DNA of 48,402 nt from a virus: positions 1 to 48,402 of IMG/VR virus record IMGVR_UViG_3300030339_000067; one strand, written 5' to 3'. Positions 1 to 48,402 of the stretch are shown here, piece after piece. The notes beneath the pieces were generated by a model that saw nothing but the letters and a program-made list of their open reading frames with translations, made no database searches and was not told where the DNA came from. The translations under genes were made by a program, and so were the position numbers. The stretch's first letter is position 1, and every line of letters starts with the position of its first letter.

Positions 1-70
1 ATTTACTAAGCAGTTGCTCATAAGACATTGAATCTATTTCTTGCTTAAGCTGCTTGGTCAAATTGCTCAC
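1..70 (-). CDS. Partial CDS, unknown protein (N-terminal 23 residues)
   Basis: A GTG codon at 68-70 opens a frame that stays open to the window edge. It reads M-S-N-L-T-K-Q-L-K-Q-E-I-D-S-M-S-Y-E-Q-L-L-S-K, hydrophilic and probably helical. A weak AGAGG-type ribosome binding site lies 6-7 nt before it, and a strong leftward promoter (109-137) points at it. The rest lies outside the window, so no function can be given. It is transcribed away from the + strand cluster starting at 296, making 71-295 a divergent control region. The promoter is clear; the protein is short and therefore uncertain. Confidence 0.5.
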   Translation of the reverse strand, partial: MSNLTKQLKQEIDSMSYEQLLSK

Positions 71-108
71 AGAATGCCTCTTTCTCTTTATTATTTATTC
101 GTTACCTT

Positions 109-137
109 ATTATAACACAAAATGAAAAGGATGTCAA
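109..137 (-). promoter_or_regulatory. Leftward sigma-A promoter
   Basis: On the - strand, TTGACA (132-137) and TATAAT (109-114) are separated by 17 bp, with a TG one base upstream of the -10. Both boxes are perfect consensus. The AAAAGATT block just upstream of the -35 recurs before the promoters at 5005-5033, 5736-5764 and 6392-6420. It drives the partial gene at 1-70. Confidence 0.85.
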
Positions 138-147
138 TAACAATCTT

Positions 148-169
148 TTTATCTACTTTTTTTTAACAA
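148..169 (-). repeat. Single inverted copy of the 22-bp iteron
   Basis: The - strand here reads TTGTTAAAAAAAAGTAGATA followed by AA, matching the 22-bp repeats at 817-904 and 1562-1640. It lies 10 bp upstream of the -35 box of the leftward promoter (132-137), about one helical turn. The protein encoded at 964-1557 may therefore also act on the left-end promoter. Confidence 0.7.
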
Positions 170-242
170 TTATCCTAAACAGAAAAAATAGCCAAAATCG
201 GAATAAGGACACGTAATTCTCGTAAATTCGTCGAAGTTCGAT

Positions 243-271
243 TTGACACTAATGAAAAATTATGTTACACT
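243..271 (+). promoter_or_regulatory. Rightward sigma-A promoter for the gene at 296
   Basis: TTGACA (243-248), a 17-bp spacer and TACACT (266-271), with an extended TG at 263-264. It lies 24 bp upstream of the start codon at 296, which is preceded by GGAGG (283-287). It is divergent from the promoter at 109-137. Confidence 0.8.
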
Positions 272-295
272 AAAGAAAAGAATGGAGGCGAGTAA

Positions 296-559
296 ATGTT
301 ACGGTATATAAGAACCAGATGTAAGAATTGTAGAAGTGAGAATTGTCCTACTCGCCCCATTGGTAGTTGGTGTACTGATTATGAAGGCTGCGAAAGAGAA
401 GTTGCAGGTATAGATGGAGATAAATACTTCTATTATATGTTTGAATTGCGGCCAGAATTACTCCAGCAAGGTGGGGCCGCAGACAAAGGTTTATGGATGG
501 AATTAGAAAATTTCTTATGGTATATAGATAATCAACCTAAAGGAGAAAGGTTTAGATAA
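296..559 (+). CDS. Hypothetical Cys-rich small protein
   Basis: Encodes 87 residues with a GGAGG site well placed before the ATG. The N-terminal third has five cysteines (residues 9, 12, 17, 26 and 32) in a CxxC-x4-C arrangement that could bind a metal. The C-terminal half is acidic and aromatic. It is the first gene of a short rightward cluster and is followed two bases later by the next start codon, suggesting translational coupling. No family was recognised. Confidence 0.7.
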   Translation: MLRYIRTRCKNCRSENCPTRPIGSWCTDYEGCEREVAGIDGDKYFYYMFELRPELLQQGGAADKGLWMELENFLWYIDNQPKGERFR

Positions 560-561
560 AT

Positions 562-855
562 ATGAAAATTGGAGATATAAGAGTTATTAAGTATAAAGCA
601 ACTTTTAGAGGAAAAATTATGTCTAGCGGAGAAATAGTAGAGAAAGAAAAAATGTTTACTCCTGTTTATTACTATAGTGTTCAAGAGCTTTTTCCGCATA
701 GTTATATAGATTTTGGAGAAGAGCCTTATACTTGGATAGAGAATTATAGTTTCACCGAATATGAGTGGAAGAACCTATTGCCGCAAGATAAGTTCGATTA
801 TACTAACTATGGCAAACTGTTAGGAAAAAGTAAGCAAACTGTTAAAAAAATGTAG
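562..855 (+). CDS. Hypothetical protein; 3' end embedded in iterons
   Basis: Encodes 97 residues, starting 2 nt after the preceding stop. The sequence is rich in Tyr, Lys and Glu, with no recognised domain, membrane segment or signal peptide. Its last codons (residues about 86-97) are formed by the first two 22-bp repeats of the array at 817-904, so the repeats have recruited or overlapped the coding end. It is probably co-transcribed from the promoter at 243-271. Confidence 0.7.
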   Translation: MKIGDIRVIKYKATFRGKIMSSGEIVEKEKMFTPVYYYSVQELFPHSYIDFGEEPYTWIENYSFTEYEWKNLLPQDKFDYTNYGKLLGKSKQTVKKM

Positions 856-904
856 ATAATCTGTTAAAAAAATGTAGATAGTTTGTTAAGAAAAAGTAGA
901 TAAT
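817..904 (+). repeat. Upstream iteron array: four tandem 22-bp direct repeats
   Basis: Units lie at 817-838, 839-860, 861-882 and 883-904, without spacers. The core is TGTTAANAAAANGTAGAT. The first unit is the most diverged and the second and third differ at one base. The array ends exactly at the -35 box (905-910) of the promoter for the winged-helix gene at 964. Repeats of 22 bp, two helical turns, touching an initiator promoter are the classic arrangement of theta-type iteron origins and also of autorepressor operators; the sequence alone does not decide which. Confidence 0.85.
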
Positions 905-933
905 TTGACACCTTTCAAAAATTATTGTATAAT
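905..933 (+). promoter_or_regulatory. Perfect consensus promoter of the winged-helix gene
   Basis: TTGACA (905-910), a 17-bp spacer and TATAAT (928-933). The -35 box abuts the last iteron, so a protein bound to the array would block or contact RNA polymerase. A GAAAGGAG ribosome binding site follows, ending a few bases before the ATG at 964. Confidence 0.88.
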
Positions 934-963
934 AGAATTACGATAATAGTAGAAAGGAGACTG

Positions 964-1557
964 ATGGGATTATCTATTAGACCAAATTCTAGGCAAATAC
1001 CTAGTAGTGTTGAGTATACTTCAGACAAACTCTATAATGATTTAATGTATGGATATTTGCAATCTATCAGTCTACCAATGAGAGATGGACGCAGATATGT
1101 AAATGCTAGTGATGTGAGTTTTGTGAAATTAGCTTCCGCGTTAAACATATCTAGACAAACTGCAAGTATGAGATTTAAGAATTTGCAAGATTTGTATTTA
1201 GTGGGATTGAAGAAGCTAAGTAAATTTGAATTACTATTAATTGGTAATGAGTTTGCTTATTTAGTTCCAAATGATGTATTAGTTAAATTAGTAGAGACAA
1301 ATACTCCGCATATTATTAGTATGTATGTAAGATTTTGTGAACTATCTTATAAACAAAATCAAATATTGTATCATACTAGCAAAATCAAAGAAGAAATTGG
1401 TATCTCTACTAATACAAGCAATAATTCTCATATTCTTATAGATGCTTTAGATGAACTTCAAGACTTAGGCTTACTAAAGCATAGAGATGAGAGAGTTACA
1501 AAGAAAGGAGTATGGAAAACAAAGAAGTATGTGACTGACATAACAAATATCCTATGA
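964..1557 (+). CDS. Winged-helix DNA-binding protein, candidate iteron-binding replication initiator or repressor
   Basis: Encodes 197 residues. The ATG at 964 is preferred over the frame opening at 925, because 925 overlaps the -10 box while 964 follows GAAAGGAG. Two helix-turn-helix-like parts are visible. Residues about 35-75 contain VKLASALNISRQTASMRF followed by a wing-like turn. Residues about 105-185 resemble a second winged helix (ISMYVRFCELSYKQNQIL, then LIDALDELQDLGLLKHRDE). Two tandem winged helices are known from plasmid and phage initiators, and the iteron arrays on both sides support a role at an origin or in autoregulation. It is shorter than typical Rep proteins, so a pure repressor remains possible. 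Confidence 0.7.
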   Translation: MGLSIRPNSRQIPSSVEYTSDKLYNDLMYGYLQSISLPMRDGRRYVNASDVSFVKLASALNISRQTASMRFKNLQDLYLVGLKKLSKFELLLIGNEFAYLVPNDVLVKLVETNTPHIISMYVRFCELSYKQNQILYHTSKIKEEIGISTNTSNNSHILIDALDELQDLGLLKHRDERVTKKGVWKTKKYVTDITNIL

Positions 1558-1561
1558 TAAA

Positions 1562-1640
1562 GTGTTAAAAAAAAGTAGATAAAATGTTAAAAAAATGTAG
1601 GTAGTTTGTTAAGAAAAGTCAATCTGTTAAAAAGACAGTT
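1562..1640 (+). repeat. Downstream iteron array (two full, two partial units)
   Basis: Units at 1562-1583 and 1584-1605 match the upstream array closely. Those at 1606-1623 and from 1624 are shortened and degenerate. Orientation is the same as upstream. The winged-helix gene is thus bracketed by binding-site-like arrays immediately before its promoter and 4 bp after its stop. Confidence 0.75.
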
Positions 1641-1657
1641 CATTTAATAATAGAGGC

Positions 1658-1719
1658 GATATAATTCATCATTTGCAGAACTTCGCCCTTCGGGCTCGTT
1701 CATCATGATGAAATATATC
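1658..1719. other. Long imperfect hairpin between iterons and the next operon
   Basis: The outer arms 1658-1672 and 1705-1719 match at 14 of 15 positions. Inside, GAAC/GTTC and GCCC/GGGC continue the stem towards a TTC loop near 1688-1690. It is followed by ordinary sequence rather than a T-run, so a terminator is unlikely. Next to iterons it could be a cruciform or single-strand initiation structure, or the leader of an RNA. There is no gene in 1641-1780. Confidence 0.6.
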
Positions 1720-1786
1720 TTACCGACTCGATTTAACTTTTATGATTTTAGGCTAGTCTTTGGAAGTAATTTCTAATCTTATTTAA

Positions 1787-1815
1787 TTGACAGAATAGAA
1801 AATTTGTGTTATAAT
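1787..1815 (+). promoter_or_regulatory. Consensus promoter of the five-gene operon 1889-3060
   Basis: TTGACA (1787-1792), a 17-bp spacer and TATAAT (1810-1815), with an extended TGT at 1807-1809. All elements are perfect. Confidence 0.88.
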
Positions 1816-1856
1816 ATAGTTATAATGAATCACCAATCTTATTGATTGTAACTATA
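1815..1856 (+). promoter_or_regulatory. Inverted repeat spanning the transcription start (operator or 5' UTR hairpin)
   Basis: TATAGTTA (1815-1822) pairs perfectly with TAACTATA (1849-1856), and AATC (1828-1831) with GATT (1844-1847). The left arm touches the -10 box, so as DNA it could be an operator. As RNA the hairpin would form only partly, because the first bases precede the expected start near 1822. Confidence 0.55.
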
Positions 1857-1888
1857 TAAATTGTTCCTTTTGAGAGAATAGGGAGACT

Positions 1889-2146
1889 ATGGATATTATT
1901 AAATTCACTAGAACCAAAGAAAATATGTGGGAAGTTAGCTTAGGTGAAAGTGTTGCTAAAGAAACTTGGTCTGATCCTATTCCTATAGATGATGACATGG
2001 GTATCTTAAAGAATCATGGATTAGCTATCTCTCCTATCTCTGGATGTGACTATAGTATTGAATTTATAGACAAAGGAATAGCAAAGATTGTATATAAAGC
2101 TCTATTACAAAATAGAACTGATATTCATAAGAATGGAGATTTTTAA
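1889..2146 (+). CDS. Hypothetical protein, first gene of operon
   Basis: Encodes 85 residues, with AGGGAG before the ATG. Mixed alpha/beta composition with no transmembrane segment or known motif. The stop codon overlaps the next start (TAATG). It heads an operon of five small genes read from the promoter at 1787. No family recognised. Confidence 0.72.
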   Translation: MDIIKFTRTKENMWEVSLGESVAKETWSDPIPIDDDMGILKNHGLAISPISGCDYSIEFIDKGIAKIVYKALLQNRTDIHKNGDF

Positions 2147-2370
2147 TGGCTAATATGGAAGAGTTAGGTAAAGCAACACTGGTTAGATATTTGAGGAATA
2201 TGACTGACCAAATTGAAGATGGGGACATAATGCCGCACATATTAGATGTAGAATCATTGAGAATTCCTGTTAATCTTGGTTACTCTTGTGGTTTTGTAGA
2301 GCCGATTTATCTTGATACTAATAGATGGAAAGCTACTCTTGTGTATACTGATAATAGTGCGGTGGGATAA
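2146..2370 (+). CDS. Hypothetical protein
   Basis: Encodes 74 residues. The start is fixed by a one-base overlap with the upstream stop, the usual sign of translational coupling. An N-terminal helix (MEELGKATLVRYLRNM) is followed by a beta-rich acidic part. No domain recognised. Second gene of the 1889-3060 operon. Confidence 0.7.
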   Translation: MANMEELGKATLVRYLRNMTDQIEDGDIMPHILDVESLRIPVNLGYSCGFVEPIYLDTNRWKATLVYTDNSAVG

Positions 2371-2604
2371 ATGGTAAAACTTCATACAGACATGACAGAT
2401 AGTGATTTTCTTAAATGGTTAGTTGAAAGATTAATTTATGTATATAAAGAAAATACTAATACTGATTTTGTTATTAGACTTAGAGATTTAGCTTGGTCTC
2501 TTGATGAACCTAATTATATTAATAGAAGTGATGAAAATGAAAGACATCCTAGAGATGAAGGAACGCATACTGCAGGGCCAGATAATGTGGAACAGGAGAA
2601 TTAA
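2371..2604 (+). CDS. Hypothetical protein
   Basis: Encodes 77 residues, starting directly after the preceding stop codon. The N-terminal half looks helical (DFLKWLVERLIYVYKENTN) and the C-terminal third is charged and probably disordered, rich in Asn, Asp, Glu and His. No family recognised. Third gene of the operon. Confidence 0.7.
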   Translation: MVKLHTDMTDSDFLKWLVERLIYVYKENTNTDFVIRLRDLAWSLDEPNYINRSDENERHPRDEGTHTAGPDNVEQEN

Positions 2605-2605
2605 A

Positions 2606-2782
2606 ATGAGTGAAGCAAAACATGTGTATAAATATACTGTAGAATTTTTTAGTCCTGTTGGAATAGGTAAAGATTTAATTAGAGAACAAATTGAAGAATA
2701 TTTTAGAGATGAAGTTATTCCTCTTGAAGAAGAAGAATGGGGACTTTCTGTTAGTGATATTTCTGTTGAGCAGGTAAAGTAG
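2606..2782 (+). CDS. Hypothetical acidic protein
   Basis: Encodes 58 residues from an ATG at 2606 preceded by AGGAG. A longer frame opening at 2501 is rejected because that upstream part lies inside the previous gene. Highly acidic near residues 39-45. The stop overlaps the next start (TAGTG). Fourth gene of the operon; function unknown. Confidence 0.7.
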   Translation: MSEAKHVYKYTVEFFSPVGIGKDLIREQIEEYFRDEVIPLEEEEWGLSVSDISVEQVK

Positions 2783-3060
2783 TGGAGATTAAATTAGAAG
2801 GTAAGATTTATATTACTATAGATGGAAAATGCTATGGTACTGAAGGTATGGAAGCTACTGATATAAGACATGATCATGGAGTTCCCTATGTTATAGCTAG
2901 GATTAAGATAAAAGAACCTAATGGTTTATATAAATGGGGGCAAAATCCTACTACTATTAATACTCACTCTTGTCTAGATAATGTAGTAAAACTAGGTAAT
3001 GGAAGTTATAGAGTAAGAAAATATAGTGGTAGGGGAATGTATAAGGCTCCTGGAGACTAA
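2782..3060 (+). CDS. Hypothetical basic protein, GTG start
   Basis: Encodes 92 residues. The GTG shares its G with the upstream TAG stop, so start and coupling are well defined. Composition suggests a small beta-rich fold with a basic C-terminus (GSYRVRKYSGRG). No recognised family. Last gene of the operon. Downstream, 3074-3088 forms a CTCCCT/AGGGAG hairpin without a T-run, a weak stop at best. Confidence 0.7.
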   Translation: MEIKLEGKIYITIDGKCYGTEGMEATDIRHDHGVPYVIARIKIKEPNGLYKWGQNPTTINTHSCLDNVVKLGNGSYRVRKYSGRGMYKAPGD

Positions 3061-3263
3061 AATGTTAACAAATCTCCCTAATAGGGAGGGTGTGGAGGAC
3101 TAGTCCCTATCAACTTTCACTTTAATTTTTTACCGTATTCGTCTCCTTTTTGAAATACTTTTCTCCTCTCTAATATAGATAATTCTAATCTCATTTCCAA
3201 TTTCTAAGGTAAACTACCTCTTGGGTATACTGATGCACATTTTATTAAAATTTAGGAGGCTTT
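3061..3263. other. Intergenic region with one short hairpin
   Basis: Apart from the hairpin at 3074-3088, the stretch is C/T-rich and holds no open frame. A TATACT at about 3225 lies 30-40 bp before the next gene but lacks a convincing -35 box, so no promoter is claimed. Confidence 0.4.
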
Positions 3264-3551
3264 ATGACAATGGAAAAGATTTACATTGCCTATGCTCTTG
3301 TTTTAGACAATGAAAATAAGGTTAAACAGGAGATATTCTGCGGAGCCTTCTTCAGTAGACCTAATGCTTATAAGAATATACAAGCTATGATGGAGATGTC
3401 TGGGGATGCTAAATATATACCCCAAGTCCGCATAGCTGAGGTTTTAGATTCAGATAATAATGACCCTGCTACTTGGAACATACATCATATAGATAATCTT
3501 ACTATTGAGTCTAGTCCAATTAAACTTGAAGATACAGAATCAAAAGTATAA
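3264..3551 (+). CDS. Hypothetical protein in a single-gene unit
   Basis: Encodes 95 residues, with AGGAGG 6 nt before the ATG. Beta-rich N-terminus (KIYIAYALVLDNE) and acidic C-terminus; no recognised domain. A strong terminator (3556-3595) follows immediately, separating this last AT-rich gene from the GC-rich block. Confidence 0.72.
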   Translation: MTMEKIYIAYALVLDNENKVKQEIFCGAFFSRPNAYKNIQAMMEMSGDAKYIPQVRIAEVLDSDNNDPATWNIHHIDNLTIESSPIKLEDTESKV

Positions 3552-3555
3552 AAAT

Positions 3556-3595
3556 AAGCCCTAGTCTTTTATAGACTAGGGCTTTCTGTTATTTC
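3556..3595 (+). terminator. Rho-independent terminator
   Basis: Perfect 11-bp stem, AAGCCCTAGTC (3556-3566) with its complement at 3574-3584, a 7-nt loop and the T-rich tail TCTGTTATTT. It ends the 3264 gene and insulates it from the promoter at 3643. Confidence 0.9.
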
Positions 3596-3642
3596 GGGAA
3601 TTTTAGAAAAAAAGATTCAATAACTAAAGTCGAAGAAAAAAC

Positions 3643-3671
3643 TTGACATTGTGCAGGTTTTGTGGTATAAT
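3643..3671 (+). promoter_or_regulatory. Strong promoter opening onto a non-coding region
   Basis: TTGACA (3643-3648), a 17-bp spacer and TATAAT (3666-3671), both perfect. The expected start, about 3678, falls one or two bases before a 9-bp perfect hairpin at 3680-3706. No protein gene follows on this strand. Confidence 0.85.
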
Positions 3672-3678
3672 CGTAGCT

Positions 3679-4572
3679 AGACCACCTGCTTCGAAGACAG
3701 GTGGTCGTTGTCATAGGGACGATTCGAACCTCACACCTCGTTTATAGTATGCACCATACACCACTACCACTACCAAGCTGCGGGATATAGTCCTTCGATC
3801 CCTTCATTTTTATCATCAGGATCTCGAAGGAAGCACCCAATAAGATATGTTTTCCGACCTTTTCTACTCTTTGCGGAACCTGAGTTTGTGCTAGGCTTCT
3901 ATCTTAAGCTAAAAGTCAGGGGAACGAAGCTGTGCTTTCCTGAGGTAGCTATTCCTCAAGCAGTAACTGAGCCGCATTTAAAGTCGTAGGCTAATTGACT
4001 CACTTAGAGTTCCCTTTTCGCACTAATAGGTGGCAGCCAAGGCTCAATATATGGCTATTCGCTGCTGCTCACGCGTCCAAACCGCATTGGGGCCTGATTC
4101 TTCATCCCTATCCCAAGCTTACTGGCGGTTGCTGGGTCCATAATTAGTATCCCAACTCTTTATAATGGAGATTCACTCACAAGATCCACTTTAACGGGTA
4201 GATCAGTCCGTAGGCTGCGGGTGGACCTGACTTCCCACATTTAACGCTGAAAGCCTATCGCGCACCTTTAATACTATATCCTGCGGGCCTCCCATTTGGC
4301 CAGCGATCAGGATGCGTTTTTTCTTAACCGGTGAAGGCGCTACCCTACCATGCCCATAGGCTGCAGCCAGACTGTGAGCCACATTCAACGCAGTTTACTC
4401 TTCGCGCACCTTTTCTCTCAAGAGTGTGCGGATTCAAGGACCGCACTTCAAAGCCAAGCCTGTCAAGTTACTTGGGACTCTTGATGATCCTTCCCGGGGA
4501 AACATCAGCTTTCCTTAACCTCCATAATCTAAACCCTTTTCGTCTCAGGTCTATAGGAGAGGACGTTGATGG
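3679..4572 (+). ncRNA. Candidate large structured non-coding RNA (about 0.9 kb)
   Basis: Begins with GACCACCTG/CAGGTGGTC (3680-3688 with 3698-3706). Further stems seen: the CCTTCG-containing hairpin about 3792-3831; a domain closed by GGGAAC/GTTCCC (about 3919 and 4009); AACCGC with GCGGTT enclosing TTGGG/CCCAA (about 4079-4131); ATCCTG/CAGGAT enclosing GGCC/GGCC (about 4278-4315); CGCGCAC/GTGTGCG near 4403-4430, which needs a G-U pair on the + strand; and GTGCGG/CCGCAC near 4426-4446. Frames at 4203-4388 (-) and 4331-4576 (+) look spurious. Size, phage context and structure recall the ornate large RNAs (GOLLD, ROOL), but no consensus could be tested. No terminator was found, so the 3' end is a guess. 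Transcription on the - strand is not excluded. Confidence 0.5.
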
Positions 4573-4758
4573 TTAATATATTGCAAGAACTTCATACTCG
4601 ATAATGCCATAACCCATAGACTTTGCGAGCCTACCAAGAGCATCACCGAGAGTCTTTGCTGGAATATTGAAGATATTTGTCATGCGGAACTTCACCCAAG
4701 AGTTAGGGTCTCCGCAAGACAAATCCCACTCTGTGACGAGGATTTTATACTCATGCAT
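4573..4758 (-). CDS. Hypothetical protein
   Basis: Encodes 61 residues with a helical C-terminal half (KTLGDALGRLAKSMGYG). Start and upstream stop overlap (TAATG), so it is translationally coupled to the gene at 4758-4964 and shares its promoter at 5005-5033. No family recognised. It ends right against the structured region at 3679-4572, with no visible terminator. Confidence 0.65.
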   Translation of the reverse strand: MHEYKILVTEWDLSCGDPNSWVKFRMTNIFNIPAKTLGDALGRLAKSMGYGIIEYEVLAIY

Positions 4759-4964
4759 TAGTCGAGTACCTCATCCAAGTCTACAATTACGAGGCAACCC
4801 TCAATGGCGTAGAATGCACGACCAGTAAGTGTCATAGCGATAAAGACTGTGCCGATACCTGTGGCTGCATGAACACCATCAGGGAGTCGAACGAAATCAT
4901 CACCTTCAAGATTAATCGGAGTGAATGAGCCAGGACATGGCATTACGTAGAAGACCTCGCGCAT
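4758..4964 (-). CDS. Hypothetical protein
   Basis: Encodes 68 residues from an ATG at 4962-4964 preceded by GAGG. A longer frame to 5060 runs through the promoter and is rejected. The sequence is beta-rich and hydrophobic in the middle (TGIGTVFIAMTLTGRAF) and ends acidic (VIVDLDEVLD). First gene of a two-gene leftward operon. No family recognised. Confidence 0.65.
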   Translation of the reverse strand: MREVFYVMPCPGSFTPINLEGDDFVRLPDGVHAATGIGTVFIAMTLTGRAFYAIEGCLVIVDLDEVLD

Positions 4965-5004
4965 GGTATTCCTCATTTCTTTCTTTTGTTTTTTTCTATA
5001 TCTT

Positions 5005-5033
5005 ATTATAACACATTTTTGAAAAGTTGTCAA
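5005..5033 (-). promoter_or_regulatory. Consensus leftward promoter
   Basis: On the - strand, TTGACA (5028-5033), a 17-bp spacer and TATAAT (5005-5010) with upstream TGT. Two bases beyond the -35 begins the left arm of the long inverted repeat 5036-5152. Drives 4964-4573. Confidence 0.87.
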
Positions 5034-5035
5034 TG

Positions 5036-5152
5036 AAAATCTTTTAAGTTGACTTCTCAAATTTTTTTGAAAAGGCTCAGTTGAATGGCCATCCAGAGCT
5101 GAGACAACGGCGGGTTACGCGTCACCACTGAGAAGCCAACTTAAAAGATTTT
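5036..5152. repeat. Long-armed inverted repeat with two inner hairpins
   Basis: Arms 5036-5059 and 5129-5152 are complementary at 23 of 24 positions. Between them lie CTCAG/CTGAG (about 5077-5104) and a hairpin around GGTTACGCGTCACC (about 5113-5126), giving a three-way-junction layout. The left arm abuts the -35 box of the leftward promoter. It could be a 3' UTR RNA structure of the gene at 5299-5694 or a DNA element of the promoter. Confidence 0.65.
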
Positions 5153-5156
5153 ATAT

Positions 5157-5286
5157 CAGCAGGAGTGCGGATGATCGTTCCGCCCCATTACTCTGTCGCA
5201 AACTGGACCTGCTGGTATAATTAAATTGTAGGGTACCGATCTCCTACTCCCGGAAAGTCTCTTCTATGACTTCGTGTCATATCCGG
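5157..5286. other. Structured 3' region of the 5299 gene
   Basis: No gene. CAGCAGG (5157-5163) pairs with CCTGCTG (5208-5214) and encloses GCGGA/TCCGC. Separately, TATGAC/GTCATA (5265-5281) is enclosed by CCGGA/TCCGG (5250-5286). On the - strand these follow the stop of the gene at 5299 directly. No T-run marks them as terminators. Confidence 0.5.
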
Positions 5287-5298
5287 CCCATATTGTAA

Positions 5299-5694
5299 TT
5301 ACTCCTTGGGCTTACGCTTCTTGGTAAGCACGACTTCGAACTTATCTCCACCAATTTCGAAAGCAATCATTCGCTCGATATTGGTAATAGTGACATTCTC
5401 AACGTGCTCAGTGCCCGTGATGAATTCAGAAAGGGCAGCAATAACTGCACGCTTAACGAGATCGGGCTTGCGCTCTGGAGCCTTGTGGGCAACTTTCTCC
5501 CCCGTTGCCTTAGCACCAGTGCCTGCGGCCTTAGCCTTAACTGTCATGGCGACAATCTCATCGTTAGTAATGAAGTCATTGTCTGACAGGTAGAGGTCAA
5601 TAGCTTCCTGACGAGTGATGCCGAGATTGTGCATGCTGGTGTCAATGAAGTTGTCAGGGATGTTGATATTCTTACCATCGAGATCGTAGCGCAT
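5299..5694 (-). CDS. Conserved phage-type hypothetical protein
   Basis: Encodes 131 residues, with AAAGGAG before the ATG at 5692-5694. The N-terminus (MRYDLDGKNINIPDNFID, then LGITRQEAIDLYLSDND) has a layout often met in phages of Gram-positive bacteria: a short beta-hairpin followed by a helix. An Ala/Lys-rich linker (residues about 52-75) leads to a second alpha/beta part and a basic tail (TKKRKPKE). Function unknown. It has its own promoter (5736-5764), and long inverted repeats flank it on both sides. Confidence 0.7.
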   Translation of the reverse strand: MRYDLDGKNINIPDNFIDTSMHNLGITRQEAIDLYLSDNDFITNDEIVAMTVKAKAAGTGAKATGEKVAHKAPERKPDLVKRAVIAALSEFITGTEHVENVTITNIERMIAFEIGGDKFEVVLTKKRKPKE

Positions 5695-5735
5695 GCGGCA
5701 GCTCCTTTTTAGATTTTTCTTTTTTCGTTATCTCT

Positions 5736-5764
5736 ATTATAACATATTTTTTATTTTTTGTCAA
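5736..5764 (-). promoter_or_regulatory. Consensus leftward promoter
   Basis: On the - strand, TTGACA (5759-5764), a 17-bp spacer and TATAAT (5736-5741) with TGT before it. The AAAAGATTTT block upstream of the -35 is shared with the promoter at 5005-5033. Drives the gene at 5694-5299. Confidence 0.87.
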
Positions 5765-5776
5765 ACAAAATCTTTT

Positions 5777-5867
5777 AAGTTAGCTTTTTAGCCGTTAGTT
5801 CCACTGAGTCGCGACTCGTGGCGGGATGGCCTGTCCCTTGTAGAACTAAGGGCCAAAAAACTAACTT
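5777..5867. repeat. Long-armed inverted repeat, three-way-junction layout
   Basis: Arms 5777-5793 and 5851-5867 match at 15 of 17 positions. The stem continues inward as TTAGTTC/GAACTAA (about 5795-5801 and 5843-5849). Two hairpins sit inside: GAGTC/GACTC (about 5806-5817) and GGGA/TCCC (about 5823-5837). It lies between the stop of the gene at 5945 and the -35 of the next promoter, the same position as 5036-5152. Confidence 0.65.
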
Positions 5868-5944
5868 ATCTTTGTGGAGAGGCTGGACCTGGAGCCTGCC
5901 TATTTAATCCTCGGACTTCGGAGGAACCTCTCGGTTAAGATAAC

Positions 5945-6319
5945 TTACTCTGCGGCGTCAACCTCCGCACGATTAGCGAGGCTGAACTTAGTCTTCTCCT
6001 TGCCCTTGCCCTCGACGCGGATAACAATCTCCGCAGCCACAAGCTGCGTAAGCAGCTGGCTGGCCTTCTGGACTGAGATGTCCTCGGTACCTGCAACCTC
6101 AGTCGCAGTCAGACCATCAAAGCCAATGAGAGTCTCGACAATACTCTCCTTGATCTCAGCATTAGCCTCCTGAGCCTTCGTGGGCTTGCGGTCTGCAGTC
6201 TTGCGCTTGTCGATAAGAGCAATCTGAGCACCGATGAAGTCTGCTCGATCCGTCTCGCCGAGACCAGTCAGGATCTCCTGGACAGCAACAAACTGGTTGC
6301 GCTTCGTAACCTTCGTCAC
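5945..6319 (-). CDS. Winged-helix-type protein, paralogue A
   Basis: Encodes 124 residues if started at the GTG at 6317-6319. That choice aligns the TK-K-F-x5-I opening with the paralogues at 7029-7382 and 10579-10953 and gives the same length as the latter. The GAGAGG site is rather far from it (about 14 nt), so the start is not certain. Layout: helical N-terminal half with IALIDKRKTADRKPTKAQ, then a winged-helix-like half (ESIVETLIGFDGLTATEVAG, SVQKASQLLTQLVAAEIV). Family members of this shape are common in phages of gut Bacillota and lack a defined function; DNA binding is inferred. Confidence 0.72.
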   Translation of the reverse strand: MTKVTKRNQFVAVQEILTGLGETDRADFIGAQIALIDKRKTADRKPTKAQEANAEIKESIVETLIGFDGLTATEVAGTEDISVQKASQLLTQLVAAEIVIRVEGKGKEKTKFSLANRAEVDAAE

Positions 6320-6391
6320 CTTAATACACCGAACCTCTCTGTTTATTCTGTGGAACACACCTTTTATGCATTCCCTTTTTCCTTATATCTC

Positions 6392-6420
6392 ATTATAACA
6401 CATTTCAAAAAAAGTGTCAA
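6392..6420 (-). promoter_or_regulatory. Consensus leftward promoter
   Basis: On the - strand, TTGACA (6415-6420), a 17-bp spacer and TATAAT (6392-6397) with TGT before it. AAAAGATTT lies just upstream of the -35. Drives the winged-helix gene starting at 6319. Confidence 0.87.
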
Positions 6421-6671
6421 TAGAAATCTTTTGAGCTAGGCGATATAAGGCTTATGGGGTCTATATTGGGAATTTTATAGTCTATATAGAAGGGTCACGA
6501 GGTAAGGCAAAAAATGCCTATAGGATGTTTTCTGTCAAATTTTGGCTCGCTTGCGAGCCAACAAATCTCACCCTCAACCTCAGGGTGAGACTGCGGGGCT
6601 GAGTTTTACAACTGACATTTAATAACAGCAGCTACCTGTTAACCATTTATTTAAATGTAGGGTAGGACTCG
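6421..6671. other. Hairpin-rich gap including a GC hairpin module
   Basis: No gene. Contains TGGCTCGC/GCGAGCCA (6543-6560), then TCTCACCCT/AGGGTGAGA (6566-6590), then ACATTTAA/TTAAATGT (6615-6658) enclosing TAACAG/CTGTTA. The GC hairpin followed by a second hairpin matches the modules near 7574, 9054, 10362, 11565, 12442 and 13540. Here no + strand promoter precedes it, so it may only be the 3' end of the 6672-6917 transcript. Confidence 0.6.
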
Positions 6672-6917
6672 CTATCCGCAGACAGTCGTGGTAACCACTA
6701 CTGTCTGACAAGTGCAGAACTCAATCGGTGGAGCCGGCGTCGGCCTGATAGTTTCACAAGCCTCAAAAGGAACAATCATAGAGATTGTGACTGTTTCACC
6801 GAAATACTCTCTCTCGACCAGCCACTCTGCGACTGATTTAGCATACGCTCTCGCGGCGTCCAACGTGTCGAAACGCGATGTTTCGCAGTCATAAGTGTCA
6901 ATAACAGTAAACTCCAT
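6672..6917 (-). CDS. Hypothetical protein
   Basis: Encodes 81 residues, with AGGAGAG before the ATG at 6915-6917. The N-terminal part is alpha/beta (FTVIDTYDCETSRFDTLDA) with a long helix (ARAYAKSVAEWLVEREYF). The C-terminus holds CTC and a Thr/Val-rich end. No family recognised. Own promoter at 6968-6996. Confidence 0.68.
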   Translation of the reverse strand: MEFTVIDTYDCETSRFDTLDAARAYAKSVAEWLVEREYFGETVTISMIVPFEACETIRPTPAPPIEFCTCQTVVVTTTVCG

Positions 6918-6967
6918 GCTAACTCTCCTTCTTGCCCCGTAGGGCGTTCGTTGTTTCTTGTAAGTTC

Positions 6968-6996
6968 ATTGTAGCACATTGGCACGACTAGGACAA
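6968..6996 (-). promoter_or_regulatory. Leftward promoter
   Basis: On the - strand, TTGTCC (6991-6996), a 17-bp spacer and TACAAT (6968-6973) preceded by TGC. Drives 6917-6672. Confidence 0.78.
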
Positions 6997-7003
6997 GCGA
7001 TTG

Positions 7004-7026
7004 GGGGAGATTTCTCTCCCCTTTTT
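7004..7026 (+). terminator. Terminator-like hairpin oriented for the + strand
   Basis: GGGGAGA (7004-7010) pairs with TCTCCCC (7015-7021), with a TTTC loop and TTTTT at 7022-7026. The T-run is on the + strand, although both neighbouring genes are on the - strand. The - strand side has no T-run after the stem. It may stop antisense + strand transcription. Confidence 0.6.
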
Positions 7027-7028
7027 GC

Positions 7029-7382
7029 TTACTCCGCGAGAGAGAAGTAGGCTACCTTCTTAACCTCGTCCCTGACAACCTCGCCGCTGTCCACAAGCTT
7101 CTTCAGGAGGGCCGTAGTCCTCTGAATCGAGAAGTCTGCGAGAGTTCCAACATCTGCGGCGCGGATGCCCTCATCAGACAGGACAGTCACAACCTTGTCC
7201 ATGTTGGCACGAACCTCGGCAGCGTGCTTGGCGCTGCCCTTGCCATCTGCGGACTTCTTGTTGAGCAACTCCAGCTCGTGCTTCAAACCCTCCACCACAG
7301 CAGGGGTTCCGGGGACATTCGCAGCCGCAACAATTGCGATAGCAGCGGTGAACATCTCGCGCTTGGTCATCTTCTTGTTCAT
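7029..7382 (-). CDS. Winged-helix-type protein, paralogue B
   Basis: Encodes 117 residues from the ATG at 7380-7382, 7 nt after AAAGG. A GTG two codons earlier is less well spaced. Opening MTKREMFTAAIAIV, then GLKHELELLNKKS, then the winged-helix half (VVTVLSDEGIRAADVGTLA, IQRTTALLKKLVDSGEVV, VAYFSLAE). It aligns with paralogues A (5945-6319) and C (10579-10953). Own promoter at 7439-7467. Likely DNA- or nucleoprotein-binding; specific role unknown. Confidence 0.75.
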   Translation of the reverse strand: MNKKMTKREMFTAAIAIVAAANVPGTPAVVEGLKHELELLNKKSADGKGSAKHAAEVRANMDKVVTVLSDEGIRAADVGTLADFSIQRTTALLKKLVDSGEVVRDEVKKVAYFSLAE

Positions 7383-7438
7383 GGTCACGCCTTTCGTTTG
7401 GAGGCTCCCGCCTCACTTCCTTCTTTCTCAACAAAACC

Positions 7439-7467
7439 ATTGTAGCATTATTCTGCGGCAGAAACAA
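7439..7467 (-). promoter_or_regulatory. Leftward promoter
   Basis: On the - strand, TTGTTT (7462-7467), a 17-bp spacer and TACAAT (7439-7444) preceded by TGC. The -35 is weaker than at its neighbours. Drives 7382-7029. Confidence 0.7.
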
Positions 7468-7573
7468 CCCCAAATAGCAAATAAACTTAAATTAATTTCG
7501 GGAAATGAAGATTAATCAAGATTTTTCGCTGTTTTGGGCGAAAAAAGGTGGTTTTGGCACGATATTTGAAATT

Positions 7574-7618
7574 TTGGCCCGCACGCGGGCCAATTTCATG
7601 CATAATTACATGAAATTG
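7574..7618. other. GC hairpin plus second hairpin (terminator-like module)
   Basis: TTGGCCCGC/GCGGGCCAA (7574-7593) is followed by CAATTTCATG/CATGAAATTG (7591-7618). On the - strand the GC stem follows the stop of the gene at 7626 by about 35 nt and leads into AAAATTT, so it can act as a weak terminator. It belongs to the repeated two-hairpin set of this block but has no + strand promoter in front. Confidence 0.6.
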
Positions 7619-7625
7619 ATGCATT

Positions 7626-7901
7626 TCAGAAGATCTTAGGCCATTTTGTCTCTCGAACCATTCCAGAACCCTCATCACAAAGGTCGATGCAAGGACAGTT
7701 CCCATCGCATTCATCATCTTCATCTTTTTCGAAGTAACTTTCGGCCTCTTTGAAGTTAATGCAGGAGGTTTCACTCCCCCATCCATCACAAGTTCCCAAG
7801 TGGTCGCAGAGCATTTTGGAAATGTCATCCTCACTTGCGAGGTCGAAACACTCACAAGAACGATGGCGCCCGTTATAGTTGGCGCAAGCGACATCAATCA
7901 T
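7626..7901 (-). CDS. Cys-rich acidic small protein
   Basis: Encodes 91 residues, starting at an ATG (7899-7901) that overlaps the end of the upstream gene by 8 bp. Ten cysteines (residues 6, 16, 18, 32, 38, 47, 65, 69, 71 and 75) and many Asp/Glu suggest one or more metal sites. The longer frame to 8117 lies over other genes and is rejected. Third gene of a leftward operon with two other Cys-containing proteins. No family recognised. Confidence 0.65.
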   Translation of the reverse strand: MIDVACANYNGRHRSCECFDLASEDDISKMLCDHLGTCDGWGSETSCINFKEAESYFEKDEDDECDGNCPCIDLCDEGSGMVRETKWPKIF

Positions 7902-8151
7902 TGCAGATACACTCGCTTTCTTCGTCGTCATCTTCACTCCCGAGATAATTGCCGCAGCGGTCGCAGTAGTCTCCCGCGAGGTCAGCTTGGTAATTCTCGC
8001 ATATGTCGCCGGGGAAGTCAGCATCTTCTGCCATACAATCCCCATCTTCATCATAGCCGGTGGAGAGTGAGAAGTTGTTATCGGGGTTGTCTTCGTCCCA
8101 GTAGGAGCATTTACCATTGTCGAGTCTGCATTGTTGGCAGGGATTGCCCAT
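7894..8151 (-). CDS. Cys-rich acidic small protein
   Basis: Encodes 85 residues from the ATG at 8149-8151, preceded by AGGAGGGA. Nine cysteines, including CQQC (5-8), CDRC (63-66) and CIC (81-83), and very high Asp/Glu content. The CxxC pairs look like a zinc ribbon or similar metal-binding fold. It starts 2 nt after the gene at 8154-8408 ends and overlaps the next by 8 bp. Function unknown. Confidence 0.7.
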   Translation of the reverse strand: MGNPCQQCRLDNGKCSYWDEDNPDNNFSLSTGYDEDGDCMAEDADFPGDICENYQADLAGDYCDRCGNYLGSEDDDEESECICND

Positions 8152-8153
8152 CT

Positions 8154-8408
8154 CTATCCCTCCTTGTAAAACTCTTGGAGAAGAGTTTCCAGCGTTCCGA
8201 CTGGGCAGGGCTGACCATTCCACAGAGGTTTGTGCGTTAGGTTCCAACCCCTTCCATTACCACCCCAGTTTTGCTCCGCATGGCATATGCGGCAAGTGGT
8301 GAGGTCATGCTGACCTCCTTGGTATGTTGAATTCTGGTACACCGCCACCAGAGCATTTATGATGTTCTCTGAACAATCGGCGGCGAATATGATTTCGTTG
8401 GTTTTCAC
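8154..8408 (-). CDS. Small protein with CxxC motif, GTG start
   Basis: Encodes 84 residues. The GTG at 8406-8408 follows AGAAGG. A CRICH motif lies near residues 39-43, a second Cys pair (QPCPVG) near residue 68, and the sequence is Trp/Gly-rich between. First gene of the 8408-7626 operon, driven by the promoter at 8443-8471 inside the end of the HAD gene. No family assigned. Confidence 0.65.
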   Translation of the reverse strand: MKTNEIIFAADCSENIINALVAVYQNSTYQGGQHDLTTCRICHAEQNWGGNGRGWNLTHKPLWNGQPCPVGTLETLLQEFYKEG

Positions 8409-8442
8409 TGTCGAACCTTCTTTCTTGTTTGTCGTTGTATAG

Positions 8443-8471
8443 AGTATAGCACACTAGATGAGCGAGCGCAA
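8443..8471 (-). promoter_or_regulatory. Leftward promoter inside the 3' end of the HAD gene
   Basis: On the - strand, TTGCGC (8466-8471), a 17-bp spacer and TATACT (8443-8448) preceded by TGC. Drives the Cys-rich operon 8408-7626. Confidence 0.7.
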
Positions 8472-8903
8472 CCTCTTTATGAGATTCTTGGTCGGGTCGA
8501 TTGTAAGACCATGACACCATGCCGCGCGCACGTTCGCATCGTCATCGACGAGAATCGCCAGTGGCTGCTTGCGGATAACACCTTGCTTGGGTGTGCCATA
8601 TCGGACGATATGGATTTCAGAAGCCATAGGAAGAAACTTCTTTATCCATGCTCTCTTGACTTCGCGTGTCTCCTGCTCGTATTCTTTGGAGGCGTTGCGC
8701 GCGAGCCAAGAGATAACGCCGATTTCATATCCCGCGCCCATGAGGTCGCAGAGAGCGTCAAGAAGTTCCTCCGAGGGGACCATAGTATCTTCGACCGCAT
8801 AAGCAGAAGGGTCACTAGCGTGAAGTTTGTCCAACCATCCCTCTTGGTCATACAGAGGATAGACCGTTCCATCGAGGTCGAAGAAGATTTTCTTGCACGG
8901 CAT
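8454..8903 (-). CDS. HAD-superfamily phosphatase / 5'-nucleotidase-like protein
   Basis: Encodes 149 residues from the ATG at 8901-8903 after AGGAG. Motif I is FFDLDGT with D9 and D11. Motif II is Ser65 (GVISW), motif III probably Lys106, and motif IV is the DDD at 120-122. This is the catalytic set of HAD phosphatases, which use the first Asp as nucleophile and need Mg2+. The size without a large cap fits phage deoxynucleotidase or polynucleotide phosphatase types. Substrate unknown. Driven from the leftward half of a divergent promoter cassette (8944-9045). Confidence 0.82.
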   Translation of the reverse strand: MPCKKIFFDLDGTVYPLYDQEGWLDKLHASDPSAYAVEDTMVPSEELLDALCDLMGAGYEIGVISWLARNASKEYEQETREVKRAWIKKFLPMASEIHIVRYGTPKQGVIRKQPLAILVDDDANVRAAWCHGLTIDPTKNLIKRLRSLI

Positions 8904-8943
8904 GTTAACTCCTGTTGTTGACGGGTTGTTCTCTTGTAGGTCT

Positions 8944-8972
8944 AGTGTACGCTGACTAGTTGACAATAGCAA
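8944..8972 (-). promoter_or_regulatory. Leftward promoter of divergent cassette 1
   Basis: On the - strand, TTGCTA (8967-8972), a 17-bp spacer and TACACT (8944-8949). It is separated by 44 bp from the rightward -35 at 9017. Drives the HAD gene. Confidence 0.75.
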
Positions 8973-9016
8973 GGGTTTTGGGCAAAAAAAAAAGATTTCT
9001 TTTCTGCGGATTTTGC

Positions 9017-9045
9017 TTGACAAAAGTGGCTCAGTGTGTTACTGT
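9017..9045 (+). promoter_or_regulatory. Rightward promoter of divergent cassette 1
   Basis: TTGACA (9017-9022), a 17-bp spacer and TACTGT (9040-9045) with TGT before it. The expected start, near 9052, is two bases before a perfect GC hairpin. Confidence 0.75.
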
Positions 9046-9051
9046 AAAAAT

Positions 9052-9140
9052 TTCGGCGCGTCCACGCGCCGCGCATTTTCCCATAGATTTGTCAAGTGTT
9101 TTTTTGAGAAAAAAAATCTCCCTTTCGGGAGACCTTTTTT
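9052..9140 (+). ncRNA. Candidate small RNA, about 90 nt
   Basis: Begins with CGGCGCG/CGCGCCG around a TCCA loop (9054-9071), has an unpaired A/T-rich middle and ends with the TCTCCC/GGGAGA terminator and T6 run (9117-9140). Its 3' end meets the 3' end of the exonuclease gene on the other strand. It has a complete promoter-to-terminator unit and no reading frame, making it the best-defined member of the four-locus RNA family. Confidence 0.6.
9109..9140. terminator. Bidirectional terminator
   Basis: Stem TCTCCC (9117-9122) with GGGAGA (9127-9132). T6 follows on the + strand (9135-9140), and eight A on the + side (9109-9116) give T8 on the - strand. It ends both the small RNA and the exonuclease gene. 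Confidence 0.88.
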
Positions 9141-9876
9141 AGAACAGGGTTGACATTCCTTGCGCTCTCTGCATCTCCTTCCGCACAACTTGCGGAATCT
9201 TCCACGGCATAGCGGTCAGACTTTCGTCCACCTTGCCGCGCTTGGTGCGAAGAACATGCGCGAGAATGGCAGCTTCGATGAGAACATCTTCCAGCCCCGT
9301 ATGTGACTCCTCGAAGTGTGGCTGTCTGGTAATGTAAGCGTAGCACACCTCCGCAGACGTTCGGATATTTCCCGCATCCGAGACATACCCATGACGGTTG
9401 CAAAACTTAACGAAGTTTCGCTGGCTCATGATGGTCTGGCAAGCCATATGCCAAATGTCGCAATACTCTGTACCCTTGGGGAAGAAGTGCGACCACTTGT
9501 TGCACGTCATCGCCTTAATGGTACTGTCAAGTGCGCCACGGTCGAAGCCACAGTTATAGGCATACACCTTGCGGATACCATACTTTCGCATCGTGTTTCG
9601 CACGAGGTTCCAAGCAGTCCAGAACGGCGTGACTGTCCAAGAACCCTCCTCGATACCCGCGATATACTGCGGCAGCTTCTCCACATAGTAGCAGGTATTC
9701 ATCTCCTTAGACATTCCGTAGAACACTTCAGGAATGAGGAGGGAATGCGATTCGACAATCTCGGCAGTCTTAGGATTGACCACCGCAAATCCAAGGTCGT
9801 ACACATGAGGAGAGCCAAAACCTCCGCAGGTTTCGACATCTACCACAAGTGCGAGAGCGGGAGACTTGCGAGCCAT
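9139..9876 (-). CDS. DEDDh-type 3'-5' exonuclease (DnaQ-like)
   Basis: Encodes 245 residues from the ATG at 9874-9876 after GAAAGG. A longer frame to 9939 crosses the promoter and is rejected. Exo I motif VVDVET with D13 and E15; Exo II region YNCGFDRGAL with N108 and D112; Exo III HTGLED with H192 and D197. This is the complete two-metal DEDDh set of epsilon/RNase T-type exonucleases. A role in phage DNA or RNA processing or proofreading is inferred. Own promoter at 9911-9939 and terminator at 9109-9140. Confidence 0.85.
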   Translation of the reverse strand: MARKSPALALVVDVETCGGFGSPHVYDLGFAVVNPKTAEIVESHSLLIPEVFYGMSKEMNTCYYVEKLPQYIAGIEEGSWTVTPFWTAWNLVRNTMRKYGIRKVYAYNCGFDRGALDSTIKAMTCNKWSHFFPKGTEYCDIWHMACQTIMSQRNFVKFCNRHGYVSDAGNIRTSAEVCYAYITRQPHFEESHTGLEDVLIEAAILAHVLRTKRGKVDESLTAMPWKIPQVVRKEMQRAQGMSTLF

Positions 9877-9910
9877 GATGGACCTTTCGGTTGGTTTCTT
9901 TGACTGGTCT

Positions 9911-9939
9911 AGTGTAACAGGCTTGCGCGAGGAGGTCAA
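9911..9939 (-). promoter_or_regulatory. Leftward promoter of the exonuclease gene
   Basis: On the - strand, TTGACC (9934-9939), a 17-bp spacer and TACACT (9911-9916) preceded by TGT. Confidence 0.78.
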
Positions 9940-9946
9940 GAAGATT

Positions 9947-10216
9947 CTAGAGAAATTTCGTAATGAGAATTGTGGACGTTACTCCAAAACACATAACGTC
10001 CCGCACCTTGTCTGCCATTGGGCGACGTAGTGAGAATGTGCGCCAAATAGCAAGCACGTTGCACACAAGATACGCAAGCGAACCCCACAGGACATTAACT
10101 GCGGAAAGTGCTTGGCCTGCCATGATGAAGAATAGGACAGTGTACCCAACGAAGTTCCACATTTTGGAATCTTCGGACATGGGCAGTTCTGTAATGTTGT
10201 TCGTTCCGGTTGCCAT
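9947..10216 (-). CDS. Small membrane protein
   Basis: Encodes 89 residues from the ATG at 10214-10216; the longer frame to 10393 crosses promoters. After a polar N-terminus of about 22 residues come two or three hydrophobic segments: about 23-42 (FVGYTVLFFIMAGQALSAV), 45-60 (WGSLAYLVCNVLAIW) and 76-89 (CFGVTSTILI). A basic loop between them suggests an inner-membrane protein. No family recognised. Read from the leftward half of cassette 2. The ribosome binding site is weak (GAAAG). Confidence 0.65.
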   Translation of the reverse strand: MATGTNNITELPMSEDSKMWNFVGYTVLFFIMAGQALSAVNVLWGSLAYLVCNVLAIWRTFSLRRPMADKVRDVMCFGVTSTILITKFL

Positions 10217-10250
10217 TGTTTCGCTTTCTGTTGTGGTCTGTTGTCTGTTG

Positions 10251-10279
10251 ATTGTACCACAGGTGCGGCAAGGCGACAA
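10251..10279 (-). promoter_or_regulatory. Leftward promoter of divergent cassette 2
   Basis: On the - strand, TTGTCG (10274-10279), a 17-bp spacer and TACAAT (10251-10256). It is separated by 45 bp from the rightward -35 at 10325. Drives the small membrane protein. Confidence 0.75.
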
Positions 10280-10324
10280 GGGTTTCAGGAGAAGAAAAAA
10301 AGAAAAATAATTCTGGTTTTTCTC

Positions 10325-10353
10325 TTGACAAAGTTGGCCTGGTGTGTTATAGT
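10325..10353 (+). promoter_or_regulatory. Rightward promoter of divergent cassette 2
   Basis: TTGACA (10325-10330), a 17-bp spacer and TATAGT (10348-10353) with TGT before it. The predicted start is about two bases before a GC hairpin. Confidence 0.75.
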
Positions 10354-10359
10354 AAAAAT

Positions 10360-10457
10360 TTCGCGCCGTGGGCGGCGCGCCAGCAAATTTCATGCCAACT
10401 TTCTAGAAAAAAAAATAAAACAAAACTCCCCACAAGGCTTGACCAAGTGGGGAGTCC
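10360..10457 (+). ncRNA. Candidate small RNA of cassette 2
   Basis: Starts with CGCGCCG/CGGCGCG around TGGG (10362-10379). An A-rich linker follows, then ACTCCCCAC/GTGGGGAGT (10425-10455). The second hairpin has no T-run on this strand, so the 3' end is uncertain and the RNA may run on towards 10578. It lies opposite the 3' region of the winged-helix gene C. Confidence 0.5.
10403..10456 (-). terminator. Terminator for the winged-helix gene C transcript
   Basis: On the - strand, ACTCCCCAC (10455-10447) pairs with GTGGGGAGT (10433-10425). A T-rich stretch follows, the complement of the A-run at about 10406-10424. Confidence 0.82.
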
Positions 10458-10578
10458 TACACTAAAATCTATTTGTTGTCTAGAACGTGGACTCACCTCC
10501 TTAAATCGAAATTCTGGCTCCTGCCCGTACTGTCAGCAGGTACTTGGATCTACCTTCCGTTGTAGAGTACCGTAGAGG
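10458..10578. other. Structured 3' region with an orphan Shine-Dalgarno sequence
   Basis: No gene. On the - strand, GGTAC/GTACC encloses TCTAC/GTAGA (about 10540-10572), followed by CCTGC/GCAGG (about 10523-10546, partly overlapping). A perfect AAGGAGGTGA lies at about 10494-10503 (- strand) with no usable start codon after it. The + strand copy reads TCACCTCCTT, identical to the anti-Shine-Dalgarno of 16S rRNA. Confidence 0.45.
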
Positions 10579-10953
10579 TTAGGCGACCTTGAACATTGCC
10601 ACCTTTTTGATCATCTCGCGGGTGATGGTTCCATCGTCCACCATCTGCTTGAGCAGGGCCGTTGCCTTCTGAACCGGAATGTCCATCAGGACTCCAACGT
10701 CCGTGGCCCTCAGACCGTCCTCAGACCCCGTGAGAGCCGCAAGGATGTTGACCTTGATTTTCTCGTTTTCAATCTGAGCCTTCGTGGGCTTTCCGCTCGT
10801 ACCCGCGCGCTTGTCAAGCAGCTCGACCTCGTGGTCGATGAACGCGACCAGCTCTTCCCGCAGGTCTGCCTCGGCGTCAACAAACACGCCATCCAGAACG
10901 ATGTTCTTCATCTGGGCGAAACGGTCCTTCTTGGTGATGCGAGTGTCGGCCAT
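10579..10953 (-). CDS. Winged-helix-type protein, paralogue C
   Basis: Encodes 124 residues from the ATG at 10951-10953, preceded by AAGGAG. Helical N-terminal half with FIDHEVELLDKRAGTSGKPT, then the winged-helix half (VNILAALTGSEDGLRATD, PVQKATALLKQMVDDGTI, VAMFKVA). Best-preserved member of the A/B/C set; it shares the HE-LLDKR and KPTKAQ signatures with A. Proteins of this type are frequent in phages of gut Bacillota, without known function. Promoter 11001-11029, terminator 10403-10456. Confidence 0.78.
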   Translation of the reverse strand: MADTRITKKDRFAQMKNIVLDGVFVDAEADLREELVAFIDHEVELLDKRAGTSGKPTKAQIENEKIKVNILAALTGSEDGLRATDVGVLMDIPVQKATALLKQMVDDGTITREMIKKVAMFKVA

Positions 10954-11000
10954 TTTGACTCCTTTTCTTGTGGGCATCCCTGCCCTTTTACTGTGCCTTT

Positions 11001-11029
11001 ATTGTATCACATCGGTGTGACACTGACAA
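11001..11029 (-). promoter_or_regulatory. Leftward promoter overlapping an inverted-repeat arm
   Basis: On the - strand, TTGTCA (11024-11029), a 17-bp spacer and TACAAT (11001-11006). The -35 box is part of the arm (11021-11041) of the last stem-loop of the RNA locus 11021-11445. Drives paralogue C. Confidence 0.78.
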
Positions 11030-11445
11030 GAGAATAGTGTATTTTTTCTGCTGCAACTTCGCTCTGGGCATGACTCCAGAAACTAGGTGATGTTAGGTAG
11101 GGACTCACGGCCGCGCCCTAGGAAGACTGTCCCCTTACACTATCCTCTTGTCAATGTACATTAGAAAGAGAATGCTTGCATACTTGGACTTCCTCAAGTC
11201 ACCAGAGGTATTTTCTGAGTGAGCCTTTTCTCGTCGTTCGGGGAGGACAGCAGAGGAGGAAGTTTTGCAGCCCTGGGCCTAGTAGTGGAGTGGGTTCTCA
11301 CATTGGCAAGCATTCTCTTTTCAATGTGTTGAGAGGAGAAGGAGTCCGCCTTAGAAGTACCCTACTCGCGAGTCTCTTTGTTTCAGAGAGCGACCCGATT
11401 TTCCAGTAGGACTTGCTCTCAACTCCTTGATGCTTCCCTCTCAAC
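11021..11445 (-). ncRNA. Candidate tripartite structured RNA
   Basis: Reads leftward from the promoter at 11452-11480 and contains no credible frame. Three long-armed stem-loops follow each other. Unit 1: TTGAGAGG (11329-11336) with CCTCTCAA (11437-11444), continued by AAGGAGT/ACTCCTT and an inner CCTACT/AGTAGG. Unit 2: arms 11165-11179 and 11306-11320, 15 of 15 complementary, extended by ACATT/AATGT. Unit 3: arms 11025-11041 and 11136-11152, 16 of 17, enclosing TCTGG/CCAGA and TAGGG/CCCTA. The first stem starts 7 nt after the -10 box. Unit 3 ends inside the next promoter, so a 3' end near 11021 is assumed. Confidence 0.55.
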
Positions 11446-11451
11446 AAAACC

Positions 11452-11480
11452 ATCTTACCATGCAGGACTGACCAACACAA
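11452..11480 (-). promoter_or_regulatory. Leftward promoter of the tripartite RNA
   Basis: On the - strand, TTGTGT (11475-11480), a 17-bp spacer and TAAGAT (11452-11457). No protein gene follows for 500 bp; the first bases downstream form the stem at 11437-11444. Confidence 0.68.
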
Positions 11481-11549
11481 GGGATTTTAGGAATAATTCT
11501 AATTAATCTTGAGTTAACAAAATCTCCACAAAAATCTAACTCTAAAGTA

Positions 11550-11617
11550 TTGACAAAAAAATTTTGGCCCGCGTGCGGGCCAGCAAAATCCGTGCCAATA
11601 GGATTTTACTGGTTTTT
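11550..11617 (+). terminator. GC hairpin and + strand terminator; degenerate copy of the RNA cassette
   Basis: TTGACA (11550-11555) is followed not by a -10 box but directly by TGGCCCGC/GCGGGCCA (11565-11582). Then comes an intrinsic terminator: CCAGCAAAATCC (11580-11591) with GGATTTTACTGG (11601-11612) and T5 (11613-11617). On the - strand the same hairpins follow the stop of the kinase-like gene and lead into a T7 run, so they probably also end that gene. Confidence 0.65.
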
Positions 11618-11618
11618 G

Positions 11619-12296
11619 TTATCTGCGATATCCAGTGTAATCGCAGAATACGATAGCGGTGGTGTGAGGGATAAGACCGAAGTTACCATCATGCCAATCT
11701 GACCCTGTTTTTTGCGCGATACAGAAGTTCATGAATCGCTGGGTGAGGCGGAATCCACAAGTGTCTATCATGGCAGTAAGAAGATTCTCCCACATATGCG
11801 CTTGACCTGTTGTTCTTGCTCTTTGCAGACGGCGTGCTTGCCTCTCTACCTTGGGGGTTGTACCTCTAGTATAACATCCCGCTTTGCCGATATTCGCTAC
11901 AAGAGACTGAGTATAGATGGGATGCCCTTTGACATATCCGACCAACTTGGTCTCAGCGAGGAAACTGGCTACACCTACTTCTTTAGCAGCTTCGTAGATT
12001 TCTACCTCTCGCTGGCAGTAGTCCCAACCATTTGTGCTATTCGAGCCAGTATACTTGCAATACCTCGAATAGCTACTGGCAACCCCAACAAAAGGAATCT
12101 TCACAACGAAGTCGCAACCTTTAAAGATAAGGACGCCTTTAGTGCATCCAAAGGCAGTCTCGAAGGGAGGAACTTCCCCTGCTGCCATTGCATCTTTGAG
12201 GGGCTGAATAGCGGTATCGAAGTCCGAATAGGTAAGGCTCTGGAAACTGTCACAGAACTTGTCCAAGTAACTCATCACATTCTGAGGAGTAACCAT
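11619..12296 (-). CDS. Protein kinase-fold protein
   Basis: Encodes 225 residues from the ATG at 12294-12296 after AAAGGAA. Visible kinase-like landmarks: VVKIP with Lys66 (nucleotide-binding lysine), Glu97 in REVEIYEAA (helix C glutamate), a catalytic loop SDWHDGNFGL with Asp200, His202 and Asn205, and CDYTG with Asp219 in the DFG position. The Gly-rich loop is weak. The motif type D-x-H-x-x-N is common in atypical bacterial and phage kinases. Substrate unknown; modification of a host factor is an inference. Read from the leftward half of cassette 3. Confidence 0.7.
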   Translation of the reverse strand: MVTPQNVMSYLDKFCDSFQSLTYSDFDTAIQPLKDAMAAGEVPPFETAFGCTKGVLIFKGCDFVVKIPFVGVASSYSRYCKYTGSNSTNGWDYCQREVEIYEAAKEVGVASFLAETKLVGYVKGHPIYTQSLVANIGKAGCYTRGTTPKVERQARRLQRARTTGQAHMWENLLTAMIDTCGFRLTQRFMNFCIAQKTGSDWHDGNFGLIPHTTAIVFCDYTGYRR

Positions 12297-12331
12297 GACC
12301 AATTCCTTTCTTAGTAGCTTTTCGTAGGCTA

Positions 12332-12360
12332 AGCATAGCAAACCAGATAGAAGATAGCAA
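12332..12360 (-). promoter_or_regulatory. Leftward promoter of divergent cassette 3
   Basis: On the - strand, TTGCTA (12355-12360), a 17-bp spacer and TATGCT (12332-12337) preceded by TGC. It is separated by 44 bp from the rightward -35 at 12405. Drives the kinase-like gene. Confidence 0.72.
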
Positions 12361-12404
12361 GGTTTCAGGCAAAATTAATTCTAAATAATTTTTGAGTTTT
12401 CCTC

Positions 12405-12433
12405 TTGACAAATACTCGATTGTATGATACTGT
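12405..12433 (+). promoter_or_regulatory. Rightward promoter of divergent cassette 3
   Basis: TTGACA (12405-12410), a 17-bp spacer and TACTGT (12428-12433). The GC hairpin begins 9 bases after the last -10 base. Confidence 0.72.
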
Positions 12434-12439
12434 CAGATT

Positions 12440-12515
12440 TTCGCGCCGCCCACGGCGCGTCGAAATGTCAAGAGACAATCTCAACTTTCTGAGATTGTCT
12501 CTTGGGTGCTTTTCT
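12440..12515 (+). ncRNA. Candidate small RNA of cassette 3
   Basis: CGCGCCG/CGGCGCG around CCCA (12442-12459), then a 14-bp perfect stem (12470-12483 with 12490-12503) followed by GGGTGCTTTTCTT, a plausible but not ideal terminator. It ends before the stop of the gene at 12527 on the other strand. No reading frame. Confidence 0.55.
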
Positions 12516-12526
12516 TGGAGTATGTA

Positions 12527-12766
12527 CTAGTAGTAGTAGTACGAGTCCCTCCGTCCTGCCCAGTACCCCGCAGCGTAGCCTGCGCGATACCCGGAGTAGA
12601 AGGAGCGGTACTGAGCCGCGCGACGTGCGCGAATTCCCGCCCAGTAGCCTTCAATGTACTCGGCCCGGTGGTAAGGGTTTGGTCTGAATCCAGAAGCGCA
12701 AATCGGAGGGGCATAATAACCACGATCGTACCGCCCATCGGCAAAACCGCGAGAGTAGTGCTCCAT
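12527..12766 (-). CDS. Tyr/Arg/Gly-rich small protein
   Basis: Encodes 79 residues from the ATG at 12764-12766. Composition is extreme: repeated GYxAG-type blocks (GYWAGIRAR, GYRAGYAAGYWAGRRD) and a C-terminal run of four Tyr. The spacing of small and aromatic residues suggests an amphipathic helix or an RNA- or membrane-associated peptide. The longer frame to 13030 crosses another gene and a promoter. Second gene after 12774-12917, 7 bp downstream. No family recognised. Confidence 0.6.
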   Translation of the reverse strand: MEHYSRGFADGRYDRGYYAPPICASGFRPNPYHRAEYIEGYWAGIRARRAAQYRSFYSGYRAGYAAGYWAGRRDSYYYY

Positions 12767-12773
12767 GCTACGC

Positions 12774-12917
12774 CTACTTCTTCTGCGAGCCGGGCTTGTG
12801 GAAAGCGCCGTTGTCAGTAGTCCCAGATACAACGCGTCCGCCGACCATCTTGGTCTTGCCCATGTTCTCGAAAGCTTTGATACGAGCAGCCAGATTGTTC
12901 TTGCGACCTGTGGACAT
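12774..12917 (-). CDS. Basic 47-residue protein
   Basis: The ATG at 12915-12917 follows AAGGAG at good spacing. The protein is Lys/Arg-rich (N-terminus MSTGRKNNLAARIKAFENM, C-terminus HKPGSQKK) with a single helix-like segment. Promoter 12965-12993. It precedes the Tyr-rich protein gene by 7 bp, so the two are probably one operon. Nucleic-acid contact is conceivable but only from charge. Confidence 0.65.
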   Translation of the reverse strand: MSTGRKNNLAARIKAFENMGKTKMVGGRVVSGTTDNGAFHKPGSQKK

Positions 12918-12964
12918 TTCAGGCTCCTTCTGTCTGCGGCTCCCACCGCGTTTCCTGTAAGTTC

Positions 12965-12993
12965 ATTGTAGCATAGTTCTTTGACACTGACAA
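12965..12993 (-). promoter_or_regulatory. Leftward promoter overlapping an inverted-repeat arm
   Basis: On the - strand, TTGTCA (12988-12993), a 17-bp spacer and TACAAT (12965-12970). The -35 and the GTGTCA beside it match the promoter at 11001-11029. Confidence 0.8.
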
Positions 12994-13143
12994 GGGGATA
13001 GTAGAAGGGGTGATTAGGTTGCAATCCCACTCACTGAAGTCAGACCCTTCACTTTCGCTGTTAGCTATCCTGCGAATGGTTTAAACAGGAGAGGCTTTTT
13101 CTCCCGCGGGTGTACTCTTCTCTCCTACTATCCTCTTGTCAAT
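12988..13143. repeat. Long-armed inverted repeat, paralogous to unit 3 of the 11021-11445 RNA
   Basis: Arms near 12989-13004 and 13125-13140 are complementary at 15 of 16 positions. Both arms resemble those at 11025-11041 and 11136-11152 (core GACAAGRGGATAGT). As there, one arm contains the -35 box of the adjacent leftward promoter. The interior, about 120 bp, differs in sequence between the two copies. Confidence 0.65.
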
Positions 13144-13274
13144 GTGCGGGGTACCATATCTCCCGCTCCCGAGGTCACTAATCACGCCCCACAAGGTACC
13201 ATCCGTCGATAGTACCTCACCGCCCGTCGGCAGTCAAGCCCTTAGGACTTGGTGGCTCGGCCCTTACTTATTCC
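13144..13274. other. Structured 3' region of the 13275 gene
   Basis: No gene. On the - strand the stretch directly follows the stop codon at 13275 and contains CAAGTC/GGCTTG (with one G-U pair), GGTAC/GTACC around 13185-13220, and a GTGGGG/CCCC-CAC stem at about 13143-13191. It continues into the inverted repeat 12988-13143, so gene and structures may form one transcript. Confidence 0.45.
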
Positions 13275-13388
13275 TTACTTCACACGCACCTTACGCGAAG
13301 CCATCTTCGTCTGAAGGTTCTTAAGGTCAATCTCCATGACCTTCTCGGCAGTGAGAACAACGTGCGCGGGGCTGGTGTTCTTGCTCAT
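13275..13388 (-). CDS. Basic 37-residue protein
   Basis: The ATG at 13386-13388 follows TAGGAG. The sequence is helix-prone and basic, ending NLQTKMASRKVRVK. Own promoter (13430-13458), the leftward half of cassette 4. Too short for family recognition. The well-placed ribosome binding site and promoter are the main evidence. Confidence 0.6.
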   Translation of the reverse strand: MSKNTSPAHVVLTAEKVMEIDLKNLQTKMASRKVRVK

Positions 13389-13429
13389 GTCTGGCTCCTA
13401 AGTTCGTGTTCCTCTTACCTCGTAGATAC

Positions 13430-13458
13430 ATCTTAGCACCTTGGATGGGAGGATGCAA
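13430..13458 (-). promoter_or_regulatory. Leftward promoter of divergent cassette 4
   Basis: On the - strand, TTGCAT (13453-13458), a 17-bp spacer and TAAGAT (13430-13435) preceded by TGC. It is separated by 45 bp from the rightward -35 at 13504. Confidence 0.7.
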
Positions 13459-13503
13459 GGGTTTCGGGAAAAGAAAGAAAGAAATCTTTTTCGAGTTTTC
13501 CTC

Positions 13504-13532
13504 TTGACAAATGGTGGCCTTCGTGGTATAGT
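13504..13532 (+). promoter_or_regulatory. Rightward promoter of divergent cassette 4
   Basis: TTGACA (13504-13509), a 17-bp spacer and TATAGT (13527-13532). The hairpin begins 8 bases after the last -10 base. Confidence 0.75.
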
Positions 13533-13538
13533 CAAAAC

Positions 13539-13606
13539 TTGGCCGCGCGCGGCCAGCAAGCAGTGTGCCAACTTCTGTCTAAGCGAGTTGTCACACTATT
13601 TGCTCA
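13539..13606 (+). ncRNA. Candidate small RNA of cassette 4
   Basis: TGGCCG/CGGCCA around CGCG (13540-13555), then a long interrupted stem from about 13556 to 13603: GCAA/TTGC, AGTGTG/CACACT and CAACT/AGTTG separated by symmetric mismatches. No T-run was found, so the 3' end is open. It lies before the stop of the gene at 13682 on the other strand. Confidence 0.5.
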
Positions 13607-13681
13607 GTTCAAACCAAGAACCAGAATCCAGAAACAGATGATTGCAGTAACACAAATCATCCCAAGATGCAAGGTTGACAT

Positions 13682-14002
13682 TTACACACCTCCTGATTCG
13701 AGCATCCCATGGTTCTGTTCTCTGTACGGTCCTCCTTCAAACAGGCGCTCTCCTAAGATACACTGAGGGTAGGCAAGTGTTTCGCTATGGTCATTCGTAC
13801 ACTTCTCATACAGCGACCCTACGCAAGTTTTACCATTGTAGAGCATGAACCAAGTAGTAAGCTGTCCATTCACTGTGTATGTGCGTGTAGGTGATATGGT
13901 CAAGCGCTTGAAGCGCGAGCGCAGTGCTCCCATAGCAGTCTCGAAGGTTGGGTGCTTTCCTCCTCCACCATGTTCTAGCGAGACTGCTATGGTAGCACTC
14001 AT
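13682..14002 (-). CDS. Hypothetical protein
   Basis: Encodes 106 residues; the ATG at 14000-14002 lies 2 nt after the upstream stop, preceded by GAGG. The N-terminus has a Gly run (EHGGGGKHP), followed by a basic segment (LRSRFKRLTISPTRTYTV) and a Cys-containing C-terminal half. No family recognised. Last gene of a compact leftward run starting at 15202 or 14759. Confidence 0.65.
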   Translation of the reverse strand: MSATIAVSLEHGGGGKHPTFETAMGALRSRFKRLTISPTRTYTVNGQLTTWFMLYNGKTCVGSLYEKCTNDHSETLAYPQCILGERLFEGGPYREQNHGMLESGGV

Positions 14003-14004
14003 GA

Positions 14005-14511
14005 TTAGTTAACCTCGCTCTCTTGGCAGTTGTTGACGATTCTGTTGTATGGGATGGCGCTCAAGGTGATATGCGTGGGGCGCTCGTACCATACCTTCCA
14101 CTCTGGGTCAGAGTCTCCATGTGCAAGACGTGCGAAGATGTTATCCTCTACTACTTGACGATAGCGTGTTTTCTTGTAGGTGAGTTCACTTGTTTCACCG
14201 AGAGAGTATGTAATGGAGTTGGGGTAGATATGTGTCTCCCTTACTTTACCATCTCGGAGAGTCGCCCACGTATGGTCGCCGAGGTATCCAAGGAGAGGGA
14301 CGGTGTAAGTTTCCACCTTCTCCTCTCTCTTGCACTGCCCCATTGTGGCGAGGTAGAGGACGAGTGCGCCCATGTAGTAGAGCACTGCGGCGATGAGGAC
14401 AACGGGGATGATAGCCTCCCAAGCGATGGTGTGCGTCACTGTCCAGTAGATGATACAAGCAAGAACCGAGCAGATACCCTTCGCGATGTTCCTAAGTCCT
14501 GTAGCAGTCAT
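14005..14511 (-). CDS. Membrane protein with cytoplasmic domain
   Basis: Encodes 168 residues from an ATG at 14509-14511. Two hydrophobic segments, about 12-30 (GICSVLACIIYWTVTH) and 34-56 (IIPVVLIAAVLYYMGALVLYLA), are followed by about 110 polar, beta-prone residues. The protein is probably anchored by its N-terminus with the rest inside the cell. Coupled to the 106-residue gene downstream. Function unknown. Confidence 0.68.
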   Translation of the reverse strand: MTATGLRNIAKGICSVLACIIYWTVTHTIAWEAIIPVVLIAAVLYYMGALVLYLATMGQCKREEKVETYTVPLLGYLGDHTWATLRDGKVRETHIYPNSITYSLGETSELTYKKTRYRQVVEDNIFARLAHGDSDPEWKVWYERPTHITLSAIPYNRIVNNCQESEVN

Positions 14512-14523
14512 GGTATGTCCCTT

Positions 14524-14598
14524 CTAGTGCTTAGGGGCGCTTGGTGCGCCACAGATGAGAATGAAGAGAGCGACACAGACACCGATGCTCATTACCAT
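14524..14598 (-). CDS. Possible 24-residue membrane peptide
   Basis: Starts by one-base overlap (TAATG) with the stop of the gene at 14598-14759 and reads MVMSIGVCVALFILICGA followed by a short polar tail. A single hydrophobic segment and coupled start favour a real micro-protein, but the length makes chance possible. Confidence 0.35.
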   Translation of the reverse strand: MVMSIGVCVALFILICGAPSAPKH

Positions 14599-14759
14599 TA
14601 GTATTGCCGTCCTTCCTTGGTCACTGATACGACTTCGCCGCCATCTCGCTTGATGATACAGTTTGCGTGACGGACTGCGGTATCGAAGTTCTTGGTATGG
14701 GACTTCTTGATGATGATATGTCCCTGACGCTCGATGATGATGATATATATACCGGTCAT
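14598..14759 (-). CDS. 53-residue hypothetical protein
   Basis: The ATG at 14757-14759 follows AAGGGA. N-terminal Ile-rich beta-strand pattern (MTGIYIIIIERQGHIIIKK) and then a helix (FDTAVRHANCIIK). A small beta-beta-alpha-beta fold seems likely. No family recognised. Followed directly by the 24-residue frame. Confidence 0.55.
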   Translation of the reverse strand: MTGIYIIIIERQGHIIIKKSHTKNFDTAVRHANCIIKRDGGEVVSVTKEGRQY

Positions 14760-14776
14760 GGTCTATCCCTTCTTTG

Positions 14777-14798
14777 GGTGGGGATTGCTCCCCACCCT
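14777..14798. other. Hairpin between small genes
   Basis: GGGTGGGG pairs with CCCCACCC across a 6-nt loop. No T-run on either side, so it is not a clear terminator; it may protect or separate mRNA segments. Confidence 0.5.
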
Positions 14799-14807
14799 TG
14801 GAGTCTG

Positions 14808-14987
14808 CTAGGCGCGATATCCTGCGTGGGCGTGATTGATGACTTGCGCGGGTTCCTGTCCCGTGGTCGCGACTTCTGCCGCGATGAGCGCGCCGGTGTC
14901 AAGAGCAACGATACAGTTTGAGCAAGTGTCGCAGGGGCAAGTGGAGCAAAGCTTCCAATTCGCGCGGATGTTCTCTATGTTGGTCAC
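14808..14987 (-). CDS. Small protein with Cys cluster, GTG start
   Basis: Encodes 59 residues. The GTG shares one base with the TAG of the upstream gene. CSTCPCDTCSNC near residues 15-26 supplies five cysteines spaced as in metal-binding knuckles. Upstream is another Cys-cluster protein (14987-15202), suggesting a functional pair. No family recognised. Confidence 0.6.
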   Translation of the reverse strand: MTNIENIRANWKLCSTCPCDTCSNCIVALDTGALIAAEVATTGQEPAQVINHAHAGYRA

Positions 14988-15202
14988 TATGACAACCGCC
15001 CCTCTGTATAAGCGAGTTCCTCGGCGCGCTCGTCGGCGCGCGCGATGATGTCAAGCTGGTAGTCTAGGTCGGCGAATGCGGCGAACACTCTACACTCGGC
15101 TTGGAAGTAGCTCCCAGAGACAAGACAGCTTTCGCAGTTGCCGCTACACTCGGTTGCATCGCTCTGCTCTTGCAGCATCTCGCGTGTCTCTTGGTCTGTC
15201 AT
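14987..15202 (-). CDS. Small Cys-containing acidic protein
   Basis: Encodes 71 residues from the ATG at 15200-15202 after GAAGGG. The longer frame to 15295 lacks a ribosome binding site. Cysteines at CSGNCESC (near residues 19-26) and one further Cys at about 37; the C-terminal half is helical and acidic. Probably first gene of the leftward operon driven by the promoter at 15454-15482. Confidence 0.62.
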   Translation of the reverse strand: MTDQETREMLQEQSDATECSGNCESCLVSGSYFQAECRVFAAFADLDYQLDIIARADERAEELAYTEGRLS

Positions 15203-15453
15203 TGTCTTTTCCCTTCGCCAGTGGTGCGGGTTTCTTTCGATGGGTCCATTCTCCTCTTTTGGTCTGACACTTACAAGAGAAATTCTCATCTCCACATAAT
15301 CTCCACAACTCTAACGCTCTACTGCGATGGAGTAGAGGGGGGGGCGTCATTTGGGCAAATTTCACAAAAATTTAACAATTGGTTTCCCTCACGACATTCC
15401 CGTCCATCAGAGCATTTTCCAATTCTAAAAACGAAAACCTTCCCAACAATTCT
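15203..15453. other. Leader region without a gene
   Basis: Contains a CTCTACT/AGTAGAG hairpin near 15317-15337 and a run of eight G just after it. Only frames of about a dozen codons occur, none with a good ribosome binding site. It probably forms a 250-nt leader of the leftward operon. Confidence 0.4.
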
Positions 15454-15482
15454 ATTATACTATAATAAAAATTCCCCGTCAA
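15454..15482 (-). promoter_or_regulatory. Leftward promoter at the right border of the GC-rich block
   Basis: On the - strand, TTGACG (15477-15482), a 17-bp spacer and TATAAT (15454-15459). It is divergent from the late promoter at 15516-15544. Confidence 0.8.
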
Positions 15483-15515
15483 TTATCTCACTTTTAACTT
15501 TCCTTTATGAAATCC

Positions 15516-15544
15516 TTGACTTTGGGAAAATTTTGTGATATACT
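15516..15544 (+). promoter_or_regulatory. Promoter of the morphogenesis operon
   Basis: TTGACT (15516-15521), a 17-bp spacer and TATACT (15539-15544) with TGTG before it. It lies 30 bp before the first structural-operon gene, which has AAAGGAG before its ATG. Confidence 0.83.
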
Positions 15545-15573
15545 TAGGTTAAGCTAGAAGAAAGGAGAGTTTA

Positions 15574-16647
15574 ATGCAAAAGCAGATCAAACTCGATTAC
15601 TCTTTGGAATCCCCCGAAGAGCGGACATTACTCGTACACCAAATCGTAGAAAATACTCCTTCTTCACACTTGACCTCGCAATATAAAGAAATATTAGCAA
15701 ACTATATCATTTTAACAGCCGACAAAAAAGAGCGCAGACAAAGAAAAATTTTAACTGAAGACCGCATGGTCACTGTGAATAAAAGGGAAACGTCCTACGA
15801 AGCATTAGTAGATAAGTTAGAAAATGGAGAAGATGGAATTTATAATCTTATGCGGGAAGATAAGAACACCCTTCTCTCCCCTAAAGCCCCAATCACGCAA
15901 GAAGAAATTGACACTATTCCCGCACTCAAATCTTTAGTAGATGTTATCTCAATCATGGCCCCTATGGCAACTAAGGCTATCGGGACTGGCAAAAGAGCTT
16001 TCCTATTGAAGAAACACCTAATTCAAATGCGGCAGGATCAATATGTAATCCGTAATGGCGCAAAAGAACCAGCTAAAGCGAATGCTTTAATTAAATCTTT
16101 GGCCAAGACAGAGTTACCAGAAACAGTCTATCTTAATGATAACCAAGAGGTCCGCAGCACAGGATATGTAAATCTATACAATCCCGCGCATGTCGAAGCT
16201 CTATTGTGTCATTACTCCGCTTTGAAGCAAGAGGTATGGGAAGACTTAGGGTACGATATGCATTTCTTATTAATGGACTTAGATGATTTAATAATGCGGA
16301 CCCTATATGAAAAACATCCTCTCTTGTTTGATCTCTTGGTATATAAAATTGATGGAGATACCAATTTAGAAATACAAGAGAAGTTAGATGCGGATTTTGG
16401 TATTAAACACTCTCTTGAGTATTTATCCTCTCTATGGCGCAATAAGATACCTAAATTAATAGCAAACAAAGCTCAGGAAGAATGGTTAATTTATCATTTC
16501 ACAATGGAAGAAAAAGCTAAGTGGAAGAAATGTAGTAGATGCGGCCAGATCAAACTAGCTCACAACACATTCTTCTCAAAAAACAAGACTTCCAAGGATG
16601 GTTTCTACTCAGTATGTAAAAGTTGCCGCAATACTAAAAAGAAGTAG
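15574..16647 (+). CDS. Packaging-region protein with C-terminal zinc ribbon
   Basis: Encodes 357 residues, mostly helical. The C-terminus carries C320-x2-C323-x24-C348-x2-C351 with a FFSKNKTSKDG stretch between the pairs, a zinc-ribbon type often found in phage proteins and HNH or endonuclease VII-like enzymes. No catalytic HNH residues were seen. A helix-turn-helix-like segment (SLEYLSSLWRNKIPK) lies near residue 290. Position two genes before TerL suggests a role in DNA recognition for packaging, but that is inference. Confidence 0.7.
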   Translation: MQKQIKLDYSLESPEERTLLVHQIVENTPSSHLTSQYKEILANYIILTADKKERRQRKILTEDRMVTVNKRETSYEALVDKLENGEDGIYNLMREDKNTLLSPKAPITQEEIDTIPALKSLVDVISIMAPMATKAIGTGKRAFLLKKHLIQMRQDQYVIRNGAKEPAKANALIKSLAKTELPETVYLNDNQEVRSTGYVNLYNPAHVEALLCHYSALKQEVWEDLGYDMHFLLMDLDDLIMRTLYEKHPLLFDLLVYKIDGDTNLEIQEKLDADFGIKHSLEYLSSLWRNKIPKLIANKAQEEWLIYHFTMEEKAKWKKCSRCGQIKLAHNTFFSKNKTSKDGFYSVCKSCRNTKKK

Positions 16648-16657
16648 GTGAATTTTA

Positions 16658-16855
16658 ATGAAAACTGAAACTATACAAGTTACTCTTGATACCAGTCAAG
16701 TAACAGTTATGTTAAAGAAACTTACTGCACAGTTGCAAAAAGCTACTACTTCTCTTACAGAGTTAAAGTATACTCTCCAAGAAGCTGGAGATTTTGACAG
16801 TCTTGAGCATAGGTATCCTGAGCGCAGTGGGAGAAGAGGTCTAAATGAGTACTAA
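16658..16855 (+). CDS. Small coiled-coil protein
   Basis: Encodes 65 residues. Residues 8-43 form a likely coiled coil (VTVMLKKLTAQLQKATTSL). The basic C-terminus overlaps the next gene by 11 bp. Small and between two zinc-binding proteins ahead of TerL; possibly a small packaging factor. Not assignable by sequence. Confidence 0.6.
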   Translation: MKTETIQVTLDTSQVTVMLKKLTAQLQKATTSLTELKYTLQEAGDFDSLEHRYPERSGRRGLNEY

Positions 16856-18014
16856 ATTTTGTAGTAAATGTAGAAAGACTCTAGATGAAGGAGGTTTCTA
16901 CACATATAAAGATAAAACTAAAACTGAACAATGCAAAAAATGTATGACTATGCATATTGATAATTATGATCCAGAAACCTATCTTTGGCTCTTACAGAAA
17001 ATGGATGTTCCTTTTATTAAAGAAGAATGGAACACTTTGCGTGATCGGGCATATGCTAAAAATCCGCATACTATGAATGGCATGTCAGTCTTTGGTAAAT
17101 ATCTTTCCAAAATGAAATTAAAACAATGGCAAGATTATACTTGGGAAGATTCAGAAAAGCTTCAAGCAGAAAAAGATTTAAAGATGAAGCATGCGCAAGA
17201 CATAGGTGAGATTACTCCTGCGGGAGAACTTAAGCGACTCTTTGAGGAAGGCAAGATTACAGAAGCAGAATTTCTTACCTTGTCAGAAGAGTCAGATGCG
17301 AAACCACCTGCGGCCAGTGGCTTCTATCCCACTAACAATCCAGGGTTTGAAGAAATTGACTTTATAGATATTGCCGCAGAATTAACACCAGAAGATAAAA
17401 TGGAACTGGCAATGAAATGGGGTAGATTATATACTCCTACTCAATGGGTTATGCTAGAAAAAATGTATGTTGAATATGTTGAGTCATTTGATGTTCAAGG
17501 TGCGGACCGCGAGTCTACATTGAAAATGATTTGCAAAACTTCTTTGAAGATGGATGAGGCAATTGACTGTAACGATATAGAAACTTACTTAAAGCTATCT
17601 AGAGTTTATGAGCCATTGCGGAAATCGGGTAAGTTCACAGAAGCTCAGAATAAAGAAGGAAATAAAGACTTAATAGATTCCGTTGGAGAGCTAGTTGCTC
17701 TTTGCGAAAAAGAAGGAGGCTTTATTCCTAGATTAGAAACAGAATTTGATCAAGATATTATAGACAAAACTATTCAGGATATGAATAAGTATACTTACAA
17801 TCTAGTAACTAAAGATATGGGTCTTGATGAACAAATTCAAAATCATCTAAAGAAAATGGAACTTCAAGCGCAAATGGAAGAAACAGAAGAAGAGCAATTA
17901 AATGAAGATTTGTCTATTGAAGATATAGAGCAATCTGTTCTTGATGATGTTGATTTCCAAGACTTCTATGAAGAAATAGAGTCTCAAAAAGCAGATGATG
18001 AAAATGGCGCTTAA
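16845..18014 (+). CDS. Zinc-ribbon protein upstream of TerL, candidate small terminase subunit
   Basis: Encodes 389 residues. The N-terminal C6-x2-C9-x20-C30-x2-C33 motif implies one zinc ribbon. The remainder is helical and acidic, with a Glu-rich C-terminus. It overlaps TerL by 20 bp. TerS usually lies at this position, but it is normally shorter and has a helix-turn-helix; here the DNA-contact role would fall to the zinc ribbon. TerS is a context-based suggestion only. Confidence 0.6.
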   Translation: MSTKFCSKCRKTLDEGGFYTYKDKTKTEQCKKCMTMHIDNYDPETYLWLLQKMDVPFIKEEWNTLRDRAYAKNPHTMNGMSVFGKYLSKMKLKQWQDYTWEDSEKLQAEKDLKMKHAQDIGEITPAGELKRLFEEGKITEAEFLTLSEESDAKPPAASGFYPTNNPGFEEIDFIDIAAELTPEDKMELAMKWGRLYTPTQWVMLEKMYVEYVESFDVQGADRESTLKMICKTSLKMDEAIDCNDIETYLKLSRVYEPLRKSGKFTEAQNKEGNKDLIDSVGELVALCEKEGGFIPRLETEFDQDIIDKTIQDMNKYTYNLVTKDMGLDEQIQNHLKKMELQAQMEETEEEQLNEDLSIEDIEQSVLDDVDFQDFYEEIESQKADDENGA

Positions 18015-19731
18015 AGACTTATTGCAATTAGGAAATAACCTTTCAAAGAAACAAGGTTTATCTGAGGAGAGAATTGCGGCACAAATTCCTAATGTGCGGA
18101 AAGTGGTATCCTACTGGAGAGAGTATCCTGATGTATTCGTAGACTTTATGAAAGGTCCGGATTCAACTTTTAATCTCTTCTTTTACCAGAGAATTTTCCT
18201 CAGAATTGTTATGAGATGCCGATATGTGTATGCGGTATTCCCTCGTGCGTATAGTAAGTCGTTTCTAAGCATTCTCGCCCTAATAATTAGATGCATCCTT
18301 TTCCCGAACGCGCATCTCTTCATTAGTACCGGAGGTAAAGAGCAATCTGCGGCGATCGTGCGCGCGAAGGTTGAAGAGATCTGTTGTCTTATTCCTAGTT
18401 TTCACAATGAGATTGACTGGTCCCCAGGTAAATCAACCACAGCTAAAGATCAAATTAGATATACCTTTAAGAATGGTTCTGTTATGCAGAACGTTGCGGC
18501 AAATGAACGCTCAAGAGGTTTGCGTTTCCATGGTGGACTTCTAGAAGAGTGCGTGACAATTCCGCAGCAGATTTTGAACGAGATTTTAATTCCTCTTATG
18601 AACGTTTCTAGATATGTTAATGGAAAGTTCAAACCAGAAGAAGTACTTAACAAAAGCCAAATTTATGTGACTACTGCGGGATATAAGAATACTTTTTCTT
18701 ATGAAAAATTAATTCAAATTCTTGTAAACCAAATTATCAATCCTAAAGAAGCTTTTATTCTTGGTGGTTCTTGGAGAGTTCCAGTTCTTGAAAAATTGCT
18801 GGATAAGAATTTCGTGCGGGATTTGAAGAATGATGGTACTTTCAACGAGGCTTCTTTCGCGCGAGAGTATGAAAGTGAATGGTCTGGAGATGCGGAGAAC
18901 TCTTTCTTCTCTTCAGAGAAATTCGATAAGCACAGAGTGCTACTTCAGCCTGAGTATGAATATAGTAAGCGATCAGGAAAAGATGCTTATTATTTACTTA
19001 GTGTTGACGTTGGACGCTTAAAGTGTACCACTGAAATTATGATATTTAAGGTTACGCCGCAAGCACAAGGAAGTTCTCGCAAAACTTTAGTTAACATTTT
19101 CACTATTGAAGCAGAACACTTCGGGATTCAAGCTATTGCTATTAAGAAATTATTTAAGAAGTATAATGCGCGAATCTGCGTTGTTGACGCGAACGGACTT
19201 GGAGTAGGTCTTGTTGACTTTTTGGTTTTGGACCAAGAGGATGAAGAAGGAAACCTACTTGAAAACTGGGGCGTTGAGAATGATGATGATAACACATATC
19301 GCAAATTTAGAACGAATGACACTATTATTGATGCTATGTATATTATTAAAGCTAATGCGCCAATTAACACAGAGGCTCATACCTACGCGCAGACGCAACT
19401 CTCAAGTGGAAAAGTGCGGTTTTTGATTGATGAAAACCAAGCTAAGTTAAAATTAATGACTACTAAAATGGGACAAGCTATGTCTATTGAGAAAAGAGCA
19501 GATTATTTGCGGCCCTTCACTCTTACCACTATTTTGCGGGAACAGATGCTTAATTTAGTTGAGGAAAATGAAGGAGTTAATATTATTTTGAAACAGTCTA
19601 GTCGAGGAATTAAGAAAGACAAGTTTTCTGCTTTTGAATATGGTCTTTATCACATAAAGAAAGAAGAAGATCGAAATAGAAAGAGAAAGACTAGAAATAT
19701 TGCAGATATGATGTTCTATACTCCTGCTTAA
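17995..19731 (+). CDS. terL: Terminase large subunit
   Basis: Encodes 578 residues. ATPase part: a Walker A-like FPRAYSKSF (82-90), where Arg and Lys replace the usual glycine pattern as in many terminases, and Walker B GGLLEEC with Glu184 and Glu185. C-terminal RNase H-like nuclease: Asp338 in SVDVG, Asp398 in VVDANGLG and Asp542 in KKDKFSAFEYG, the three metal-binding acidic residues. It pumps DNA into the prohead and cuts the concatemer. The start could be 17995, 17998 or 18004; no strong ribosome binding site decides. Translation is probably coupled to the overlapping upstream gene. Confidence 0.92.
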   Translation: MMKMALKDLLQLGNNLSKKQGLSEERIAAQIPNVRKVVSYWREYPDVFVDFMKGPDSTFNLFFYQRIFLRIVMRCRYVYAVFPRAYSKSFLSILALIIRCILFPNAHLFISTGGKEQSAAIVRAKVEEICCLIPSFHNEIDWSPGKSTTAKDQIRYTFKNGSVMQNVAANERSRGLRFHGGLLEECVTIPQQILNEILIPLMNVSRYVNGKFKPEEVLNKSQIYVTTAGYKNTFSYEKLIQILVNQIINPKEAFILGGSWRVPVLEKLLDKNFVRDLKNDGTFNEASFAREYESEWSGDAENSFFSSEKFDKHRVLLQPEYEYSKRSGKDAYYLLSVDVGRLKCTTEIMIFKVTPQAQGSSRKTLVNIFTIEAEHFGIQAIAIKKLFKKYNARICVVDANGLGVGLVDFLVLDQEDEEGNLLENWGVENDDDNTYRKFRTNDTIIDAMYIIKANAPINTEAHTYAQTQLSSGKVRFLIDENQAKLKLMTTKMGQAMSIEKRADYLRPFTLTTILREQMLNLVEENEGVNIILKQSSRGIKKDKFSAFEYGLYHIKKEEDRNRKRKTRNIADMMFYTPA

Positions 19732-19811
19732 AATAAGCGGTCAAACATAGTTAAAAGAGATCTTTCACTTTTAATAGTTATTAGTTCAGAAAATTAAGGA
19801 GTTTATTTATT

Positions 19812-20168
19812 ATGAGAGCAAGTAGAGGTGAAATAAAGATAGCCGAAATATTACAAGACAACGGGTTAAATTTCGTTGAAGAGTATTCTTTCCCTGATCT
19901 TGTAACTTCTACTGGACGAGCCTTAAGATTTGATTTTGCGGTCTTTGATGATGAGGGTGCTTTGGAATTTCTTATTGAGTTCCAAGGCATCCAACATTAT
20001 CAACCGAAAGGAAAGTTTGGTGGGAAAAAAGGATTTGGGAAACAGGCATACAATGATACTCGTAAAAGAGTATATTGCTATCGAAATAATATACGCTTAA
20101 TTGCTATTCCCTATTGGGAAGAAGCTCATGTTAATTATGACTATATTATGAAGCGAGCAGGATATTAA
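19812..20168 (+). CDS. Free-standing nuclease of PD-(D/E)XK / EDxHD type, possible homing endonuclease
   Basis: Encodes 118 residues, with AAGGAG before the ATG. A Glu7-containing helix, Asp41 in FDFAVFDD, E56-F-Q58 with Q61-H62, and N81-D82-x2-K85 form the acidic/His pattern of Vsr-like and EDxHD-type nucleases. It sits between terL and the portal gene, with 80 bp before and about 20 bp after, where no packaging gene is expected. Insertion there is typical of mobile phage endonucleases. Alternatively it helps genome cutting by terminase. Confidence 0.65.
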   Translation: MRASRGEIKIAEILQDNGLNFVEEYSFPDLVTSTGRALRFDFAVFDDEGALEFLIEFQGIQHYQPKGKFGGKKGFGKQAYNDTRKRVYCYRNNIRLIAIPYWEEAHVNYDYIMKRAGY

Positions 20169-20190
20169 GTAAAAGGAGGTGTCCTTTATA

Positions 20191-21744
20191 TTGTCAAGAA
20201 CAATAGAAGAAATCAAAGAAAAGGGTTTTGATATGCATGTAGGTCAAGATCGAAATGAAGAATATGATCCAATCAAAGCTCTTGAATATGCAAATCTAAA
20301 AGTAGGGTTGAAAACTCTTTCAGATCCACTGACAGATATTAACTTCTTTCAGAAAGGCAATTCTAAAGCAACAAAAGAAGAAATTATTAAAGCGATAAAA
20401 GCAGAGAATGAACCTCTTTTGAGAGATATATCTGCCCTATTCTTTAAGAGTAGTGGAATCTATGCGCGACTTTGCAGATACATGGCTTATCTTTATAGAT
20501 ATGATTGGGTAGTAACGCCAATCATTTTAGATGATAAAATCAAGAAAGAGAAAATTCTTGAAGGATTTTTCAAGTCCCTTACTTATCTAGACTCTTTTGG
20601 CGTTAAGCAGATGTTCGGAGAAATTGCTCTTAAAGTTTTATTACAGGGCGTTTATTATGGGTATAAAATAACTCAGAATGGGACGACAGTTCTACAAGAA
20701 CTTCCTCCTAAATATTGTAGATCTCGTTTCTCAATGGGAAGAAAACCTGTTTTAGAGATGAATATGCAATTCTTTGATAATATGTTTCCAGATACAATGC
20801 AAAGAATTAAGATTCTTAATGTATTTCCTGCGGAAATCCGAAAAGGGTATATCCTTTACAAACAAGGAAAACTACCTATTGATTTCGCGGGAGATAATCA
20901 GGGTTGGCATATGTTAGATTATACTAAAACAGTTAAATTTAATATTAATGGCAGTAACATTCCAATGCTTATTTCTGTCATCCCTGCAATTATTGACTTA
21001 GAAGAAGCAAAAGAATTAGACAAAAAGAAAATGATGCAACAGCTGTTGAAAATTATTATTCAACAGTTGCCATTAGATAAAAATAACGAATTAGTCTTTG
21101 ATGTTGAAGAGGCAAAAGTATTACATAATAACGTAGTGGCAATGCTTGGAAAAGCAGTTGGTGTTAATGTATTAACAACCTTTGCGGATGTTAATGTTGA
21201 AGACGTCTCAGACAGAAGCGCTACTAGCCAGTATGATGAGACAAGCAAAGTAGAACGTGCGGTCTTCAATGAAGCTGGTGTCTCTCAACAGCAATTCAAT
21301 GCTGGCGGAAACTTATCATTAGATAAATCAGTGGCTAATGATGAGGCTTCAATGTCTGGATTAATTTATCAATTCGAAGCTTTCTTAAATGACTTGTTAG
21401 AGCCATTTAATAGAAATCCAAAAAAATTAAAATATACAGTTCAAATTTTAGGCACAACAATATATAACTATAAAGATCTTTCAAAACTATATAAAGAGCA
21501 AATGTCAATTGGATTTTCTAAGATTTTGCCGCAAGTTGCGTTAGGACAATCTCAAAGTTCTATTATGTCAACGGCATATTTTGAGAATGAAGTTTTGAAT
21601 TTGAATGAGTTGTTTATCCCTCCAGCTTCTAGTAATACAACTCCAGGTGGTGGAAAATCAACTACTGGAGAAACAGGAAGACCACCTCTTCCTGAGGATC
21701 AGCAGAGTGATAAGACAAGACAGAATAGAGAAGCAGCAAGTTAG
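20191..21744 (+). CDS. Portal protein
   Basis: Encodes 517 residues from the TTG at 20191, 11 nt after GGAGG. A GTG at 20179 lies inside the ribosome binding site and is rejected. Long helical, Lys-rich N-terminus, central alpha/beta wing region, and a Gln/Ser-rich C-terminus (SNTTPGGGKSTTGETG). Position after TerL and before the maturation protease and length both fit the dodecameric portal, through which DNA enters and leaves the head. Called on composition and order, without a diagnostic motif. Confidence 0.8.
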   Translation: MSRTIEEIKEKGFDMHVGQDRNEEYDPIKALEYANLKVGLKTLSDPLTDINFFQKGNSKATKEEIIKAIKAENEPLLRDISALFFKSSGIYARLCRYMAYLYRYDWVVTPIILDDKIKKEKILEGFFKSLTYLDSFGVKQMFGEIALKVLLQGVYYGYKITQNGTTVLQELPPKYCRSRFSMGRKPVLEMNMQFFDNMFPDTMQRIKILNVFPAEIRKGYILYKQGKLPIDFAGDNQGWHMLDYTKTVKFNINGSNIPMLISVIPAIIDLEEAKELDKKKMMQQLLKIIIQQLPLDKNNELVFDVEEAKVLHNNVVAMLGKAVGVNVLTTFADVNVEDVSDRSATSQYDETSKVERAVFNEAGVSQQQFNAGGNLSLDKSVANDEASMSGLIYQFEAFLNDLLEPFNRNPKKLKYTVQILGTTIYNYKDLSKLYKEQMSIGFSKILPQVALGQSQSSIMSTAYFENEVLNLNELFIPPASSNTTPGGGKSTTGETGRPPLPEDQQSDKTRQNREAAS

Positions 21745-21753
21745 GAGGAATAG

Positions 21754-23085
21754 ATGCCAAAGAGTGTTGCAACAATTGATAAACCAGAATTCATTAATAT
21801 TACACCTATGAATCCCTTAATTTCACAATGCGAAATTAAGGTTTTATATGTAGGACAGAATCGGAACAGAAGTTTTATTTCTAAAGAAGTTGCTATGGAT
21901 ATGGCTAATTCTCTTCCTGGGTGTCCTATTGTAGGATATTTTAATGAGGGTAAAGAAGATTTTACCGATCATGGACAAAGAATTACTATGGATGGAGATG
22001 GAGTTAAGTTTGAATGCTTAACTAAGCCGTATGGATTTGTCGCTCCTGATGCCCAGGTTTGGTTCCAGATTTTTGATGATACAGATGCTTTTGGGAATGT
22101 TATTCAGCGTGAATATATGATGACTACTGGTTATCTATGGACTGGACAATATGAAGAAGCAATGCGTGTTATTGAAGAGGGAAATAACCAGTCAATGGAA
22201 TTAGATGAGAAAACTTTACAAGGAAATTGGGCAACGGACAACAAAACAGGAGTTGAATTTTTCATTATCAATGACGCAATCTTTTCTAAACTTACGATTT
22301 TAGGAAAAGATGTTGAACCATGTTTTGAAGGGGCTGCGGTTGGAGCTCCTACAATAAAACCTTCATTCAGTTTAGATGAAGAATTTAAGACTACACTATC
22401 TAGCATGATGCACGATTTGCGGACTGCGATAGAAACAAAAGAAGGAGGATTGAATATGACCAAAGAGGAACTTATTGCTTCTGGTAAAGTAACAACTCAG
22501 TTTACCGCAGAAGAAAGAAGTCTTTTCACAGATGATGAACTTGGAGTAATGCTCACAGCTGAACAGGCTGCGGCTCAGGAAGCTGCGGAAGTAGAATTTG
22601 CAGCAAAAACTGCAGAGGAAGAAGAGGCTGCGGCAGCAGATGAAAAGCCCGAGGAGGAAAAAGAAACTCCGCCTACAAAGGCCGCATGTGCTGACGATGA
22701 GAAGACTAAAATGCAGTTACAGACTGATTTCGAGAAACTTCAAGGAGATTATGAGTCATTGGAGAGTGAAGTCATTGAGCTTAGAAAGTTTAAGTTAGAG
22801 ACAGAGAATACTCAGAAAGATGCTCTTATCGACAGTTTCTATATGCTATCTGATGAAGATAAGGAAGATGTGATCAAGAATAAAACATCTTATAGTCTTG
22901 AGGATATTGAAGGTAAATTGTCAATAATTTGCGTTCGCAAGAAAGTTAGTTTTGATCTAGACAGAGAAGAAGAAGAGGTTGATACTCCGGTAGATGCTTC
23001 ATTGATCTTCTCTTTAGATAGTGAAGATGCGGGAAATATCCCACCACACGTGCAAGTTCTTCGCGACGCGAAGAAAAGCAACTAA
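21754..23085 (+). CDS. Prohead maturation protease fused to scaffold domain
   Basis: Encodes 443 residues, with AGGAGG before the ATG. N-terminal 220 residues: protease-like part with His73 in TDHG and the segment SKLTILGKDVEPCFEGA (about 182-198), characteristic of this phage protease family. From about residue 235 the chain becomes Ala/Glu-rich, then a coiled coil (about 300-350), as in capsid scaffolds. Protease and scaffold would be made as one polypeptide and self-removed during maturation. The exact catalytic Ser is not certain by eye. Confidence 0.78.
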   Translation: MPKSVATIDKPEFINITPMNPLISQCEIKVLYVGQNRNRSFISKEVAMDMANSLPGCPIVGYFNEGKEDFTDHGQRITMDGDGVKFECLTKPYGFVAPDAQVWFQIFDDTDAFGNVIQREYMMTTGYLWTGQYEEAMRVIEEGNNQSMELDEKTLQGNWATDNKTGVEFFIINDAIFSKLTILGKDVEPCFEGAAVGAPTIKPSFSLDEEFKTTLSSMMHDLRTAIETKEGGLNMTKEELIASGKVTTQFTAEERSLFTDDELGVMLTAEQAAAQEAAEVEFAAKTAEEEEAAAADEKPEEEKETPPTKAACADDEKTKMQLQTDFEKLQGDYESLESEVIELRKFKLETENTQKDALIDSFYMLSDEDKEDVIKNKTSYSLEDIEGKLSIICVRKKVSFDLDREEEEVDTPVDASLIFSLDSEDAGNIPPHVQVLRDAKKSN

Positions 23086-23111
23086 ATAAAAATTAAAGGA
23101 GGATTATAAAT

Positions 23112-23630
23112 ATGGCTAATGAACTTACCCGAACAGGATATGGTCAGGTTGAACCTAACCACCTTTCTGCTCCTAGAACTGGACAGATTTACGCTCAACT
23201 TCCATGGGATGATAGTGCGACCTCTGTAACAGTGCTCGAAAATGGTACTTTTGCAAAGTATGATATGGCCGCAGGCAAGGTAAACTTTACCGGTGCCGGA
23301 GAGTGGATGCTTGTTCTTAACGAGGTTAAGCTTTATAATGAACAGTATCAGAATTATAAGGATTTCGCTCTCAAGACAACTGAGGCTACAGATGGTGTTA
23401 TTACACCGCGTCTTTTCAAGACAAATATTGGAGATATTTACACTACTAACATGGTGAAGACTACAGATGCCGGTCTTAAGGTTGTAGACGTTAATCTTGT
23501 TGTAGGAACTACAGGAATCCTTGAGAAGGAACCTGCCACCCCTGTTGCTGGGGCTATGACCTGGAAGGTCGTAAAAGTAACAACAATGCCTGATGGTCAG
23601 GCTGCCGTTAAACTACAGAGAATTCAGTAA
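23112..23630 (+). CDS. Capsid decoration / head-stabilising protein candidate
   Basis: Encodes 172 residues. AGGAGG lies well before the ATG, and the gene sits directly ahead of the major capsid gene. Beta-rich, no long helices. Codons are richer in G and C than in neighbouring genes, as for the capsid and tail tube genes, suggesting strong expression. Position and size match decoration proteins, but no signature motif was recognised. Confidence 0.6.
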   Translation: MANELTRTGYGQVEPNHLSAPRTGQIYAQLPWDDSATSVTVLENGTFAKYDMAAGKVNFTGAGEWMLVLNEVKLYNEQYQNYKDFALKTTEATDGVITPRLFKTNIGDIYTTNMVKTTDAGLKVVDVNLVVGTTGILEKEPATPVAGAMTWKVVKVTTMPDGQAAVKLQRIQ

Positions 23631-23643
23631 GGGAGGGGAATAA

Positions 23644-24684
23644 ATGTTAGATAAGAAAGAATTACTTAAGCTTATGAAACTTTCTGCTACGGCAGATAGA
23701 ACCTCTCCGGTTGCTTACGCCTTCGGTGAAGAGAAGTTTACGGCTCAGGAAGTAGACGCGGCAATTTATACTGAGCTTCAGGAGCTTGGTGGAACATTCG
23801 CGCTGTATCGTGAGAATAAGAATACAATCTTCGAGCTTATTGAGCAGACGATTGATGAAGTTCTTCCAGCATGGATTTATGACAAGTACAGTCAGTTTGC
23901 GGATGTTCAGACTGTCGCCCAGGGTGACAAGCCTGTATTCAGAATCCGTATTACTAATGCGTCAAAGATGCGCGCAAAGCAGTTTGTTACCAAGGTCGGA
24001 CTTGCTGGTGTCTATGAGACCTTCAAGCTAGACGGTAAGACTGTCAACATCACAAGCATGGCTTATGGTGGAGCTGCATCAATCGGCCTTGAAGAGTTCC
24101 TTGATGGCCGCATTACGTTCGCAGATGTGCTTGACGTTGTTATGCTTGCTCTTGACGAGGCTGTTTATAAGGAGATCGCAAAGGCGTTAATCGCTTCTAT
24201 TGCGAACCTTCCTGCACACAACAAGCTTACCAATGCGGGCTTCAGCGAGCCTAAGATGGACCAGTTGATTGCTATCGCCGATGCCTATGGCAAGAGTGCA
24301 ATTTACTGTACATACGAGTTTGCGGCAACTATTATGCCGGCAGATGCTACTAACTGGGTTTCACCTAGTATGCAGGATGCCAAGTGGGCTAATGGTTACT
24401 TAGCGAACTATAAGGGACACCAGGTTATCGTTCTTCCGCAATCATTTGTGGATGACACTAACACTACAAAGGTTATTAATCCATCATACGCTTGGATTAT
24501 TCCTACTGGTGGATCTAAGCCTGTTAAGGTTGCTTTTGAGGGTCAAGCTGTAACTCAAGAGTTTGTAAATCGTGATGGATCTCGTGAGATTCAGATTTAC
24601 AAGAAGATTGGTATTGGAACTTTAATTACAAATAACATTTGTAGTTTCCAGAATACAAGTCTTTCAACTAGCCACACTTACTAA
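23644..24684 (+). CDS. Major capsid protein
   Basis: Encodes 346 residues, preceded by GGGAGGGG and followed by a strong terminator. Order (after protease-scaffold), size, absence of membrane segments, biased codon choice and helix-then-beta layout fit an HK97-fold capsid subunit. N-terminal helices (about 1-90) would form the arm or delta-like region, and a central long helix lies near ITFADVLDVVMLALDEAVYK. No cleavage site was identified. Confidence 0.82.
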   Translation: MLDKKELLKLMKLSATADRTSPVAYAFGEEKFTAQEVDAAIYTELQELGGTFALYRENKNTIFELIEQTIDEVLPAWIYDKYSQFADVQTVAQGDKPVFRIRITNASKMRAKQFVTKVGLAGVYETFKLDGKTVNITSMAYGGAASIGLEEFLDGRITFADVLDVVMLALDEAVYKEIAKALIASIANLPAHNKLTNAGFSEPKMDQLIAIADAYGKSAIYCTYEFAATIMPADATNWVSPSMQDAKWANGYLANYKGHQVIVLPQSFVDDTNTTKVINPSYAWIIPTGGSKPVKVAFEGQAVTQEFVNRDGSREIQIYKKIGIGTLITNNICSFQNTSLSTSHTY

Positions 24685-24696
24685 TAAAAATGAATA

Positions 24697-24725
24697 AGGG
24701 GAGCTGAAAAGCTCCCCTTCTTTTT
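24697..24725 (+). terminator. Terminator after the capsid gene
   Basis: AGGGGAGC (24697-24704) pairs with GCTCCCCT (24711-24718) across TGAAAA, followed by TCTTTTT. It lowers transcription into the connector genes relative to the capsid gene. Confidence 0.9.
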
Positions 24726-24748
24726 CCAAGAGATAAAAGGAGATTACC

Positions 24749-25288
24749 ATGACATTGAATCAAACTACTCTGATAGACGTAATGAATCTTGCAGATCATT
24801 CTGTTGGATATGAACTTCCAGAATTACATGTTTCTCGAAATTTTCTAAAGGGAGAAACTAAAAAGGTTTCGGTAAAAGAACTTCGTGCTTTACAATATTT
24901 GCCTGGTGGAGATGTTCTCATTAGAGACTACCTCTCTGTTAAGAATCAGGAATTCCTTGACGAAATTGGCTTAGAGCCAGAAGAGGAGTATAATTGGACT
25001 GAAGCCGATGTAAAAGACCTTCTTGAGAATCAACCTTTAGATAAGTTGAAAGATGCTTTGGATTTTGCTCCAGCTGGGATTATTGATATGATTAAAAGTT
25101 TGGCTGTAACGCTTAAACTTAATGATATGAATAAGAGAACCGCTATTCAAGAAGCAACAGGATTGAATATTACCAACGCTATTGCTCTTAATGAGACTAC
25201 ACCAGAAGAAGAGGCTGCGGAAGCAGCGGCTAAAGAGGCAAAGCCATCTAGACGCGTAATCAGTAGAGAAACTACTGATACAAAGTAA
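24749..25288 (+). CDS. Head-tail region protein of unknown role
   Basis: Encodes 179 residues, with AAAGGAG before the ATG. Middle part helical (DVKDLLENQPLDKLKDALDF), C-terminus Ala/Glu-rich (EEEAAEAAAKEA) and basic at the very end. First of the connector cluster after the capsid terminator. No specific family motif. Confidence 0.6.
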   Translation: MTLNQTTLIDVMNLADHSVGYELPELHVSRNFLKGETKKVSVKELRALQYLPGGDVLIRDYLSVKNQEFLDEIGLEPEEEYNWTEADVKDLLENQPLDKLKDALDFAPAGIIDMIKSLAVTLKLNDMNKRTAIQEATGLNITNAIALNETTPEEEAAEAAAKEAKPSRRVISRETTDTK

Positions 25289-25304
25289 ATATTGGAGGTG
25301 TTTT

Positions 25305-25775
25305 ATGACAACGAACAACACCTCTTTCTCGGAAGTCTATGATAGTTTTTTATCAAAAGTCACAGATGACATGTATATGGAAATGTTTCCCGAAGAAGTT
25401 CAAGATATTTTGAAGGATTTGTTAATTAATGCGATTCCTTTCTTTGAATTTCCCAAAGTAGATATTTCTTCATATAATATAGACGTGGCTACATTCAATA
25501 CAGTTTTGTCCCAAGAAGAGATTAACATTCTTGCTACCTATATGCTGGTAGGATGGATGAGCCAGCAACTAGCTACAGTAGATAATATTCGTATGAAGTA
25601 CAGTGGACAAGACTTTAAGTTTACTTCACAAGCTGCTCATATGAAAGCTATTAGTGGTATTAGGGATACTTACTTAAAAGAAGGTATTCACTTACAGCGA
25701 CTTTACAATAGACGTCGTAAAAATGCTGAAGGTAAAATTGTTTCTTCTTTTGATAGTTTAATGGAGATGCGATAA
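25305..25775 (+). CDS. Head-tail adaptor candidate
   Basis: Encodes 156 residues. Helix-rich (EEVQDILKDLLINAIPFFEF, then SQEEINILATYMLVGWMSQQ), the pattern of helical adaptor proteins that sit on the portal. The C-terminal SQAAHMKAISGIRDTYLKE helix and basic NRRRKN are compatible with portal contact. Overlaps the next gene by one base. Confidence 0.62.
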   Translation: MTTNNTSFSEVYDSFLSKVTDDMYMEMFPEEVQDILKDLLINAIPFFEFPKVDISSYNIDVATFNTVLSQEEINILATYMLVGWMSQQLATVDNIRMKYSGQDFKFTSQAAHMKAISGIRDTYLKEGIHLQRLYNRRRKNAEGKIVSSFDSLMEMR

Positions 25776-26080
25776 TGAGCACCTCCGGAATAAACAATAA
25801 TGCGATTCAAAAAAACCTGTTTAGAATAACCAATCAAATATACAAACTTCTTCCAAATAGAGAAGAAGGTTTGGATTGGAAAAAACCATTACAGACTTTG
25901 ATTATCGAGTTAAAAGGTATGAACACTCTGCTCTCCGATCAAACAGAGCTGTTCTCTTTATTGTGTAAACTTGAGGCTTTAAAAACTCTAGAGGCAGAAG
26001 AAGATTTTATGCTTTTTCGAAAGACCATCTTTGAGTGTTTAGGTCTTATGGATACAGTTAAAAAACAATGCCAGGATTAG
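25775..26080 (+). CDS. Small helical connector-region protein
   Basis: Encodes 101 residues, starting at a TAATG overlap. Almost entirely helical, Leu-rich, with no motif. Overlaps the next gene by 13 bp. Its role in head-tail joining is inferred from position. Confidence 0.6.
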   Translation: MSTSGINNNAIQKNLFRITNQIYKLLPNREEGLDWKKPLQTLIIELKGMNTLLSDQTELFSLLCKLEALKTLEAEEDFMLFRKTIFECLGLMDTVKKQCQD

Positions 26081-26976
26081 AAAACTTACGCACAAGATTA
26101 AACTTTTTAGGAGCAAAGCCCATTGATCGGATGAATAAAATGAAAGAGTATTCTCTTAAGGCAGCTCTTAAAGATTCTTATCAGTCTGTCACCATTCAAA
26201 GAGTTTGGGACGATAAAGAATTCCAATGTTTAATTAATCCAGACCAATTAAAACCAGATTATGACAATAAAGTAGTTTCTATTTTAAGTAGTTCAGGATT
26301 CAAACCCGGCGATACATTCCATTGGATATCAAATGATACTTATTGGTTAGTCTATTTGCCGGAATTAACTGAAACTGCTTATTTTAGAGGATTCATCCGC
26401 AGATGCCGTTATAAATTAGTAATTGACAATTCAGATTATTATGTTTATATACAAGGACCTACGGAGTCACAGCTCTCTTGGAAAAATGGAGGAAGTACAG
26501 GCACCAGTTGGAATAATATGTCTGAGTCTATTGTTATGTATATTGCCAAAACTGATAATTCTTTAGAATACTTAAAAAGATTCAAAGAAATACAATTAGA
26601 AGGACACACTTGGCAAGTTGAGACAACTGATAGCTTAAGCATAGAGGGATTAATAGAAGTTCACCTAAGTGAATCTTTTGACAACCCAATGCAAGATTTG
26701 CAGATAACCCCAATTTTAGAACCTGTGAATACTCTTGTCCCGCACATTACTGGAGAAGTTTTTGTGCGGCCTTATGATACTCAAAAGTATCAAATAGTAT
26801 TAGCGAATAATGGTACTTGGATAGTAAGTAATGATAAAGCAAAAATTATTGCATCAACATCAACTTCAGTTGATATTGAGGTTACTTCAGGACGAAGTGG
26901 TAAGTTTAACTTAATTTATCAACGACCTGATCTTGCGGATATATCATTAACAATTACTATTGAATCATTATTATAA
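26068..26976 (+). CDS. Head-closure or neck protein with C-terminal Ig-like domain
   Basis: Encodes 302 residues. Residues about 40-215 are beta-rich with Trp/Tyr-rich strands (FHWISNDTYWLVYLPE), as in stopper-like neck proteins. Residues about 220-302 resemble a bacterial Ig-like module (YQIVLANNGTWIVSNDKAKI, TSGRSGKFNLIYQR). Ig modules on neck or tail proteins often mediate weak surface binding. Overlaps the upstream gene; a well-formed AGGAGG serves the next. Confidence 0.62.
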   Translation: MPGLENLRTRLNFLGAKPIDRMNKMKEYSLKAALKDSYQSVTIQRVWDDKEFQCLINPDQLKPDYDNKVVSILSSSGFKPGDTFHWISNDTYWLVYLPELTETAYFRGFIRRCRYKLVIDNSDYYVYIQGPTESQLSWKNGGSTGTSWNNMSESIVMYIAKTDNSLEYLKRFKEIQLEGHTWQVETTDSLSIEGLIEVHLSESFDNPMQDLQITPILEPVNTLVPHITGEVFVRPYDTQKYQIVLANNGTWIVSNDKAKIIASTSTSVDIEVTSGRSGKFNLIYQRPDLADISLTITIESLL

Positions 26977-26998
26977 GGAGACAAAAGGAGGATCGACT

Positions 26999-27577
26999 AT
27001 GGTAAAACATACATTACTTAATAATCTTAATTCATCATTTCTTTCTTGCGAAAAAGATATGGAGGCGATCCTAAGAAAGTTATTTGTAGATAGTCGTCCA
27101 TACAGCGATGTATTAAAAAGACTGCTTGTTATCAATAACAAGGATTGTTTGGACACGACTAATGAAAACTATACTCAAAAAATTTCTGGTATCGGACTCG
27201 CAGAGCTGCGGGATATGGGATACATTAAAATTGAACCTAAAATTGAGTTTGGTGAACATGAAGAGGTTAAAGCTTATCTTATGATTGAGTTTAACAACTT
27301 CTCTCCGAATAACACAAACCCTGAATTTAGAGATTGTGTAATTGATTTTAATATTATTTGTCATACGGCACATTGGGATTTAGGAGATTATCAATTAAGA
27401 CCTATAAAGATTATGGGATATATTGATGGTTTACTTAATAAAACTAGACTTTCAGGTATTGGCACTCTTCAATTTATGAATGCTAATGAAATTGTATTAG
27501 ATGAAAATTTATCTGGATACCTTTTAAGGTATGCTGCAATTCATGGTTCTGATGATCTTATTCCTATAAAGGATTAG
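26999..27577 (+). CDS. Tail terminator / completion protein candidate
   Basis: Encodes 192 residues from the ATG at 26999 after AAAGGAGG; the frame opening at 26960 lies in the preceding gene. Alpha/beta protein with FNIICHTAHWDLGDYQLRP and KIMGYIDGLLN, a pattern like phage tail terminator proteins that cap the tail tube at the neck. Position before the tube gene fits. Confidence 0.62.
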   Translation: MVKHTLLNNLNSSFLSCEKDMEAILRKLFVDSRPYSDVLKRLLVINNKDCLDTTNENYTQKISGIGLAELRDMGYIKIEPKIEFGEHEEVKAYLMIEFNNFSPNNTNPEFRDCVIDFNIICHTAHWDLGDYQLRPIKIMGYIDGLLNKTRLSGIGTLQFMNANEIVLDENLSGYLLRYAAIHGSDDLIPIKD

Positions 27578-27580
27578 ATC

Positions 27581-28309
27581 ATGTTAGAAGAACTATGTTT
27601 ATTGTCTGGAAATGATATTCCTTTTTTAGCCGCGACTATAAATGTCCACCCGCCTACAATTCATGAAATTGCTTTTATAGGTGAAAAGAATTTCTTTATC
27701 GGATGTCAACTTTTGAATATATCAAAAGAACTTCTTAAAGAAGAGGACAAAATGAGTTTAACTGATAAAGATAATTTTGATATATTAATGTCAATAGTGT
27801 GTAGCGAGGATGAAAATTCTCAACAGATTTGTGCACTTATGGTTTTAAGTTTGATTTTTCCTTTGCATAATCCATCTTTTGAATTAGATGGAATTCATTT
27901 AGATAATGAAACAGAACATATCGTAATTGGGAAAGAGATTTTTCCGGAATTTCAAAATATACTTGTTCAAATATTTTGTTTAAATGAAGCAAAATCAAAT
28001 GATTACAAGCCTAAAAATGAGGCCGCGAAAAGGATAGCTGAAAAACTAAAAAAAGGTCGAGAAAAAGCTGAGGTGGCTAAGGGACACGATACAAATAAGA
28101 TTGCGGTCTTTAGTAGATATGTTTCTATCTTAGCGATTGGTTTACAAATGGATCTGAAAGTTCTTTTTAGTCATACTGTTTATCAACTTTATGATGAATT
28201 CAAAAGATTCCAATTAAATCATTCTTTCGGAATAGACCTTCAAGCACGAATGGCCGGCGCGACTGACTTAGACGAAATCGACAACTGGATGGATGACATT
28301 CATCAGTAG
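27581..28309 (+). CDS. Tail-region protein, possible assembly chaperone
   Basis: Encodes 242 residues. N-terminal half mixed, then a basic helix (NEAAKRIAEKLKKGREKAEVA). The C-terminus (HTVYQLYDEFKRFQLN, then ATDLDEIDNWMDDIH) resembles the end of phage tail-assembly proteins. It starts 3 bp after the terminator-protein gene. No slippery heptamer for a programmed frameshift was noticed. Confidence 0.5.
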   Translation: MLEELCLLSGNDIPFLAATINVHPPTIHEIAFIGEKNFFIGCQLLNISKELLKEEDKMSLTDKDNFDILMSIVCSEDENSQQICALMVLSLIFPLHNPSFELDGIHLDNETEHIVIGKEIFPEFQNILVQIFCLNEAKSNDYKPKNEAAKRIAEKLKKGREKAEVAKGHDTNKIAVFSRYVSILAIGLQMDLKVLFSHTVYQLYDEFKRFQLNHSFGIDLQARMAGATDLDEIDNWMDDIHQ

Positions 28310-28343
28310 TCAAATGAACAAAAAAATAAAGGAGGAACATCAT

Positions 28344-29234
28344 ATGAAATTTGGTGTACGCGAAATTTGCGACGTTGTTTTCAAGGCCACCGCTAATACA
28401 AAGGTTGGTAACACTGAGTTCTTTAAAGGAGAGCCAGTACTCTATATTGACACTGCGAAGACTTCTACTCTTGAGAGTGCGGCAACAACTGTTTACGCTC
28501 AAGGCGGAAAGGGTAACTCTCGACTACTTGCGTGGGAGGGTGAGAAGACTCTTACTTTTACCGTTGAGGATGCTATGCTATCTCCTCTAGGGTTCTCAGT
28601 TCTTACGGGAGCTGGACTTCTAGATGCTACAGCAGGCAAGCCACTCCAAGTACACAATACTGTTGAGGTTATTGCAGGCGTGGGTGGAGCTGTTAAGATC
28701 GACGGCGATGCTCTTGGACTAACAGGAACTGAAACTGCTCAGGTTTATCTCGATGATGACGTGCCGATTTTCGGTACTTCTATTGATGACTCTGGCGCAG
28801 CTATCACGACCCTAGGAATTGGAGATCCAGGGGTTGCTACTGGTGCGATTACTGCTAATGCAGCAACTACACCTACGGCAGTTACTCTTACGTTTGATCC
28901 AGCGCCTACTGAGGGAGATAAGGTTCGCCTTGACTTCTATGTGACTAAGGAAACTGGAGCTACAGAGCTTACGATTGACCCAGGTAAGTTTGGTGGATAC
29001 TACTATGTTGAAGCTTCAACTCTCTTCCGTGATCAGTCTAGTGGTGAAGACTTGGCTGCAGAGATTGTTCTGCCTAAGGTTAAGATTCAATCTAACTTCA
29101 CCTTCGCTATGGCGTCAACTGGAGATCCTTCTACTTTCAAGTTTGTCATGGACGCTTTCCCAGCTCCAACGACATTCTCAAATGAGAAGGTACTTTGTGC
29201 CATCCAGATTCTGGATCCTACTCCAGCAGGTTAA
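28344..29234 (+). CDS. Major tail tube protein
   Basis: Encodes 296 residues from the ATG at 28344 after AAAGGAGG; a longer frame from 28293 overlaps the upstream gene. Beta-rich, with the segment VKIQSNFTFAMASTGDPSTF near the C-terminus typical of siphovirus tube proteins and a possible extra beta domain in the middle (about 110-215). G/C-rich codon choice like the capsid gene. Polymerises into the tube through which DNA passes. Strong terminator at 29246-29279. Confidence 0.78.
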   Translation: MKFGVREICDVVFKATANTKVGNTEFFKGEPVLYIDTAKTSTLESAATTVYAQGGKGNSRLLAWEGEKTLTFTVEDAMLSPLGFSVLTGAGLLDATAGKPLQVHNTVEVIAGVGGAVKIDGDALGLTGTETAQVYLDDDVPIFGTSIDDSGAAITTLGIGDPGVATGAITANAATTPTAVTLTFDPAPTEGDKVRLDFYVTKETGATELTIDPGKFGGYYYVEASTLFRDQSSGEDLAAEIVLPKVKIQSNFTFAMASTGDPSTFKFVMDAFPAPTTFSNEKVLCAIQILDPTPAG

Positions 29235-29245
29235 AGAAATAGAAA

Positions 29246-29279
29246 AGAGAGAAGTAGAAATACTTCTCTCTTTTTTTTT
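29246..29279 (+). terminator. Terminator after the tail tube gene
   Basis: AGAGAGAAGTA (29246-29256) pairs perfectly with TACTTCTCTCT (29261-29271) over a GAAA loop and runs into nine T. Confidence 0.93.
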
Positions 29280-29300
29280 ATTCTAAGTCAGGAGGTGAAA

Positions 29301-30845
29301 ATGGCAAACTTAACAAATTATGGGTGGAGACCTAATTCTTATTTGCATTTCTTTTATGAAGATTTTGTCGCTCAAGGCGGATATAGAAAATTTTACACGA
29401 ACAAAGCTCTGCTCTTGACTCAACAAAAGGCAGAATTGGCAAAGAGACAACGTGCGCAAGCAAGAACTGGCGGAGATACCTCTGAAAGTTTGAAAATGCT
29501 TAAAGCGTTAACCACACCCGGAGGAGAGAAGCAATTAAGTGCAATGCTCTCTGATTCCTCAATTAAAGATGAGTCTCCTATGAGCGTTGGAAGCTATTTC
29601 CCTATGGGTGGAGGCCCAGAGATTTCTTTTCAGACTATTGCTACAAGAGTTAAAGAGAATGAGCAAGAAGCTCAGAATTTTATTAATAATTTAGGTGATT
29701 TCCAAAAAGGTGTTGAAAAGTTATTGAATGATTCAGGAAAGAATTTCATTAAAGAATCTTATTCCAGTATTGCCCAGCTTATTATTGAAGATCAAATTGC
29801 AAAAGGCAATCTTTTAGCTGGAAATGATAATGAAATTGCCGTTCAGGTATTGAATAAATTTTCTGAAAAGTCTAAGAAATCTGGATTCTTTTATTATCCA
29901 GAAGGATCTGCAGTTGCAGGGAAAAGGATTACTACGGCTCTTGCAAAACTTATCGTAATGAATGAAGCTTTGAAACAACCTAAAGCTATTTCATCTATAA
30001 AGACTATCCCGGGTGGAAGTGAGATCCTTTCATCTATTGCGGAAAAAGTATATGGATGGATTAGCGGGTGCAAAGGATTCTTAAGTAAATACGCAGTTGA
30101 GGTAGGAGTTCCTATGATAATGGGAGAATTTCTAGGAGATTATCTTAAATTAGATAGCGACGCTTCTTTCTCCGCTCTCTCGAAAGGAGCCTCTTATATT
30201 AAAATAAAACACTCTCCAGAGACCATCGCAGCTTATAAAGCTTTGAATAAAACTTTATACAAATCTAGACGGTCAAAGGAAGATGTCTCTTTAACTATTG
30301 ATAATAAGACTTTTCGTTTGACAATTCCATTCTCTATCAAAAGTCATAGATCTGGAGATCTTGGCGTTAATGCGGTGAATATTCTAACTGGATCTCCATT
30401 GATTATGATTCTAAGCCGGAGTGGTTTAATAGAGAACAATGCTTTTATGAATGCCTTGATAAATACTGCGGCGGGCAAGGATAAGCCTGGGACTGCCTCT
30501 AATATCACTAAGGATTGGCAGGACATACAAGAATTAATTAAGCTTAGTGGAGCTTTATTCGCATTATCTGGAAGCGGATTTTCAGGAGATCGAGCTTTGT
30601 TTATGGTTGTTAACCATAAGGTTTATGGCATGGAAACTTTACTAGATAAAATTTACCAAAACACTTCTCTTCTTCAAATGCAACCAGAGTCTATGGACAG
30701 GGATCAGTTTGTAAAGTTAAACAAGTGGTCTGGCGATCCAGCTGTTAAAAGTAGAGGAGAAGCTTTGGGTCGTTCTATGGAGGTAAAAACAAACATTTAT
30801 CAGAGTTTATATAGACAGAAATTAACATTTTCATTAATGATTTAA
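29301..30845 (+). CDS. Virion-region protein of unknown role
   Basis: Encodes 514 residues from the ATG at 29301; a GTG at 29295 lies in the GGAGGTG site. Helical N-terminus with coiled-coil features (about 30-60 and 115-150). A Gly/hydrophobic stretch (about 255-285: ISGCKGFLSKYAVEVGVPMIMGEFLG) resembles a membrane-active or channel segment but is probably too polar for a transmembrane helix. Position between tube and chaperone genes is unusual. No family recognised. Confidence 0.62.
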   Translation: MANLTNYGWRPNSYLHFFYEDFVAQGGYRKFYTNKALLLTQQKAELAKRQRAQARTGGDTSESLKMLKALTTPGGEKQLSAMLSDSSIKDESPMSVGSYFPMGGGPEISFQTIATRVKENEQEAQNFINNLGDFQKGVEKLLNDSGKNFIKESYSSIAQLIIEDQIAKGNLLAGNDNEIAVQVLNKFSEKSKKSGFFYYPEGSAVAGKRITTALAKLIVMNEALKQPKAISSIKTIPGGSEILSSIAEKVYGWISGCKGFLSKYAVEVGVPMIMGEFLGDYLKLDSDASFSALSKGASYIKIKHSPETIAAYKALNKTLYKSRRSKEDVSLTIDNKTFRLTIPFSIKSHRSGDLGVNAVNILTGSPLIMILSRSGLIENNAFMNALINTAAGKDKPGTASNITKDWQDIQELIKLSGALFALSGSGFSGDRALFMVVNHKVYGMETLLDKIYQNTSLLQMQPESMDRDQFVKLNKWSGDPAVKSRGEALGRSMEVKTNIYQSLYRQKLTFSLMI

Positions 30846-30846
30846 T

Positions 30847-30875
30847 TTGACTGTCTAGAAAAATTGTGTTATACT
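30847..30875 (+). promoter_or_regulatory. Internal promoter in the tail cluster
   Basis: TTGACT (30847-30852), a 17-bp spacer and TATACT (30870-30875) preceded by TGT. It precedes only the 177-residue gene at 30911, which is closed by the terminator at 31462-31507. Confidence 0.82.
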
Positions 30876-30910
30876 ATGGGTAGAAATAAAAGCGACACAA
30901 GGAGGATATT

Positions 30911-31444
30911 ATGTCAGTAGTTATTAATGGAGAAGAGATTACTTTTAACCTTAAAGAATCTATTCCTATAGAGCGTCAAATTAATTTAATTGATCTTACA
31001 ATTCAGGAGTCATATGTAGATGGAATTCTAAATCCAATGCTTTTGGATGTTTTATTCCCAGTTAATTTAATTTTAGCTTGTACAGATAGTGATTTAACGC
31101 TAGAACAAAGAATGGATAAATTTGAATTATATGATTCATTTAAACAAGCTAATCTATTCGAGGAGTTTGAAATGGAAATGGAAACAAACTTTCCTGGGAC
31201 TTTAGATTTTCTTGAAGAGAGTTTGGCGGCTTGGTCAGATGAATTTATTGTATATCATAGCTCTTTTAGTGGCTTCCTAGATAGTCTTAAGATCTTTATT
31301 GGAGATATTGCGGAAAAAACTAATATGAGCTTAGCTAACTTTAAAGATTTAGATCCTAATCTTTTAGCGCAGGTAGGCCCGCTCGCGCAAGCTTTAGGAA
31401 TTAATTTCACAAAGAAAGCAGAGGCACAAACTCCAACTGAATAG
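30911..31444 (+). CDS. Tail assembly chaperone candidate
   Basis: Encodes 177 residues, with AAGGAGG before the ATG. Helical and strongly acidic (SDLTLEQRMDKFELYDSF, then LFEEFEMEMETNF). Its position immediately before the tape measure gene is the canonical chaperone slot. It has its own promoter and terminator, so it can be expressed separately from the other tail genes. No frameshifted extension was seen. Confidence 0.6.
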   Translation: MSVVINGEEITFNLKESIPIERQINLIDLTIQESYVDGILNPMLLDVLFPVNLILACTDSDLTLEQRMDKFELYDSFKQANLFEEFEMEMETNFPGTLDFLEESLAAWSDEFIVYHSSFSGFLDSLKIFIGDIAEKTNMSLANFKDLDPNLLAQVGPLAQALGINFTKKAEAQTPTE

Positions 31445-31461
31445 GCCGAGATACATTAATT

Positions 31462-31507
31462 AAACGGACTTTACTATTAAGTATAATAGTAAAGTCCGTT
31501 TTTTATT
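31462..31507 (+). terminator. Strong terminator before the tape measure gene
   Basis: An 18-bp perfect stem (31462-31479 with 31484-31501) with a 4-nt loop followed by T-rich sequence to 31507. It isolates the chaperone unit. Confidence 0.93.
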
Positions 31508-31551
31508 ATCTTAAAATAAGAGACGAAGATATATAGAGGAGGTAAAAGGAA

Positions 31552-34500
31552 TTGGCTAAATATGGGACTACTGTTGAGGTTAATCTAAAAACCCAGTTAG
31601 ACCAAAGTGGTTTGACACAATTAATGCAATCATTAAAAAATGTGGAGGCTCAGGTTTTAAAGAGTACGACACCTAATAACAAAGGTTTTCAAGAAACCTT
31701 AACAATGGTTGAAAAGTTAAGAGCTTTATTGAACAGTTCTTTTGATGTTGAACTTGGCGTTTTCAATGTTCAGAAATTCAATACAGAACTATCAAAAAGT
31801 GATTTAAGTATTAGAAAGATCCACCAAGATCTAGATAGATTAGGACCAGCAGGACAAAAGGCTTTTAGCGATTTTACTTACCAGACTCTTAAGATGAACA
31901 CTGGTATTAGACAAAGCAATGAATTGCTTGATAAAATGGCAACTACTATGGGAAACACTGTCCGTTGGGGAATTACTGCTGGTATCTTTCAAGGGATTAC
32001 TGCGGAAATTGGAAAAGCTTTTAACTATGTTGTTCAATTAGACACTGCTTTAAACAACATTGGAATTGTTACTTTCAAATCTAAAGATGATATGAAAGAT
32101 TTTGCTCAATATGCGAATAATGCAGCCAAAGCTATTGGCTCTACTACGGTAGAGTATACCAAAGCTGCCCAGTTCTTCTATGAGCAGGGTCTAAAAGATA
32201 AAGACGTTTTACCTCGTGCGGCAATTGCTATCAAAGCTGCTAATGTTTCACATGAGGATTCTGGATTGGCAGCTGAGCAGTTGACGGCTGTTTGGAATGC
32301 TTATAATGTACAGACTAAGGACGCCGCAGGATATATTGATGTTATGGCTGCGGTCGCTACTGACTCTGCTACTGACCTTAATGAGTTAGCAACATCTATG
32401 GGCAAGGTTGCTTCAACTGCATCTATGATGGGTGTTAATATTAATCAACTATCTGCGCAGATTGCTACTATTGAGTCTGTTACTCGTCAATCTCCAGAAA
32501 TTGTTGGTACTGCTCTTAAGACTATTTATGCGCGTATGGGTGACCTTAAGGTAGTTGGAGCTGTTGATGAATTTGGCGTATCTTTAGGTAAAATTGGTAA
32601 AGATATGCAAGCTATGGGAGTTAATATTCTCGATGAAAAAGGTCAAATGCGAGATATGGGACTTATCATAGAAGAAGTTTCTGGTAAGTGGCAAGGATGG
32701 ACAAGGGCGCAGCAGGAAGCGGCTGCTGTCTCTCTTGCGGGTAAGAGACAATACAACAATTTAATTGCTTTATTTGATAATGAAGATATGTATAAAAAAG
32801 AATTGGGAGTCGCAGAGGGAGCTCTTGGTACATTAGATAAGCAAAATGCTATTTATATGGATTCTGCGGAAGCTCACATGAAGAAACTTCAGACGGCTTC
32901 AGAAAAACTATACTCTAGCATTTTTGATACTGACTCTATAATTGGAGCCACAGATGCAGCGACAACCTTTTTAGGTGTTCTTACCAATATGTTTCAGGCT
33001 GCGGGTGGAGGAATCCCAATGTTTATGGGATTGGCTTCAGTCCTTGCAAAAGTATTTTCAGTACAACTTTCTCAAAGTATAGCTGGAATGGTACGAAATA
33101 TGAGATTGATGGCGACAGAAGCAAAACAAGCTAGTGCTATTAATCAAATGCAAATGCAATATGCGAATGTTGATTGGAGCAAGAAAGAAGTGGGTTCTGG
33201 CGGAGCCTTCGGGAATGGGACTGCTGCCTACCGAATGATCGAAGTAACCAAAGAACTTGCTCCATATTTAGAAAACATGACTGCTCAACAGAGAGAACAA
33301 TATGATCTTATTCTAAAGCAAGTTAAGGCCTTGGGAGAAGAACGAGATCAACTCAGAGCTTTAAGCGAAGCAAGAGCTGCAGAATATAATAAAACTTTTG
33401 GGAAGTCTCCAAATGCAGGCCAATTTGGAAATATTCAAACTGGAGAGAATGGTTTATTCAAAAGTAACGGTACTTTACCAGCAATATTAAGTCCAGATGC
33501 AGATAAGTCAAAACAAGCTTTAGGTTCATTGGGAGCTGCAGCGGACTTAGTTAATTTAGACGTTAAATCAGTTTCTGATAATATTCAAAATTTATATAAG
33601 AGTGTTGAAAGTGGAGATAAAGATACAAAAAGCTTCAACAATCTCAAGAAAGCTTTAGAGAATCTTATTGTAGATGGAAAAGATGCTAATATAAGTGTTA
33701 AAGCTTTAGAGGATCGATTGGTTGAATTAAATGGAATGACAGCTAAGAGTTTCCAAGGGAATGAAGGAAGGAAATTTTTAGGACAAACTACATTCATGGC
33801 ATCTCAAGCAGGGATAGAAGTCCAAAGAAGAAGTGATTTAGCTCAAGAAATTGTTGCTCAGCAGCAAAGAGTTAGGGACAGTCAATCCGCTAATGCTCCG
33901 GTAGAAGTTGCCACGAAGGGCTCTCAAGAAAGATTATTAAGTACGGCTAAAACTCAACAGTCAATTCAAAAGTTTACTGAATTAGCTGGGACTATCGGTC
34001 AAGTGGGATTCGCTATTAGTTCTGTCTCTAATTTAGGAACTATTTGGCAAGATAAAAATGCTAGCATTGCTGATCAATTAGGACAAACTTTATTCTCTCT
34101 TTCTATGATAATTCCTGGTGTTATTTCAGGATATCAAATGCTATACAATGTTGTGGCAAGTGGAGAGGCATTACAAAATCTTGGTTTAGTCAAACAATTA
34201 GCAGGGCTTGCTACAAAACAAACTGCTTTAGCTGCAGAAATTGTTGCTATAAAGGCAAAAAGTGCCTTGACAATTCAAACGGCTGCGGAAGAACTTATCG
34301 CCACTGAAATGACAACCGCGGAAAGAGGCAAGGCCATTGCCGCGATCAGTGGAGAGGTTGTTGCTACAGAAACTTTAGCTATCGCTCAGGCAGAAGAAGC
34401 GGCTGCTGCGACTGCTGCGGCTGCTGCAAATGCGGCTGCGACTGCTGGTATTACTCTTATTGTAGCTGCTTTAGCCGCTATGGTTGCGGGACTGGTTGGA

Positions 34501-37500
34501 GTAGCAAAAGCTCAAGCGAAACAGCGAGAAGAATCAATGAAGGCAGCCACAGCTGCGAAAGAAGCTTATATTCAAAATAAAGATTTATATGACCAATTTC
34601 AAATTGCTTTAACAGCCAATAAAGAAGGAACTGGAACTTATCAAGCTGTATTAGATGCTTCTAAAGCATTAAATAATTCTTTACAAGACCAAGGAGCAAT
34701 TACTTCAGCCAATGCTCAACGATGGGATGAGTACGGAGTAAGTGCGACAAAAGCTTTAAAGAAACAGCTTGAAGATTCTATAAAAGCGGCTTCTACAGGA
34801 GTAACTTCTGCTCTTGATTCAGCAGACTCTAAACAAGCAAGGGGAGTTTTAGATTCTAGCAAACCCACTACGGGTGGAGTATATGGTTTCAGAATGAGAA
34901 GAGCTCCTGAAGATTTATATGCCGAGTATCTTTCTAAAAAAGCTCAATACAAAAAAGATTTAGATACTTTAGGTTCAGAAAACCCTGCTGTTAAAAAAGA
35001 AGCAGAGGATATTGCAAAACTAGATGCAGTTTATGCCGCTACTGAAGTTCAAATGCAAAATATTATTGACCTTAAAAAGGAAATGTATAATTTTGAGAAC
35101 TCTAATAAAATGTTGGCTTCTACGAAAGAACTTAATAATGAAGTTGCAAAACTCGCACACGCAATGGAAACTGGGCCTGATGGCAAACGAAATAATGTCC
35201 CTGCAGAGAAAGCAGAAAAAGCTGCGAGAGATTATCTTCTTCAAAGTCACGCAAATGCGACTTTAGCGACTTCTCAGGCAAATCAAGCGAATCTTACTTC
35301 TAACTTCACTGAAAAGGGAAAGGGTATTTCTCAATCACAAGTGGAAGGTTTTGTCCAAAAATTAGGTGGGGATAAACAGTTTAATGCTATTATTTCTATG
35401 TATCCAGAAGAGGATAAACCTAAAACTTTAGAAAATATTACTAAATTTAAAGATAAAATTTCAAAAGAAAACCCTGCGAAAATTAAAATTATAGCTGAGG
35501 GGATTGCAGCAACTCCAGAAGCAGCTGCATATGAAACTGTTTCGGATTCTCTCGCTAAGGGAAGTTTAACCGCTGTTGGTTTGAATAAAGCCCTCAAAGA
35601 TATTAATCCAACTTTAGCAAAAATGGATCCTAGTTCAGTTAAATTCTTTTTTGCTTTAAAAGATGCCCAAGAGAAGGCTATCCAAACAACTCTTAAAATG
35701 GATAAAACAAATAAGAACAGTAATGCTATACGACAAGATCAATTAGATTTATTAGAAATCAATGCTAATAGAGAAGAACAGGTTGCAAAATCAAAAGCAG
35801 ATGTAATTGCCGCAGAAACAAATTTAAAGGATGTTATTAAGAAATCTGGAGCTAGTAGCGAAAGAGCGGCTTTGGCGGAAAAGCAATTAGAAGCAGCGAG
35901 AGCAAAATCTAAGGCGACAATTCTAGCCTATCGGACAGCAGTTATTAAAACTGGGTTAGAAGAACTAAATCTTGGAAGTTATGCTTCATGGGTTGCTAAA
36001 ATTATATCAAAGGGACATGAAGGCGCTATTGCTAAACTCGCTGCTTTAAGATCTGAATTAGGTAAACTTCAAGGAGCTTATGCTGCAGTAGCGGCAGCGG
36101 CTCTTACTGCTTACGAACAGGGAGGAAATGCTCGCGACTATGTTAACAATACCTCTAATTCAAAAGCAGCTGCCGATTTAGCTTCTACTCAAGATCGAAT
36201 AAAAGCCTTAACAGCTGCCCTAACAGTTAAAATTGATATTCCTTCAGCATCTTCTGCTTCCACTGCTAAATCAGGTTCGGGTTCAGGAAGCAAAACTAAA
36301 GCAAAAGCCAATCTTAATAAAATGGAACAAATTGCTTCTGAATTTGATCCTTATTATAATATCAATAAAACTATTGCAGAACTTGTAGTTAATTTTGATA
36401 AACTCTCAGAAGCACAAAAGAAGTTAATTGGATCTGGATTAATTTCTAATCTTAACAAGCAACTAGATATAATTGCAAAACAGGTAAAAGCAGAAAAAGA
36501 TAAATATGAACTTCAAAAATTAAATGAAAAACAATTACAGAAATCTCTTGCTAAAGAAGGATTAAAGTTTGATAAAGAAGGAAACATAAGCAATTATGAA
36601 TCCAGAATTAAAGCAGCTGAGAAAAAAGTTGAAGTGGAAATTGATAGGTACAATAAACTAAAAACAGAAAAAGCACAAAAAGCAGAAGAGAAGAAAGAAA
36701 AGGCTGCTGAGAATGCTTTAACCAAACTGAAAGATGAAATTTCTAACTATGATCAATTAACTCAAACAGATATGAAAGATACTCTTCAAAAGATTTCTGA
36801 TTTCCAAGCAAAAGCGACAGAAATAACAATCCAGAAGTTCTCTGTTTCTATTGATGTTAGTACCAATTTCGCAGAGGCAGAAAGAAAGTGGAATGAATTT
36901 AGAGCTGTTGTTATTAATGATTTGGATATGGATAAAGCTATTAATAAACTTGGCGTATCTATCGCTGATCTGTCTACATATTTTAATGCAGTTGGGGATG
37001 CGAATCTTGATAAGCTTACTGCTCAATTAAACACTGTTAATGAAGAAGTCACAAAGATTCAAAATGGCAAGAATAGTTCTCTCTTCGGAGATGACTTGAG
37101 TGCGGCCACAGATATGCGGGATTCGCTATTAACTCAATTAGAAGATGGATTAACTTCTTATAAGACTCTTATTGATGATGTTAAGAAATCTACTATTGAC
37201 TGGGTATCTCAATCTGCGGAATCTTTTGGCGAGGTCAGTAGTCAGTTTGACTATATTAATAGTTCTCTAAAGCATCAGTCTTCATTGATGAAACTTCTCT
37301 ATGGAGATAAAGCTTATTCAGAAATGGATGATTTTTATCAGGCTCAGGAAGTTAACAATAATGCTCAGGCAGTTTTCTTAGAGAATCAACTTAAAGTTCT
37401 TACAAATACTAGAGATAGTATTAATAAGATTACTAATCCAGATCTATGGGATACTCTTAATCTAAAAGTTGAAGATACTCAGAAGTCTTTGGATTCTCTT

Positions 37501-39534
37501 GTAGAAACTTCAATGGATAATTTAACTACTAAATATACTAATTCAATAAATCAAATTTTGGATACTTTTGCTAATAAACTCACCAATGGTGCAGGACTAG
37601 AGAAAGTTTCTGAAGAGTGGACGATGATTAATAAGAATGCCGCAGTTTATCTTGATACTGTGACTGCCGGCTATAGTATTAATCAACTTCAAAGTAAAAT
37701 GGTTGAGAATATCAATAATGCTAAAGATGTAAGTTCTCAAAAACAATTAACAGACATAATGAATGCACAATTGAAGGCATTAAGAGAAAAAGACGTACTT
37801 ACACAAAGAGACTTAGATCGAGCAAATCAATCATATGATATTGAATTAAAGAGAATTGCTCTTGAAGATGCACAAAACAATAAGACAAAAATGCAACTAC
37901 AAAGAAATGCACAAGGAAATTATTCTTATGTTTATGCGGCAGACCAAAAGCAATTAACCAAAGCACGCCAAGATTTGGCGGATGCTCAAAAGGCACAATA
38001 TGATTCAGATAAGAAAGCATTTGAGGAAAGTCAAACTAATTATCAAGAGACTTTTAAGCAGTATACTGATAAAGCAAAAGAAATTGCTTTAGATACGACA
38101 AGCACAGAAGCTGAAAAGCAAGCGAGTCGAGTTGCTCTTGATACCCAGTATGGCGCTTTATTGCAGAAGCAAACCCAGATCAATGAAACATCTAAGCAAA
38201 ATTATGCTCAAAGCACGATGGATCAATATGCTAGTTTATATGGTAAAGATTCAGAAGAGTATAAAGCTTTCTTAGATAATAAAGATGTGGCGATGGCGGC
38301 CTCAGACAGTAGATGGACTTCATCTCTTCAGGGAATGATTGATTCTATTGAAGGAGAGGGTGGATTTAAGTCAGTATCAAGTGATCTTTGGACACAATTA
38401 ACAACTGAATCTACAAACTACCAAGGATCAATAGACAAGCTTCAGTCATCTGCGAATGTCGATTTTGACGATATTTCAGATGCTTTGATTGACGCAACAG
38501 AGCAGACAACTTCTTTGTCTAAGTCTGGTTCAGACCTAGTTACTACTATGGAAAGTGAATCTATTGCTATCCAAGATGTAGTTTCTCAACTTAACGCTTA
38601 TGAAATAGCAATGCAGAAGGTGATTGCGGCCTCAGGTAAAATCGTAGGGACTTCAATTCAGACGAAAGCTACAGAAGCTGGCAGCACCACTAATGTTCCT
38701 AATTCCGCGATAACTAGCGGAGTGGATACAACTGCTATCACAGGGGACACTCCTAAAGCAGGAACTACTTTTGATATTCCAAACTTTGCGGTTCCTACCC
38801 CTACAGACTCTACAAAGGGGGATGATGGAGACACTACTTCTCCAGAAGCCAATAAGCAAGTAGCCAAGGCATTGTCTGCTGCTTATTCCGCAGTTGGAAA
38901 GCCTTACAAGTGGGGAGCTGCCGGTCCAGATGCCTTTGACTGCTCAGGTCTTGACTCTTGGGTGCTTAAAAAGGCTGGTTTTAATTATGGTAGATTTACT
39001 ACTCGCACGGAAGCCGGCTTGTTCTCTGAGGGCCGTGGTAAGAAAATTACCTTAGGTCTTAACCCAGGGCATCATACAGGCATTGAAATAGATGGCAAAT
39101 GGTTTGAGGCGCCGTACAAGGGAGCCAATGTTAGAGGACCAGGAAAAGCCAAGTCAAGTTGGCCTGCTTATTATCACATTCCAGGTTTCGAATCTGGAGG
39201 GTATACTGGGGATGATGGAGATAGTGGAGGTAAGCTTGCTATTGTTCATAATAAAGAGGTTATTTTGAACAAGAAAGATACTGTTAATCTATTATCTGCG
39301 GTTTCTATTGTTAGATCTATTGTTGACAACTTAAAGGCAGGAGCGATGGCCTCTGCTTCTAGTTTGGTTTCATCTCTTTCTGGCAACTCAGGAGGAGCAA
39401 TCGGAACAACAGGTATCTTAGAGCAAAAGGTCGAGATTACAGCTAATTTCCCGAATGTCACAGATTCAAAACAAATTCAGGATGCTTTAATCAATCTACC
39501 TAATATTGCAGCGCAACACGCAACAAAGAAATAG
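31552..39534 (+). CDS. Tape measure protein with NlpC/P60 domain
   Basis: Encodes 2660 residues. TTG start after GGAGGTAAAAGG. Residues about 130-340 are the TP901-type core (GITAEIGKAFNYVVQLDTAL, AAEQLTAVWNAY). Hydrophobic segments lie near 845-870 and 960-985, long coiled coils at about 1560-1720 and 2080-2260. An NlpC/P60 peptidase at about 2438-2560 has Cys2464 in DCSGLD and His2507/His2508 in GHHTGIEIDG. A KLAIVHNKEVILNKKDT segment typical of tape-measure C-termini follows. It sets tail length and, through the peptidase, should open peptidoglycan during DNA entry. At about 0.15 nm per residue the tail would be near 400 nm. Confidence 0.93.
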   Translation: MAKYGTTVEVNLKTQLDQSGLTQLMQSLKNVEAQVLKSTTPNNKGFQETLTMVEKLRALLNSSFDVELGVFNVQKFNTELSKSDLSIRKIHQDLDRLGPAGQKAFSDFTYQTLKMNTGIRQSNELLDKMATTMGNTVRWGITAGIFQGITAEIGKAFNYVVQLDTALNNIGIVTFKSKDDMKDFAQYANNAAKAIGSTTVEYTKAAQFFYEQGLKDKDVLPRAAIAIKAANVSHEDSGLAAEQLTAVWNAYNVQTKDAAGYIDVMAAVATDSATDLNELATSMGKVASTASMMGVNINQLSAQIATIESVTRQSPEIVGTALKTIYARMGDLKVVGAVDEFGVSLGKIGKDMQAMGVNILDEKGQMRDMGLIIEEVSGKWQGWTRAQQEAAAVSLAGKRQYNNLIALFDNEDMYKKELGVAEGALGTLDKQNAIYMDSAEAHMKKLQTASEKLYSSIFDTDSIIGATDAATTFLGVLTNMFQAAGGGIPMFMGLASVLAKVFSVQLSQSIAGMVRNMRLMATEAKQASAINQMQMQYANVDWSKKEVGSGGAFGNGTAAYRMIEVTKELAPYLENMTAQQREQYDLILKQVKALGEERDQLRALSEARAAEYNKTFGKSPNAGQFGNIQTGENGLFKSNGTLPAILSPDADKSKQALGSLGAAADLVNLDVKSVSDNIQNLYKSVESGDKDTKSFNNLKKALENLIVDGKDANISVKALEDRLVELNGMTAKSFQGNEGRKFLGQTTFMASQAGIEVQRRSDLAQEIVAQQQRVRDSQSANAPVEVATKGSQERLLSTAKTQQSIQKFTELAGTIGQVGFAISSVSNLGTIWQDKNASIADQLGQTLFSLSMIIPGVISGYQMLYNVVASGEALQNLGLVKQLAGLATKQTALAAEIVAIKAKSALTIQTAAEELIATEMTTAERGKAIAAISGEVVATETLAIAQAEEAAAATAAAAANAAATAGITLIVAALAAMVAGLVGVAKAQAKQREESMKAATAAKEAYIQNKDLYDQFQIALTANKEGTGTYQAVLDASKALNNSLQDQGAITSANAQRWDEYGVSATKALKKQLEDSIKAASTGVTSALDSADSKQARGVLDSSKPTTGGVYGFRMRRAPEDLYAEYLSKKAQYKKDLDTLGSENPAVKKEAEDIAKLDAVYAATEVQMQNIIDLKKEMYNFENSNKMLASTKELNNEVAKLAHAMETGPDGKRNNVPAEKAEKAARDYLLQSHANATLATSQANQANLTSNFTEKGKGISQSQVEGFVQKLGGDKQFNAIISMYPEEDKPKTLENITKFKDKISKENPAKIKIIAEGIAATPEAAAYETVSDSLAKGSLTAVGLNKALKDINPTLAKMDPSSVKFFFALKDAQEKAIQTTLKMDKTNKNSNAIRQDQLDLLEINANREEQVAKSKADVIAAETNLKDVIKKSGASSERAALAEKQLEAARAKSKATILAYRTAVIKTGLEELNLGSYASWVAKIISKGHEGAIAKLAALRSELGKLQGAYAAVAAAALTAYEQGGNARDYVNNTSNSKAAADLASTQDRIKALTAALTVKIDIPSASSASTAKSGSGSGSKTKAKANLNKMEQIASEFDPYYNINKTIAELVVNFDKLSEAQKKLIGSGLISNLNKQLDIIAKQVKAEKDKYELQKLNEKQLQKSLAKEGLKFDKEGNISNYESRIKAAEKKVEVEIDRYNKLKTEKAQKAEEKKEKAAENALTKLKDEISNYDQLTQTDMKDTLQKISDFQAKATEITIQKFSVSIDVSTNFAEAERKWNEFRAVVINDLDMDKAINKLGVSIADLSTYFNAVGDANLDKLTAQLNTVNEEVTKIQNGKNSSLFGDDLSAATDMRDSLLTQLEDGLTSYKTLIDDVKKSTIDWVSQSAESFGEVSSQFDYINSSLKHQSSLMKLLYGDKAYSEMDDFYQAQEVNNNAQAVFLENQLKVLTNTRDSINKITNPDLWDTLNLKVEDTQKSLDSLVETSMDNLTTKYTNSINQILDTFANKLTNGAGLEKVSEEWTMINKNAAVYLDTVTAGYSINQLQSKMVENINNAKDVSSQKQLTDIMNAQLKALREKDVLTQRDLDRANQSYDIELKRIALEDAQNNKTKMQLQRNAQGNYSYVYAADQKQLTKARQDLADAQKAQYDSDKKAFEESQTNYQETFKQYTDKAKEIALDTTSTEAEKQASRVALDTQYGALLQKQTQINETSKQNYAQSTMDQYASLYGKDSEEYKAFLDNKDVAMAASDSRWTSSLQGMIDSIEGEGGFKSVSSDLWTQLTTESTNYQGSIDKLQSSANVDFDDISDALIDATEQTTSLSKSGSDLVTTMESESIAIQDVVSQLNAYEIAMQKVIAASGKIVGTSIQTKATEAGSTTNVPNSAITSGVDTTAITGDTPKAGTTFDIPNFAVPTPTDSTKGDDGDTTSPEANKQVAKALSAAYSAVGKPYKWGAAGPDAFDCSGLDSWVLKKAGFNYGRFTTRTEAGLFSEGRGKKITLGLNPGHHTGIEIDGKWFEAPYKGANVRGPGKAKSSWPAYYHIPGFESGGYTGDDGDSGGKLAIVHNKEVILNKKDTVNLLSAVSIVRSIVDNLKAGAMASASSLVSSLSGNSGGAIGTTGILEQKVEITANFPNVTDSKQIQDALINLPNIAAQHATKK

Positions 39535-39542
39535 AGACTAGA

Positions 39543-39575
39543 GAAGGGGATATGAGAATATCCCCTTCTTTATAA
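39543..39575 (+). terminator. Terminator after the tape measure gene
   Basis: GAAGGGGATA (39543-39552) pairs with TATCCCCTTC (39559-39568), with a short loop, then TTTATAAT. Confidence 0.87.
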
Positions 39576-39587
39576 TAAGGAGGTAAA

Positions 39588-42500
39588 ATGACTATTGAAA
39601 AGAATATATGTGATGCAATTGACATCATTGTACGCAAACGAATTTCAGAATTAAAATTTGATAAGACAATTCAGGGAACAGTATCTTCTTGCGTCAATCC
39701 AAACACTGGAGAGTATAAAGTCCAGTATCAAGACAGTTCTATCACATGTTTCTGTCCTGACCCTGGTACCATCTTCTATAAGAATGGAACGCAAGTTTAT
39801 GTGCTAGTCCCTTCTAATGATTTTGCCAATAGAAAAGTAATTATTGGGACTACTGCCGGCACAGTTTTAAATAGTCTTATTTCAACTTGGTCTGGAACTT
39901 ATAATCCAGATTTAGAGAATGCGCCGGCGTCTAACTGGCCTTCAGAAGAGGAAAAGATTGCTCACCTTAATGATATTTTTAGAAATACTGATACTGGGAT
40001 TTCTTTTATCTTTAAGCAAGATGGTACTGAAGGTGATTATACTTACTCTTGGTTTAAAGTTCCAGAGGCTGTTTTAGATGTTGAATATTCTCACACTGGA
40101 GATAATTTGACTGCGGATCCAGAAACTCAGGGATGGACAGTAGAATTTCAGACTGACACAATTTATCTTCGACAAAGAGTCGGGGATAACCCTTGGCAAG
40201 GACCGGTAAAGATAGTTGCTGAAGATGGAATTGGATATCCGGGAGCGGATGGTGTAACCCATTATATTCATTTTAAGTATTCAAATGATTCCGTGAATCA
40301 TGCTTTTACTGGAAACAATGGAACAGATCCAGGAGATTATTTAGGAATCCTAGTAGATACAGAATCTGCGGCTTCAACTAATAAAGACTTATACTCTTGG
40401 TCTTTAATTAAAGGAAATGATGCAGTTGCTATTGATTTACTTTCTGAATCAGATGTGGTATTTGCGGAAGCCGATGGTAGTAATTATTCTACTATCCCTA
40501 GTAATATGATTCGTTTATATAGTGGGGGAGTTTTAATAGATTCTTCAAATATTACTTTTGGGGTTATGTCTGGCAATAATATTGTTAATACTTTAACAGT
40601 AGATGGCCTTACTGCAAGTGTAACTATTGATGGGACTGTTACTTTCTCTGGAACTTGGAATAATAGTAGTAGTTTTGCGAGTTTTATATTTGCGGCAAAA
40701 TATAGTATCAATAACACTACTTATAGATCCGTTTATACTATCGCGAAATCTAAGAAAGGTGATGATTCAGTTCTTATTGACTTAGTTTCTGAGGCTGATG
40801 TCGCTTTTGCAGATAAAGATGGAGGGGTTGCCACATTACCTTCCGGGAATGCTGTTAAACTTTATAAAGGAGGTAGCTTATTAACAAGTGGGATTTCTTA
40901 CACACCTTCCTTGGCTTCTGGAGGGATTACGCAGAATGGTTTAAAGCTTTCCATTAATACAAATGGAACTATTAACCTTTCTCAAAATACTGTCTGGACT
41001 TCTAATAGCGAGACTTTTGTTATTGTGGCAACTGTCGTTATTAATGGTATTTCTATAAGTCGCACTACTAATTATAGCATCGCTAAATCCAAAACAGGCG
41101 CGACTGGAGATAGTGCAATAACAATTGATTTGCTTTCTGAGTCAGATGTTGTTTCTGCGGATGCAGATGGAAGTAATTATTCTGCAATTCCAGATAATGG
41201 AATTAACCTTTATTCAGGAGGAACCTTATTAAGTCCTTCTCTTGTTACTTATGGGGCAATGTCTGGAGTTAACATTGTTAATGCTTTAACTGTAAGCGGA
41301 TTAACTGCGACAATTTCAACTAGTGGTGTAGTAACTTTTTCTGGAACTTGGGCTGCTGCTAGCAGTTCTGTAAGTTTTCCTTTCGCCGCGAGTTATAATA
41401 ATGTTGTATATAATGCTACTTATACAATTGCTAAATCTAAAAAAGGCGATGATACAGTTTTGATTGATCTTATCTCAGAGGCAGATGTAGTTGCTGCTGA
41501 CAAAGATGGGGGTGTAACCTCTCTCCCATCAGGGAATGCAGTAAAAATTTATAAGGGAGGGAATTTATTAACTTCTGGGATTACCTATTCGCCTTCTCTT
41601 GCCTCAGAAGGAATTACTCAACATGGACTGAAACTTTCTGTAAGCACAAATGGAACTATTAACCTTTCTCAAAATACTGTCTGGACTTCTAACAACGAAA
41701 TTTTTACTATCACCGCTTCCGTTGTAATCAATGGAGTTTCAAAAAATTACATAACAAGCTATAGTATAGCGAAATCTAAAACTGGGGCTACTGGAGCCAA
41801 TGCTATTGTTGGATTCTTAACGAATGAGAATACTACTTTAGCCGCAGATTCTGCGGGAAATATCCTTAATGGAGATTTGACTCCTGCCAATGGAATTTTT
41901 AGAGTATTTGATGGCACTCTTGAAAAAACAAGTTCGGGTTCTCCAACTACTATTTATTCCAAAGTAAGCCAATCTGGATGTAATATGAATATTAGTTCTA
42001 CAGGTGTTTATACATTAACAGAACTAACTTCAAACTTAGCGATAGTTATATTACAAGTTATTTATGGCGGAGTAACGATTCAAAAAACAGTAACTATATC
42101 AAAAGCTATTGCTGGAATTAATGGAATTGCGAAAACTCTTTCTCTTATTGGGCCACAAATTTTTAATTTTAATACTACTGGACAAATTGTAGGGAATACT
42201 ACTATCACACTTTCGATAATTCAATCGGGTCTTTCTTCTCCTAGTCCTAATTTAGCGAATGCTTACCATTGGTATTATGGTCTAGATGGAGCTGCTCCTA
42301 CTACGGCAATGTCAGTTGGGATTACTGACCCAATTTGGACAGATTCTAATCCAGTAACTTTAACTATTGGCTATCAATCTCCTTTAGGCCTTTGGGCAAC
42401 TACCGCAAAATCTATAACAATCAAGACAGTTAGTATTGAAGATTCTAGTGTATCAGATGTTATAACTCTTTATAAGGTTCAAGACGGTGCGAAAGGAAAC

Positions 42501-44276
42501 GACGCAGTTATCTATGATATATCTCCCAGTGTTCAAACAGTTGTAAAAAGTTCTACAGGATTTACTCCAACGCAAGTTTTATTTAGTTTTTTTCGAACAT
42601 CTGGAGAGACAAGAGCTTCTTATACTGGTTACTATAAAACACAATATACTACTGATGGATTGAACTATCTTGATATTCCATCTGGATCGGGGTTTAACTC
42701 TAGTAAAGTTATTACTTTATCAAATACTTATAAAGCAATTCGTTGTCGTCTTTATACTGACTCTGGATTCAATACCCAAGTTGATTATAAGACAGTATTG
42801 GTCGTTTCTGATGGAACTAGTGTTACTGGCCCAACAGGGAATTGGATAAAGACTATTTATAAGCTGTTTCCTGCCGGAACGACGAGCGTTACTATTCCAG
42901 ATAACACTTCTCCTAGCCCTTCTGGATGGTTAGATAAACAACCTGTTCAAGAGAATAGTACAGATGAAGTTTGGGTAACAAGAGCTCTTATTCTTGGGGA
43001 TGGAAATGCTTTAGTTTCTCCTCCTTGGGACACTCCTTGGAAACAGATAATGAAGGCAGACTATGTCAAAGCAGAAATTGATATGGATACTCCCGTAATT
43101 CATCATGGTATGGAAATAACCGACGGCGCTCCTCCTGCGGGTGGCGGCTTTTGGATGGGATTAAAAAATTATCTATATCAATTTGTTATTGGGAATGCTT
43201 CTAAATATTTAAAGTGGGATGGAAATTTAACTATTTATGGAGGAGATATTATAGGAGGATCAATTACCGGGGCATCTTTCTTCCAAACCAACCCTGACAC
43301 AGAAGATCCTTTAGAGGGAGTCGCTCTTGAATATGGAGGCTTAAGACTTAAAGGAATGGGGGGTCTTCTTACCGGAGCAATAAATGGATTTAATATTGGT
43401 TCTATGAGTGTGTTTAATATAAGTAATAATCTCGGGAATTCTTTTTTGCGTTTTTTCCACAGCTCAACAAATGGTCAGTTAAGAGATGAGGTTACTTTAC
43501 AAGGAAATGATGGAATTATACTTTCCTCTAATAATCTTAATAGTAATGGAAGTGGTAATATTGAATTAGACTCCCCAAGAGTTCGAATTCCTAAAGCTTC
43601 TTTCACAGGGACAGGATGTTTTGGGACAGATCTTATTTCCTCATTGAGCGATTCGGTTAGTCCTCTTTATGGAGAAAAAGGGGTTATAACTGACAAACTA
43701 ATTGTTTATCGAGATGGGATGAATCTTCTTGGTGTTGATACAGGTATGGTCACTTTAAGCCCCACTTCTTATGACGGAGCTTATCAAACTGTAAAATTGG
43801 CCATAGACAAATCTATTGTTGTGACTGGGTCTGCTACTTTTGAAGGTTATCCTGCGGCAGTTAGTCTTGGAATGAAGACGCTAACTGCGAGTTTATTATC
43901 AAGATCTGCCTCCTTATCTGATATCCTTTCTCTTTCTAAAATAACACTCAATAATAATAATGGGGCTTTCACTCCCAACCGAGATGGAACTGTAAAGATT
44001 TCTGGATTGTTAAGACTTGATTCTCTATCCCTTTCTGATTCAACTGGATGGGTAGATATCTATCTTAGAAATTCATCCATTTCGAGTGATACTGATGGAC
44101 AATTTTTCACGACTAGAATATGGCATGGGCCTATCGCAAATACAACAATCAATTGTCCTATTTATTGTTCTATCCCAGTAACATCTGGCGTTACTTACAA
44201 TTTTCGTTGTACTTTAAATGCTGGAGAAACTTATGATGTATTGAATAATTCTATTTTACATTATGAATTCTTCTAA
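39588..44276 (+). CDS. Tail tip / central fibre protein with tandem Ig-like domains
   Basis: Encodes 1562 residues, with AAGGAGG before the ATG. N-terminal 110 residues form a small beta domain (QGTVSSCVNPNTGEYKV). Then five related domains start near 40423, 40765, 41119, 41455 and 41800, in order A-B-A'-B'-C, each opening with I-D-L-x-SE-x-DV. The last third contains YLKWDGNLTIYGGDIIGG, as in the C-terminal part of lambda J-type central tail fibres, and a beta-rich end. It probably joins the tail tip and mediates host contact. It could instead be a baseplate hub or spike; the exact role is inferred. Confidence 0.72.
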   Translation: MTIEKNICDAIDIIVRKRISELKFDKTIQGTVSSCVNPNTGEYKVQYQDSSITCFCPDPGTIFYKNGTQVYVLVPSNDFANRKVIIGTTAGTVLNSLISTWSGTYNPDLENAPASNWPSEEEKIAHLNDIFRNTDTGISFIFKQDGTEGDYTYSWFKVPEAVLDVEYSHTGDNLTADPETQGWTVEFQTDTIYLRQRVGDNPWQGPVKIVAEDGIGYPGADGVTHYIHFKYSNDSVNHAFTGNNGTDPGDYLGILVDTESAASTNKDLYSWSLIKGNDAVAIDLLSESDVVFAEADGSNYSTIPSNMIRLYSGGVLIDSSNITFGVMSGNNIVNTLTVDGLTASVTIDGTVTFSGTWNNSSSFASFIFAAKYSINNTTYRSVYTIAKSKKGDDSVLIDLVSEADVAFADKDGGVATLPSGNAVKLYKGGSLLTSGISYTPSLASGGITQNGLKLSINTNGTINLSQNTVWTSNSETFVIVATVVINGISISRTTNYSIAKSKTGATGDSAITIDLLSESDVVSADADGSNYSAIPDNGINLYSGGTLLSPSLVTYGAMSGVNIVNALTVSGLTATISTSGVVTFSGTWAAASSSVSFPFAASYNNVVYNATYTIAKSKKGDDTVLIDLISEADVVAADKDGGVTSLPSGNAVKIYKGGNLLTSGITYSPSLASEGITQHGLKLSVSTNGTINLSQNTVWTSNNEIFTITASVVINGVSKNYITSYSIAKSKTGATGANAIVGFLTNENTTLAADSAGNILNGDLTPANGIFRVFDGTLEKTSSGSPTTIYSKVSQSGCNMNISSTGVYTLTELTSNLAIVILQVIYGGVTIQKTVTISKAIAGINGIAKTLSLIGPQIFNFNTTGQIVGNTTITLSIIQSGLSSPSPNLANAYHWYYGLDGAAPTTAMSVGITDPIWTDSNPVTLTIGYQSPLGLWATTAKSITIKTVSIEDSSVSDVITLYKVQDGAKGNDAVIYDISPSVQTVVKSSTGFTPTQVLFSFFRTSGETRASYTGYYKTQYTTDGLNYLDIPSGSGFNSSKVITLSNTYKAIRCRLYTDSGFNTQVDYKTVLVVSDGTSVTGPTGNWIKTIYKLFPAGTTSVTIPDNTSPSPSGWLDKQPVQENSTDEVWVTRALILGDGNALVSPPWDTPWKQIMKADYVKAEIDMDTPVIHHGMEITDGAPPAGGGFWMGLKNYLYQFVIGNASKYLKWDGNLTIYGGDIIGGSITGASFFQTNPDTEDPLEGVALEYGGLRLKGMGGLLTGAINGFNIGSMSVFNISNNLGNSFLRFFHSSTNGQLRDEVTLQGNDGIILSSNNLNSNGSGNIELDSPRVRIPKASFTGTGCFGTDLISSLSDSVSPLYGEKGVITDKLIVYRDGMNLLGVDTGMVTLSPTSYDGAYQTVKLAIDKSIVVTGSATFEGYPAAVSLGMKTLTASLLSRSASLSDILSLSKITLNNNNGAFTPNRDGTVKISGLLRLDSLSLSDSTGWVDIYLRNSSISSDTDGQFFTTRIWHGPIANTTINCPIYCSIPVTSGVTYNFRCTLNAGETYDVLNNSILHYEFF
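40959..41692 (+). repeat. 47-bp exact direct repeats from domain duplication
   Basis: Positions 40959-41005 and 41646-41692 are identical over 47 bp and 687 bp apart, exactly 229 codons, the length of one A+B domain pair. The rest of the pair has diverged. Recombination across these copies would remove or add one pair in frame. Confidence 0.8.
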
Positions 44277-44405
44277 TAAACATTTTAACCCACTTAAGAC
44301 AACCAAATAGGTTATTTTTTAAGATATAACGAACATAGGATTGCTTCCATTAAAGTGAAAGCAATCCTACAAACCAAACATAAACTTTCGATTTAAGGAG
44401 ATAAA
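44277..44405 (+). promoter_or_regulatory. Gap with weak terminator and 11-bp hairpin
   Basis: TAACC/GGTTA followed by T6 (about 44286-44320) may be a weak terminator. TAGGATTGCTT (44336-44346) pairs perfectly with AAGCAATCCTA (44359-44369) without a T-run, a probable 5' UTR hairpin of the next gene. Confidence 0.5.
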
Positions 44406-44837
44406 ATGGCTGTTACTGCTAAGCAATATGCTAAGTTTTATTCACAACTTTCATTAAAGCAAGCTTACGCAAGCAATACAATGAAAGCTGCTCTATTTAC
44501 AAGTTCTTTAACCCCTTCTCAAACAAATGATACCTTATTCTCTTCTGCTCCTTATACTTCTAACCAAGTGGCTTCTGGGACTGGGTATACCACAGGTGGA
44601 GTTGCGTTAACTTCTCTTACATTGACGACTGCCGCATTAATTACTACTTTTGACGCAGCTGATATTGTAATTACTGCCACTGGTGCAGGATTCACCTATC
44701 GTTATATCGTATTCTATGACACCACTTCTGGTGTTGTTATGTGCTATGCTGATATGGGTGCCGATGTTGTAGTGCCTGCGGGAACGCATACTATTCAACT
44801 TGACGCTTTGGGACTTGCCCGAATCACTGTTTCTTAA
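44406..44837 (+). CDS. Small virion protein, Thr/Ser-rich
   Basis: Encodes 143 residues, with AAGGAG before the ATG. N-terminal helix (AKQYAKFYSQLSLKQAYAS), then a beta-rich Thr/Ser-rich body that looks like a phage structural beta-sandwich, with a cradle-like end (AGTHTIQLDALGLARITVS). Such proteins are commonly found in phage fibre clusters. Function not assigned. Confidence 0.6.
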   Translation: MAVTAKQYAKFYSQLSLKQAYASNTMKAALFTSSLTPSQTNDTLFSSAPYTSNQVASGTGYTTGGVALTSLTLTTAALITTFDAADIVITATGAGFTYRYIVFYDTTSGVVMCYADMGADVVVPAGTHTIQLDALGLARITVS

Positions 44838-44851
44838 GGATGTGATTCTAC

Positions 44852-45142
44852 ATGGCCTTAGAAGAAAGATTTTATTCTTGTGATATAGTAAAAGTAACTC
44901 AAAAAATAGGGCCAAATGAAGTAGAAATAAACGTCCCTTTTATTACTCAAGAGCCTACTCTACATAAAGGATTTTCTACAAGAGATATAGGAGATGGAGA
45001 TCCTGTTTTTATCGTTGCTGCGACTCCAGAAAATTGGGCAATCTTTGATAGTAATTATCCCAATCAGGATGCCCAAACTGGAGATCCTTATCGACGTCGC
45101 TATCCTAGGACTAAATTGCCAACAATTCAATTTTTGGAGTAA
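44852..45142 (+). CDS. Small fibre-cluster protein
   Basis: Encodes 96 residues. The start follows AAGGATG. Beta-rich opening (IGPNEVEINVPFITQEP) and a basic Arg/Tyr-rich C-terminus (DPYRRRYPRTKLP). Three bases separate its stop from the next start, so the two are probably translated together. No family recognised. Confidence 0.6.
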   Translation: MALEERFYSCDIVKVTQKIGPNEVEINVPFITQEPTLHKGFSTRDIGDGDPVFIVAATPENWAIFDSNYPNQDAQTGDPYRRRYPRTKLPTIQFLE

Positions 45143-45145
45143 ACC

Positions 45146-48100
45146 ATGACTCGCAGTTGTAAGAATGGCCTTTTAGGGGTCGCTATTACCTATAACTATG
45201 GTATGGGATACCCCGATGCATCCATCATAGCTCGTGCTACTGGAGGAACATATTTATCTGTATATGCTGACACCAACTCAGGCATGATTACTATGTATTC
45301 ATTGCCGTCATGGACAACTCTGTTTTCTGCTGAGGTTTATCCTTCAGAAAATAGTATCGTTGAACTGTCTCTTAATGAGTCATCTTGGCAAGTTTTCCTT
45401 GATAGTGGATTGGTCGCTTCTGGAACACAAACATCTGTACCGAATGCCGGAGACTGGTATGCGGGATCTGGTCAAGAAATGTGGTTTACAAATAATGATG
45501 TGACAGTAGTCCCTCCTTCTATATCTATTTCTGCTGCGACTAACATAGGATCAACATCTGCTACTGGAAATGCCAATATTACTTCAGATGGCGGGGGAAC
45601 GCTTACCGCCAGAGGTTTTTGTTGGGGCACAAGTCCGAACCCGACCATTGGTGCAGGACACTATGTTTCATTGGGTGCCGGGGCGGCAGGAGCTATCAAT
45701 GGCTCAATAACTGGGCTCACCGCGAGCACTGGATATTATTATCGCGCCTATGCACAGAACTCTGCCGGACTCACGTACAGTGCTAATCAACAATTTTCAA
45801 CAACTTCGGCTGCAACAGCTCCTACGGTAACAACTTCTGCGGCTACTAGCGTAGGACAGTCTTCTGCGACAGGCAATGGTAATGTCACCGCAGATGGTGG
45901 AGCCGGCATTACAGAACGAGGATTCTGTTGGAGCACGAGTGCAAACCCAACAACTGCTAATTCAAAAATAATTGTATCTGGAACGACAGGCTCATACTCA
46001 GGAAGTATGACCGGTCTCGCTGCTGGCACTTTATATCATTATCGTGCTTATGCAACCAACTCAGTTGGGACAAGTTACGGCACAGATATCCAATTTACCA
46101 CTTCCTCTGTCCAAAATTATACTCTTACATACACCTCTGCTGGTAATGGATCTATTTCAGGAACCACTCCTCAAACTGTTGCAAATGGAGGGAGTGGAAC
46201 TCAAGTAACAGCAGTCCCAAATACTGGATACTATTTCTTAATTTGGTCAGACAGTGTTGGGACAGCAGCTAGAACTGATACGAATGTTACAGCAGATAAG
46301 AGTGTTATTGCATATTTCTATATTAATTCGTATACTTTAACATACAATGCAGGCACTGGTGGAACTATTTCAGGAACCACTCCACAGACAGTTAACCATG
46401 GATCTAATGGGTCTCAAGTTACAGCGGTTCCTAATGGAGGATATATATTTGTTAATTGGTCTGATGGAGTCACCACAGCTTCGCGTACCGATACAAGTAT
46501 TACTGCCAATAAAACAGTAACCGCTAATTTCACCGCCATACTAACCCCGACAGTAACAGATTCTGCGGCTACTAATATTACTACATCAGGAGCGACTGCT
46601 AATGGTAATATTACAGCAGATGGTGGGGCAACTATTACTGAACGAGGATTTTGCTATAGAACCAGTGCGAATCCGACAATAGTAGACAGTAAAATAATTA
46701 TTTCAGGAACCACAGGAACTTTCTCTGGAGATATAGCGGGATTGACGCATTCTACATTCTATTACTATAGAGCTTATGCTACGAATAGTGCCGGAACCTC
46801 TTATGGCACAAACATTCAATTTTACACTTTAACTATTTCCAGTCAAACATTGGTAGCTGCTAATGCGACAGGGAGCTCCCCTTCCACCATTACTACTTCT
46901 GAACCGTCTGGCCAAATATTAGTAGTCTCTAGCGCAATTGGAAACTTCCCAAATGCAATCACAACAGTTGAGCCAACTAACTCAGTTCTAGTTATTTCTG
47001 ATGCAGTAGTAGATGCTTTGAATGGAATTATAACTTTTGAGCCTAGTAATCAAATTTCTTCTATTGCGGAAGCAATAGGGGACAGCCCTAATTCTATATC
47101 TATCACAACAACGACTATTCAGATACTTATTGTTACTGAAGCTAATGGAAACAATCCGTCGACCTTACTCTATATAACCGACACCTCTATTCCAATCCCA
47201 GTCTCAGACGCGAATATTGATATTCCAACTGGATACGTTAGTACAACAGATACTAGAGCACCACCCGTTATTTCAGATGCTATTGCAGACATTCCTAATC
47301 AAATTACATATTCAACAGACACTATAGTGTCTTTGGGGATTAGCGATTCTACTGTTGATAATTTAAGTGATATTAGTTTTAGGACTGACACCAATATAGT
47401 ATTATCTATTTCGGAGGCATTATCAGATGCTTCTTCTGAAATAACATATAACACCGCGCCAGATACAACTTCTGTATTAGTAATTGCCGAAGCAATATCA
47501 GAAAGTTCTTTTGGAAGTGTAGTTACAGATACTCAAAAGGAAATTAGTATTGCTTTTGCGAATGCGGAAACTCTCAATCAGATTGTTTACGCAACAGATA
47601 CAGTTATTGAGAATATGATTGCAGAAGCGTCTGCTAATATAGCAGACGGAATAACAACTACTAGCCCAACTCTGATGGCTTTAAGTGTTGCTGAATCTGA
47701 CTCAACCTGTTTTTCTAATTTTATTGTATTAACAGATACTCAAGAGAGTCTTGTTATTTCAGAAGCTGCGGCAGATATATTATCAGGTGTTATTTTTAAG
47801 ACAGATACTATTACTTTAATTTCAATAAGTGATGATACAATAGGAAATACCCCTAATCAATTTACTTATATTAATGATACTGTTGTTATCCTGACAATTT
47901 CAGAAGCAAATGCAGAAAGTTCTTTAGAATTAATCAAAACTGATACTCAGATAGATTTAATTATATCTGAAGCGGCTGGAGAGATTTTCCCAGATATACT
48001 ACCTTTATTTGATACAAGTGTTTTGATCTCTCCCGCAGATTCTATATCAGAAGCTTTGTCTAGTTTAAACTCAATTACTCTCATAGATAGTCTAGTCTTA

Positions 48101-48402
48101 ATTCCTAGCACGGAGAGTTATTCTTTTTCTCCAGATATTGACATTATTACAGATACTCAAACTGAATTGGTTGTCGCTGAAGCGCTTGCCGAGAGTGACT
48201 CGCTTGGAAGTGTTACAGATGAGTTTGTAACTTTATCTATCGCGGATGCCTCTGCGGATTCTTTAAGTGATATTAGTATTCTGAGAGATACTGAGTTTAT
48301 CTTAACGGCATCTGAAGGCGTCGCAGAAACAATTCCTGTCTCAGTAGGATTTGGAACTCAAATCAATATTGAGGTTGCGGAAGCGTCTTCCGAGATTCTT
48401 TC
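45146..48402 (+). CDS. Giant repeat-rich fibre / adhesin-like protein (3' truncated by window)
   Basis: The ATG at 45146 opens a frame with no stop to the window end, at least 1085 residues. Residues 1-120: Trp/Ser-rich domain. Three FN3/Ig-like modules (about 127-220, 225-323 and 467-562) share an ERGFC[WY]-x-TSANP core and an YYRAYA-NSAG end. Two modules resembling InlB B-repeats lie between them (about 325-393 and 395-463: TISGTTPQTV, WSDGV). From about 563 on, 22 or more copies of a 22-25-residue repeat follow. Position after the tail fibre gene suggests a long side fibre binding the host or surroundings. Confidence 0.72.
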   Translation, partial: MTRSCKNGLLGVAITYNYGMGYPDASIIARATGGTYLSVYADTNSGMITMYSLPSWTTLFSAEVYPSENSIVELSLNESSWQVFLDSGLVASGTQTSVPNAGDWYAGSGQEMWFTNNDVTVVPPSISISAATNIGSTSATGNANITSDGGGTLTARGFCWGTSPNPTIGAGHYVSLGAGAAGAINGSITGLTASTGYYYRAYAQNSAGLTYSANQQFSTTSAATAPTVTTSAATSVGQSSATGNGNVTADGGAGITERGFCWSTSANPTTANSKIIVSGTTGSYSGSMTGLAAGTLYHYRAYATNSVGTSYGTDIQFTTSSVQNYTLTYTSAGNGSISGTTPQTVANGGSGTQVTAVPNTGYYFLIWSDSVGTAARTDTNVTADKSVIAYFYINSYTLTYNAGTGGTISGTTPQTVNHGSNGSQVTAVPNGGYIFVNWSDGVTTASRTDTSITANKTVTANFTAILTPTVTDSAATNITTSGATANGNITADGGATITERGFCYRTSANPTIVDSKIIISGTTGTFSGDIAGLTHSTFYYYRAYATNSAGTSYGTNIQFYTLTISSQTLVAANATGSSPSTITTSEPSGQILVVSSAIGNFPNAITTVEPTNSVLVISDAVVDALNGIITFEPSNQISSIAEAIGDSPNSISITTTTIQILIVTEANGNNPSTLLYITDTSIPIPVSDANIDIPTGYVSTTDTRAPPVISDAIADIPNQITYSTDTIVSLGISDSTVDNLSDISFRTDTNIVLSISEALSDASSEITYNTAPDTTSVLVIAEAISESSFGSVVTDTQKEISIAFANAETLNQIVYATDTVIENMIAEASANIADGITTTSPTLMALSVAESDSTCFSNFIVLTDTQESLVISEAAADILSGVIFKTDTITLISISDDTIGNTPNQFTYINDTVVILTISEANAESSLELIKTDTQIDLIISEAAGEIFPDILPLFDTSVLISPADSISEALSSLNSITLIDSLVLIPSTESYSFSPDIDIITDTQTELVVAEALAESDSLGSVTDEFVTLSIADASADSLSDISILRDTEFILTASEGVAETIPVSVGFGTQINIEVAEASSEIL
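46836..48402 (+). repeat. Tandem protein-coding repeats of about 23 codons
   Basis: Consensus DT-x3-L-x-ISEA-x-A-(E/D)-x4-I-x3-T, about 22 complete copies reaching the window edge, each 22-25 residues. Regular Asp-Thr and hydrophobic spacing fits a beta-solenoid or stacked beta-strand rod. DNA copies are diverged; no long identical runs were seen. Confidence 0.78.

What the first reader, a model, noticed from the sequence alone, without database searches (positions are those of the whole stretch)
3643..4572. Strong promoter driving a 0.9-kb stem-rich region without a gene: candidate large phage RNA
Seen: a perfect TTGACA-17-TATAAT, a 9-bp hairpin 8 nt after the -10, many nested stems (GGGAAC/GTTCCC domain, AACCGC/GCGGTT, ATCCTG/CAGGAT, CGCGCAC/GTGTGCG) and no plausible protein. 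Known: phages of Bacillota can carry ornate RNAs of similar size (GOLLD, ROOL). Inference: this is such an RNA or a new class. One stem needs a G-U pair on the + strand, in line with the promoter direction.
Basis: partly seen in the sequence, partly recalled or inferred. Interest (0 to 1): 0.82.

Follow-up and report, generated by a model that had tools for sequence, protein, structure and literature searches.

The report
New structured phage RNA, opposite strand
Between two facing gene groups this phage carries a previously undescribed structured RNA, shared with only two other known phage lineages; it is encoded on the strand opposite to the one first proposed, and the strong promoter seen there probably makes a small RNA running against it.

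Summary
The perfect TTGACA-17-TATAAT at 3643-3671, the hairpin after it and the absence of a gene in 3680-4572 are real. The listed stems are present, but folding energy does not exceed shuffled sequence (z -1.3 on +, -1.0 on -). Homologues decide. After 8 scans of IMG/VR, 2 of GTDB genomes and searches of GenBank phages, two other phage lineages carry the region in the same place (L009; L044/L048). Shared are a 5' domain, a three-way-junction module (one copy in each relative, two in the window) and the hairpin plus promoter. Stems change compensatorily, and G-U pairs place the conserved core on the MINUS strand (alignment fold z -5.1 and -3.8, against -4.3 and -1.9 on +). Minus-strand promoters precede it in all three phages; in one, two of them start RNAs with no gene between. 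Rfam (GOLLD, ROOL and OLE included) gives nothing. Best reading: a rare new structured phage RNA of about 0.4-0.9 kb, made as the 3' part of a minus-strand early transcript, with a conserved opposing promoter at its 3' end that probably makes a short antisense RNA. Function is inferred only.

The parts
3680..4572 (-). Structured noncoding RNA core, read 4572 to 3680; 5' end abuts the stop codon of ORF 4573-4758
   Evidence: Homologous segments in the same place and orientation in L044 and L009; no coding; alignment folds favour minus strand
4503..4571 (-). 5' domain: closing stem CATCA/TGATG, TCC/GGA, TCTCC/GGAGG, ACCT/GGGT around conserved internal loop TATAG / TTAGATTAT
   Evidence: 73.7% over 76 nt with L044 (E 1.2e-9); stems change compensatorily in the three phages; RNAalifold z -5.1 on minus, -4.3 on + with unedited MAFFT alignment
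4426..4446 (-). Hairpin GTGCGG/CCGCAC before module 1
   Evidence: Stem in same position with unrelated sequence in L044 (GTAACTG/CAGTTAC) and L009 (CCAGC/GCTGG)
4359..4410 (-). Module 1, three-way junction GGT[GCGC..GCGT]TGAA[TGTGGC..GCTGCA]GCC
   Evidence: Covariance model R1 (training member), 63.1 bits; 92% of cells paired against 30-50% when slid
4278..4313 (-).
4213..4266 (-). Module 2, second copy of the three-way junction, 144 nt from the first
   Evidence: Covariance model R1 (training member), 65.6 bits; tandem similarity to module 1
4033..4061 (-). Hairpin AGCCA/TGGCT with conserved loop (CGAATAGCCATATATTGAGCCTTGGCTGC), followed by a possible degenerate third module
   Evidence: 93% over 29 nt with L009, where it directly precedes the module; third module not found by R1
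3680..3706 (-). Terminal hairpin, 7-nt loop CTTCGAA (UUCGAA in all three phages)
   Evidence: Stem sequence replaced compensatorily in L044 and L009; folds about equally well on both strands
3643..3671 (+). Perfect sigma-70 promoter facing the 3' end of the RNA; probable antisense start near 3676-3679
   Evidence: 12/12 here and in L044 (10184-10156), 11/12 in L009 (4679-4651)
3556..3584 (-). Bidirectional terminator; likely 3' end of the minus-strand transcript
   Evidence: candidate minus-sense terminator also past the hairpin in L009 (4801-4819); one in L044 seen by eye only
5005..5033 (-). Perfect promoter, likely start of the minus-strand transcript that ends in the RNA
   Evidence: counterpart in L044 at 9104-9132
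4573..4964 (-). Two small ORFs (4758-4964, 68 aa; 4573-4758, 61 aa) between that promoter and the RNA
   Evidence: no Pfam match above cut-off; L044 has two ORFs of other sequence there, L009 none between promoters and RNA

Best explanation
A structured noncoding RNA of a phage of Bacillota, on the minus strand. A transcript starting at the early promoter 5033-5005 reads two small ORFs, then the RNA (4572-3680), and ends at the bidirectional terminator 3584-3556. The RNA has a 5' domain with a conserved internal loop, two copies of a three-way-junction module each preceded by a hairpin, other less conserved stems and a terminal hairpin with a UUCGAA loop. It most likely acts as an RNA in trans during early infection, as a scaffold or ribonucleoprotein core, because the upstream ORFs differ between phages while the RNA persists, and in one lineage the parts are made from their own promoters without ORFs. 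The + promoter at 3643 most likely makes a short antisense RNA over the terminal hairpin that limits or processes the main RNA by loop-loop pairing or transcriptional collision. Shown: conservation, structure, strand preference, promoters in sequence. Inferred: transcription, trans action, antisense role.
For: Homologous noncoding regions at the same place between facing gene groups in two other phage lineages. Compensatory stem changes in the 5' domain, module and terminal hairpin. Strand: with plain MAFFT alignments minus beats plus (5' domain z -5.08 v -4.33; module -3.80 v -1.87); in hand-chosen stems all 12 wobble pairs are G-U on minus and A-C on plus (biased by choice on minus). Minus promoters in all three; in L009 two of them (3188-3216, 4329-4357) start noncoding segments. 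G over C and A over T on the minus strand in every homologue. No Rfam family.
Against: Only three lineages, so covariation is thin: shuffling partners reaches the module's covariation score in 40 of 500. The window copy alone does not fold better than shuffled sequence. The + promoter is better conserved in position than any single minus promoter near the RNA. A stem near the start of the + transcript in L009 and L044 pairs better on + (tandem UG/GU, read by eye). No transcript data.
Confidence: 0.66

Rival explanations
1. One reading: a 0.9-kb structured RNA on the + strand, started by the promoter at 3643, with the hairpin as a 5' cap.
For: Perfect conserved promoter directly before the hairpin in three phages; the hairpin folds about equally well on +; a stem near the + start in L009 and L044 needs G-U on + (by eye).
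Against: The 5' domain and module fold better on minus; L009 has minus promoters inside the region; no terminator on + near 4570; a + transcript would run antisense into the minus genes.
Confidence: 0.13
2. Two overlapping RNAs of similar weight: the minus RNA and a + strand small RNA of about 100-150 nt with its own conserved structure, forming a sense-antisense regulatory pair like plasmid RNA I/RNA II. This is a stronger form of the antisense step in the best explanation and overlaps with it.
For: Promoters on both sides conserved; UUCGAA loop fits the YUNR loop rule of antisense systems (own knowledge); near the + start some pairs fit + only.
Against: Length and end of the + RNA unknown, no convincing + terminator; no data on pairing or effect.
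Confidence: 0.35
3. A transcription barrier: conserved DNA or RNA signals that end and separate two facing early operons, with no RNA function in trans.
For: Lies exactly where + and - genes meet, with a bidirectional terminator.
Against: Far larger than needed; conserved three-way junctions, tandem modules and conserved loops; split between two transcripts in L009.
Confidence: 0.12
4. A divergent member of GOLLD, ROOL or OLE.
For: Size, phage setting, module repetition and a self-complementary loop recall them.
Against: No covariance-model match at E up to 5 (window) or 3 (relatives); no tRNA in the window.
Confidence: 0.03

Closest known systems
GOLLD RNA
   Same: Large structured RNA of phages, unknown function, one region more conserved than the rest (PMC12286853)
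   Different: No covariance-model match; no tRNA in the window; only part of the length is conserved and a module is repeated
ROOL RNA (RF03087)
   Same: Phage-borne, about 0.6 kb, complex structure, function unknown (PMC12286853)
   Different: No match in window or relatives
OLE RNA
   Same: Large bacterial RNA with many helices
   Different: No match; OLE is chromosomal and tied to protein partners (own knowledge)
Plasmid RNA I / RNA II type sense-antisense pairs
   Same: Structured RNA overlapped at one end by an opposing strong promoter; hairpin loop shared by both strands
   Different: No sign of a replication primer role; antisense RNA not shown

Membership tests
GOLLD | Match to the Rfam covariance model (conserved 3' region) | tested here: not met
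   no match at gathering score nor at E up to 5 or 3
GOLLD | Location near or containing phage tRNAs (frequent, not strict) | tested here: not met
   no tRNA in the window (a fragment, so not excluded for the whole phage)
ROOL | Match to the Rfam covariance model | tested here: not met
OLE | Match to the Rfam covariance model | tested here: not met
Large ornate phage RNAs (works like) | Extensive structure supported by covariation | tested here: inconclusive
   5' domain, module and hairpin supported, the rest of the 0.9 kb not; three lineages only
Large ornate phage RNAs (works like) | Homo-oligomer or cage formation | not testable with these tools
   needs native gel or cryo-EM
Sense-antisense RNA pair | Transcripts from both strands overlapping at a loop | not testable with these tools
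   promoters on both sides conserved; no RNA-seq

The most novel reading that the evidence does not exclude
A new class of large phage RNA built from a repeatable three-way-junction module (one copy in each relative, two in the window, perhaps a third decayed one), sometimes split into two separately transcribed RNAs, and controlled by an opposing antisense promoter at its 3' hairpin.
Probability: 0.4. Interest if true: 0.72.

Novelty: new member of a known kind. Interest (0 to 1): 0.56.

Why it matters
Large structured phage RNAs are few and their functions unknown. This one is rare, not in Rfam, and its size and module count vary between phages, so its working unit can be sought by comparison. 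It also shows that a strong promoter before a stem-rich region can belong to the opposite strand.

Tried and rejected
Motif scans of IMG/VR with the AGCCA..TGGCT loop, the module core and the 5' domain: besides the three lineages the hits lay in reading frames or lacked the other motifs; one strong-looking module hit (L050, E 2.5e-4) lies in an open frame. GTDB genomes: 15 module-core hits, none accepted. Protein neighbours (terminase, regulator, 131-aa protein) led to the same lineages and to phages without the RNA (L062, Enterococcus phage H1). Single-sequence folding does not decide the strand. GATATAGTCC on + recalled a group I intron, but Rfam gives no match. A coding origin is rejected: stops in most frames, and an extra base in L044 breaks the one frame that looked shared. 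A third module around 4000 (TTTAAATGCGG) was seen by eye only; the model does not find it.

Full report
What is there. The window is a 48.4-kb IMG/VR virus record. Its large terminase is 45-47% identical to those of 120-140-kb phages of Enterococcus, Geobacillus and Alicyclobacillus, so the host is probably a member of the Bacillota (inference). Genes up to 3551 lie on the + strand, genes from 4573 to about 15 kb on the - strand. The finding lies where the two groups face each other. The promoter, hairpin and lack of a gene are as reported. Rfam has no match for the window, nor for this stretch at E up to 5 except chance hits to unrelated short families. The whole stretch folds little better than shuffled sequence on either strand, and short windows mostly do not.

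Homologues. A terminase search gave four contigs; one of them, L009/G002, shares a 29-nt stretch at 93%. Reading both showed further shared segments. A scan for the core GTGCGCG-N-GCGTTRAATGYG then brought L044 and its near-identical copy L048. L044, L009 and the window share gene order: a homologue of the 925-1557 regulator on one side and of the 5299-5694 protein on the other. Between them lies the noncoding region: about 900 nt in the window, about 370 nt in L044, and two pieces in L009 (about 1,020 and 270 nt). L044 against the window: 73.7% over 76 nt (E 1e-9), 69% over 59 nt at the hairpin and promoter, 82% over 33 nt in the module, in the same order and orientation. In L009 the 5' domain and terminal hairpin form one piece and the module lies in another, upstream.

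Structure and strand. Written on the minus strand, the 5' domain has stems TCC/GGA, ACC/GGT, CCC/GGG (window, L044, L009) and ACCT/GGGT, TCCC/GGGA, GGCT/AGTC, around an unpaired TATMG / TKAGATTAT. The module is GGU[GCGC..GCGU]URAA[UGYGG..CCRCA]GCC; its inner helices vary in sequence and its loops in length. The window has two copies, 144 nt apart, L044 one, L009 one. A covariance model from the four copies finds just these in 194 kb of related sequence, the next match scoring 13 bits against 58-66; the copies match by construction, so this shows specificity, not independent proof. The terminal hairpin keeps a UUCGAA loop while its stem is replaced. With MAFFT alignments made without regard to structure, the minus strand folds better than the plus: 5' domain -37.4 (z -5.08) v -31.5 (z -4.33), module -32.3 (z -3.80) v -21.6 (z -1.87); the hairpin region does not discriminate clearly. 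Hand-adjusted alignments widen the gap but were adjusted on the minus strand. In one search all 12 wobble pairs are G-U on minus and A-C on plus; the stems were chosen on minus, so that number is biased, the MAFFT comparison less so.

Transcription signals. Minus promoters: window 5033-5005 and L044 9104-9132 (both perfect), L009 3188-3216 (11/12) and 4329-4357 (12/12), the last two with only noncoding sequence behind them. Past the terminal hairpin and the opposing promoter lie minus-sense terminator-like sites in the window (3584-3556) and L009 (4801-4819), and a candidate in L044 read by eye. The opposing + promoter is 12/12, 12/12 and 11/12 in the three phages, so it too is probably under selection. 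In the window and L044 the RNA follows two small ORFs directly after the stop codon, but these ORFs differ in sequence.

Interpretation. The simplest account is a structured RNA on the minus strand, carried as the 3' part of an early transcript in two phages and made from its own promoters in the third, with a conserved antisense promoter at its 3' end. That it acts in trans, and that the antisense RNA controls it, are inferences. It resembles GOLLD and ROOL in setting and size; these are described as large RNAs of phages and prophages, often near tRNA islands, that form RNA-only cages and have unknown functions (PMC12286853). It is not a member by any covariance model tested. I therefore rate it a new member of a known kind rather than a new kind.

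Limits. Three lineages give thin covariation. Much of the window's 0.9 kb, between the modules and the terminal hairpin, has no counterpart in L044 and no supported structure. No expression data were available.

Noticed in passing
window 5036-5152, 11020-11157, 11158-11327, 12984-13145: Intergenic elements of about 100-170 nt closed by 22-33-bp inverted repeats, three of them just upstream of minus-strand promoter-like sites; L044 has a similar one after its promoter at 9104. They may be further structured RNAs or processing sites.
   Followed up: no
window 80-150, 4976-5050, 5699-5783, 6358-6440: A repeated block of about 70 bp with a minus-strand early promoter (AAAAGATTTT..TTGACA-17-TATAAT) shared with the related phages.
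   Followed up: partly
window 6537-6565, 7569-7597, 9054-9071, 10362-10379, 11559-11587, 12442-12459, 13540-13555: Recurrent short GC-rich palindromes (GGCCCGCGTGCGGGCC type) in intergenic spaces near promoter-like sites, perhaps terminators or operators.
   Followed up: no
window 5945-6358, 7029-7388, 10579-10977: Three paralogous small proteins, the first with a weak winged-helix match below cut-off, also multiplied in L009, L044 and L062.
   Followed up: partly
L029 1335-1834 and 3020-3420: The HAD-like gene at window 8454-9023 matches two places in the G002 contig, a possible duplication.
   Followed up: no
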